Of a DNA stretch of 33,719 nt, positions 1 through 33,719 are shown one piece after another. Source of the DNA: Candidatus Wildermuthbacteria bacterium RIFCSPHIGHO2_02_FULL_45_25 (GTDB lineage: Bacteria > Patescibacteriota > Minisyncoccia > Minisyncoccales > UBA10102). The first letter of the stretch is position 1; the number at the start of each line of letters is the position of its first letter. The position numbers were made by a program, and so were the translations under genes. The stretch lies in assembly GCA_001823215.1 (NCBI GenBank), contig MHTV01000040.1, positions 1-33,719 on the forward strand, in the 5' to 3' direction. Under the pieces are notes generated by a model. That model had not been told where the DNA came from. It searched no databases and saw only the letters and a list, made by a program, of their open reading frames with translations.

Positions 1-1
1 T

Positions 2-460
2 GGTCTTCCTTCATCTTGCCCCAGCGGGGAGTATGTTTCCGGAATAGGAGGAACTTTGACGTGTTCTGCGCCGGCGGGAACAGAGGGCGGAGGAGGCGTT
101 GCAGACAACCTCGGCAATCACATAGCGACGCTGGATTTGAATATGAGTAGTAAGAAGATTACTAATCTTGGAACTCCATGTGCTTTAACCGATGCCGCGA
201 CAAAAGGATATGTGGATACCAAAGTTTCCTCTGGATATACAACGGGTGGATCGTATGGTTACTGTCGGTCTGGGATACAGCAACTGGCGGATGGAACTTA
301 TTGTGATCAAGAAATTTCTCCAGGTTTTTGTGAAGGAAGTCCTGGTGCTTATTTTTGTAGGTGTCTTGTTGGATTTACAATAAGAAGGACTGGTTTCTAC
401 GATGCAGATCCTGATGATAGTAGGTATCAGGACTATTACACTTGCATAAAAGATCCATAA
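2..460 (+). CDS. C-terminal end of a surface protein with a tail-fibre/pilin-like repeat (partial)
   Basis: The reading frame is open from base 2, so the true start lies upstream of the window; the TTG at 56 is just an internal codon. Residues around 37-60 of the visible part contain a segment of the form LNMSSKKITNLGTP followed by DAATKGYVD. This pattern is frequent in phage tail-fibre-like and CPR surface or pilin-like proteins, usually as a repeat near the C-terminus. The last 70 residues hold six or more cysteines, which fits an exported, disulfide-containing domain. The gene ends at a TAA at 458-460 with no clear terminator after it. The function is not known; a surface fibre or pilin-associated role is inferred from the motif alone. 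Confidence 0.6.
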   Translation, partial: GLPSSCPSGEYVSGIGGTLTCSAPAGTEGGGGVADNLGNHIATLDLNMSSKKITNLGTPCALTDAATKGYVDTKVSSGYTTGGSYGYCRSGIQQLADGTYCDQEISPGFCEGSPGAYFCRCLVGFTIRRTGFYDADPDDSRYQDYYTCIKDP

Positions 461-489
461 AAATCGAGATAAACCGTGCAATACTTGAC

Positions 490-545
490 TTCTTTCGGGA
501 AGCGTTGTTCTGCTTGATAATGCCGGCTTTATCAATGGCATGGCA
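490..545 (-). pseudogene. Broken duplicate fragment of rpsT (ribosomal protein S20)
   Basis: Read on the minus strand this stretch encodes AIDKAGIIKQNNASRKKS, matching the C-terminal part of the intact S20 gene at 1277-1543 (AIDKAAKAGIIKQNNASRKKSG) with three residues missing. At DNA level 490-540 matches 1317-1376 almost base for base, with a 9-base gap and one substitution. Beyond 545 similarity decays and the frame shifts; a weak match (QK..PDAY-like residues in the next frame) may run to about 580. No start codon or full reading frame remains. It is a remnant of a second rpsT copy or of a duplication of this locus, and it lies on the far side of the toxin-antitoxin pair from the intact rpsT. 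Confidence 0.75.
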
Positions 546-603
546 TACTTTGAGGAAGTGATTTTTTGTTGCGTTTGAAGCACAATAGTGGCAGAAATTA
601 CTA

Positions 604-644
604 TTGACAACGTATATGTGATGTATATATCATGTATATATGAA
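604..644 (+). promoter_or_regulatory. Promoter and iteron-like operator of the toxin-antitoxin pair
   Basis: TTGACA at 604-609 and TATCAT at 628-633 are 18 bases apart. The ATG at 640 is where transcription would start, so the mRNA is probably leaderless. Three 11-base direct repeats of the form GTATATRTSAT lie head to tail at 612-622, 623-633 and 634-644, covering the spacer, the -10 box and the start codon. One copy per helical turn is what an RHH (CopG-like) antitoxin would bind in autorepression. The repeats are seen; the repressor link is inferred. Confidence 0.6.
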
Positions 645-915
645 GTATCTTGATTGGGATCCAGAGAAGAACGAATTGCTTAAATGGGAGAGAGGGGTTA
701 GTTTTGAGGATGTTCTCGTGGCGATAGAGGAAGGATATCTTTTAGATATTGTTGAGCATGCCAATAAAGATAAGTATCCTCATCAAAAAGTTTTTATTGT
801 TTGCGTAGGAGGGTATGCGTATCTTGTCCCTTTTGTGGAAGATGATGAGAAAGTATTTCTCAAGACAATTATTCCAAGTCGTAAAGCAACAAAACAATAT
901 CTTAACCAAGAATAA
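640..915 (+). CDS. DUF497/BrnT-like toxin
   Basis: A 91-residue protein starting WDPEKNELLKWERGVSFEDV, the typical opening of the DUF497/BrnT-type family (W-D-x-x-K-N ... G-V-S-F-E-D). It continues with the beta strands KVFIVCVGGYAYLVPFVED and a conserved end KTIIPSRKATKQYL. BrnT has an RNase fold, so this is most likely a ribosome-independent RNase toxin. The antitoxin gene follows after only 2 bases (918), the usual toxin-first order of this family. The promoter overlaps an array of 11-base repeats. The gene stands in a patch disturbed by an rpsT remnant, suggesting acquisition. The family call is good; toxicity is inferred. Confidence 0.8.
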   Translation: MKYLDWDPEKNELLKWERGVSFEDVLVAIEEGYLLDIVEHANKDKYPHQKVFIVCVGGYAYLVPFVEDDEKVFLKTIIPSRKATKQYLNQE

Positions 916-917
916 GC

Positions 918-1211
918 ATGAAGAATTTAAAACTAGATACAACTGAAAAAAACATTCTGAATGAATTTGAAGCGGGGAATCTCAAGCAGGTTAAAGGCGG
1001 AGAAAAAGAGAAAGTGCGCTATCAGGAGTACGCAAAGTGTACATTAAGCAAGCCGAGGAATATTAACATTCGCGTCTCTCGCCAAGATCTTCAACGCATC
1101 AAGGCGATGGCGGCAGAGAGGGGTTTGCCGTACCAAACGTTTATTAGTTCTCTGCTTCATCAATTCTCTGCCAGAAAAACAAGCAGGGTTTTAGAAGAAG
1201 AGAATATGTAG
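918..1211 (+). CDS. RHH/CopG-type antitoxin of the DUF497 toxin
   Basis: 97 residues. The N-terminal half is charged and likely the toxin-binding part (residues 1-45, including KEKVRYQEYAK). The C-terminal half has a ribbon-helix-helix signature: the strand NINIRVSRQDLQRIKAMA, then helix AERGLPYQTFISSLLHQF. This layout (toxin-binding segment, then NIRVSxxDLxxIKxxAxxxGxPYQTxIxSxLH) is typical of antitoxins found directly after DUF497 toxins. The start ATG lies 2 bases after the toxin stop, so the two are translated from one mRNA. It probably neutralises the toxin and represses the promoter at 604-644. It converges with rpsT and shares a hairpin terminator at 1232-1262. Confidence 0.8.
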   Translation: MKNLKLDTTEKNILNEFEAGNLKQVKGGEKEKVRYQEYAKCTLSKPRNINIRVSRQDLQRIKAMAAERGLPYQTFISSLLHQFSARKTSRVLEEENM

Positions 1212-1231
1212 GTTCTCGGATTGTTTGAATA

Positions 1232-1262
1232 ACAAAGCGGCGATAGAATCGCCGCTTTGTTG
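1232..1262. terminator. Bidirectional hairpin terminator between antitoxin gene and rpsT
   Basis: A perfect 14-base stem AACAAAGCGGCGAT / ATCGCCGCTTTGTT with a 3-base loop lies between two convergent genes. The T-rich side is part of the stem in both directions, so it can end transcription from both sides. Confidence 0.75.
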
Positions 1263-1276
1263 GTTTGAGAGAATCC

Positions 1277-1543
1277 TTACTTGGTGATTTTCGCGATCAA
1301 ACGAGTAAGACCGGATTTCTTTCGGGAGGCGTTGTTCTGCTTGATAATGCCGGCTTTGGCGGCTTTATCAATGGCTTGATATGCGTCCGGAAGCAGTTTC
1401 TGGGCTTCTTCGTGTTTATCCTGGGCAACCAAACGCTGGACTTGCTTGAGAACTCCCTTTAAGGCGTTTTTGCGGAAATTATTTAAGCTTCGATGGCGCG
1501 CGCTTTGGCGCAATGCTTTTTTAGCAGATTTGGTAATTGGCAT
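1277..1543 (-). CDS. rpsT: 30S ribosomal protein S20
   Basis: An 88-residue basic, alanine- and lysine-rich helical protein opening MPITKSAKKALRQSARHR, the normal S20 N-terminus, with the usual family length. S20 binds 16S rRNA early in 30S assembly. It is the last gene of the minus-strand run uvrB-mntA-hepT-rpsT; the gap to hepT is 31 bases with no obvious promoter, so it may depend on read-through from uvrB or on a promoter inside hepT. The intact gene has a damaged duplicate at 490-545. Confidence 0.95.
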   Translation of the reverse strand: MPITKSAKKALRQSARHRSLNNFRKNALKGVLKQVQRLVAQDKHEEAQKLLPDAYQAIDKAAKAGIIKQNNASRKKSGLTRLIAKITK

Positions 1544-1574
1544 GACTGCATACTACCACGACAGGTATTTTTTA

Positions 1575-2030
1575 TCAAGTCGCGGCGTTGTCGCGCGAAT
1601 CCTGCGCAATGACAGAGGATATTTGATCTCGGAACGCTTCAATATCCTTGAGATTGTGCTGAAGGAAGTGAAAGATTTTTTTTCGGTCTATTTGCCCGTA
1701 TTCATGCACAAGGAGATTTCGCAATCCAATCATTCTGGTGATTGCATGGGCCAGATCATCGGCAAGGATATTTTTCTCAAAAAGCGTGGATACGGCTTCG
1801 TAATTGTCTGTGGGACGTTTGAATCCGAGATTCAGAATAAGGAGATGAGATGCATCAATAATTGCTTGAATAGAAAGCTGAAGATATCGTTCCGTGTTTC
1901 CAAACAGATGAAAATCTGAAACGAAAGACTGCTCGGCGGAGCATTCTTTTTGAAGCGTATGCAGGTACTCAATATATTCTTGAAGATGTTGCAATTTTTC
2001 AAGAATCTTTTGTCGGGAAAGCGATGTCAT
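1575..2030 (-). CDS. hepT: HepT-like HEPN RNase toxin
   Basis: A 151-residue all-helical protein of the DUF86/HepT family. The catalytic HEPN motif R-x4-H-x-Y is present as RNLLVHEY at residues 104-111 (R104, H109, Y111). In characterised systems (established for MntA/HepT of Shewanella and Aphanizomenon) HepT is an RNase that is silenced when MntA AMPylates the tyrosine of this motif; Y111 would be that residue. The start ATG overlaps the mntA stop (ATGA, 2027-2030), so the pair is translationally coupled. It is embedded between uvrB and rpsT in one transcription unit. The family assignment is firm; activity is inferred from the intact motif. Confidence 0.88.
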   Translation of the reverse strand: MTSLSRQKILEKLQHLQEYIEYLHTLQKECSAEQSFVSDFHLFGNTERYLQLSIQAIIDASHLLILNLGFKRPTDNYEAVSTLFEKNILADDLAHAITRMIGLRNLLVHEYGQIDRKKIFHFLQHNLKDIEAFRDQISSVIAQDSRDNAAT

Positions 2031-2431
2031 TTGGCAAGCAGGCGATTATTATACATTTCAATATATGGTTTAAAGTCCAAATACTCATTCATTGACTTTA
2101 ATTCAAAATCAATGCGCTGGCTTGGCGCGCGGTCATACACCAATATCCCTTCTTGCAGAATGACGTATTTGAGAAAAGGGGGAGCAGTGTTTAGAATAAT
2201 CACATCGGTTTTGGTTTTCAGGAATCGCGAGAGGATATTGATGAGATCAATGCGCGTCTCAAAAAAATCCTTTACCCGCGAAGGGTTCAAATAGACCGCA
2301 ATGTCCACATCGCTTTCTTTATTCGTCTGGCGTGTCGCAACGGAACCAAAAAGATAGCAAAACAAAACACGCTTCTCATTTTCAAGGAATGTTGCAAGTT
2401 GTTGTTGTATGTGTTCTCGATTTTGGTTCAT
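2027..2431 (-). CDS. mntA: MntA-like minimal nucleotidyltransferase antitoxin
   Basis: 134 residues with the nucleotidyltransferase signature G-S-x10-D-x-D at residues 29-43 (FGSVATRQTNKESDVDIAV; D41 and D43 bind metal). This is the minimal nucleotidyltransferase fold of MntA antitoxins, which modify the HEPN partner HepT using ATP. Partner hepT follows with a 4-base ATGA overlap, and this gene itself starts inside the end of uvrB with the same overlap (ATGA at 2428-2431). All three proteins would therefore be made from one message by coupled translation. The motif is fully intact. Alternative: a housekeeping nucleotidyltransferase, but the HEPN neighbour makes the antitoxin role by far the best reading. 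Confidence 0.88.
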   Translation of the reverse strand: MNQNREHIQQQLATFLENEKRVLFCYLFGSVATRQTNKESDVDIAVYLNPSRVKDFFETRIDLINILSRFLKTKTDVIILNTAPPFLKYVILQEGILVYDRAPSQRIDFELKSMNEYLDFKPYIEMYNNRLLAK

Positions 2432-4458
2432 GGCATTTTCTTTGTATCATAGTTTTTCGTTTCTTCCAAGCGGGTTGGTCGGCTGTTTTCTAGCTTTTTT
2501 TTGATCTTGGAGATGAGATCCCGAATTTCCGCAGCGCGTTCAAAATCCATATCTTTTGCGGCTTCTTTCATTTCCTTCTCGAGCAGCTTGATATCTTGGA
2601 CTGCTCCAAATTCAGCCACGGCGGTTTCGTGTTTGTGCTGTTGCTCTAAAAGCTCCCATGAGCGAATCTCCTTTTGAATTGCCTGCGGAGTGAGGCCGTG
2701 TTCGGCGTTGTATGCTCTTTGGATTTCCCGCCGGCGATGAATTTCCGCGATGGCGCGCTCCATGGAGCCCGTGATTTTATCGGCGTACAAGATAGCTTTA
2801 CCTTCGATATGGCGCGCGGCTCTCCCCATAGTTTGAATAAGTGTGGTGTCGTTTCGCAGGAAGCCCTCTTTGTCGGCGTCTAAAATTGCAACGAGCGCGA
2901 CTTCAGGTAAATCCAATCCTTCGCGCAAGAGGTTAATGCCTACAAGCACGTCAAACTCGCCTCTTCGGAATTTCTCTAAAATAGCCGGACGTTCCAGCGT
3001 CTTTATTTCAGAATGGAGCCATTGCACGTTAATTCCTCGTTGGGTGAGAAAGTCCGCTATTTCTTCAGAGAGGCGTTTGGTAAGCGTAAGCACCAGCACC
3101 CGCTGGTTTTTCTTTTTGTATGATTGAATTTCTCCAATCACGTCTTCCATTTGATTGCCGGTGGGGCGGATTTCAATTTCCGGCTCCAAAAGTCCGGTGG
3201 GTCGGATGATTTGTTCTGCGATATGTTTGTTTGCCTTTTCTTTTTCAAACGCGCTGGGCGTGGCGGAGATGTAAATGGCTTGGGAAACTCGCTCCAAAAA
3301 CTCGTCAAACGTGAGCGGACGGTTGTCTATGGCCGAGGGAAGGCGAAATCCGTGTTGTACGAGGGATTCTTTGCGGATGCGGTCTTGCGCGGACATTGCT
3401 CGTATTTGAGGAAGCGTGAGATGGCTTTCGTCCACAAGCACGAGGAATTTGCCGTCTTTGGCGGACGAAGCAAAATAGTCCAACATCGTATAGGGAGGAT
3501 CTCCCGGTTTTCTAAATTCAAAATGCCGCGAATAGTTTTCAATGCCGTGGCAGTAGCCGGATTCTTGAATCATCTCAAGGTCGTAATTGGTGCGTTGCTC
3601 GAGGCGTTGAGCTTCCACGAGTTTGTTTTGGCTCTTTAGCGCTCGGAGATGTTCTTCTAGTTCAGTGCGGATATTGACCATGGCGATTTTCAGCTTCTTC
3701 TCATCGGTAACCCAGAATTTCGCAGGGAACAGGCGATACGCGCCTTGCAATGGTTTGAATGAAGGGGAAATCGCTTTGCTGTCTGCCAGAGACGCCAAGG
3801 ATATCTGTTCGATCAAGTCTCCGTCAAATTCTAGCCGAATGAGTTCTTTTCCCGTCACAGAGAAGATTTCCAGTACGTCTCCTCGCATGCGGAATTTGCC
3901 GGGAGCAAAATCAATATCATTGCGTTCGTATTGCAAAAGCGTAAGACGGGAAAGAAATTCTTTGCGGCGCTGGCCCGCGCGAATTTCAAGAGAAATGTCC
4001 CGATACTCGGTGGGAGAACCAATATTGTAAATGCATGAAACTGAAGCAACAACGATCACATCTCGTCGAGAAAGAACTTCTTGGGCGGCTTCATGGCGCA
4101 AGCGATCCAGAGTCTCGTTTATTTTAGCGTCTTTTTCGATATAGGTGTCGGTTTGCGGAATGTAGGCCTCGGGCTGGTAGTAGTCGTAATAGGAAACAAA
4201 ATAATGGACGCTGTTGCGGGGGAAAAATTCCCGAAATTCCTGATAGAGCTGGGCGGCTAATGTTTTGTTTGGGCTTATGACAAGAGTTGGCAGTTGGGTG
4301 CGGGCAATGACGTTGCTTGCCGAGAATGTTTTCCCGGAACCTGTTACGCCCAAAAGCACCTGGTGGGGAATACCGGCTCGCACGTTTTTGGTTAGCATTT
4401 CGATGGCCTTAGGCTGATCTCCGGTTGGCGTAAATTTTGAAACAAGCTCGAATTGCAT
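2428..4458 (-). CDS. uvrB: UvrABC excision nuclease subunit B
   Basis: 676 residues from the ATG at 4456-4458 (MQFELVSKFTPTGDQPKAI), the standard UvrB start; the open frame extends 27 codons further upstream, but that extension is unlike UvrB. Walker A GVTGSGKT is at residues 37-44. The tyrosine-rich beta-hairpin YYDYYQPEAYIPQTDTYIEK that inserts into DNA is intact, as are DESH (motif II), GINLLREGLDLPEVALV (motif V) and the C-terminal UVR domain (LEKEMKEAAKDMDFERAAE). It verifies damage handed over by UvrA and recruits UvrC. It is divergent from ruvA with a 109-base gap holding the control region. Its stop overlaps the start of mntA. Confidence 0.97.
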   Translation of the reverse strand: MQFELVSKFTPTGDQPKAIEMLTKNVRAGIPHQVLLGVTGSGKTFSASNVIARTQLPTLVISPNKTLAAQLYQEFREFFPRNSVHYFVSYYDYYQPEAYIPQTDTYIEKDAKINETLDRLRHEAAQEVLSRRDVIVVASVSCIYNIGSPTEYRDISLEIRAGQRRKEFLSRLTLLQYERNDIDFAPGKFRMRGDVLEIFSVTGKELIRLEFDGDLIEQISLASLADSKAISPSFKPLQGAYRLFPAKFWVTDEKKLKIAMVNIRTELEEHLRALKSQNKLVEAQRLEQRTNYDLEMIQESGYCHGIENYSRHFEFRKPGDPPYTMLDYFASSAKDGKFLVLVDESHLTLPQIRAMSAQDRIRKESLVQHGFRLPSAIDNRPLTFDEFLERVSQAIYISATPSAFEKEKANKHIAEQIIRPTGLLEPEIEIRPTGNQMEDVIGEIQSYKKKNQRVLVLTLTKRLSEEIADFLTQRGINVQWLHSEIKTLERPAILEKFRRGEFDVLVGINLLREGLDLPEVALVAILDADKEGFLRNDTTLIQTMGRAARHIEGKAILYADKITGSMERAIAEIHRRREIQRAYNAEHGLTPQAIQKEIRSWELLEQQHKHETAVAEFGAVQDIKLLEKEMKEAAKDMDFERAAEIRDLISKIKKKLENSRPTRLEETKNYDTKKMP

Positions 4459-4567
4459 TGGAATATATATGGAAAAGAGACAGTAATAATGAGTTTTTAG
4501 AATATACTGGAGAAGAGCAAATCGCTTGCATATTCTCAAAACTCTTATAAAGGGATACTATTACTCT

Positions 4568-5140
4568 ATGATCTCCTATCTCAAAGGCGCCATTCTCTAC
4601 AAGACCCTTGATTATATCATACTTCTTACCAATGGGATAGGGTACAAAGTTTCTTTGCCAGAGAACCTGAATAAACAGCTTCGCGAAGGCCAGGACGGGG
4701 TTGAGGTGCATTGTTCTCTTATGATTCGCAACGAAGAGACGCTGGAACTATACGGATTTGCTTCGCCTGAATCCCTAGGGATGTTTACGATGCTTAATAC
4801 TGTTTCTGGTATAGGGCCGAAAGCCGCGCTCGCTATTTGTTCTCTTGGGAACCCCGAAGATATTAAGAAAGCAATTATGGAACGTAATACGAACTTCTTT
4901 CGAGGGATTAAAGGGTTGGGCGAGAAAAAAATCCAAACAATTTTACTTTCGCTTACAGGACGCGTGGGCGAGTTTGATAAAAATCGCGGGGGGTCGGGAG
5001 ACGAAGCGCTGGATGCGTTGGTGGCATTAGGATTCTCGCGCGGGCAGGTGAAAGAAGCATTGGATCGCATTGATTCTTCCATCTCTGATTCCGAGAAGCG
5101 CATCAAAGAAGCGTTAAAGCTGTTGGGCGGGAGGAAATAA
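4568..5140 (+). CDS. ruvA: Holliday junction branch migration protein RuvA
   Basis: 190 residues from the ATG at 4568 (MISYLKGAILYKTLDYII); an in-frame upstream ATG at 4526 would add a 14-residue unlike extension. The N-terminal OB-like domain contains NGIGYKV. Two helix-hairpin-helix segments (VSGIGPKAALAI and IKGLGEKKIQTIL) and a C-terminal three-helix domain that contacts RuvB (EALDALVALGFSRGQVKEAL) follow. Length matches the family. RuvA forms the tetramer that holds the junction for RuvB. It is divergent from uvrB, so two repair genes share the intergenic region 4459-4567. ruvB and ruvC are not in the window. Confidence 0.95.
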   Translation: MISYLKGAILYKTLDYIILLTNGIGYKVSLPENLNKQLREGQDGVEVHCSLMIRNEETLELYGFASPESLGMFTMLNTVSGIGPKAALAICSLGNPEDIKKAIMERNTNFFRGIKGLGEKKIQTILLSLTGRVGEFDKNRGGSGDEALDALVALGFSRGQVKEALDRIDSSISDSEKRIKEALKLLGGRK

Positions 5141-5145
5141 AGAAA

Positions 5146-5174
5146 TTGCAAAATATGCATAAATGAGCTATAAA
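5146..5174 (+). promoter_or_regulatory. Sigma-70-type promoter of the small gene at 5202
   Basis: TTGCAA at 5146-5151, a 17-base spacer, and TATAAA at 5169-5174, just after the ruvA stop codon. Transcription would begin near 5181, about 20 bases before the ATG at 5202. Confidence 0.6.
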
Positions 5175-5201
5175 GATTTATCTTCGAAGGGAGGGGCTGT
5201 A

Positions 5202-5384
5202 ATGACAATGCCCAATCTAGCGAGGACCGACGGAATTGCGGGGGAGTTTTATGCCGAACTGGGGATTTTCTGTTCTGATACAATGGACGACAAAAGTGAT
5301 GATGTTTTGCTTCTGGATTGGAAGCTTCCAAGGCGAAAAAGTGGTGCATGTTGTTGCGAGCTATGTCTGGAGGAGGGGAAATAG
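5202..5384 (+). CDS. Unrecognised 60-residue cysteine-rich small protein
   Basis: A complete expression unit: promoter at 5146-5174, a strong ribosome site (AGGGAGGGG at about 5189-5197) 5 bases before ATG 5202, and a hairpin with T-run right after the stop. The frame is open further upstream to 5163, but the ribosome site decides for 5202. The protein is acidic in the middle (DTMDDKSDD) and ends in a cysteine cluster, ACCCELCLEEGK, which could bind a metal. It has no signal peptide and no membrane segment. I do not recognise the family. It lies between ruvA and the first palindromic repeat. The alternative is that this is a non-coding RNA, but the ribosome site argues for a protein. Confidence 0.55.
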   Translation: MTMPNLARTDGIAGEFYAELGIFCSDTMDDKSDDVLLLDWKLPRRKSGACCCELCLEEGK

Positions 5385-5387
5385 CGT

Positions 5388-5429
5388 AAGGGCGGAAGTT
5401 CGCGTTTGCGGATTCCGCCCCTTGTTTTT
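5388..5429 (+). terminator. Intrinsic terminator of the small gene
   Basis: Stem GGGCGGAA (5390-5397) and TTCCGCCC (5413-5420), with inner partial pairing, followed by CTTGTTTTTG. It begins 4 bases after the stop codon at 5384. Confidence 0.75.
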
Positions 5430-5447
5430 GGTTCAAAAAATATGATG

Positions 5448-5607
5448 CTTTGAATTACGAAACGAGTGCACACAAGGTCTTGAGAACACGGATATTTTTC
5501 TGCTGAAAAATTCCTGATGCCCCCTTCCACCTCGCGGTGAGGGGCTCGCGCCAGTCGCGCTCCCAACGTTCTCAAGACCTTGTGTGCACTCGTTTCGTAA
5601 TTCAAAG
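5448..5607. repeat. Palindromic element, copy 1 (160 bp, perfect 40-base inverted arms)
   Basis: The left arm 5448-5487 and right arm 5568-5607 are perfect inverted repeats of 40 bases. Each arm has a constant end CTTTGAATTACGAAAC, a copy-specific 24-base part and a constant GAGAAC at the inner edge. The 80-base core 5488-5567 holds an ATTTTTC-TGCT-GAAAAAT hairpin and GC-rich foldbacks (CACC-TCGC-GGTG). The core is identical to copy 3 at 79 of 80 positions. Direct repeats TATGAT flank the element plus its extra end (5441-5446 and 5623-5628), possibly a target duplication. No protein is encoded. It sits between the small gene and the Mur ligase. Confidence 0.85.
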
Positions 5608-5610
5608 TAT

Positions 5611-5622
5611 CGTAATTCAAAG
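5611..5622. repeat. Extra tandem copy of the palindrome terminus
   Basis: CGTAATTCAAAG occurs again 3 bases after the right end of copy 1, in the same orientation as that end. It looks like a slipped or doubled terminus. It is followed by TATGATA, which matches the sequence left of the element. Confidence 0.6.
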
Positions 5623-5646
5623 TATGATAAGCTAAAGACAATTCAC

Positions 5647-6948
5647 ATGAAATCCCTTATCCGAACATTGGTACCCAAATCGTTTTTACGCTCTTACCAT
5701 TTTGGTTGGGCGCTGGCAGGCGCAATTTGGTATGGTTTTCCGGCGCGTAAGATTACGGTAATCGGGGTAACCGGCACTGACGGAAAATCTACGACAACGG
5801 AAATGATCGTTCGTGTTCTGAAAGAGCAGGGATTAAAGGTGTGTTCGACCTCGTCTGTGTGGTTTCAAATGGGAGACGACAAAAAAAAGAATACCATGAA
5901 GTTGAGTATGCCGGGGCGCGCGTTTTTGCAAAAATTCTTGCGGCAGGCGGTTCGCCACGGGTGTACGCACGCGGTGCTGGAAGTGAGTTCCGAAGGAATC
6001 TTGCAGAACCGCCACCGATTTTTGAATTTCCACACGGCAGTGATTACAAATCTTTCTCCAGAGCACATTGAGCGGCATGGCGGGTTTGAGAATTACAAGC
6101 GCACAAAAGCAATATTGTTCCAATGCGCCAAGCAAGTTCACGTTGTCAACACCGATGACGAGCATGCCGCATATTTCCGGGGGTTTGAGGCGCAGAAGAA
6201 ATGGGGGTACGGAATGAAAGCTTCCAAAGCGCAATTCGCGCTTTCCAGTGGGAAACAAGAAGATCAGAATCTTAAAGCAGAGAACGTTCAGGAAGAGAGA
6301 AAGGGAATGCGATTTGAAATTGAAGGGCAAAAGTTTGAGGTTCCACTGCTTGGGATTTTTAATGTGTATAACGCGTTGGCGGCTTGTTGCGTGGGTATGG
6401 CTCATGGTATTTCGCTTGCAACGTGCGCAAAAGCTCTTGGCAAAATGAACGGAATGCCAGGACGAATGGACGTTGTGATGGAGAATCCATTTGTGGTAAT
6501 TGTGGACTACGCGGTTACCCCGAAAGCAATGGAAAATTTGTACGGCGCGGTAAAACGCTTATTCGCGCCGCGACAGCTCATTGCGGTATTTGGAGCGTGC
6601 GGCGGAGGAAGAGATCGGTGGAAACGTCCAATTCTAGGAGAAATCGCGGCCCGGTATGCCGACAAAATTATTCTTACCAATGAAGACCCTTATAATGAAG
6701 ATCCGCAAAGAATTCTGGAGGAAATCCAGGTTGGCATAGCAAAAAGAAATGTTCTTGCAGATGCGGCAGAACAAGTGTTGGATCGTAGAACAGCTATTAG
6801 GAAGGCGTTGGAATATGCCAGAGAAGGAGATGTGGTTGTCATCAGTGGAAAAGGATCGGAAGACGCAATCGCAATGACTGGCGGGAAAAAGATTCCGTGG
6901 AACGAGGGAGAAGTGATTCGCGAAGAATTTGGGAAATTGAGAAGATAA
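5647..6948 (+). CDS. MurE-like Mur ligase (UDP-N-acetylmuramyl-tripeptide synthetase type)
   Basis: 433 residues from ATG 5647 (MKSLIRTLVPKSFLRSYHFG); the frame is open upstream into the palindromic repeat, which is not coding. The central Mur ligase domain carries the ATP loop GVTGTDGKSTTTE near residue 40, the ITNLSPEHIERHGG segment, GIFNVYNALAA, and the C-terminal domain with VFGACGGGRDRWKRP and TNEDPYNEDPQRIL. Unlike classical MurE it lacks the about 90-residue N-terminal UDP-binding domain and has only a short hydrophobic helix, the form common in CPR bacteria. The usual YAHTP motif reads YAVTP, and the position of the DNPR specificity loop reads EDPY, so the amino acid added cannot be predicted. 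It acts in peptidoglycan precursor synthesis or a related ligation. Confidence 0.85.
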   Translation: MKSLIRTLVPKSFLRSYHFGWALAGAIWYGFPARKITVIGVTGTDGKSTTTEMIVRVLKEQGLKVCSTSSVWFQMGDDKKKNTMKLSMPGRAFLQKFLRQAVRHGCTHAVLEVSSEGILQNRHRFLNFHTAVITNLSPEHIERHGGFENYKRTKAILFQCAKQVHVVNTDDEHAAYFRGFEAQKKWGYGMKASKAQFALSSGKQEDQNLKAENVQEERKGMRFEIEGQKFEVPLLGIFNVYNALAACCVGMAHGISLATCAKALGKMNGMPGRMDVVMENPFVVIVDYAVTPKAMENLYGAVKRLFAPRQLIAVFGACGGGRDRWKRPILGEIAARYADKIILTNEDPYNEDPQRILEEIQVGIAKRNVLADAAEQVLDRRTAIRKALEYAREGDVVVISGKGSEDAIAMTGGKKIPWNEGEVIREEFGKLRR

Positions 6949-6987
6949 GCCAGAGTAGCCGTTATCTGGCGGATGGACCCTTCCCCT

Positions 6988-7016
6988 TTGACTTTTACTC
7001 TTATCTCCCGTATACT
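6988..7016 (+). promoter_or_regulatory. Near-consensus promoter of rpmH-rnpA-yidC-jag
   Basis: TTGACT at 6988-6993, a 17-base spacer and TATACT at 7011-7016. The predicted start near 7023 leaves a leader of about 60 bases before the rpmH ATG at 7084. No Shine-Dalgarno sequence is evident. Confidence 0.75.
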
Positions 7017-7083
7017 CACCATAGAGGATGATTTCTTTGAGAGAGAAAAGGAGCATTGCTTATAACGAGTTCAACAGTGTGTT

Positions 7084-7218
7084 ATGAGTCTTACGTATCA
7101 GCCAAAAAAGAAAAAGCGTGTTCGCACGCACGGATTCCGCAAACGGAACAAGACGAAAAACGGAAGGCGTGTGTTAAAGCGAAGAATAGCCAAAGGGCGC
7201 AAACGCCTCACGGTTTAG
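7084..7218 (+). CDS. rpmH: 50S ribosomal protein L34
   Basis: 44 residues, [20 protein letters not shown] at the N-terminus and ending GRKRLTV: the highly conserved L34 sequence (YQPKxxKRxRxHGFRxR, GRxVLxxRRxKGRxxL) at its normal length. It is a component of the large ribosomal subunit. The stop codon (7216-7218) is followed one base later by the rnpA start, the canonical bacterial gene pair. The gene is short and easily missed in automatic annotation. Confidence 0.97.
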
Positions 7219-7219
7219 T

Positions 7220-7561
7220 ATGCTTAGCAAGCTTAATCGGCTCTCTAAAAAGAAGGATTTTGACCGGATTTTCCGTCAGGGGAAAGGGATCCGCCATGAA
7301 GGTTTGCTTGCGAAAATATGGTATCAGGATATCCAATGCTCGCGCTTTGGCATTGTGGTAAGCAAAAAAATAGCCAAGAAAGCTGTTGTCCGAAATCGAA
7401 TACGGCGGCTTATCTCGCAGGCCCTTCAGAAGCGGCTGAAACGCATGGCGAAGCACGCAGATATCATCTTGGTCGTGCTTCCGGGTTCCGATTTTTCAGA
7501 ATTGCGCCACGCGGAAGAGGCGGTAGAGCAAATCTTCAAAAAAGCTGGATTGTTTGCGTAG
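7220..7561 (+). CDS. rnpA: Ribonuclease P protein component
   Basis: 113 residues with the family opening LNRLSKKKDFDRIFRQGK and the central RNR signature AVVRNRIRRLI that binds the P RNA. It supports 5' maturation of tRNA together with the RNase P RNA, which is not in the window. It starts one base after rpmH and is followed 11 bases later by yidC, the conserved rpmH-rnpA-yidC order. Length is normal. Confidence 0.95.
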   Translation: MLSKLNRLSKKKDFDRIFRQGKGIRHEGLLAKIWYQDIQCSRFGIVVSKKIAKKAVVRNRIRRLISQALQKRLKRMAKHADIILVVLPGSDFSELRHAEEAVEQIFKKAGLFA

Positions 7562-7572
7562 CACATGTTCCT

Positions 7573-8331
7573 ATGGATATTATTTTTGGATTTTTTAAAG
7601 GGATTTATCATTTTGCTCTCTATCAGCCAATCTTTAATGCTCTGATTATTCTTGTCCAGTATATTCCCGGCAAGGATTTTGGAATCGCGATTATCGTCTT
7701 GACGTTTGTGTTTCGGTTTCTTACGTACCCGCTAGGCGCGCAAGCAATACGGGCGCAAAAGCGGCTTTCAGAACTGCAGCCAAAGATTAAAGAAATACAG
7801 AAGAAATTCAAAGATAAACGGGAAGAACAGGCGCGGGCAGTAATGGAGTTGTATCGCGCGGAAGGGGTAAATCCTTTTGCGAGCATTCTCCCTTTGCTTC
7901 TCCAGATTCCGCTTTTTATCGTGTTTATTAATATCTTTTCTCATGGCATCCAGGTGGAGCAGTTCAATTATCTGTACTCATTTGTGGCGCGGCCAGATTT
8001 AATAGAGCCATCTTTTCTGGGAATGGTATCGCTCAACGAGAAGAATATTATGCTGGCGGTTGCGGCGGGCATTCTGCAATTTATCCAGTTAAAGCAGGCA
8101 AACCCCAAGACAAAAAAACGCCAAAAAGGGGAGAAACCCGACATGGCCTCCATGATGCAAAGTCAGATGATGTATATATTCCCGGTGTTCATGGTGATTT
8201 TTGCAAGCAGGGTTCCAGCCGCATTTGGGCTGTATCTTATCGCGACTACGGTGTTCTCGATCTGGCAGCAATGGTTTATCGCGAGAAAAGAACGCAAAAC
8301 TTCAGAGCTTCAACCTTCTCAAAACGTATGA
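7573..8331 (+). CDS. yidC: Membrane protein insertase YidC/Oxa1
   Basis: 252 residues from ATG 7573 (MDIIFGFFKGIYHFALYQP); the open frame reaches back into rnpA, but that part is a shadow. It is a YidC of the short Gram-positive/CPR type without the large periplasmic domain. The conserved core is present: first membrane segment with GIAIIVLTFVFRFLTYPLGAQAIRAQKRLSELQPKIKEIQKK (cytoplasmic coiled loop), then LPLLLQIPLFIVFINIF, and a last segment with FPVFMVIFASRVPAAFGLYLI. R in RFLTYP is the hydrophilic groove arginine. It inserts membrane proteins with or without Sec. The stop overlaps the jag start (ATGA, 8328-8331). Confidence 0.95.
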   Translation: MDIIFGFFKGIYHFALYQPIFNALIILVQYIPGKDFGIAIIVLTFVFRFLTYPLGAQAIRAQKRLSELQPKIKEIQKKFKDKREEQARAVMELYRAEGVNPFASILPLLLQIPLFIVFINIFSHGIQVEQFNYLYSFVARPDLIEPSFLGMVSLNEKNIMLAVAAGILQFIQLKQANPKTKKRQKGEKPDMASMMQSQMMYIFPVFMVIFASRVPAAFGLYLIATTVFSIWQQWFIARKERKTSELQPSQNV

Positions 8332-8786
8332 TTTCAAAAGAAAACCTTCGCGTGATTGAACACGAAAGTAAGGAGCTTTTTTCCAAACTCGGTATAGAGG
8401 GAGAAGTTCGCGTGGAAGCGGGAGAAGAAAACGCGGTTTCCATTTCGATTCACACCGCCGAGCCCCAGCTTTTTATTGGTGATCGCGGGCAAGCATTGGC
8501 TGAAATTCAGCACATATTGAAATTTATCCTCAAGAAAAAAGTGCAAGAGCAATTTTATTTGTCGGTGGATATTAACGATTACAAGAAAAGCAAAGAGCAG
8601 TATCTGCGGGAATTGGCAAGAACAGCCGCCGATGAAGTGGCTCTTCTCAAGAAACCAAAAGAATTGGATCCCATGTCTTCGGCCGAACGGCGCGTGGTGC
8701 ATATGGAATTGGCGGAACGCTCTGATGTAAGCTCTGAAAGCGAAGGAGAAGGAGAAAACCGGCGAATTATTGTGAAACCAAAATAA
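8328..8786 (+). CDS. jag: Jag/KhpB-like KH-R3H RNA-binding protein
   Basis: 152 residues from the ATG at 8328 that overlaps the yidC stop; an upstream in-frame start at 8271 lies inside yidC and is less likely. The KH-type domain contains GDRGQALAEIQHILKFILKKK and the R3H domain contains MSSAERRVVHMELAERSDVSSESEGEGENR, ending RIIVKPK. The N-terminal Jag_N domain of Firmicutes homologues is missing, so this is the short form. Jag/KhpB proteins bind RNA and are tied to cell elongation and envelope control in Gram-positive bacteria. The yidC-jag linkage is conserved. Confidence 0.92.
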   Translation: MISKENLRVIEHESKELFSKLGIEGEVRVEAGEENAVSISIHTAEPQLFIGDRGQALAEIQHILKFILKKKVQEQFYLSVDINDYKKSKEQYLRELARTAADEVALLKKPKELDPMSSAERRVVHMELAERSDVSSESEGEGENRRIIVKPK

Positions 8787-8827
8787 TGCTGTCGCGCGCG
8801 CTGGGTGCGTGCAGACGCGGATGGAAT

Positions 8828-9280
8828 TTATGCTGGAGTTTTTGCCGCCTGCGAAGAGGCGGTGTTTTGTTGTTCTTCTGGGACTTTGGATTGTTCTTCT
8901 TGCGGGGGCGCATCGCCGCTTTTATCAAGCGTTGACCAGACGGTGTAGACCCAAAAGAAGGGAAATGCGCGGATAAGGGGTAAGATGTTGCCGATGAGGG
9001 GGACTAAAATCTTTTTTGCGAGAACTTTCCTTTTTGGTACTTCTCCGCGATATCTCAAAACCCACCAGCCAAAGAAGAAGCTTGCAAAAGCGTTGAGAGG
9101 AACAGCAAGCGCCGTGCCAAGCCCTAAAGCAAGATCAAGCAACGCAAGTAAGAAGTTGGTGAGTTCGATACATACCGCCAGAAGCAACACAAACATTCCC
9201 GGAGCGCTCAAAAGAGCGGGTGGCCGGCGTTTGGGAGTTGTCTGTGGATTATTGGGAGAGGATGGAACGGGGAGTGCCAC
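8828..9280 (-). CDS. Small membrane protein at the end of the secretion-like operon
   Basis: 150 residues from a GTG start at 9278-9280, 3 bases after the virB4 stop; no ATG fits except an internal one at residue 29. It has a proline-rich N-terminus, two or three hydrophobic segments (about residues 28-75 and 92-115, including GWWVLRYRG between them) and a hydrophilic Q/E-rich tail. It has no motif I recognise. Its place directly after virB4 in the same orientation suggests a membrane partner of the type IV secretion-like complex. The jag-side terminator hairpin lies inside its 3' end. Confidence 0.65.
   Translation of the reverse strand: MALPVPSSPNNPQTTPKRRPPALLSAPGMFVLLLAVCIELTNFLLALLDLALGLGTALAVPLNAFASFFFGWWVLRYRGEVPKRKVLAKKILVPLIGNILPLIRAFPFFWVYTVWSTLDKSGDAPPQEEQSKVPEEQQNTASSQAAKTPA
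8845..8873 (+). terminator. Likely terminator of the rpmH-jag operon
   Basis: Stem CCGCCT / AGGCGG (8845-8850 and 8857-8862) followed by TGTTTTGTTG. It lies within the last codons of the convergent minus-strand gene. Confidence 0.5.
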
Positions 9281-9283
9281 GAA

Positions 9284-11134
9284 TTAATTTAATGGTTGAT
9301 TTCCCGGTTGTTGATAGGGATTTTCGAAGGAAGCAGTCGCATCCGGTTGTTCTTCCATTTGCTGCTGTTGTTGGCGGGCGATATCTTCGGGGGCTGTGGT
9401 GATAATCTCGTGTTCCGCGGGGGAAGCCACAACCTTGATTGCAACGTGTTTTTGTCCCGCGAAGAAAATTCCTTCTCCCACTTCGGTTTCCAGAAGGATA
9501 TTTTTCTCTTCCTCGGTGAGCGCGAACGCTTTTTGCACGGCTTCAATGGTGGCAGGAGATTGCTTCATCAGCAGGGAGAGAGAAGAGTTGGTAATAATGG
9601 GCTTGCCGTAATCTGAACGCATAAAATCTCCCACGTCCTGGGTGATGGTGGTAACTCCAAGCCAATATTTGCGCGCGCGCTTTACCATTCCAAAGAGGAA
9701 TGACGCTCCGTCGTCTGTTTGCATGATCCACCATGCCTCGTCAAGCACGAAGATGCGTCTTTTGAGTTCCGAGCGCACGGTGTTCCAGATATAGCGCATG
9801 ATGATATAGACGGCGATGGGCCGAAGAGACGTTTCCATTTCGCGAATCCCGAATGTTACCACATTGCGCTGAAGGGATATGTTGCTTTGTTGGTTAAAGA
9901 AAGAAGCGAATGTGCCGGTGGTATATTTCTGAATGCGCCGCACTAAAGAATCAGTCCCTTCCATGGTGCGAAGAACATTTTCCAAATCCTGCATAATCGG
10001 AGTATTGTTTTTCCACGTGGCAGGATCGCTTTGCGGAGTGATATCGCGAGACGCATACGTTTCAGAAAGAGCGCGGTCAATGACTGCGTCTTCTTCGGGG
10101 GTGAGTCCGCCGAGCATAATGCGGATAAGCCCCACGAGGTTGATAATGTTGGATCTCAACACGTCGTCTGCGTTTTCATCTTCTTTGACTTCAGCTAAAT
10201 CAAAGGGATTGATATGATTATCCGATCCCAGCGAGATTTCAAAGAACGATCCGCCGGCTTGCTCGGTAAGTGTTTTGTATTCGTTTTCCGGATCCAGAAT
10301 CATCACGTCAATTCCCCACATTAAAGACCGCAAAATTTCAAGCTTCACCGCATAAGATTTGCCAGAACCCGATGTGGCAAAAATAGTGGAGTTGGCGTTC
10401 GGCAAGCTGAAGCGGTCAAAAAGGATCAGAGAATTGTTGTGGCGGTTAATGCCGTACATAATTCCATCAGACGAGCTCAAGTCAAACGAAACAAATGGAA
10501 ACACCGAAGACAAGGGCTCGGTGTTCATCATATTGTGCACCATAAGCATATCTAATCCGGAAGGAAGCCCCGATTGAAATCCCTCTTTTTGCTGGTAGAG
10601 CGCGGGTTTAATGTACATGAGCCGCGATTCAAAAATGGAACGCAGAGTAATCTCTATTTCTCTTAATTCCTGCTCGCTTTGTCCATAGATGGTGATATAC
10701 AACGCAAAGCGGAACATGCGCTCTTGAGCGGTTTGCAAACGATCGCGCAGTGTTTCAATATCCTGATACGCTATTTGAAGTTCCGGATCTCGCACCAATC
10801 CCTTCTGCTCTTTTTCCATAATTTCAGATTGCACGTCTGTTACGCGCCGCCGAAGTTTCTTTAAGATATCTCCTGTTGGTATGGGGTGCACAAACATGGA
10901 GATATCCATCACGATATCCATATTGATGGTGGAAGCCAACCATGCCGTGTTGAGATAACGTGGATAAGAGAAAATGAAAAAAGATTTCACATAGCGCCGG
11001 CCAAGCTCCAAATGATCCGCGGCCACGGTGATAGCAGAGGGAGCGATGATATCGGTAGCGGTAATGGGTTTGTCCTGAAACAGCTCTTCCCCGGGAAGCT
11101 GCCGTCTTTTTTTTCCAAGAAATGGGATTGCCAT
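9284..11134 (-). CDS. virB4: VirB4/TraC-type secretion ATPase
   Basis: 616 residues. Walker A ATSGSGKS is at residues 253-260, Walker B RIFVLDEAWW is near 460-470, and the downstream KRARKYWLGVTTITQD and ITNSSLSLLMKQSP segments are typical of VirB4/TraC ATPases. These hexameric ATPases energise type IV secretion or conjugative pilus assembly at the inner membrane. The N-terminal TraC-like domain is encoded separately by the preceding gene (11137-11820), with a 2-base gap. The operon order is 12247, PrgI-like, TraC-N, VirB4, membrane protein. No VirD4 coupling protein or relaxase is in the window, so this may not be a DNA-transfer machine. Confidence 0.92.
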   Translation of the reverse strand: MAIPFLGKKRRQLPGEELFQDKPITATDIIAPSAITVAADHLELGRRYVKSFFIFSYPRYLNTAWLASTINMDIVMDISMFVHPIPTGDILKKLRRRVTDVQSEIMEKEQKGLVRDPELQIAYQDIETLRDRLQTAQERMFRFALYITIYGQSEQELREIEITLRSIFESRLMYIKPALYQQKEGFQSGLPSGLDMLMVHNMMNTEPLSSVFPFVSFDLSSSDGIMYGINRHNNSLILFDRFSLPNANSTIFATSGSGKSYAVKLEILRSLMWGIDVMILDPENEYKTLTEQAGGSFFEISLGSDNHINPFDLAEVKEDENADDVLRSNIINLVGLIRIMLGGLTPEEDAVIDRALSETYASRDITPQSDPATWKNNTPIMQDLENVLRTMEGTDSLVRRIQKYTTGTFASFFNQQSNISLQRNVVTFGIREMETSLRPIAVYIIMRYIWNTVRSELKRRIFVLDEAWWIMQTDDGASFLFGMVKRARKYWLGVTTITQDVGDFMRSDYGKPIITNSSLSLLMKQSPATIEAVQKAFALTEEEKNILLETEVGEGIFFAGQKHVAIKVVASPAEHEIITTAPEDIARQQQQQMEEQPDATASFENPYQQPGNQPLN

Positions 11135-11136
11135 AA

Positions 11137-11820
11137 TTAAGAAGGTTGATTGTTGTCTGGTTTGCCACGGCGAAGAAGCTCGGGAGGAACCGAAGGGTAG
11201 TATCCCACTTCAGCTTCATCGGGGTGATACCAACTCCAAAAGAGTTCGATAATTTCTTCTGTATTGAGCGGAGTTACATGCAGTCCGCATCTGCGCAGTC
11301 CGAGCGAGACAAATTCCATTCTTTGCCAAAGTTGATTTTTCATGCGGTCAAAATCCTCATCGGACAGAGGTCCTTTTACCTTGGGAGTTTTGCTCAAAAT
11401 GCCGCCTTTTTTTCGTTGATCAGCCGCGGGCAATGCCTCGATAAGCGTAAAGGGAACAATGACAAAAAAGTTTTTGGCGAGCACCGATCCCCCGGCGATC
11501 ATCTGTTCGATAAACTGGCGGTATGATTTGGTCTGTATTTGAAGGAGTGGGTTGGTCTGCGCTTGTTCGAGCTGCTTGAGCTTATCAATGTAGCCGGTAA
11601 TGTTGAGCCGCCGCGATTGCACGGTAATCTGCACAAAAAAATCGAGTGAATTGAGAAAATTCTGGAATTGGAAAATGACCGCGTCTTGTTCCTCCTGGGA
11701 TTTGAGCGCAAAGTTTTGCGAAGACACCATTAAAATGCCTCGAATCGCGCGGTTTTTGAGAATAAGCGCTCCTTCGCGGATGTCTTCGATATTAAGAAAT
11801 TGCTGGGTGCTGGAAGCCAT
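11137..11820 (-). CDS. TraC-like N-terminal domain protein, partner of VirB4
   Basis: 227 residues from ATG 11818-11820 (MASSTQQFLNIEDIREGALI); a TTG three codons upstream is possible. It begins with the IEDIREGALILKNRAIRGILMVSS pattern of the TraC-like domain, which in other VirB4 proteins is fused in front of the ATPase. It has a charged middle and no membrane segment. It ends 2 bases before the VirB4 start, so the two are made together. Since both have sound starts and stops, this is a split gene, not a frameshift, and the two chains probably assemble into one functional ATPase. Confidence 0.8.
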   Translation of the reverse strand: MASSTQQFLNIEDIREGALILKNRAIRGILMVSSQNFALKSQEEQDAVIFQFQNFLNSLDFFVQITVQSRRLNITGYIDKLKQLEQAQTNPLLQIQTKSYRQFIEQMIAGGSVLAKNFFVIVPFTLIEALPAADQRKKGGILSKTPKVKGPLSDEDFDRMKNQLWQRMEFVSLGLRRCGLHVTPLNTEEIIELFWSWYHPDEAEVGYYPSVPPELLRRGKPDNNQPS

Positions 11821-11839
11821 AAAATTCAAATTGATGTGT

Positions 11840-12244
11840 TCAGTTTTTTGTTTGCACCTGCGTTGCCAGATTCTGAATCTTGCTTTCTCTTGAAAGAGGG
11901 ATTTGCTTGTCTTCCTGTTTTTTGTTCGGATTGCCGTAGGTAACTTCCTGAATCTGGATGTCCATATTCCCTCGTCTCCAAATAAAGCGTTTAGGATTTG
12001 CCGAAAACAAAATAATGTCTAAGACGACTTTGGGTAAATGTCTGCCGTTGACTTTCACGAATGCCATTGCGATTGCAATCGTCTCCAAAATGACCATAAG
12101 CAGAAGGAACAAGGGTAGGGGGAGCCAAAAATACACCAACAGGGCAACAGACAAAGGAGCTAATAAAGTGCCGGCTTGTCGAAGCGTGAGAGATCCGACC
12201 ACTTTTGCTTCCCGCTCGATGAATTGGGGAACTTCAAAACGCAT
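11840..12244 (-). CDS. PrgI family membrane protein (VirB3-like position)
   Basis: 134 residues opening MRFEVPQFIEREAKVVGSLT, the diagnostic start of the PrgI family. Two membrane segments follow (about residues 27-60) and a hydrophilic tail with MDIQIQEVTYG. PrgI was named in a Gram-positive conjugative plasmid and takes the VirB3 place next to VirB4. It is the second gene of the operon from 12780. It probably anchors the split VirB4 to the membrane. Confidence 0.85.
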   Translation of the reverse strand: MRFEVPQFIEREAKVVGSLTLRQAGTLLAPLSVALLVYFWLPLPLFLLLMVILETIAIAMAFVKVNGRHLPKVVLDIILFSANPKRFIWRRGNMDIQIQEVTYGNPNKKQEDKQIPLSRESKIQNLATQVQTKN

Positions 12245-12246
12245 AA

Positions 12247-12780
12247 TTATTCAGGAGATTCTCGATAGGGATCATTTTTAGAGGAGCGTCTCCGGCGGGC
12301 GGGAGCTGCGGGAGTTTCTGTCTGTGTTTCCGCTTGGGGAATTGGCTGATCCTGCTGTGCCGTGGGGACAGGAGTCCACGGACGAGAAGCGGTATCTTCT
12401 TGAGTAAATTGTTCCATGCTGTGGCGGGGCGTTTGAATGCCGATATTTACTTGATTTGGCTGTTGTCCCACTTTGTGGTGGATTTGTTCCAGCGCGGATT
12501 TGACCGGGTAGAATACGATTCGATTGATTTGGGTGGCAATGTTCTGCGCCACAAGGGGTTGGAGCCCCAAGTCCGCGAGTTTCTGGGGAAATTGACTCGG
12601 AAGCGTGATTCCGAAAAGCACATCTCCCATTTCTCTGTTCACCGATTCAAAAAATTGGGAAGCCCCATTTCGGTCGCAGATGTCTCCAATAGCTTCCAGA
12701 TTTTCCACGGAAAACAACGCTTCTTTCAATTCTTCCGGAAGGGTTTTCAGAAGATTTTGATATTGTTCGCGCGTAAGCAT
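12247..12780 (-). CDS. Hypothetical protein heading the secretion-like operon
   Basis: 177 residues from ATG 12778-12780 (MLTREQYQNLLKTLPEELKEAL); the frame is open 19 codons upstream, but the -10 box at 12787-12792 lies there. The N-terminal half is helical and soluble with no membrane segment. The C-terminal quarter is low complexity (PTAQQDQPIPQAETQTETP) and ends in a basic patch, ARRRRSSK. I do not recognise the family. It stops 2 bases before the PrgI-like gene, so it is translated with the VirB4 set and may be a soluble accessory factor. Confidence 0.7.
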   Translation of the reverse strand: MLTREQYQNLLKTLPEELKEALFSVENLEAIGDICDRNGASQFFESVNREMGDVLFGITLPSQFPQKLADLGLQPLVAQNIATQINRIVFYPVKSALEQIHHKVGQQPNQVNIGIQTPRHSMEQFTQEDTASRPWTPVPTAQQDQPIPQAETQTETPAAPARRRRSSKNDPYRESPE

Positions 12781-12786
12781 ATTTTT

Positions 12787-12792
12787 ATTATA
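12787..12792 (-). promoter_or_regulatory. -10 box of the VirB4 operon, leaderless start predicted
   Basis: TATAAT on the minus strand ends 6 bases before the ATG at 12780, so transcription would begin at or next to the start codon. No convincing -35 hexamer is visible at 17 bases. The head gene has no Shine-Dalgarno sequence, which agrees with leaderless translation. Confidence 0.45.
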
Positions 12793-12824
12793 CCATGTAG
12801 AAAAAGAACGCAAAGAGGGAGGGA

Positions 12825-12853
12825 TTGACAAAGGCATTAAAATTGCCTATACT
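12825..12853 (+). promoter_or_regulatory. Consensus sigma-70 promoter of the SPFH gene
   Basis: TTGACA at 12825-12830, exactly 17 bases, then TATACT at 12848-12853. The start near 12860 leaves about 40 bases of leader with AAAGAGGTGG before the ATG at 12899. It is the best promoter in the window. Confidence 0.85.
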
Positions 12854-12898
12854 TTGTTTAGTAAATTCTACCTAAGATATGGATAAAGAGGTGGCGCG

Positions 12899-14107
12899 AT
12901 GAGTAAGTTCCTGTTATTGGCGCTGGGATTGGCGGTGGCGGTCGTTGTTGCCATTGCGCTTTCGAGATGGCTTCTTGATGGCATTGCCCAACACTTGGGC
13001 GTGGCGGTGGCGGCCATGGCTGGTGCCGTGGGTCTTTGGGGGATTGGCTTAGCGGCCCGCGTGCCCTTAGCAAAACAGAACAGATTCTTTACCACTATCC
13101 AGGAAGGGACCGCAAGAATCATTTTGAAAGGGGATTCCTTCGATCGTGCTGTTATGGCAGCACAAGGAAGGGACTTCCGGAGGAATGTGGGGCCGGTGTC
13201 GGGGTTGGATCGGTGGGCGGCATACGATGTCGTGGATAGTCCAAATCCCAAGTTCCGGGGAGGGTTCTCTTTCTATGGATTGTACCCATTCCGGGATATC
13301 CTCAAATACAACTGGGAAGTTGTATTGTATAACGAGGAGGGCAAAAAGGAGGTGGTCCGCGAGAAGCGGCTATTTGTGGATTTGAAGGAAATGATCCTGT
13401 GGGTCGAACTTGACGGAAATGAGGACGTTGATCTCCGGAAAGTTCGGTACCTGCTCGCAGTGAGGGGAAGATTCGTCAACCCCTTAAAGATGCTCTATGA
13501 AAAGCCCGAATGGCTCGCGTTTCTCCTATCGGAGCTTGCAACGGATGCTCGAAAATTCACAAGCGATAAAAAATTCGAGGTTCTTGCAAGAAACAAAAAT
13601 CAGACGGGTGCCGAGTTGGGCTTGTATTTTAAGGAGCAGCCCAGAGAGCCAGGCGGCCCGAAATTTAATACCCTCAAGCACATCGAGGAGGAATGTGGCT
13701 TCCGTCTATTAGAGGTAAACATAATCGATGTAACTGCTTCGCAAGCAGACATTGATGCGTTGCAAGCTCCGGAAAAGGCGAGATTGGCCGGAGAGGCAAC
13801 TAAGGCAACAGCTCAAGCAGAATCTGATGCAATGGAGATCCGAGCTGCTGCCGAGGCGAAACGAATTGCAACAATCACGCAAGCACTTCGGGACGGAGGG
13901 GAAGATGCGCGCTTACAGCGCATGTTAGAGGTGTTGGAGAGAGCACCAGGAGGCCCTGTCTCCATGCAGTTCATCCCGGGGCTCTCCCAGATATTGGGAG
14001 GAAATAACACGGCAGTGGATGCCAAAACGATCGAAAAGATTGTCCGGCAAGTCCTTGCCGAGCGACAGGGACAGGGGCGACCGCGACAAGGGCAAAGGAG
14101 GAAGTAA
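12899..14107 (+). CDS. SPFH/flotillin-like membrane protein
   Basis: 402 residues. Two hydrophobic segments at about 4-25 and 33-55 anchor the N-terminus, followed by an SPFH (stomatin/prohibitin/flotillin) region from QNRFFTTIQEGTARIIL with VELDGNEDVDLRKVRYLLAVRGRFVNPLK and the EVNIIDVTASQADIDALQAPEKARLAGEA turn, then an alanine/glutamate-rich coiled coil (AESDAMEIRAAAEAKR). It ends in a glutamine/arginine-rich tail. SPFH proteins form membrane-bound rings or scaffolds. It has its own consensus promoter, ribosome site and terminator, and lies in reverse orientation between the two blocks of secretion-like genes; a link to that complex is only positional. The codons are richer in G+C than the neighbours. 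Confidence 0.85.
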   Translation: MSKFLLLALGLAVAVVVAIALSRWLLDGIAQHLGVAVAAMAGAVGLWGIGLAARVPLAKQNRFFTTIQEGTARIILKGDSFDRAVMAAQGRDFRRNVGPVSGLDRWAAYDVVDSPNPKFRGGFSFYGLYPFRDILKYNWEVVLYNEEGKKEVVREKRLFVDLKEMILWVELDGNEDVDLRKVRYLLAVRGRFVNPLKMLYEKPEWLAFLLSELATDARKFTSDKKFEVLARNKNQTGAELGLYFKEQPREPGGPKFNTLKHIEEECGFRLLEVNIIDVTASQADIDALQAPEKARLAGEATKATAQAESDAMEIRAAAEAKRIATITQALRDGGEDARLQRMLEVLERAPGGPVSMQFIPGLSQILGGNNTAVDAKTIEKIVRQVLAERQGQGRPRQGQRRK

Positions 14108-14122
14108 GAACAGAAGAACGCC

Positions 14123-14155
14123 AAAGGGCGGGTTCGTATGAATCCGCCCTTTTTT
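14123..14155 (+). terminator. Intrinsic terminator of the SPFH gene
   Basis: Stem AAAGGGCGG (14123-14131) and CCGCCCTTT (14144-14152), followed by TTT. It is 16 bases after the stop codon, between convergent genes. Confidence 0.9.
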
Positions 14156-14162
14156 CTATCTC

Positions 14163-16439
14163 TTATGGCTCTCTTCCGCCTGATTCTCCAGTCCCCGGTT
14201 CTTTTCCACCTCTTTCCCCTGGGGGTTGTGTAGCTCCACTGCCTGACGGGGGTTGTGCGCTCGCTTTTGCTTGAGCCTTTTTAATTCTGTCATTAAGAAC
14301 ATTTGCCCTCACCTCCTTAAGGCGTTTCTGCGTTTCGCGTTGGTCCAGGTATACAAAACTTCCAGTTTCAATCTCAACTTCCGGTGCCGCCCCTGGGAGA
14401 TTTGGATCGGGTTGACCTTTCGCTTTTACTGACTTTCGCTCTTTGAATTTTTGTTGGCGGCCAAGATATTGTCCTCCAGCGGAGGAAGACCAGGCAACAA
14501 GATTGGGATTTGTTTTTGCAATAATCTCAGAATCTAAGTCGTCTATTTCTTTTTGAATGCGTTCTGTCGCTAATCCACCCCAATCCTCCGCAATCTTTGT
14601 CATAGCAGCTGGTTTCTGTGATCGTACGAATGCTCTTCGAAACTCCTCATTATTGGCCATGGAACGATCGATCTTCTCAAAGTCAACGGTCTTAAGACTC
14701 TCTACAATTTTTAGCATCATTGCTTTTTGCATAAGTTTCTGCATTGCTTCCCGCGCTTTTTGAGTATCTGTGCTCTTTGTGAGTGCAACAAGTTCTTGAT
14801 TTTCCTCAAATTCGCTCACTGCTTGAAGATGCGAATCCTCGTATTCATCAGGATTATCTTTCTTCCTTGCGGTTTGATCCGGTATCATGGTTCTATTCGC
14901 AAGAGCAGCGAATGCGGCGCCTCTGCCTTTTCCGAATCTTTTTTCTGCTTCTGCTGCATCGCTAAGGTCAGAATTGTATTTCATCATCTCTTCAAATTGC
15001 TCCGGAGAATGCTTTGCCGCATACGTAAGAGCTTGATGAAGATCGTCCGGCCGCATTTTTGCCGCGGCTTTCGTACCTTTTTCTTTTAGTCTGGCTGCCG
15101 TAAGCGCAGCTTTCTTTGCGTCATCTTTTATCGGCGTAAACGCTCTCATCTGTTGGTTAAATAATGTCTCATCTCCTGCAATTTCCGCATATTGCTTTTC
15201 CAAGGCGGCAGGTGTTTTTTGAGCTTTTGCTCCTTGCTCCAATCCTTTGCGCATTGCGGTTCGTGTGGCCCAACGCGCGCCAGTAGCAGTAGCAACAGTT
15301 TTTCCAAGCGGGTTGTTGGTATTCATGAGATTCTCAAGTCGAGAAAGATTGGTTTTTTCTCCAAGATCACGCTTCGTCTTTTCTCTGGCGAGGAATCGGG
15401 CGGCGGTTACACCCGCGAAAGTTCCCGCGCCCACCATAGCGGTTTTCTTCGCAAAATTAGCCGCTTTCTGCGCCATGGAGGGAGCTAACGACATGCTTAC
15501 CGTAACTCCGAACACCAAAATGAAAAGGGAGGTAATGGGCGCGAAAAACGCAGCCGTGGGGCCGGCGGATCCAACTGCTTCCGATCCAATGAGATCAGGA
15601 GCAGAAAGAGAAAGCACTTTGCCCGCGAGCCAGAGGAAAAAACTAATCGGAACCCCTACAAATGCCCACTGGATAAGACTGCTCCACCATTGATTCCACC
15701 ATTTTCTTGTTGCCGGGAGAATATAGCAGGCGAATGCAAGCGGCGCGAGAATGGCAAGCGTCCATAAGATAAAAACGCGCAAGACAAATACAGCGATAAT
15801 GGCAAGATAGATAAGAGAAGCGACAAAGTAGTAAAGGATGCGGGCAATTTCAAATACAAGCTTTCCTTCGGTGCCGCCGGCTCCGGGGAATTGAAGATCC
15901 TCCCATCTTGCGGACTGTACCGCGCCCAAGAAAGAACTTGCCAATAGATTTCCAATATCAACCATCACACCCACCAAAACGCCGCTAAAATTTACAAGAA
16001 CCGCTATGATAATGAGGGTAGGAAGAGTGCGCTTGAGTTGATAATTTTGAAGATTGAGGATGGTTGCAAGCCCGATAAAGACCAACACAAGAAGAAAGAA
16101 GATATTTACCAGCGATCGCGTGAAGTTCCACCCTTCGGTTACCACCGCGGCTTTGCCTGGGACTACCGGGATGGAAAGCACGTTTTGCACAATCCAGTTG
16201 AGGAAACTCGCGATGCCAAAAAAAATGATCGCCGCCAGATTAGCGATAATGCCGACAACGCTTCCAAATAGCTTGTCAGCGATATCTGCTCCAATGCCAG
16301 TAATGGTGCTTAACACATTTGCCGAAGAAATTTCCGGAGTCAGAACGAAAAACAAAACCCCAAGGGATACGCCAATCAACAGAGTTTTGTCGGTGTGCTT
16401 GAGGAATATGTTTTTGAGTTGCTGTGAAAAAGTGTGCAT
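14163..16439 (-). CDS. VirB6/TrbL-like inner-membrane channel protein with long cytoplasmic tail
   Basis: 758 residues. The first about 330 carry a signal-like segment (residues 20-40) and seven or more membrane spans, including AAIIFFGIASFLNWIVQNVL and LVNIFFLLVLVFIGLATIL, ending FILVFGVTVSMSLAPSMAQKAANFAKKT. The remaining about 420 residues are charged, helical and soluble, finishing in a proline/glycine-rich tail (PPSGSGATQPPGERGG). This layout matches VirB6-like proteins of CPR type IV secretion clusters, with an enlarged cytoplasmic domain. It follows the VirB2-like gene by 12 bases in the same operon. VirB6 proteins form the inner-membrane part of the channel. Confidence 0.8.
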   Translation of the reverse strand: MHTFSQQLKNIFLKHTDKTLLIGVSLGVLFFVLTPEISSANVLSTITGIGADIADKLFGSVVGIIANLAAIIFFGIASFLNWIVQNVLSIPVVPGKAAVVTEGWNFTRSLVNIFFLLVLVFIGLATILNLQNYQLKRTLPTLIIIAVLVNFSGVLVGVMVDIGNLLASSFLGAVQSARWEDLQFPGAGGTEGKLVFEIARILYYFVASLIYLAIIAVFVLRVFILWTLAILAPLAFACYILPATRKWWNQWWSSLIQWAFVGVPISFFLWLAGKVLSLSAPDLIGSEAVGSAGPTAAFFAPITSLFILVFGVTVSMSLAPSMAQKAANFAKKTAMVGAGTFAGVTAARFLAREKTKRDLGEKTNLSRLENLMNTNNPLGKTVATATGARWATRTAMRKGLEQGAKAQKTPAALEKQYAEIAGDETLFNQQMRAFTPIKDDAKKAALTAARLKEKGTKAAAKMRPDDLHQALTYAAKHSPEQFEEMMKYNSDLSDAAEAEKRFGKGRGAAFAALANRTMIPDQTARKKDNPDEYEDSHLQAVSEFEENQELVALTKSTDTQKAREAMQKLMQKAMMLKIVESLKTVDFEKIDRSMANNEEFRRAFVRSQKPAAMTKIAEDWGGLATERIQKEIDDLDSEIIAKTNPNLVAWSSSAGGQYLGRQQKFKERKSVKAKGQPDPNLPGAAPEVEIETGSFVYLDQRETQKRLKEVRANVLNDRIKKAQAKASAQPPSGSGATQPPGERGGKEPGTGESGGREP

Positions 16440-16451
16440 AAGGAGAGTTCT

Positions 16452-18173
16452 TTAGAATGAACGGGAAGCCCCGCGAGGGGTGCTAATTTCGCCATGGTTA
16501 CAACCCTCTGCTATATTTGCGTGAACGCTCACTCTGCGCACATCATCCCTTAAATCATTGCCGGTAGGATTGTTATTGTCAAAACTGTATTGGGTTTGGA
16601 GTAAATCTTTTTCTGGTTTTTCAAAGCAAATTCGGTCGTAGTTTGTTGGATTTTCATCTCCCTCTGCTTCCGTGCTTGGGCATTTTTCGTTGCCATTACA
16701 TTCATAGAATGTTACGGCACAACCGTATGCTTTGGATTTTAAAAAACAATTGGCGTTTGGGTCAATCCAAACAGAAAGTAAATCCCAATCTGATGGAGTA
16801 CCCTCGATTGAAGCTGGGTTTGCGCATCCCTGGCCTGTTGTTACTTGATTATTAGCAGGGGAAGGTGGAATAAGAAGATCTGGATAGTAAGGAGCTCTTA
16901 CCTGATGAATACTAACCGTATCGTGAGCGCTGTAGAAGTATTTGCATGGCCTTCCCCACCTGCGGAAGTAGTTTCCCTTTGAAGTAGAAACTGCCTCTAA
17001 TGCTATTTGCCCAAAATTCTTCTTATCGAAGAGAAAAACAACAGGTTTCCCCCAGAAGTCTTTTTCGTTATCAATAGTAATACCAGGAAATGTACAGGCA
17101 GTTTCAGATATAATTCGAAATCCTCCGACTTTTTCTTCCCAGCCCTTTTCATTTGTTGCATCTCGTACAAAACCAAATTTGCTTTGAAGAACATAATCTT
17201 TCAAGTTGCCGGCACCGTTACGGTCAAAGCATATTACTTCTGTTTTTGTTTCTCCAGAAGTAGAAGTATTATACGCCAAAATACCCTTGTATTCAGAGAC
17301 AGTTTTGTACTGAACAATGCTGATTGATCTGATTTTTGATTTCCATGGCTCTGGCATCGGCCAAGGGACCGATCTCGTGAGATACTCATCGCGGTCATCA
17401 ATATCTCCGTCATGATCACTGTCATATTTATCACCGTTATCAATCTTTCCATCACCATTGGTGTCGTATGTCTCCTTTTTATCTGCGACTGTCATTGGAA
17501 AGAAATAGTAGTCATCTTTCCCTTCGCCGCTTCCTGGGTCTCCTATTTTTAATACAGCAGTGTCTTTCCCATCCGCATCTTTTATTTTCTCTCCATCTGT
17601 TATTCCTGAACATTCTCTCCGTGGGTTTCCAGACTTTAGAGAGTCTCCGTCATCATCGGTGTTACACGTGCAACCGTAGTTTGTGCAAAAATAAATTCCA
17701 GCGCCGCCCCCAATCTCTCCTTCTCTTTGTTCTACTGCTCCAGCTGGCGGACGGGAAAGAACAATACCCGCAGGATTCAATAATGGCTGAACTGCCGAAA
17801 TCTCAAAATTCCCGATTGTTCCCACTTCGGGATTGATAAGTTGGATAATAATAAACGAGCCAAAGATTAAAAGAATTCCCAGTATGGCGTTTTGAATTTT
17901 TTCTTTCGCCGCGCTCAACTGGGAAGGAATGGCGCCAGACACTAACCATTGCACGCCTCCCCATACAAGCATAACAAAAGCCGCGAGTCCGGCGATGCCA
18001 ATCATGGCGTAATACGTCCACGCGACAAGTTGAGAAATGTTTTGATCGTCTTTGAGGTTGAATCCGCCGAATGAAGGATAATCAAGATTGAGTTTGACAG
18101 CTCCCAAAGCAATAGATGGGAGAAGGAGAAACGCGCAGACAAAGATGAAAGAAAAAAGAAAGCGAAGTTTCAT
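16452..18173 (-). CDS. VirB2-like pilin domain fused to a large secreted domain with calcium-binding-like repeats
   Basis: 573 residues. Residues 1-24 are a signal peptide. Residues 46-113 form the two-helix hairpin of VirB2-like pilins (AWTYYAMIGIAGLAAFVMLVWGGVQWL, then KEKIQNAILGILLIFGSFIIIQL). Normal VirB2 proteins are about 100 residues; here about 450 further residues follow, outside the membrane. Residues 237-264 hold two DxNxDGxID-type loops (DTNGDGKIDNGDKYDSDHDGD split over adjacent loops), as in EF-hand, dockerin or thrombospondin-3 repeats, and an earlier CNTDDDGDSLKSG loop may be a third. Cysteines are frequent. It is probably a surface subunit or adhesin anchored by the pilin hairpin. 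It heads the block with VirB6. Confidence 0.75.
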   Translation of the reverse strand: MKLRFLFSFIFVCAFLLLPSIALGAVKLNLDYPSFGGFNLKDDQNISQLVAWTYYAMIGIAGLAAFVMLVWGGVQWLVSGAIPSQLSAAKEKIQNAILGILLIFGSFIIIQLINPEVGTIGNFEISAVQPLLNPAGIVLSRPPAGAVEQREGEIGGGAGIYFCTNYGCTCNTDDDGDSLKSGNPRRECSGITDGEKIKDADGKDTAVLKIGDPGSGEGKDDYYFFPMTVADKKETYDTNGDGKIDNGDKYDSDHDGDIDDRDEYLTRSVPWPMPEPWKSKIRSISIVQYKTVSEYKGILAYNTSTSGETKTEVICFDRNGAGNLKDYVLQSKFGFVRDATNEKGWEEKVGGFRIISETACTFPGITIDNEKDFWGKPVVFLFDKKNFGQIALEAVSTSKGNYFRRWGRPCKYFYSAHDTVSIHQVRAPYYPDLLIPPSPANNQVTTGQGCANPASIEGTPSDWDLLSVWIDPNANCFLKSKAYGCAVTFYECNGNEKCPSTEAEGDENPTNYDRICFEKPEKDLLQTQYSFDNNNPTGNDLRDDVRRVSVHANIAEGCNHGEISTPRGASRSF

Positions 18174-18223
18174 ATATCTATCATACTATTAATAACAATT
18201 ATATTATAGTATCAAAGATTTGG

Positions 18224-18268
18224 AAAATAAAAAACGGGCACATGCGTTTGAGGGATTGCATGTACCCG
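18224..18268 (-). terminator. Terminator of the minus-strand gene at 18289-18909
   Basis: On the minus strand CGGGTACATGC and GCATGTGCCCG pair (18258-18268 with 18235-18245, one mismatch), followed by a T-run from 18234 down to about 18229. It isolates the gene from the VirB2-like gene downstream. Confidence 0.8.
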
Positions 18269-18288
18269 AAAGGCATTGTATTGTTTGA

Positions 18289-18909
18289 CTATTCCAAGAC
18301 AATATTTTTGCTAAGGACACCCCATGTTTGACTCTCCCTGTCAAACCCGACTCCGATATAGATTTTTACCTTATTCCCTTCTGGAGTTTGGAAGGGAATA
18401 ACCGTAGAATAGGCAGGCGATCCAAGGGAGATGCCCTGATTCCACGGTAGTTTTTGTAATCCCTCGGGGGTGAGCGGTACTCCAAACGTGCCGTTCTTCA
18501 AGCCCGATGACTTAAACCATGTGGGAGGGAAAGCTTTCGTGGTAGCAATGATGGCCGCAAGGGGTACTTGTCCGGCGGGACCCTCGACATGCACGAGATC
18601 CTTCATTGCCATTGCGACAATATCAGTTTGGGCGGGTGCTTGGGCGTTCTGGAGAACGCTTGGAGCAATGGGCACCGCAGGTGCCGGTGGCGCGGGCGCA
18701 ATGCGCCCGTTCATCTCCGGCGGCTCGATTTGGACACTCCCGATCGAGGGAGCGGCGGCAGGGGTATCCTTATCGTCGATCAGTTGGATGGCGGCAAACA
18801 ACACCGCTCCGGCGATCAGAAACGCGCCGAGGGTGAGGAGCAGTTTCCAGTTCCCCTTATGGGGACTGGCGGGAATCCGAGTGCCATGAGTAATCGTTTG
18901 GGTTGCCAT
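18289..18909 (-). CDS. Membrane-anchored hypothetical protein with proline/alanine-rich linker
   Basis: 206 residues. A basic cytoplasmic N-terminus is followed by one membrane segment at about 24-44 (LLLTLGAFLIAGAVLFAAIQL), a proline/alanine-rich linker (about 50-90) and a C-terminal extracytoplasmic domain (about 95-206) with TTKAFPPTWFKSSGL and IYIGVGFDRES. I recognise no family. It has a strong ribosome site (CCAAAGGAGG, 18917-18926), a clear promoter and its own terminator, so it is a single-gene unit like the SPFH gene. Both are also more G+C rich than the neighbours. The function is unknown. Confidence 0.75.
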   Translation of the reverse strand: MATQTITHGTRIPASPHKGNWKLLLTLGAFLIAGAVLFAAIQLIDDKDTPAAAPSIGSVQIEPPEMNGRIAPAPPAPAVPIAPSVLQNAQAPAQTDIVAMAMKDLVHVEGPAGQVPLAAIIATTKAFPPTWFKSSGLKNGTFGVPLTPEGLQKLPWNQGISLGSPAYSTVIPFQTPEGNKVKIYIGVGFDRESQTWGVLSKNIVLE

Positions 18910-18950
18910 AACGCTACCTCCTTTGGCAGTATGAATAACGAAAGGTTCAC

Positions 18951-18971
18951 GGGTCTGGCTTTTACCAGCCC
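18951..18971 (-). promoter_or_regulatory. Hairpin in the 5' leader of the 18909 gene
   Basis: GGGCTGG and CCAGACCC (minus strand) can pair around a TAAAAG loop, about 8 bases after the predicted transcription start. It could stabilise the message or be a minor control element; no known riboswitch fits. Confidence 0.35.
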
Positions 18972-18980
18972 TATACCTCT

Positions 18981-19010
18981 ACAATACCATTACTCTTCGC
19001 AAAATGTCAA
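18981..19010 (-). promoter_or_regulatory. Sigma-70 promoter of the 18909 gene
   Basis: On the minus strand TTGACA (19010-19005), an 18-base spacer and TATTGT (18986-18981). The predicted leader is about 65 bases and contains the hairpin at 18951-18971 and the ribosome site. Confidence 0.75.
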
Positions 19011-19112
19011 GGGCTGGGGCACAGATTTCAAAGCGAGAAGAACTTTTTACTTTAGAAACGAAAGCAAAAGGAAAATTCCTCGCTCAAAAACAAAAAAGAA
19101 CTGAAGAAAAAA

Positions 19113-20009
19113 TTACTTTCCATTATGAGGTTGCGTTCCTGCTATGCTTGTGGTGAGATTGATCCAATCTTCCATAGAAAGCGTTTCTGCTCTCTGGTTT
19201 GGTTGAATCCCGTTCCTTAAAAGCCATGCGGCGATCTGGTCTCGCGAAGAAAAGGGTATCTGTTGTCGTATTTTTTCCGAAGAAAGATCGGATCCGCGCT
19301 GTGCAAAACCTGTGGATAAATTGTTAAGAAGCTGTTTGCGAGGTTGGGAAAAACCTGTTTTGATAATGTGGAAAAAAATTTTTGAAGCAACATGGGAGAA
19401 ATTGGAATGAAGTGTGATGTGCAGAACCGCAGAATCCACGCGAGGTTGGGGCCAAAACGCGCTTCTCTTGATGGTAAAAAGCAGTTTGGGCATAGCGTAA
19501 AATTGCACGGATACCGCGAGGATGTTCATATCTGGCGGTCTGGAACATATCCTCTGGGCAACTTCTTTTTGAGTAACAAGCGTCAGATCCGCAGGGCGTA
19601 TATCTGCTTCGAGGAATGTTCGGATCGCGGGCGCGGTAATATAGTAAGGAAGATTGGCAACGACGCGGTATTGTTGCCATGGGAGAGAGGAGAGAGGAAA
19701 GGCGAGAATATCTCCCTGGACGATGGTGATATTTGGCTCTTGGGCCATGGTTGTTTGTAGAATTTTCACCATCTTGAATGCTTTTTCCACCGCAAAGACG
19801 TGTTTGACGTGATGGGCGAGTTCTTGGGTAAGGGTTCCAATTCCGGGGCCAATTTCGAGGACGTTATCATCGGGCTGGAGATTGGCCGAGGAAACTATTT
19901 TTTTGACAATGTTTTCGTCAACCAGAAAATTCTGGCCGAGAGAGCGGCTTGGTTCAAGTCCATGGGCGGCGAGGATTTGTTTAACAACAGCTGGCGAAGA
20001 GAGATTCAT
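19113..20009 (-). CDS. ksgA: 16S rRNA dimethyladenosine transferase KsgA
   Basis: 298 residues from ATG 20007-20009 (MNLSSPAVVKQILAAHGL); the frame is open 30 codons upstream, but that part is not KsgA-like. It has the LGQNFLVDENIVKKIV opening, the SAM-binding loop VLEIGPGIGTLTQEL, the acidic residue at the end of strand 2 (VFAVEK) and the catalytic VVANLPYYITAP motif. It dimethylates the two adjacent adenines in 16S rRNA helix 45 during 30S maturation. Divergent from the M23 peptidase gene. The C-terminal domain is present; length is slightly above normal. Confidence 0.95.
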   Translation of the reverse strand: MNLSSPAVVKQILAAHGLEPSRSLGQNFLVDENIVKKIVSSANLQPDDNVLEIGPGIGTLTQELAHHVKHVFAVEKAFKMVKILQTTMAQEPNITIVQGDILAFPLSSLPWQQYRVVANLPYYITAPAIRTFLEADIRPADLTLVTQKEVAQRICSRPPDMNILAVSVQFYAMPKLLFTIKRSAFWPQPRVDSAVLHITLHSNFSHVASKIFFHIIKTGFSQPRKQLLNNLSTGFAQRGSDLSSEKIRQQIPFSSRDQIAAWLLRNGIQPNQRAETLSMEDWINLTTSIAGTQPHNGK

Positions 20010-20105
20010 AGAAAAGGAAACAAAACGGTGTAATGCAAAGTTGGAGAAACGTATATTTTGCTTTTGTCCACAGCCCTTCGAGTATGACATTTTGGACAAG
20101 GGGGA

Positions 20106-20135
20106 TTGACGAGAGGCCTTGTTTGAGGGTAGTAT
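20106..20135 (+). promoter_or_regulatory. Promoter of the LysM/M23 peptidase gene
   Basis: TTGACG at 20106-20111, an 18-base spacer and TAGTAT at 20130-20135. The start would be about 5 bases before the ATG at 20147, leaving almost no leader. Confidence 0.5.
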
Positions 20136-20146
20136 AGAGATATCCT

Positions 20147-21229
20147 ATGCAATCGAAATTGAGCTTTTTTAATGACGAAGTTCCCCAGAACGACAAGCCA
20201 AAAGTAAAGAAACGGATGTTGAGATTAGCGCTCTTTGGGGCAATTTTTTTGGTTGCTTTGATGCTTTTGGGATCTCAATTCTTTTCTTCCGGAGATACAA
20301 ACAATGGGGATGCTTCAGAGTCAGTTCTGATGGAATCTCCTCATGGAAGCTCCTTTGCGGGGGTGATAAGTCCTGCTCGCACCTCTTTTGTAATAGATAC
20401 TCCTCCTCTTACCTTTGTGCAAGGGATAAGTTTGCAGCCGGCGATTCCCCCGATTACTCTTACCCCTCAAGTATTGGGCAGTATTTTAGGTACAGTAGAG
20501 CAAGGAGGAGGTTCCAGGCAGGATATTTTTCACTATGCGGTAGAATCCGGGGACACAATTGATTCTCTTGCCTCGGAATTTAATATCTCTCCTGAAACTA
20601 TTATGTGGGCCAACCAATTGACCCGATCTTCTCGCTTGCAGGAAGGAAAAGAAATTGTCATTTTGCCGGTTTCGGGAACATTGCATTTGGTGCGGCAAAA
20701 CGATACGTTAAGCGAAATCGCTCAATGGTATAAAGGGGATATTAATACGATTGTGGAATTTAACGATTTGACTTCCGCGAGCGATATTTATGCGGGAGAT
20801 ATCTTAATTATTCCTGGAGGCGCGCAACCTGCTCAATTACCCGCCGGCCGCTTGACGCCCGTTGCCAATTCCTACTTTATCCGACCGGTGCCGGCTCCTT
20901 ATCATATCAGCCAGGGATTGCACGCATTTAACGCGGTTGATATGAGCACAGGAGTTTGCGGAAGTCCGATTTATGCCGCCGCCGGAGGATCGGTGCAAAA
21001 AGTGGGATATCATAGCGTAGGGGGCAATTATGTGCGCGTGCTTCATCCAAATGGCGTGGTAACATACTATGGACACATGTCGGGCTATACGGTGGCTCCC
21101 GGTCAGCGCGTTTTACAGGGGCAGATTCTTGGATATATCGGCCATACAGGATATACCATACCGTCAGGGTCCGGAGGTTGCCATCTGCACTTTGAGGTGC
21201 GCGGCGCCACGAATCCGTTCGCAAAATAG
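20147..21229 (+). CDS. LysM-LysM-M23 peptidoglycan endopeptidase
   Basis: 360 residues. One membrane anchor at about 25-45 is followed by a disordered linker, LysM domain 1 (about 128-175, YAVESGDTIDSLASEFNIS), LysM domain 2 (about 179-224, LVRQNDTLSEIAQWY) and a C-terminal M23 domain (about 255-352). The zinc ligands of the LytM/M23 family are all visible: H259 and D265 (HAFNAVD), H347 and H349 (HLHFE), and the YYGHMS histidine at 310. It should cut peptide crosslinks in peptidoglycan at the cell surface, either its own wall or that of a host cell. Single-gene unit with a terminator at 21248-21275. Confidence 0.93.
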   Translation: MQSKLSFFNDEVPQNDKPKVKKRMLRLALFGAIFLVALMLLGSQFFSSGDTNNGDASESVLMESPHGSSFAGVISPARTSFVIDTPPLTFVQGISLQPAIPPITLTPQVLGSILGTVEQGGGSRQDIFHYAVESGDTIDSLASEFNISPETIMWANQLTRSSRLQEGKEIVILPVSGTLHLVRQNDTLSEIAQWYKGDINTIVEFNDLTSASDIYAGDILIIPGGAQPAQLPAGRLTPVANSYFIRPVPAPYHISQGLHAFNAVDMSTGVCGSPIYAAAGGSVQKVGYHSVGGNYVRVLHPNGVVTYYGHMSGYTVAPGQRVLQGQILGYIGHTGYTIPSGSGGCHLHFEVRGATNPFAK

Positions 21230-21247
21230 AATGCGTCGTCTTTTATG

Positions 21248-21275
21248 AACTATCCCGCGTACACGGGATAGTTTT
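21248..21275 (+). terminator. Intrinsic terminator of the M23 peptidase gene
   Basis: A perfect stem AACTATCCCG / CGGGATAGTT with loop CGTACA, then TTTTG. It lies between convergent genes, with comM ending at 21278. Confidence 0.9.
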
Positions 21276-21277
21276 TG

Positions 21278-22837
21278 TTATTGGACCTCTTTTATTCGGT
21301 AAGACAACGCTTCGGTAAAGTGATCGAATGAAATATGTTCGTGTCCTTCCAAATCTGCTATTGTTCTGGCTACTTTCAGAACGCGATGATATCCGCGGGC
21401 CGAAAGTCGCGCCGAATCCACATACTTTTTTGCCATCTGTTGTGAAGCGGCATCGAGCGCGCAGAACGAATCAAGCTCTTTGAGATTCATGTGAGCGTTT
21501 GTGCGGAAATCTTTGAATCGTTGATGTTGGATGCTTCTTGCTTTCAATACGCGATTCCGCACGGCAAAAATCTCTTGAGGATCAGGATTGGTTGCTGCAA
21601 GCTCTTTGTAGGTTACTTGCGGCACATGCACAAGTATGTCCATGCGATCCATAAGCGGCCCGGACAGTTTCCGGCGGTATTTGAGGATTGCTGTTTGGGG
21701 GCATTGGCAATCGCGTTCTGGGTCTTGATAAAATCCGCAAGGACATGGGTTTGCCGCCGCCACGAGCATAAAAGAAGCGGGAAACCGAATATGGTGGCGT
21801 GCTCGCAGAATCGTAATCTCGCCTTGTTCAATGGGTTCTCGCAAGGATTCCAGCGCATCGCGGTGATATTCGGGGAATTCGTCTAAGAATAAAACTCCTT
21901 GATGAGCAAGAGTAATTTCTCCTGGCCGGGGCGGATTGCCTCCGCCGATAATCGAGGATTCAGAAGATGTATGATGAGGATTTCGAAATGGCGGGCGCAC
22001 AAGAAATGGCATATTCTCTGAAAGAAGTCCGGCGATACTCCATATTCGTGTTACCTGAAGAGATTGCTCAAACGAGAGCGCGGGTAGGATTTCAGAAAGT
22101 GCTTTTGCGAGCAGAGTTTTTCCCGTGCCCGGCGGCCCATAAAAGAAGATGTTATGACGGCCTGCCGCCGCTATTTCCAGAGCGCGTTTGGCGGAATGCT
22201 GCCCGCGAATAAGAGAAAAGGAGGGAAAGATTTCTTGCGTCAATTGCTCAATGGAAGGCGCCCGCGCGGGTTCAAGAGGGAATGCCTTGTGAAGATATCC
22301 TACCGCTTCTTTGAGGGTACGCACCGGAATAATCTGCAATGCGGCGTGCTGCTCGTCGTTTAGCAATGCAAACGCCGCCTCTTTCGCGTTTTCTGTGGGG
22401 ACAAAGAGAGTCGAGATATGTTTCTTTTGGGCGAGTAATGCGAAGCCGAGAGTTCCTTTGACTGGACGAACTGCCCCATTCAGAGAAAGTTCTCCTACTG
22501 CGAGAAATTGTTGACTTGGGAATTTTGCTTGTCCTGAAGCCAAAAGAAATCCCAAGGCGATGGGAAGATCATACATGGTTCCCTCTTTTTTTATGTCAGC
22601 GGGCGCTAAATTAACCAGCGTTCTGATGGGTTGCGTGTGGGGAGATTTGAATCCGGAGCTTTTGAGGGCTGAACCAATGCGCTCGGCGCTTTCTTGCACG
22701 GATTTGTCGGCGAGCCCAATAATGGAAAAGGAACGCAATCCGTAGGTTACTTCGGTTTCTACGTGCACAATATGAGCGTCAATTCCCGAAAGCGCCGCAG
22801 AATACACAGAAGACAAGCCGCGTTTTTGCATATACAT
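21278..22837 (-). CDS. comM: ComM/YifB AAA+ ATPase (magnesium chelatase-like)
   Basis: 519 residues from the ATG at 22835-22837 (the next ATG at 22829-22831 is also possible). The N-terminal ChlI-like domain (VYSAALSGIDAHIVHVE, GLADKSVQESAERI) is followed by the AAA+ domain with Walker A GPPGTGKT and Walker B GVLFLDEFPEY, the PRPGEITLAHQG segment and the cysteine-rich CPCGFYQDPERDCQCP loop, then the C-terminal helical domain (SARGYHRVLKVARTIADLE). ComM is a hexameric helicase that drives branch migration when incoming DNA is integrated in natural transformation. CPR bacteria often carry it with ComEC and type IV pili, which are not in this window. A 9-base inverted repeat spans the start codons. 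Confidence 0.95.
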   Translation of the reverse strand: MYMQKRGLSSVYSAALSGIDAHIVHVETEVTYGLRSFSIIGLADKSVQESAERIGSALKSSGFKSPHTQPIRTLVNLAPADIKKEGTMYDLPIALGFLLASGQAKFPSQQFLAVGELSLNGAVRPVKGTLGFALLAQKKHISTLFVPTENAKEAAFALLNDEQHAALQIIPVRTLKEAVGYLHKAFPLEPARAPSIEQLTQEIFPSFSLIRGQHSAKRALEIAAAGRHNIFFYGPPGTGKTLLAKALSEILPALSFEQSLQVTRIWSIAGLLSENMPFLVRPPFRNPHHTSSESSIIGGGNPPRPGEITLAHQGVLFLDEFPEYHRDALESLREPIEQGEITILRARHHIRFPASFMLVAAANPCPCGFYQDPERDCQCPQTAILKYRRKLSGPLMDRMDILVHVPQVTYKELAATNPDPQEIFAVRNRVLKARSIQHQRFKDFRTNAHMNLKELDSFCALDAASQQMAKKYVDSARLSARGYHRVLKVARTIADLEGHEHISFDHFTEALSYRIKEVQ

Positions 22838-22854
22838 CAGTGTACGCAAAAACG
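22821..22854. promoter_or_regulatory. Inverted repeat across the comM start
   Basis: CGTTTTTGC (22821-22829) and GCAAAAACG (22846-22854) are perfect inverted repeats separated by 16 bases holding both candidate start codons. It could be a protein-binding site or an RNA hairpin that hides the start. No known operator is matched. Confidence 0.4.
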
Positions 22855-22905
22855 TTCAAAGGGAACAATATTTCCGACAAAAAGTTTACAAAAATAAAAG
22901 AATAA

Positions 22906-23040
22906 CTTTGAATTACGAAACCAGCACATACAAGGTTTAGAGAACGTTGGGAGCGCGACTGGCGCGAGCACCAGGAATTTTTCAGCAGAAAAATATCCGT
23001 GTTCTCAAAGCATTATATGTGCTGGTTTCGTAATTCAAAG
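22906..23040. repeat. Palindromic element, copy 2 (135 bp, core inverted and shortened)
   Basis: It has the same constant 16-base ends as copy 1, with arms 22906-22945 and 23001-23040 that pair with four mismatches. The 55-base core is in the opposite orientation to copies 1 and 3 and lacks about 25 bases of the GC-rich part (the CACC-TCGC-GGTG hairpin). The ATTTTTC-TGCT-GAAAAAT hairpin is kept. Direct repeats AATAAAAGAA flank it at 22893-22902 and 23043-23052, 3 and 2 bases from the ends, which looks like a target duplication. It sits between comM and the terminator of the zinc-finger gene. Confidence 0.85.
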
Positions 23041-23069
23041 AGAATAAAAGAAACGCCCGCGTTGCGGAC
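23041..23069 (-). terminator. Terminator of the zinc-finger protein gene
   Basis: On the minus strand GTCCGC-AAC-GCGGGC (23069-23055, one G-T pair) is followed by GTTTCTTTTATTCT. The T-run overlaps the direct repeat next to palindrome copy 2. Confidence 0.55.
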
Positions 23070-23097
23070 ATCTCTCTTACTCTGGGATTCTTTTTCG

Positions 23098-23463
23098 TTA
23101 CTTTTGGCAATTCAAGCAGATACTTGCTTCAGGGGACGCTTCAAGACGCTCCCGAGAGATTGGTTGATTGCATTTCTCGCAGATGCCATACACGCCTTTG
23201 CTGATTTTTTCAAGCGCGGTTTGCACATCTTTCAGTTGAGTCTCAAGGGTAAATTCCGTTTCCAACTCCGTGGAGTATTCTTCCACTTGTCCTGCGGCTT
23301 CTTCCGGATCATTGCTTCCCTGCGTCATTTCAACAGGAAATTTAGTATCCCAGTCTCCCTTGAGCGAAGGGTCTTTGGTGGCAAAAGTTCCCAATTCTTG
23401 TTCCAAGCGATCCTTCTGCTTCTGAAGCGCCGCTTGCTGTTTGTCTAAAAATTCTTTGTTCAT
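23098..23463 (-). CDS. DksA/TraR-type zinc-finger protein
   Basis: 121 residues. The N-terminal half is a long coiled coil (about residues 5-90, with KQKDRLEQELG and TQLKDVQTALEKI), and the C-terminus has a C-x2-C-x17-C-x2-C zinc finger, CEKCNQPISRERLEASPEA ending ICLNC. This is the DksA/TraR family layout. DksA acts in the secondary channel of RNA polymerase; short family members often lack proof of that role. The insertion DPSLKGDWDTKFPVEM between helices is longer than in E. coli DksA. It follows the proline-rich membrane protein by 10 bases and is the last gene of the operon. Confidence 0.88.
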   Translation of the reverse strand: MNKEFLDKQQAALQKQKDRLEQELGTFATKDPSLKGDWDTKFPVEMTQGSNDPEEAAGQVEEYSTELETEFTLETQLKDVQTALEKISKGVYGICEKCNQPISRERLEASPEASICLNCQK

Positions 23464-23473
23464 ACGGAAAGGA

Positions 23474-25162
23474 TTATTGTTCTAAGAGGGCATTCATAGT
23501 TGCCTGCACAGTTTCGTACGATGAAGCGATGATTAGATAGTTGCCTACTACCGCGTATACAATTCCGCTGTCGTTTAATGAAAATGTCTGAAAGCGGATT
23601 TCGTTGTTAAGGTATGCTTTGGAACGGAAAGAAGAGGCGTATCCGGTTCCTTTTGCCCCCCACAAGAACGAAAGATTTTGAGTATCGCGTTCGATTGTTT
23701 GCTCCCAATTGCGCATGGCGCGCAAGGTTTCGCCTTCATCTTTAATAGGAATGATGATCCCAAAACGAGTTCCTCTGGTAAATGTGTAGAGGAAATAGAA
23801 TTCGTTGGAATCCCATTGGGCCTGCACGTCCGGGGGTACTACTGCGTTAAATGTGGTGAAGAATTCTTGCGCGCTTAATGTTGTGCGTTCCGGTTGTTTT
23901 TGGAAGAGCAAACGCAAAAACCCTGCGCCTTTTGCTTCAGCGGCAAACCGGGAGAGCGTTGTCTGAAGATCCGCGCGATTTTTGAATTGCAGGGCAACGG
24001 TTTGTTTGATGTGTAAGGTTTCCGTGAGCAGGGAAATAAAGTTGGATGTGGGGGTTGCTGTCGGAGATGAAGCAACAGACTGGCTTGGACTTGCCAGAGG
24101 GCTTTCCGCGGAAACCGGCGGAACGGAGTTAGTCGGCGAGGGAGTTGAAGATTCTTTCCCTATGAATGGGAGAAACCCAAGTGGAGGAAGCGGCAATCCT
24201 TTACCCTGAAGAGCCCAAAAACCCCAAAGAGCGCCCGTTACAAAGATAAATCCAAGAATAACAATAAGGAGCACACGGAGAAAATTTTTCTTAGACGAGG
24301 AAGATGTTTCGGTAATATCTCGGATGATTGTTTGCGCCGGCTGCGGAGCTGTGAATGTTTCTTTGAAGGATGATCTTTCAAGGGGTCGTGGAAACGTCTG
24401 GCGTTGTTGGGGTTGATATGGCGCTTGCGGTTTTGGCGGAATTCCAACTGGGTTTGGATCGGGCGGTTGCGGTTTAGTTTCGGGTATCCTTTGAGGAGTT
24501 GGAGATATCGGCGGCGCGGGAACAGGGGAAATAGACGCAGCTTTTGGGATTTGTGTTGGCATTGGCCGCTGTTGAGCATTTCCGGAAACTTGTTGAAGCT
24601 GGGTGTTCGATTCATTCTCGCGGATCCGCGTAATATCCTTTTCCATTGTGCGAATATCTTCTCTGCGCAATTGTTCAAGACGCTCGAGCTGTTTTGAGGG
24701 GGAAACTTGCGGGGGGGTAGGGGCTCGTCTTTGAGAAGGTATTGTTGGATTTTGTGCTTGTGTTGGCGGAGCATGCGGAGTTCGCAACGGTGGAGAAGCA
24801 GGAGGACTTGGAGGTTTTGGTAATGCTTCGCGATCCTCAATATCTTGAGGGAAGTGAGAAAGAGAAACAACCTTCTCTTGATACATATCTTGGGAAGCAT
24901 CGGGAACGCGAGGAGTCCCTGCGGAATTTTGCCGAGCAATGGGAGGGGGTGTGGTTTGCTGATTGACGCGGGAAGTACCCGATTGTCGGGAAACGGAAGA
25001 AGGCGGGATGTTAACTACGGGAGTCCCCGATGGGGAAGCTGGCATTCTTGAAGGCGCGCTTGTCCGAGGCGATGGCGGTGTTGGTGGTTGAGGTGGAATG
25101 CCGGGAACAGTTTGTTTGTTTGACGACGTATTGGTTTGTTGAGGATTTTGATCGGTTGCCAT
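23474..25162 (-). CDS. Proline-rich single-span membrane protein
   Basis: 562 residues. Residues 1-290 are cytoplasmic, strongly proline/serine/glutamine-rich and disordered, interrupted by one charged helix (SKQLERLEQLRREDIRTMEKDI, 155-182, split here as a coiled coil). One membrane span lies at about 294-318 (LRVLLIVILGFIFVTGALWGF). After a second proline/serine-rich linker, the outer domain (about 375-562) has strands such as TVALQFKNRAD and YLIIASSYETVQATMNALL and resembles DUF-type extracellular domains seen in CPR genomes, but I cannot name it. It lies 91 bases after pnp and 10 bases before the zinc-finger gene. Confidence 0.75.
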   Translation of the reverse strand: MATDQNPQQTNTSSNKQTVPGIPPQPPTPPSPRTSAPSRMPASPSGTPVVNIPPSSVSRQSGTSRVNQQTTPPPIARQNSAGTPRVPDASQDMYQEKVVSLSHFPQDIEDREALPKPPSPPASPPLRTPHAPPTQAQNPTIPSQRRAPTPPQVSPSKQLERLEQLRREDIRTMEKDITRIRENESNTQLQQVSGNAQQRPMPTQIPKAASISPVPAPPISPTPQRIPETKPQPPDPNPVGIPPKPQAPYQPQQRQTFPRPLERSSFKETFTAPQPAQTIIRDITETSSSSKKNFLRVLLIVILGFIFVTGALWGFWALQGKGLPLPPLGFLPFIGKESSTPSPTNSVPPVSAESPLASPSQSVASSPTATPTSNFISLLTETLHIKQTVALQFKNRADLQTTLSRFAAEAKGAGFLRLLFQKQPERTTLSAQEFFTTFNAVVPPDVQAQWDSNEFYFLYTFTRGTRFGIIIPIKDEGETLRAMRNWEQTIERDTQNLSFLWGAKGTGYASSFRSKAYLNNEIRFQTFSLNDSGIVYAVVGNYLIIASSYETVQATMNALLEQ

Positions 25163-25253
25163 ATCTGCGAATGCTTTGTGAAAAGCGAATAAATAATATT
25201 ATGCTTTCACCATTTTCCCACAAACTTTTTGGAAATACCAGAGATATCGGCGA

Positions 25254-27374
25254 CTATGAATCTGAAGGCGTCTCCTTGAGCGCTTCTTTGAGAGACAAAT
25301 TGATTCGTCCAAGCTCGTCAATTTCAATAATCTTAACTGGGACCACGTCTCCGATGTTGACTACATCTTGCACTTTATTCACTCGTTTGGCCGCGAGTTG
25401 CGAGATGTGGATAAGTCCTTCTTGTCCTCCGATATCAACAAACGCTCCAAATTCAAGAATTCGTTTTACGGTTCCCTTGACGATTTCTCCCACCTGAAAT
25501 TCTCTCGTGAGATTGTGGATCCATTCAATCGCTTTTTGGCCGTTGTCTTTGTCTTGCGCCGTAACGAAGATTTGCCCCGATTCTTCAATATCAATTTCAA
25601 CGTCGTATTCCTCGGTAATTTTGTTGATTGTTTTTCCTCCCGACCCAATAACCAAGCCGATTTTTTCCGGATTGATTTGAATCGTGAAAATTTTTGGAGC
25701 CCATTGGGAAAGTTGCGGCCGGGGTTCGGCGATCTTTTTGGTAATAACCTCGTCAATGATATGATGCCGGACGCGTTTGGCTTCAGTCAGAGTCTCTTTG
25801 AAAATTTGTTCGGTAATTCCCAGAAGTTTTACATCCAATTGAATGGCGGTGATGCCTTCTTTCGTGCCCGCAATTTTGAAGTCCATATCTCCGTGATGGT
25901 CTTCGGGGCCTTGAATATCCGTGAGGAGTTTGTATGCTGTTCCATCTTCCGACATCATCAATCCCATGGAAATGCCCGCAACCGGGCGTTTAATGGGCAC
26001 GCCTGCGTCCATAAGCGCGATCGTGGATGAACATACCGAAGCCATGGAAGTTGATCCATTGGAAGATACCACTTCCGTTACGATACGAATAGTGTAGGGG
26101 AACTGATCCGGGTCTGGAACTACCGGGAATAATGCTTTTTCCGCCAGCATGCCGTGTCCGATTTCTCGTCTGCCGGGCCCGCGAAGCGGCTTTACTTCTC
26201 CCGGGGCATACGGAGGAAAATTATAATGATGCATGAATCGTTTCTTGCCGATAAATTCCATTCCTTCCAAAAGCCGCTGGTCTCCGGGAGCTCCAAGAGT
26301 CAGCATGGAAAGAGTTTTTGTTTGTCCGCGGGAGAATAATCCGGAACCATGCGTGCGCGGCAAAAGCCCCGCTTCACATGCCAAAGGACGAATTTCATTA
26401 AGTTTGCGGCCGTCCACGCGTTCTTCTCGCGCCAGAGCTCCCTGATGCACCGCGCGATCGGTTTCATCTTCAAAGATATCTTTGACTAAATTGAGCTGCA
26501 GGCCATCGGGATGTCTCTCTTGAAGATGGGTTTCGAGCTCTTTTCTAAGGGCATCCACCGCTTCCATGCGAGCATGCTTATCTCCTTGGAACAATGCATT
26601 CTGGAGTTTGTCGCCCAGCCATTCTCGGATTTCGCTTTGCAGTTGTTCTTTGGTTTCCTTGAGTCCGTTTTGGAATTCAACTTTTTGGGGTTTGCGTTCT
26701 TTGATCAATTGCTCTTGGAATTCGATGAGCTGAAGCAAAAATGGCTTGGCAAACGCAAGCGCTTCCTCATAGACGTTGTCTGGAGTTTCATCGCTTTCAG
26801 CTTCAATCATGTTAAAGAGTAAATCATTTCCTTTTTTCACTGCGGCCAACACGAAATCAAGATCGCTTTCGGCGCGTTCCTGATAGGTCGGGTTGAGGAT
26901 AAGTTTGCCGTTGAGTCTTCCGATGCGAACGACACCGAGCGGCCCTCCCCACGGGATACCAGAAAGAGATAACGCGATGGAAGCTCCTAGGAGTCCTGCG
27001 GTATCTGGATCATGACTGCCATCCCAAGACAAACAGGTGGCAATCACCTGCACTTCTTTTTTGAATCCTTTGGGGAAAAGCGGCCGAATTGCGCGGTCAA
27101 TAAGGCGGGCGGTAATGATTGCTTCGTCTGAAGGGCGTCCTTCACGGCGCATATAGCGAGAGCCCAAAATTTTTCCGGCGGCGTAAAAACGCTCTTCATA
27201 ATCTACGGTGAGCGGGAAAAATCCTTGATTTGCTATCTCTTGCTTCGACATGACTGCCGTTACCAGCGTAACCGTTTCTCCTGATTGAATTACACAGCTT
27301 CCATCGGCTTGTTCTGCCCATGTATCGAGAGTAATCGCTATTTCTCTGTCTCCGAGTTTGATAATCTTGTTCAT
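25254..27374 (-). CDS. pnp: Polynucleotide phosphorylase
   Basis: 706 residues, the normal length. Two RNase PH-like domains (residues about 10-230 and 320-550) flank a helical linker, with catalytic features such as GSRYMRREGRPSD in the first domain and TRTHGSGLFSRGQTKTLS (split motif), PAGISMGLM and DHHGDMDFKIAGT in the second. The KH domain carries IGLVIGSGGKTINKI and the S1 domain VGEIVKGTVKRILEFGAFVDI. PNPase degrades RNA 3' to 5' using phosphate and can add tails. The NYN nuclease gene precedes it by 104 bases that contain an imperfect inverted repeat. Confidence 0.97.
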   Translation of the reverse strand: MNKIIKLGDREIAITLDTWAEQADGSCVIQSGETVTLVTAVMSKQEIANQGFFPLTVDYEERFYAAGKILGSRYMRREGRPSDEAIITARLIDRAIRPLFPKGFKKEVQVIATCLSWDGSHDPDTAGLLGASIALSLSGIPWGGPLGVVRIGRLNGKLILNPTYQERAESDLDFVLAAVKKGNDLLFNMIEAESDETPDNVYEEALAFAKPFLLQLIEFQEQLIKERKPQKVEFQNGLKETKEQLQSEIREWLGDKLQNALFQGDKHARMEAVDALRKELETHLQERHPDGLQLNLVKDIFEDETDRAVHQGALAREERVDGRKLNEIRPLACEAGLLPRTHGSGLFSRGQTKTLSMLTLGAPGDQRLLEGMEFIGKKRFMHHYNFPPYAPGEVKPLRGPGRREIGHGMLAEKALFPVVPDPDQFPYTIRIVTEVVSSNGSTSMASVCSSTIALMDAGVPIKRPVAGISMGLMMSEDGTAYKLLTDIQGPEDHHGDMDFKIAGTKEGITAIQLDVKLLGITEQIFKETLTEAKRVRHHIIDEVITKKIAEPRPQLSQWAPKIFTIQINPEKIGLVIGSGGKTINKITEEYDVEIDIEESGQIFVTAQDKDNGQKAIEWIHNLTREFQVGEIVKGTVKRILEFGAFVDIGGQEGLIHISQLAAKRVNKVQDVVNIGDVVPVKIIEIDELGRINLSLKEALKETPSDS

Positions 27375-27383
27375 TCAGTGAGT

Positions 27384-27470
27384 GAAAGCGAATACACGAA
27401 TAGACACGAATAATACCAAGAAAATCATGCTCTTCTTCGCATCATTTGTGTGGATTCGTGTATGCGTTTC
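27384..27470 (-). promoter_or_regulatory. Imperfect long inverted repeat in the pnp leader
   Basis: GAAAGCGAATACACGAAT (27384-27401) pairs with ATTCGTGTATGCGTTTC (27454-27470) with one slip, and the inner bases (GACACGAAT, GTGTGGATTCGTG) give alternative pairings. As RNA this is a stem with a loop of about 52 bases, just before the pnp start. In E. coli a double-stranded pnp leader is cut by RNase III for autoregulation; a similar use here is inference. Confidence 0.45.
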
Positions 27471-27478
27471 TGAAAAAG

Positions 27479-28009
27479 TTATTTACCTATATTGATCGGC
27501 CATTTTGACTTTTTTAATAAATACTTGTCGTTTTCTCCGTCCAAATCTTCAAATTCATCGGCAACTTCTCGAAGGCGCGAGGAGGTGGATTTTCCGAAGG
27601 CGAGCACTTCTACGCGTTTGCCGTGGTTCTGGAGATATTCCACTAACGGCACATAATCGCCGTCTCCGGAAACAAGGACTACCGTATCCACCATATCTGC
27701 GGTTTTAATGGCGTCCACCGCGATGCCCACATCCCAGTCAGCTTTTTTCAATCCTCCGTAGTATTCTTGCAAGTCTTTGATGCGTGTCTCGATTCCGAGA
27801 TTGACAAGAGCGTCGAAAAAAGGTTTTTCTTCGCCTGTTTTGGTGCGCACCACATAAGCGAATGAGCGAATGAGCCGACGGCCGGAAATTGCGGCACGCA
27901 AAATCTCCCGAAAGTTCACTCTCGCCTGATGAATGTTTTTTGCCGAATGATAGAGGTTCTGCACGTCTATAAACACCGAGACGCGCTGATCTTTATGCTT
28001 GGAAGTCAT
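27479..28009 (-). CDS. NYN-domain (PIN-like) RNase
   Basis: 176 residues from ATG 28007-28009; an upstream TTG at 28021 is less likely. The NYN fold is marked by RVSVFIDVQNLYHSAKN (first acidic residue D), GIAVDAIKTADMVDTVVLVSGDGDYVPLVEYLQNHGKRVEVLAFG (split here: the aspartates in DMVDT and SGDGDY) and the end SSRLREVADEFEDL. These acidic residues coordinate the metal in NYN/LabA-like RNases. The gene lies between rpsO and pnp, which are adjacent in many bacteria, so it is likely part of an RNA-processing operon. The target is unknown. Confidence 0.88.
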   Translation of the reverse strand: MTSKHKDQRVSVFIDVQNLYHSAKNIHQARVNFREILRAAISGRRLIRSFAYVVRTKTGEEKPFFDALVNLGIETRIKDLQEYYGGLKKADWDVGIAVDAIKTADMVDTVVLVSGDGDYVPLVEYLQNHGKRVEVLAFGKSTSSRLREVADEFEDLDGENDKYLLKKSKWPINIGK

Positions 28010-28054
28010 GGAGGAGCTCAAATGCCAAGAGCAAGCCCTTAATGCTGGCGTTTG

Positions 28055-28321
28055 CTATTTTTTCAATCCTACTTTTTTGATGAGCTTGTTATATCGAGCT
28101 TCATCTTCTCTCTTGAGATGCGCAAGAAGTTGTCTGCGTTTTGCCACCATTTTGAGAAGTCCGCGCTTGGAGTGAAAATCATGGGAATGTTTCTTCAAAT
28201 GCGAAAGAAGCGTGTCAATCTGTTCAGAAAGCAGAGCTACCTGCACTTCAGGGGAGCCAGTATCTGAATCATGCACTCGATATTGCCCGATAAGTTTTTC
28301 TTTATCCTTTGGGGTAATCAT
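28055..28321 (-). CDS. rpsO: 30S ribosomal protein S15
   Basis: 88 residues with the full S15 signature: GSPEVQVALLSEQIDTLLSHL, KKHSHDFHSKRGLLKMVAKRRQLLAHLK and the end YNKLIKKVGLKK. S15 binds the central domain of 16S rRNA. It heads the operon rpsO-NYN-pnp. The -10 box is only 7 bases before the ATG, so the message is probably leaderless, unlike E. coli rpsO which has a pseudoknot leader for autoregulation; none is visible here. Confidence 0.97.
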   Translation of the reverse strand: MITPKDKEKLIGQYRVHDSDTGSPEVQVALLSEQIDTLLSHLKKHSHDFHSKRGLLKMVAKRRQLLAHLKREDEARYNKLIKKVGLKK

Positions 28322-28328
28322 TAGTTAC

Positions 28329-28356
28329 AGTATAGCTGAAAACCAAAAAAAAGCAA
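28329..28356 (-). promoter_or_regulatory. Promoter of rpsO, leaderless start predicted
   Basis: On the minus strand TTGCTT (28356-28351), a 16-base spacer that contains a T-run, and TATACT (28334-28329). Transcription would start at about 28322, at the ATG. Confidence 0.6.
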
Positions 28357-28404
28357 GAGGGGCATCGAATAAGGCAAGGTTTGGCTTTGAAATGAGTTTG
28401 GGAA

Positions 28405-28566
28405 CTTTGAATTACGAAACCAGTACATTATGAGGTTTGGAGAACACGGATATTTTTCTGCTGAAAAATTCCTGATGCCCCCTCCCACCTCGCGGTGAGG
28501 GGCTCGCGCCAGTCGCGCTCCCAACGTTCTCAAAACCTCATAATGTACTGGTTTCGTAATTCAAAG
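28405..28566. repeat. Palindromic element, copy 3 (162 bp)
   Basis: Arms 28405-28445 and 28526-28566 (41 bases each) pair with one mismatch. The outer 16 bases and the inner GAGAAC are as in copy 1, but the middle of the arm differs strongly from copy 1 (CAGTACATTATGAGG against GAGTGCACACAAGG) and is one base longer, the same change on both sides. The 80-base core matches copy 1 at 79 positions. Flanks TTTGGGAA and TTGGAAAA are weakly similar. It lies upstream of rpsO. Confidence 0.85.
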
Positions 28567-28577
28567 TTGGAAAACAA

Positions 28578-28601
28578 AAGGCTTCCATGGCTGGAAGCCT
28601 T
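28578..28601 (-). terminator. Terminator of the small zinc-binding-like gene
   Basis: A perfect 10-base stem AAGGCTTCCA / TGGAAGCCTT with a 4-base loop, followed on the minus strand by TTGTTTTCC. It begins 16 bases after the stop codon. Confidence 0.85.
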
Positions 28602-28617
28602 GCGATGAGAAGCGCAT

Positions 28618-28848
28618 TTAGCAGGCATCTTCGGAAGAATCGTCTTGGTATCGAGGCGGGAGATGCCTAGACTTATTTGTGAGCCGTTCGTCTCCCCATG
28701 TGTATGGGTGGTCGATATAATTTTTGAACTCCTTTTCTTCGCTGCAGATTCGGCAAACGCCCTTGCTTTGCGGCCCTTCTGCGGGTTGTATGATCCAGTA
28801 GTGTGTACAGAGAGGAGTTCGTTGTTTATCAAATGGACTGTCAGACAT
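28618..28848 (-). CDS. Small conserved protein with a probable zinc site
   Basis: 76 residues. The middle reads CTHYWIIQPAEGPQSKGVCR followed by ICSEEKEFKNYI. I know this pattern (C-x-H-x-W-x-I ... GP.SKGVC..C..E.EF.N) from short hypothetical proteins in Chloroflexi, Actinobacteria and CPR genomes. C14, H16, C32 and C35 could hold a zinc. The gene has its own promoter, an AAGGGGGC ribosome site 5 bases before the ATG and a terminator, so it is expressed alone. The function is unknown; a role in regulation or nucleic acid binding is only a guess. Confidence 0.75.
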   Translation of the reverse strand: MSDSPFDKQRTPLCTHYWIIQPAEGPQSKGVCRICSEEKEFKNYIDHPYTWGDERLTNKSRHLPPRYQDDSSEDAC

Positions 28849-28889
28849 GGGTTGCCCCCTTATGAAAACAATAGAGCGTTTCCGCCTTG

Positions 28890-28917
28890 AGTATACTTGG
28901 TTTTCTGAAAAAGTCCA
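28890..28917 (-). promoter_or_regulatory. Promoter of the small zinc-binding-like gene
   Basis: On the minus strand TGGACT (28917-28912), a 16-base spacer and TATACT (28895-28890), giving a leader of about 35 bases with a ribosome site. Confidence 0.5.
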
Positions 28918-28924
28918 GATGATG

Positions 28925-28958
28925 ACTTTGAATTACGCAAGCAATTGCGTAATTCAAA
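28925..28958. repeat. Minimal palindrome made of the repeat-family ends only
   Basis: CTTTGAATTACGCAA and TTGCGTAATTCAAAG form a perfect 15-base stem around the loop GCAA. The first 12 bases equal the constant end of the three larger elements. There is no core and no variable arm part. It may be an excision scar or a minimal hairpin. On both strands it could also act as a weak terminator-like stem. Confidence 0.75.
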
Positions 28959-29002
28959 GTTTGTAAATAAAATGTCAGTTCTTTTTGGCAGTATTCTTAA
29001 CG

Positions 29003-29590
29003 CTATTCTTTTGAAAAATGCCTATTCTTCAAAAATTTAGTAAAATCATACATCTCCGTTTGGTAGAGTTCAAGTTTTTGTTTTTGTTCTTCGGGAGTAA
29101 GTATAGCCGCCATCTTCGCGCCGAAACTCTGAACACGAAAACCGCCAAATGCGCCAACTCCGTCAAAAACAAGTCGCGCATCAAATGGAGTTTGTCGTTC
29201 TTTGTAAAATTCTTCAAGAAATCTCATCATTTTCTGTTGTTGTTTAAAATTCTCAACAGTCCACTCCCGTTTCTTTTCCTCACTGTACTCCCAACCCTCT
29301 GGTTCAGGAGCATAAACTTCAACCCACGGATACGGCAAGCCGTGTTGGTCTTCTCCTTCTTGGGCCATATGACCTTCACAAGAGCCACTCGTAGTAAATT
29401 CGTGAATCAAAAAAGCGGCAACGGGCTCTTTAATTTTTTCGTCAATTCCCTTGCCAAGTTGGTCGGCAATTTCATTTACTTCTGCCATCTTTTGTTCCCA
29501 CGCAATTTGCTTTTCCGCTTGCGCGAGGCGGTTCAGAGTTGAAATTTGGTTTTCTGGATTCATTATGATTAAAAAATTTTCTTCCTCCAT
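29003..29590 (-). CDS. Conserved hypothetical protein of CPR type
   Basis: 195 residues from the ATG at 29588-29590, or 186 from the ATG at 29561-29563 (MNPENQISTLNRLAQAEKQI), which looks like a more natural start; neither has a good ribosome site. The protein is soluble and charged. The middle has AAFLIHEFTTSGSCEGHMA, then a tryptophan/tyrosine-rich stretch (YPWVEVYAPEPEGWEYSEE) and a helical end. A histidine-cysteine-histidine set in HEFTTSGSCEGH could bind metal. Similar proteins occur as hypotheticals in CPR genomes; I know no function. A GCCGCC-TGC-GGCGGC hairpin lies upstream. Confidence 0.7.
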   Translation of the reverse strand: MEEENFLIIMNPENQISTLNRLAQAEKQIAWEQKMAEVNEIADQLGKGIDEKIKEPVAAFLIHEFTTSGSCEGHMAQEGEDQHGLPYPWVEVYAPEPEGWEYSEEKKREWTVENFKQQQKMMRFLEEFYKERQTPFDARLVFDGVGAFGGFRVQSFGAKMAAILTPEEQKQKLELYQTEMYDFTKFLKNRHFSKE

Positions 29591-29853
29591 AACGCGAAAC
29601 CGCCAATTCGTTTTTGCCCTGCGGAGCAGTCAATTCCGACCAAGTTCTGTATTGGTATAGTATTCTAAAGATAGTCCGAACGCATTTCGCCGCCTGCGGC
29701 GGCAAGGAAGCCCCTCGCGCGAAAATCAGGAAAGGCGGCGGAACCGCACGAATGGCAATTTGAAGTTTTTCTTTGTCGGCAAATGCTCTTTGATAAAATA
29801 ATGCTGATATACATTTTTGTTACAGCAAAATTGGGAGCCGAAGGGCACTAAAA
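29591..29853. other. Gene-free stretch with a small GC hairpin
   Basis: It holds GCCGCC-TGC-GGCGGC near 29689-29703 and otherwise no gene, tRNA or convincing promoter that I can see. The left side probably carries the control region of the minus-strand gene ending at 29590. Confidence 0.4.
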
Positions 29854-30495
29854 TTAAGGAATTATTTGGTATTGTCCAACTTTGATTTCAAATCCGTTCC
29901 AAAGTTTTGTTTTGAATTTAGAACCTACTTGCAAGCCAGGCAATGTTGTTTCAGTTTCTGAATTTCCATCTTCTCTAAATACAAAATAATTGTTTTCAAA
30001 TGTTATTTTAGTGGGTAGAATGTTGCGAGAAACAGTATCTCCTGATTGCGTTGTTTCTCCTACTAGGGTTATTATTTTTGTTGGTCTAACTGTATATTTG
30101 AAATCTAGTGAAACGTTTTTACCTTTCTCTACTCCTACTGAAGTCCAATCAAAATTAGATGAACCACCCGTTTCAACAATCTTGTCAATTCTAATAACTG
30201 CTACATCGTTTGGTACGCTAACTAGTTGCTCTCCCTCATAGTAATTTCTAGATTTATCCAATGATAACGATATAACACTAGCTTCAAATTCTATGTAAGG
30301 CGACAAAGCCATTTGTGGCTCTGGCTTTCCTAAATTTCCTTGGGATGTTGGTGTGGGGGTGGGACTTGGAGTTGGTGAAGGAATAGGCGCGGGTGAAAGT
30401 GTTCGTTGATTCAGAATAAAATAACCCGCTATGCCAGCAAGTATAACTATCCCAATAATCACTATGATATTTACAAAACCTTTTTGATCGTTCAT
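29854..30495 (-). CDS. Signal-anchored hypothetical protein with PT-rich linker
   Basis: 213 residues. The N-terminus NDQKGFVNIIVIIGIVILAG resembles the short anchor or prepilin-like start common in CPR exported proteins: a charged lead, G-F, then a hydrophobic helix to about residue 28. A proline/threonine/serine linker follows (about 33-52). The rest is a beta-rich outer domain (about 66-213) with ASVISLSLDKSRNYYEGEQL and VSLDFKYTVRPTKIITLVGE. I recognise no family. It has no clear ribosome site or terminator. It is probably exposed at the surface; whether the anchor is processed by a prepilin peptidase cannot be judged. Confidence 0.7.
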   Translation of the reverse strand: MNDQKGFVNIIVIIGIVILAGIAGYFILNQRTLSPAPIPSPTPSPTPTPTSQGNLGKPEPQMALSPYIEFEASVISLSLDKSRNYYEGEQLVSVPNDVAVIRIDKIVETGGSSNFDWTSVGVEKGKNVSLDFKYTVRPTKIITLVGETTQSGDTVSRNILPTKITFENNYFVFREDGNSETETTLPGLQVGSKFKTKLWNGFEIKVGQYQIIP

Positions 30496-30717
30496 ATTTG
30501 TATATTTAGTACTTAATAATTTTCGACTTCTATGATTAAAAAATTTCCTTTTCCCAAACTTGAATACACATTAGTCGCCGAGCGAAGCGAACCAAAACCG
30601 CTTGCTATTCCCTTTCTGGTGCCCTTTGTTTGAAAATGCGCGAACCCACTTTGAGCGGAAACTGAACGGTGTTTCTTAAAATCATTGTATCAAAAATTTC
30701 TGAAAATAACTAATCAC
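30496..30717. other. Gene-free stretch upstream of the 30495 gene
   Basis: It is 222 bases with an AT-rich start (AATTATTAAGTACTAAATATAC on the minus strand, split into possible -10 boxes) and no open frame of note. It ends at the left long inverted repeat. Confidence 0.35.
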
Positions 30718-30967
30718 GAAATGCCTCCGCGCCCCGCCTTTGGCGGGGCTACGCCTCAACAAAATTTTCTTCTCCAATTTTCGGATTTCGCGCGTTCCCC
30801 ACAAGAAAATCAAATAAGGAAGAAGAAGATTTTGTTTTGGCGTTCTGCCCTCTATCGGGCAGGCGGAGGCGGTCTGACGCTCGTGGGCAAAAAGTTTCCC
30901 TCCCACTAAAACCCCCTTCCACTTTTTACCCGCTCGCCAAAAATGCGTGGCCGGGCTTTACAAAACA
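30718..30967. repeat. Long structured inverted repeat, left copy
   Basis: Its reverse complement aligns along its whole length with 33069-33310, at roughly 85 percent identity by eye with a few small gaps. Inside are nested foldbacks: GCCTCCGC / GCGGAGGC as an outer stem, CTGCCC-GGGCAG, an AAAATTTTCTTCTCC foldback and CCCCGCC-TTT-GGCGGGG. Short open frames over it are low-complexity shadows. It forms the left border of the segment with the ASCH genes. Confidence 0.8.
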
Positions 30968-31086
30968 ACTCAAGAGTGATAAGGTGATGTATCCTTGAGA
31001 TGGTCTCAGTGTGTGCTCTTTAACAACCAAAACCTTAGAGCTACGCATACTTTTAACGAAGTAGTGGCTCGGCAAAGGAGGTCAAA

Positions 31087-32436
31087 ATGACCGACACTAA
31101 CATACTGATCCGAGATGCTCGCGAAGACGACTTCGAATGGGTCGAGAACCTAATGCAGAACGCTCTTGAAGCGTATTACGGTGGCGATCACCGCGCTCAC
31201 GCAAGGCGCATCTTTGATGTACACATTAGTGGTGGCGTTGATCGTCTTGGTTTCTTCTCTTTCGAGCAACGCATGTTCATCGCAGAAGTGGACGGCGAAT
31301 GCGCGGGAATGATACACGTGGTTGGCAAACGCCAATCAACATACAAGATCAGCCCGCTCATCGTGGCACCTGAATTTCAAGGTAGCTATGGTCTTGGTAG
31401 TCGCCTCCTCTCGCACGCTGAAAGCTATGCGAGAGGACAGCAAGCCAGACAGCTCTACTGCACCGTGGCCGAGCAAAATGTTGTTGCACTCCAGTTCTTC
31501 CTCCGCAAAGGTTTTATCAGGGCCGGAAGCTCCGACAGTCACTACAAAACTGGCGTGACGGAAACCATGCTCTACAAACCTTTGTACGGAGCGAGCAAAA
31601 TCATGTCGCTCGATCAGCTTCATGTCTCGGTGTTGCCCCTCGATGAGAGCAATGAAGAGATGAAAGAGCAGGTTGGGCGAATACTCCTCGAAAATCTGCG
31701 GGATTCGTTCGAGGGCATTACGGATGATTGGGTGCGTGGACTTTTCGACGGTTACAGCCGCAGAAGCACGCTCGACATCAACACCAAGTACAAGCTCATC
31801 TATGTTGCGACCGACAGCACGGGCAGGGTCATCGGCGTGGCCGGAGCGACACCAAAGAAAGGAAGCTCTATCAAAGTGATGCCGTTCATCGCAACTAATC
31901 CGGTTGCGTTTGAGGCATTGCTGATAGACATTCCGCACCAGTTGGTGCCATACGGGCACAAGTTGTACATCCACATCAATCCGACCGCGGACGAGGTCAT
32001 CTCGCTTCAGCGGCTGGGTTGGAAATTGGACGCGGCCATGCCTGCTGGCTATCACCCGAACGTCGTCACGCAACAGTGGAGCTTGGACATAGGAGAAACG
32101 ACCATGAGAACAATGAGAATCAAACGAAGGTTCTACGACTTGATTCAGTCAGGGAAAAAGACCCTCGAAGTGCGTGTTGGCTACGATTCGATCAATCGTA
32201 TCCAAGTCGGTGAACGTATCCGCCTCGTGACCCACACCGGAAATTTCGAAGTGAAGGTCAGCGATATCAGACGATATCAGACTTTCAAAGAGATGATTGG
32301 TGTGGAGCCATGGGAACGGATCGCTCCCGACTCGAGGTCACGCGACGAAGTGCTTGCCTTGTTTAAGCAGATTTACCCTGCGGACAAGGAGAAGCTCGGC
32401 GTTGTTGTACTCGAGTTCGCTCAGATCGGGAAGTAA
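31087..32436 (+). CDS. GNAT acetyltransferase-GNAT-like-ASCH fusion protein
   Basis: 449 residues, a strong ribosome site (AAAGGAGG, 7 bases before ATG 31087) and a perfect terminator. Domain 1 (about 7-165) is a GNAT acetyltransferase with the acetyl-CoA loop EFQGSYGLGSRLLSHAESYA (Q-x-x-Y-G-x-G) and a typical end EQNVVALQFFLRKGFIRAG. Domain 2 (about 178-335) has GNAT-like strands (YKLIYVATDSTGRVIGVAG, HKLYIHINPTADE) but no clear acetyl-CoA loop, so it may be inactive. Domain 3 (341-447) is an ASCH domain (MRIKRRFYDLIQSGKKTLEV, QVGERIRLV). Some ASCH proteins, such as E. coli YqfB, remove the acetyl group of N4-acetylcytidine, so a nucleoside or RNA acetyl substrate is a reasonable guess. The G+C is higher than in nearby genes, a sign of transfer. 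Confidence 0.85.
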   Translation: MTDTNILIRDAREDDFEWVENLMQNALEAYYGGDHRAHARRIFDVHISGGVDRLGFFSFEQRMFIAEVDGECAGMIHVVGKRQSTYKISPLIVAPEFQGSYGLGSRLLSHAESYARGQQARQLYCTVAEQNVVALQFFLRKGFIRAGSSDSHYKTGVTETMLYKPLYGASKIMSLDQLHVSVLPLDESNEEMKEQVGRILLENLRDSFEGITDDWVRGLFDGYSRRSTLDINTKYKLIYVATDSTGRVIGVAGATPKKGSSIKVMPFIATNPVAFEALLIDIPHQLVPYGHKLYIHINPTADEVISLQRLGWKLDAAMPAGYHPNVVTQQWSLDIGETTMRTMRIKRRFYDLIQSGKKTLEVRVGYDSINRIQVGERIRLVTHTGNFEVKVSDIRRYQTFKEMIGVEPWERIAPDSRSRDEVLALFKQIYPADKEKLGVVVLEFAQIGK

Positions 32437-32450
32437 TTAAACTTTCCTCA

Positions 32451-32488
32451 AAGCCCAGTTGGCGTATGCCAACTGGGCTTCTTTATTT
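32451..32488 (+). terminator. Terminator of the GNAT-ASCH gene
   Basis: A perfect 13-base stem AAGCCCAGTTGGC / GCCAACTGGGCTT with loop GTAT, then CTTTATTT. The T-run overlaps the end of the convergent ASCH gene (stop at 32483). Confidence 0.95.
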
Positions 32489-32824
32489 CACCAACGATAA
32501 CTTTATACCAATAACCCCGTATTTTTCTTGTTCTTCTTTTGAATAAATTTTTTCAATTTCCATAAGTAGTACTTCTTTTGAAGAACTACCGAAGTATCCT
32601 GAAGGAAAATCAGAGAAAAGATTTTCAAAGTTAGAGTATCGGTACAATGCTTCCACATTAGCAATAATTTTCCTTGACGGGTTATCGATACAAGTAAATT
32701 CAATTTGGTCGTCAATATTTATCTTTCGGCGTTTTTCATCGAAGAGGCGAGATTCAATAATTTTCACGCCGGCCGCAACTTTTTCAAAAGGATTGGCGCT
32801 CAACCTCATTTGGTGGATAACCAT
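32483..32824 (-). CDS. Stand-alone ASCH domain protein
   Basis: 113 residues opening MVIHQMRLSANPFEKVAAGV with KIIESRLFDEKRRKINIDDQIEFTCID, the ASCH pattern (L...PF..I..G.K..E.R......I..GD.I.F). A conserved lysine and glutamate (K21 and E24 in GVKIIESR) sit where the catalytic pair lies in YqfB-type ASCH enzymes. It ends SKEEQEKYGVIGIKLSLVK. The gene converges on the GNAT-ASCH gene with its stop inside the terminator of the other. Its start lies 20 bases from a 170-bp MITE. Base composition is AT-rich, unlike the fusion gene, so the two had different origins. Confidence 0.8.
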   Translation of the reverse strand: MVIHQMRLSANPFEKVAAGVKIIESRLFDEKRRKINIDDQIEFTCIDNPSRKIIANVEALYRYSNFENLFSDFPSGYFGSSSKEVLLMEIEKIYSKEEQEKYGVIGIKLSLVK

Positions 32825-32834
32825 AAATTTATTT

Positions 32835-33022
32835 GCTTATTCCCACTGGTGTTGCGTTAAACTTTTTTACACTCCGATACAATGCTCTAGATAAGCCACG
32901 ATTTGAGCAAAGGTGCCCTTTTCGACTTGAAATCAAGTCACGAGCATCACATCAAAAAACGATAATGAAAGCGAAATTATTTTTGATGATTTTACCTTAA
33001 CGCAACACCAGTGGCTTATTCC
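32835..33022. mobile_element. 170-bp MITE with 17-base terminal repeats and 9-bp target duplication
   Basis: CACTGGTGTTGCGTTAA at 32844-32860 and its exact complement at 32997-33013 bound a 170-base element with no reading frame. The 9-base GCTTATTCC stands directly outside on both sides (32835-32843 and 33014-33022) in direct orientation, the mark of transposition. Inside are the hairpins GACTTG-AAAT-CAAGTC and an ATCAAAAA...ATTATTTTTGAT foldback. I cannot name the IS family that moved it. Confidence 0.85.
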
Positions 33023-33068
33023 TTATTATTTATGTTTGTATGATAGCATGGCAACGCGGAGTTTTCAA

Positions 33069-33310
33069 TGTTTTGTAAAGCCCAGCCATGTATTTTCGGC
33101 GAGCGGGCAAAAAGTGGAATGGGGCATGGGGGGAGGGAAACTTTTTGCCCGCGAGCGTCAGACTGCCTCCGCCTGCCCGTCAGGGCAGAACGCCGAAACA
33201 AAATTTTCTTCTTCCTTATTTGATTTTTTTGGGGGCGCGCGAAATCTGAAAATTGGAGAAGAAAATTTTATTGAGGCGTAGCCCCGCTTGTGGCGGGGCG
33301 CGGAGGCGTT
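33069..33310. repeat. Long structured inverted repeat, right copy
   Basis: It is the partner of 30718-30967, in inverted orientation. The foldbacks are kept: GCCTCCGC / GCGGAGGC, CTGCCC-GTCA-GGGCAG, the AAAATTTTCTTCT foldback, and CCCCGC-TTGTG-GCGGGG. The two copies together border 2.1 kb with the ASCH genes and the MITE. Confidence 0.8.
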
Positions 33311-33405
33311 ACGTTCCAATTTTTTGCGCAAAATATCCCGCTTCGCGGGATTGAGGCGATTTTTCATTCCCTCGCCGAATATAAGCCACGCCAAAATATA
33401 AAATT

Positions 33406-33719
33406 ATGAACACACTGCCACAACCAACAAAATATTTTCTCTACATTCGCAAAAGCACCGATGAGGAAGACCGCCAAGTTTTAAGTTTGGAAGCGCAACT
33501 TGCGGAATTGAAAGAATACGCGGAAAAAGAAAGTTTAGAAATTATAGAAACATTTATTGAAAAGAAAACCGCCAAAGTTCCGGGAAGAGAGATTTTCAAT
33601 TCCATGCTCAATAAAATTGATGGCGGTCTTCCTCATCTCATCGGGATTTTGGCGTGGCATCCGGACAGATTGTCCAGAAATTCCGTTGACGGCGGGCGTT
33701 TGATATATCTTTTGGACAC
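33406..33719 (+). CDS. Large serine recombinase, N-terminal part (runs off the window)
   Basis: 104 visible residues from ATG 33406 without a Shine-Dalgarno sequence. The catalytic segment YFLYIRKSTDEEDRQVLSLEA shows serine S17 in the Y-x-R-K-S motif, followed by the HPDRLSRNSVDGG motif with the conserved arginines of the resolvase active site. This is the N-terminal domain of CPR and Gram-positive large serine recombinases, which integrate, excise or invert DNA between attachment sites. The DNA-binding part lies beyond the window. It is next to the inverted-repeat segment, and it may be the enzyme that moved this region. Confidence 0.9.
   Translation, partial: MNTLPQPTKYFLYIRKSTDEEDRQVLSLEAQLAELKEYAEKESLEIIETFIEKKTAKVPGREIFNSMLNKIDGGLPHLIGILAWHPDRLSRNSVDGGRLIYLLD

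Follow-up and report, generated by a model that had tools for sequence, protein, structure and literature searches.

The window, that is, the whole stretch of 33,719 nucleotides analysed here, is the end of contig C40 in a Patescibacteria assembly of 868 kb and 46 contigs. Near the end of that contig, a gene for a double GNAT acetyltransferase with a C-terminal ASCH domain faces a small gene for a second ASCH protein; inverted repeats surround the two genes and a MITE-like insertion, and a serine recombinase gene follows (Table 1).

Table 1. Features of the locus, in window positions or, for protein domains, in residues of the fusion protein
Feature	Position	Strand	Remarks
Inverted repeat, left arm	30716-30967	+	252 bp
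Fusion gene	31087-32436	+	449 aa; GNAT-GNAT-ASCH
N-terminal GNAT of fusion	about residues 5-170		Pfam GNAT match 59-143, E 1e-13
Second GNAT fold of fusion	about residues 176-335		From structure model; without the usual acetyl-CoA loop motif
C-terminal ASCH of fusion	residues 342-446		Pfam ASCH 344-445, E 9e-9
Inverted repeat AAGCCCAGTTGGC-GTAT-GCCAACTGGGCTT	32451-32480		Between both stop codons; T-rich sequence adjoining
Stand-alone ASCH gene	32483-32824	-	113 aa; convergent with fusion; Pfam ASCH
MITE-like insertion	32844-33013		170 bp; terminal inverted repeats CACTGGTGTTGCGTTAA, about 17 bp, perfect
Inverted repeat, right arm	33069-33314	-	246 bp
Serine recombinase gene, start	33406-33717	+	Resolvase domain, E 1e-13; ends at contig end

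Architecture of the two proteins

An earlier note on this DNA had proposed a GNAT-GNAT-ASCH fusion, and Pfam, AlphaFold and Foldseek together reveal both GNATs and the ASCH domain. In the AlphaFold model (mean pLDDT 88) the strand and helix order of a GNAT occurs twice and is followed by the ASCH domain, and the best Foldseek matches are the tandem-GNAT structures 2wpw and 2wpx. The N-terminal GNAT, which the structures of RimI and Ard1 match with Z about 20 over 144-153 residues at about 2 Å, has both the fold and the acetyl-CoA loop motif, with G102 and G104 invariant and the Q of the loop motif shifted by one residue. The second GNAT is undetected by Pfam, although the model contains its full strand and helix order, and Q/R-x-x-G-x-G/A is absent after its fourth strand when the alignment is read against the model. 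Pfam gave no EVE domain match in the fusion protein. Among loci the fusion is unusually conserved, at 50-82% over its full length.

A leader, CCTT.GAGC-TACGCATACTT..AAGTAGTGG..CAAAGGAGG, is common to window positions 30960-31086 and to the regions upstream of the fusion in loci L010 and L018, where it may form a hairpin adjoining the ribosome-binding site. Leader hairpins before the fusion gene are striking by eye but do not stand out clearly from those of other genes (z < -2 in 4 of 14 cases vs 5 of 36 other genes), and were set aside as a feature of the system.

The convergent partner gene is present as the earlier note described it, with 46 nt between its stop and that of the fusion. The structure model of its product (pLDDT 95) resembles PH0355 and other archaeal ASCH proteins most and YqfB next (TM 0.73), and the protein is without a DNA-binding domain. 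Fused and partner ASCH represent two subtypes, with PF0469 as the nearest PDB entry of the former and PH0355/PF0455 of the latter, and they are the only ASCH domains in the genome to which the window belongs. The stem-loop between the two stop codons is likely a shared terminator of both genes, and stem-loops are found at the equivalent position in other convergent loci. A search for known RNA families in the window yielded none at the gathering threshold.

Surroundings of the pair

The inverted repeats, given as about 245 bases in the earlier note, are there: their arms are 87% identical with small indels (E = 1.4e-83). The MITE is likewise borne out by its terminal inverted repeats and by a 9-bp target duplication, GCTTATTCC, at 32835-32843 and 33014-33022; it lies 19 nt upstream of the start codon of the small ASCH gene and has one copy only in this genome. 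The serine recombinase of the note, putatively a large one, is present as far as its Resolvase domain goes: its first 104 codons lie before the contig ends.

What did not hold is the role that these elements had been given. Inverted repeats had been taken as the borders of a cassette, but in 11 other loci none longer than 35 nt surrounds the pair, and sequences that match pieces of the arms are dispersed in related genomes (6 of 40, the window's own genome included). Recombinases had been expected as neighbours of GNAT-ASCH fusions, but none of the 30 close neighbour proteins at other loci belongs to a recombinase, transposase, phage or restriction family, and a recombinase is present only at the related locus G114. 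The inverted repeats, the MITE and the recombinase are local decoration, outside the conserved module.

The usual neighbours of the pair at other loci are tsf, prfA-like, gpsA, typA and Mur ligase genes, and a single AAA_33/AAA_17-like neighbour occurs, in G200. A fixed chromosomal position of the cassette was considered and rejected, as the neighbours differ at every locus. The difference in base composition that the earlier note had seen is real (52.3% GC in the fusion vs 34.8% in the partner), but its conclusion that the set was therefore assembled does not stand: the fusion has the higher GC in 13 of 14 loci, mostly at third codon positions too, and the two genes co-diverge, so that the contrast is a property of the pair and no sign of recent assembly.

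Distribution and coupling of the two genes

Among about 85,000 species genomes, a pattern scan that was not exhaustive returned 14 loci, and a phylum sample added two more. With the window counted, and the duplicate contig L005 and the decayed locus L018 left out, this gives 15 independent loci, including L009, in which the N-terminal ~35 residues are missing. They comprise twelve bins that are patescibacterial or unplaced, plus assemblies labelled Myxococcota, Pseudomonadota (Thiosymbion) and Promethearchaeota; most are metagenome bins, and the taxon labels of short contigs (L011, L013) may be wrong, while the Loki contig measures 267 kb. Within Patescibacteria the fusion occurs in 7 of 380 genomes, one of these being the duplicate contig. 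No relative of the fusion was found in viral contigs, and plasmids and phages yielded only a Rhodococcus double GNAT, described below, and lone ASCH proteins.

The entire 4,979-bp contig of L005, from a Doudnabacteria bin of another family, is 100% identical to window positions 28733-33711, and was left out of the counts for this reason. Most likely this is DNA of the same organism put in two bins, one of which is then probably contaminated.

Stand-alone ASCH genes beside GNAT-ASCH fusions, as the earlier note had expected them, are the rule: a second ASCH gene directly adjoins the fusion in 14 of the 15 loci, L014 being the only one without. For the ASCH neighbours, the condition under which the note would have given up its reading therefore did not arise. 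The layout varies, with seven convergent pairs (gap 35-62 nt) and same-strand pairs in which the partner lies upstream (three) or downstream (four). The persistence of the pairing through such rearrangement favours a functional link over common descent of one neighbourhood. Fusion and partner distances are correlated in a mirror-tree comparison, both for the 10 loci whose partners are of one subtype (r = 0.84, Mantel p = 0.0008) and over all 14 loci (r = 0.66, p = 0.001). In a tree of ASCH sequences whose support values are modest, fused and partner domains form two groups, with the exception of the Loki partner. Because the pair recurs in very different bacteria and in one archaeal assembly, it is probably a real, previously undescribed acetylation system.

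We also used the fused-type ASCH by itself as a query against 362 Patescibacteria genomes. All nine independent strong loci (E < 1e-20) have a second ASCH adjoining, and at eight of them, rearranged versions included, a GNAT lies within the same protein: six are tandem-GNAT fusions, G287 has the order ASCH-GNAT, and G108 is a GNAT-ASCH with one GNAT. At the ninth, G114, the ASCH is a separate gene that is coupled to a gene for a 364-aa protein without family or PDB match, in which strings like HIGH and KMSKS are visible by eye. Weaker matches are unpaired, except for a decayed GNAT-ASCH locus in G080; in G253 a GNAT-like gene overlaps an ASCH gene. At L052:4394-6235 two convergent ASCH genes, one of which overlaps a 364-aa gene with HIGH- and KMSKS-like strings, have as neighbours an integrase, an EcoRII-like restriction-modification pair and a serine recombinase. 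The partner-type ASCH is also found alone, in about 10% of genomes and with varied neighbours. By eye, it appears fused to a phosphoglycerate-mutase-like domain at L044:970-1854 and to other domains at L047:1261-2790.

Relatives that may point to a substrate

A double-GNAT homologue in Rhodococcus (profile E 1e-48) carries a MazG-like domain where the ASCH stands in the fusion. It is a single case, about 31% identical, and it keeps the YGGDHxAH stretch. This GNAT-GNAT-MazG fusion lies within a gene cluster like those for cytosine-nucleoside antibiotics on plasmid p1 of Rhodococcus sp. 2G (NZ_CP018064.1, about 41-58 kb; L026/L028). The cluster encodes a cytosylglucuronate-synthase homologue (E 1e-56), NDP-deoxysugar enzymes, an aminotransferase, a methyltransferase, a nucleoside 2-deoxyribosyltransferase family protein, an MFS transporter and an ABC-F protein. 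We take this gene set to resemble clusters for disaccharide cytosine nucleosides, for example that of amicetin. Amicetin is a peptidyl-transferase inhibitor (PMC7040171). We found no description of this amicetin-like cluster in Rhodococcus sp. 2G.

The ASCH domain is a pocket fold, and its one well-studied member handles acetylated cytosine. YqfB is an ASCH enzyme active on N4-acylcytosines (PMC6972931), and amidohydrolases of its type use a catalytic triad of Lys21, Thr24 and Glu74 plus Arg26 (PMC6972931, PMC9599836). Both the fused and the partner domains share with these N4-acetylcytidine amidohydrolases the ASCH fold, Lys21 and Arg26, which are kept in the aligned sequences, but identity is about 13-24%, Glu74 is variable, and the nucleophile Thr24 is replaced by Glu in every aligned fused and partner ASCH. 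This replacement makes recognition of a substrate or product likelier than hydrolysis, and weakens the suggestion of the earlier note that the pair adds and removes an acetyl group. Judged from the alignment, the stand-alone ASCH is probably not a YqfB-type deacetylase.

Discussion

What does the pair acetylate, and what are two ASCH domains needed for? The explanation that we favour, tentatively and at somewhat less than even confidence, is a two-gene module for acetylation that has spread horizontally. Its substrate would most likely be a nucleoside or nucleotide of the cytosine type, and its ASCH domains would recognise substrate or product. The N-terminal GNAT would transfer the acetyl group from acetyl-CoA, while the second GNAT fold and the fused ASCH may hold the substrate, possibly a metabolite or a ribosome-targeting nucleoside antibiotic; the separate ASCH protein would recognise the acetylated product or tune the enzyme. 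The near-constant pairing, the co-divergence and the nine ASCH-paired loci of the Patescibacteria survey are consistent with such a module, and the lead to a cytosine nucleoside comes from the homologue in the Rhodococcus cluster together with the action of YqfB on N4-acylcytosines. On the other hand, the Rhodococcus homologue is one distant case, and the likeness of the partner to YqfB is one of fold (15% identity), with the nucleophile replaced. RNA or DNA could also be the target, because other ASCH domains are regarded as RNA binders or readers of modified bases.

A wider, and rather doubtful, possibility is an obligate read-out pair made up of the two ASCH subtypes, with an acetyltransferase at its centre. 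Systems of this new class would acetylate nucleosides or nucleic acids, could exchange their enzyme (double GNAT, single GNAT and perhaps, in G114, an unrelated 364-aa enzyme), and would serve against nucleoside antibiotics or invaders.

We regard as unlikely, though worth weighing, a toxin-antitoxin or defence function, in which the fused ASCH would recognise an aminoacyl-tRNA or some other nucleic-acid target for acetylation by the GNAT, and the stand-alone ASCH would neutralise or regulate the GNAT. GNAT-EVE operons, nearly always with a separate ASCH, follow such a logic (PMC7641849), the spread in Patescibacteria is patchy, and the related G114 locus has a recombinase, an integrase and an EcoRII-like restriction-modification pair as neighbours. 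However, seven of the 14 paired loci, the window included, are convergent and thus lack the co-transcription typical of type II toxin-antitoxin genes, the neighbours are mostly housekeeping genes, and the partner has no DNA-binding domain. The unusual conservation of the enzyme also argues against this function, and PADLOC gave no convincing match.

RNA modification, with PUA-like ASCH domains placing the enzyme on a tRNA or rRNA whose base is acetylated, seems improbable to us. PUA and ASCH domains are widely tied to RNA (PMC7641849), and genes for a tRNA synthetase, Dus and NusG lie beside some related ASCH genes; yet the pair is too rare for a standard RNA modification, the nearest structures of the GNAT are protein and small-molecule acetylases, and YqfB-type ASCH enzymes bound no nucleic acid in tests (PMC9599836). 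Finally, an add-and-remove pair of the kind proposed in the earlier note, with N4-acetylcytosine as the product of the fusion and the target of the small ASCH, is very improbable, since the fold and the Lys21 and Arg26 shared with YqfB come without its Thr24 and a conserved Glu74.

ASCH domains are widespread, and to our knowledge hardly any has been characterised. With two ASCH subtypes, an acetyltransferase and a Rhodococcus homologue, the pair offers a small, expressible system and a limited set of candidate substrates for asking what ASCH recognises. The pair would also count among the rare indications that Patescibacteria have conflict or resistance functions linked to nucleosides.

Comparison with known systems

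Two GNAT folds per chain are also found in the tandem-GNAT structures 2wpw/2wpx of the clavulanic acid pathway, whereas the C-terminal ASCH and the linked second ASCH gene are additions in our pair. The archaeal ASCH proteins PF0469 (1xne), PF0455 (1s04) and PH0355 (2z0t) are the closest solved sequences, the first to the fused domain and the others to the partner, but they are free-standing and listed as hypothetical proteins. A tandem-GNAT-ASCH with an ASCH partner was not found among open-licence papers, which gave only GNAT-EVE with ASCH alongside.

These GNAT-EVE systems are the nearest relatives in design. Bell et al. 2020 (PMC7641849), citing Iyer 2013, describe operons in which a gene for a (PIN)-GNAT-EVE protein is accompanied by an ASCH gene, and so, as in our pair, a GNAT with a C-terminal domain of the PUA/ASCH superfamily and a separately encoded ASCH. 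Such systems are described in prophage, restriction or defence islands, unlike most loci described here (the related G114 locus excepted), and with a frequent AAA_17-type ATPase neighbour; here a single AAA_33/AAA_17-like neighbour was seen, in G200. Compared with the proteins in that account, ours have a doubled GNAT, an ASCH instead of the EVE, and no PIN, and half of the loci are convergent. The pair works like a variant of this predicted GNAT-EVE and ASCH kind but is not classed with it, because the defining EVE feature is missing.
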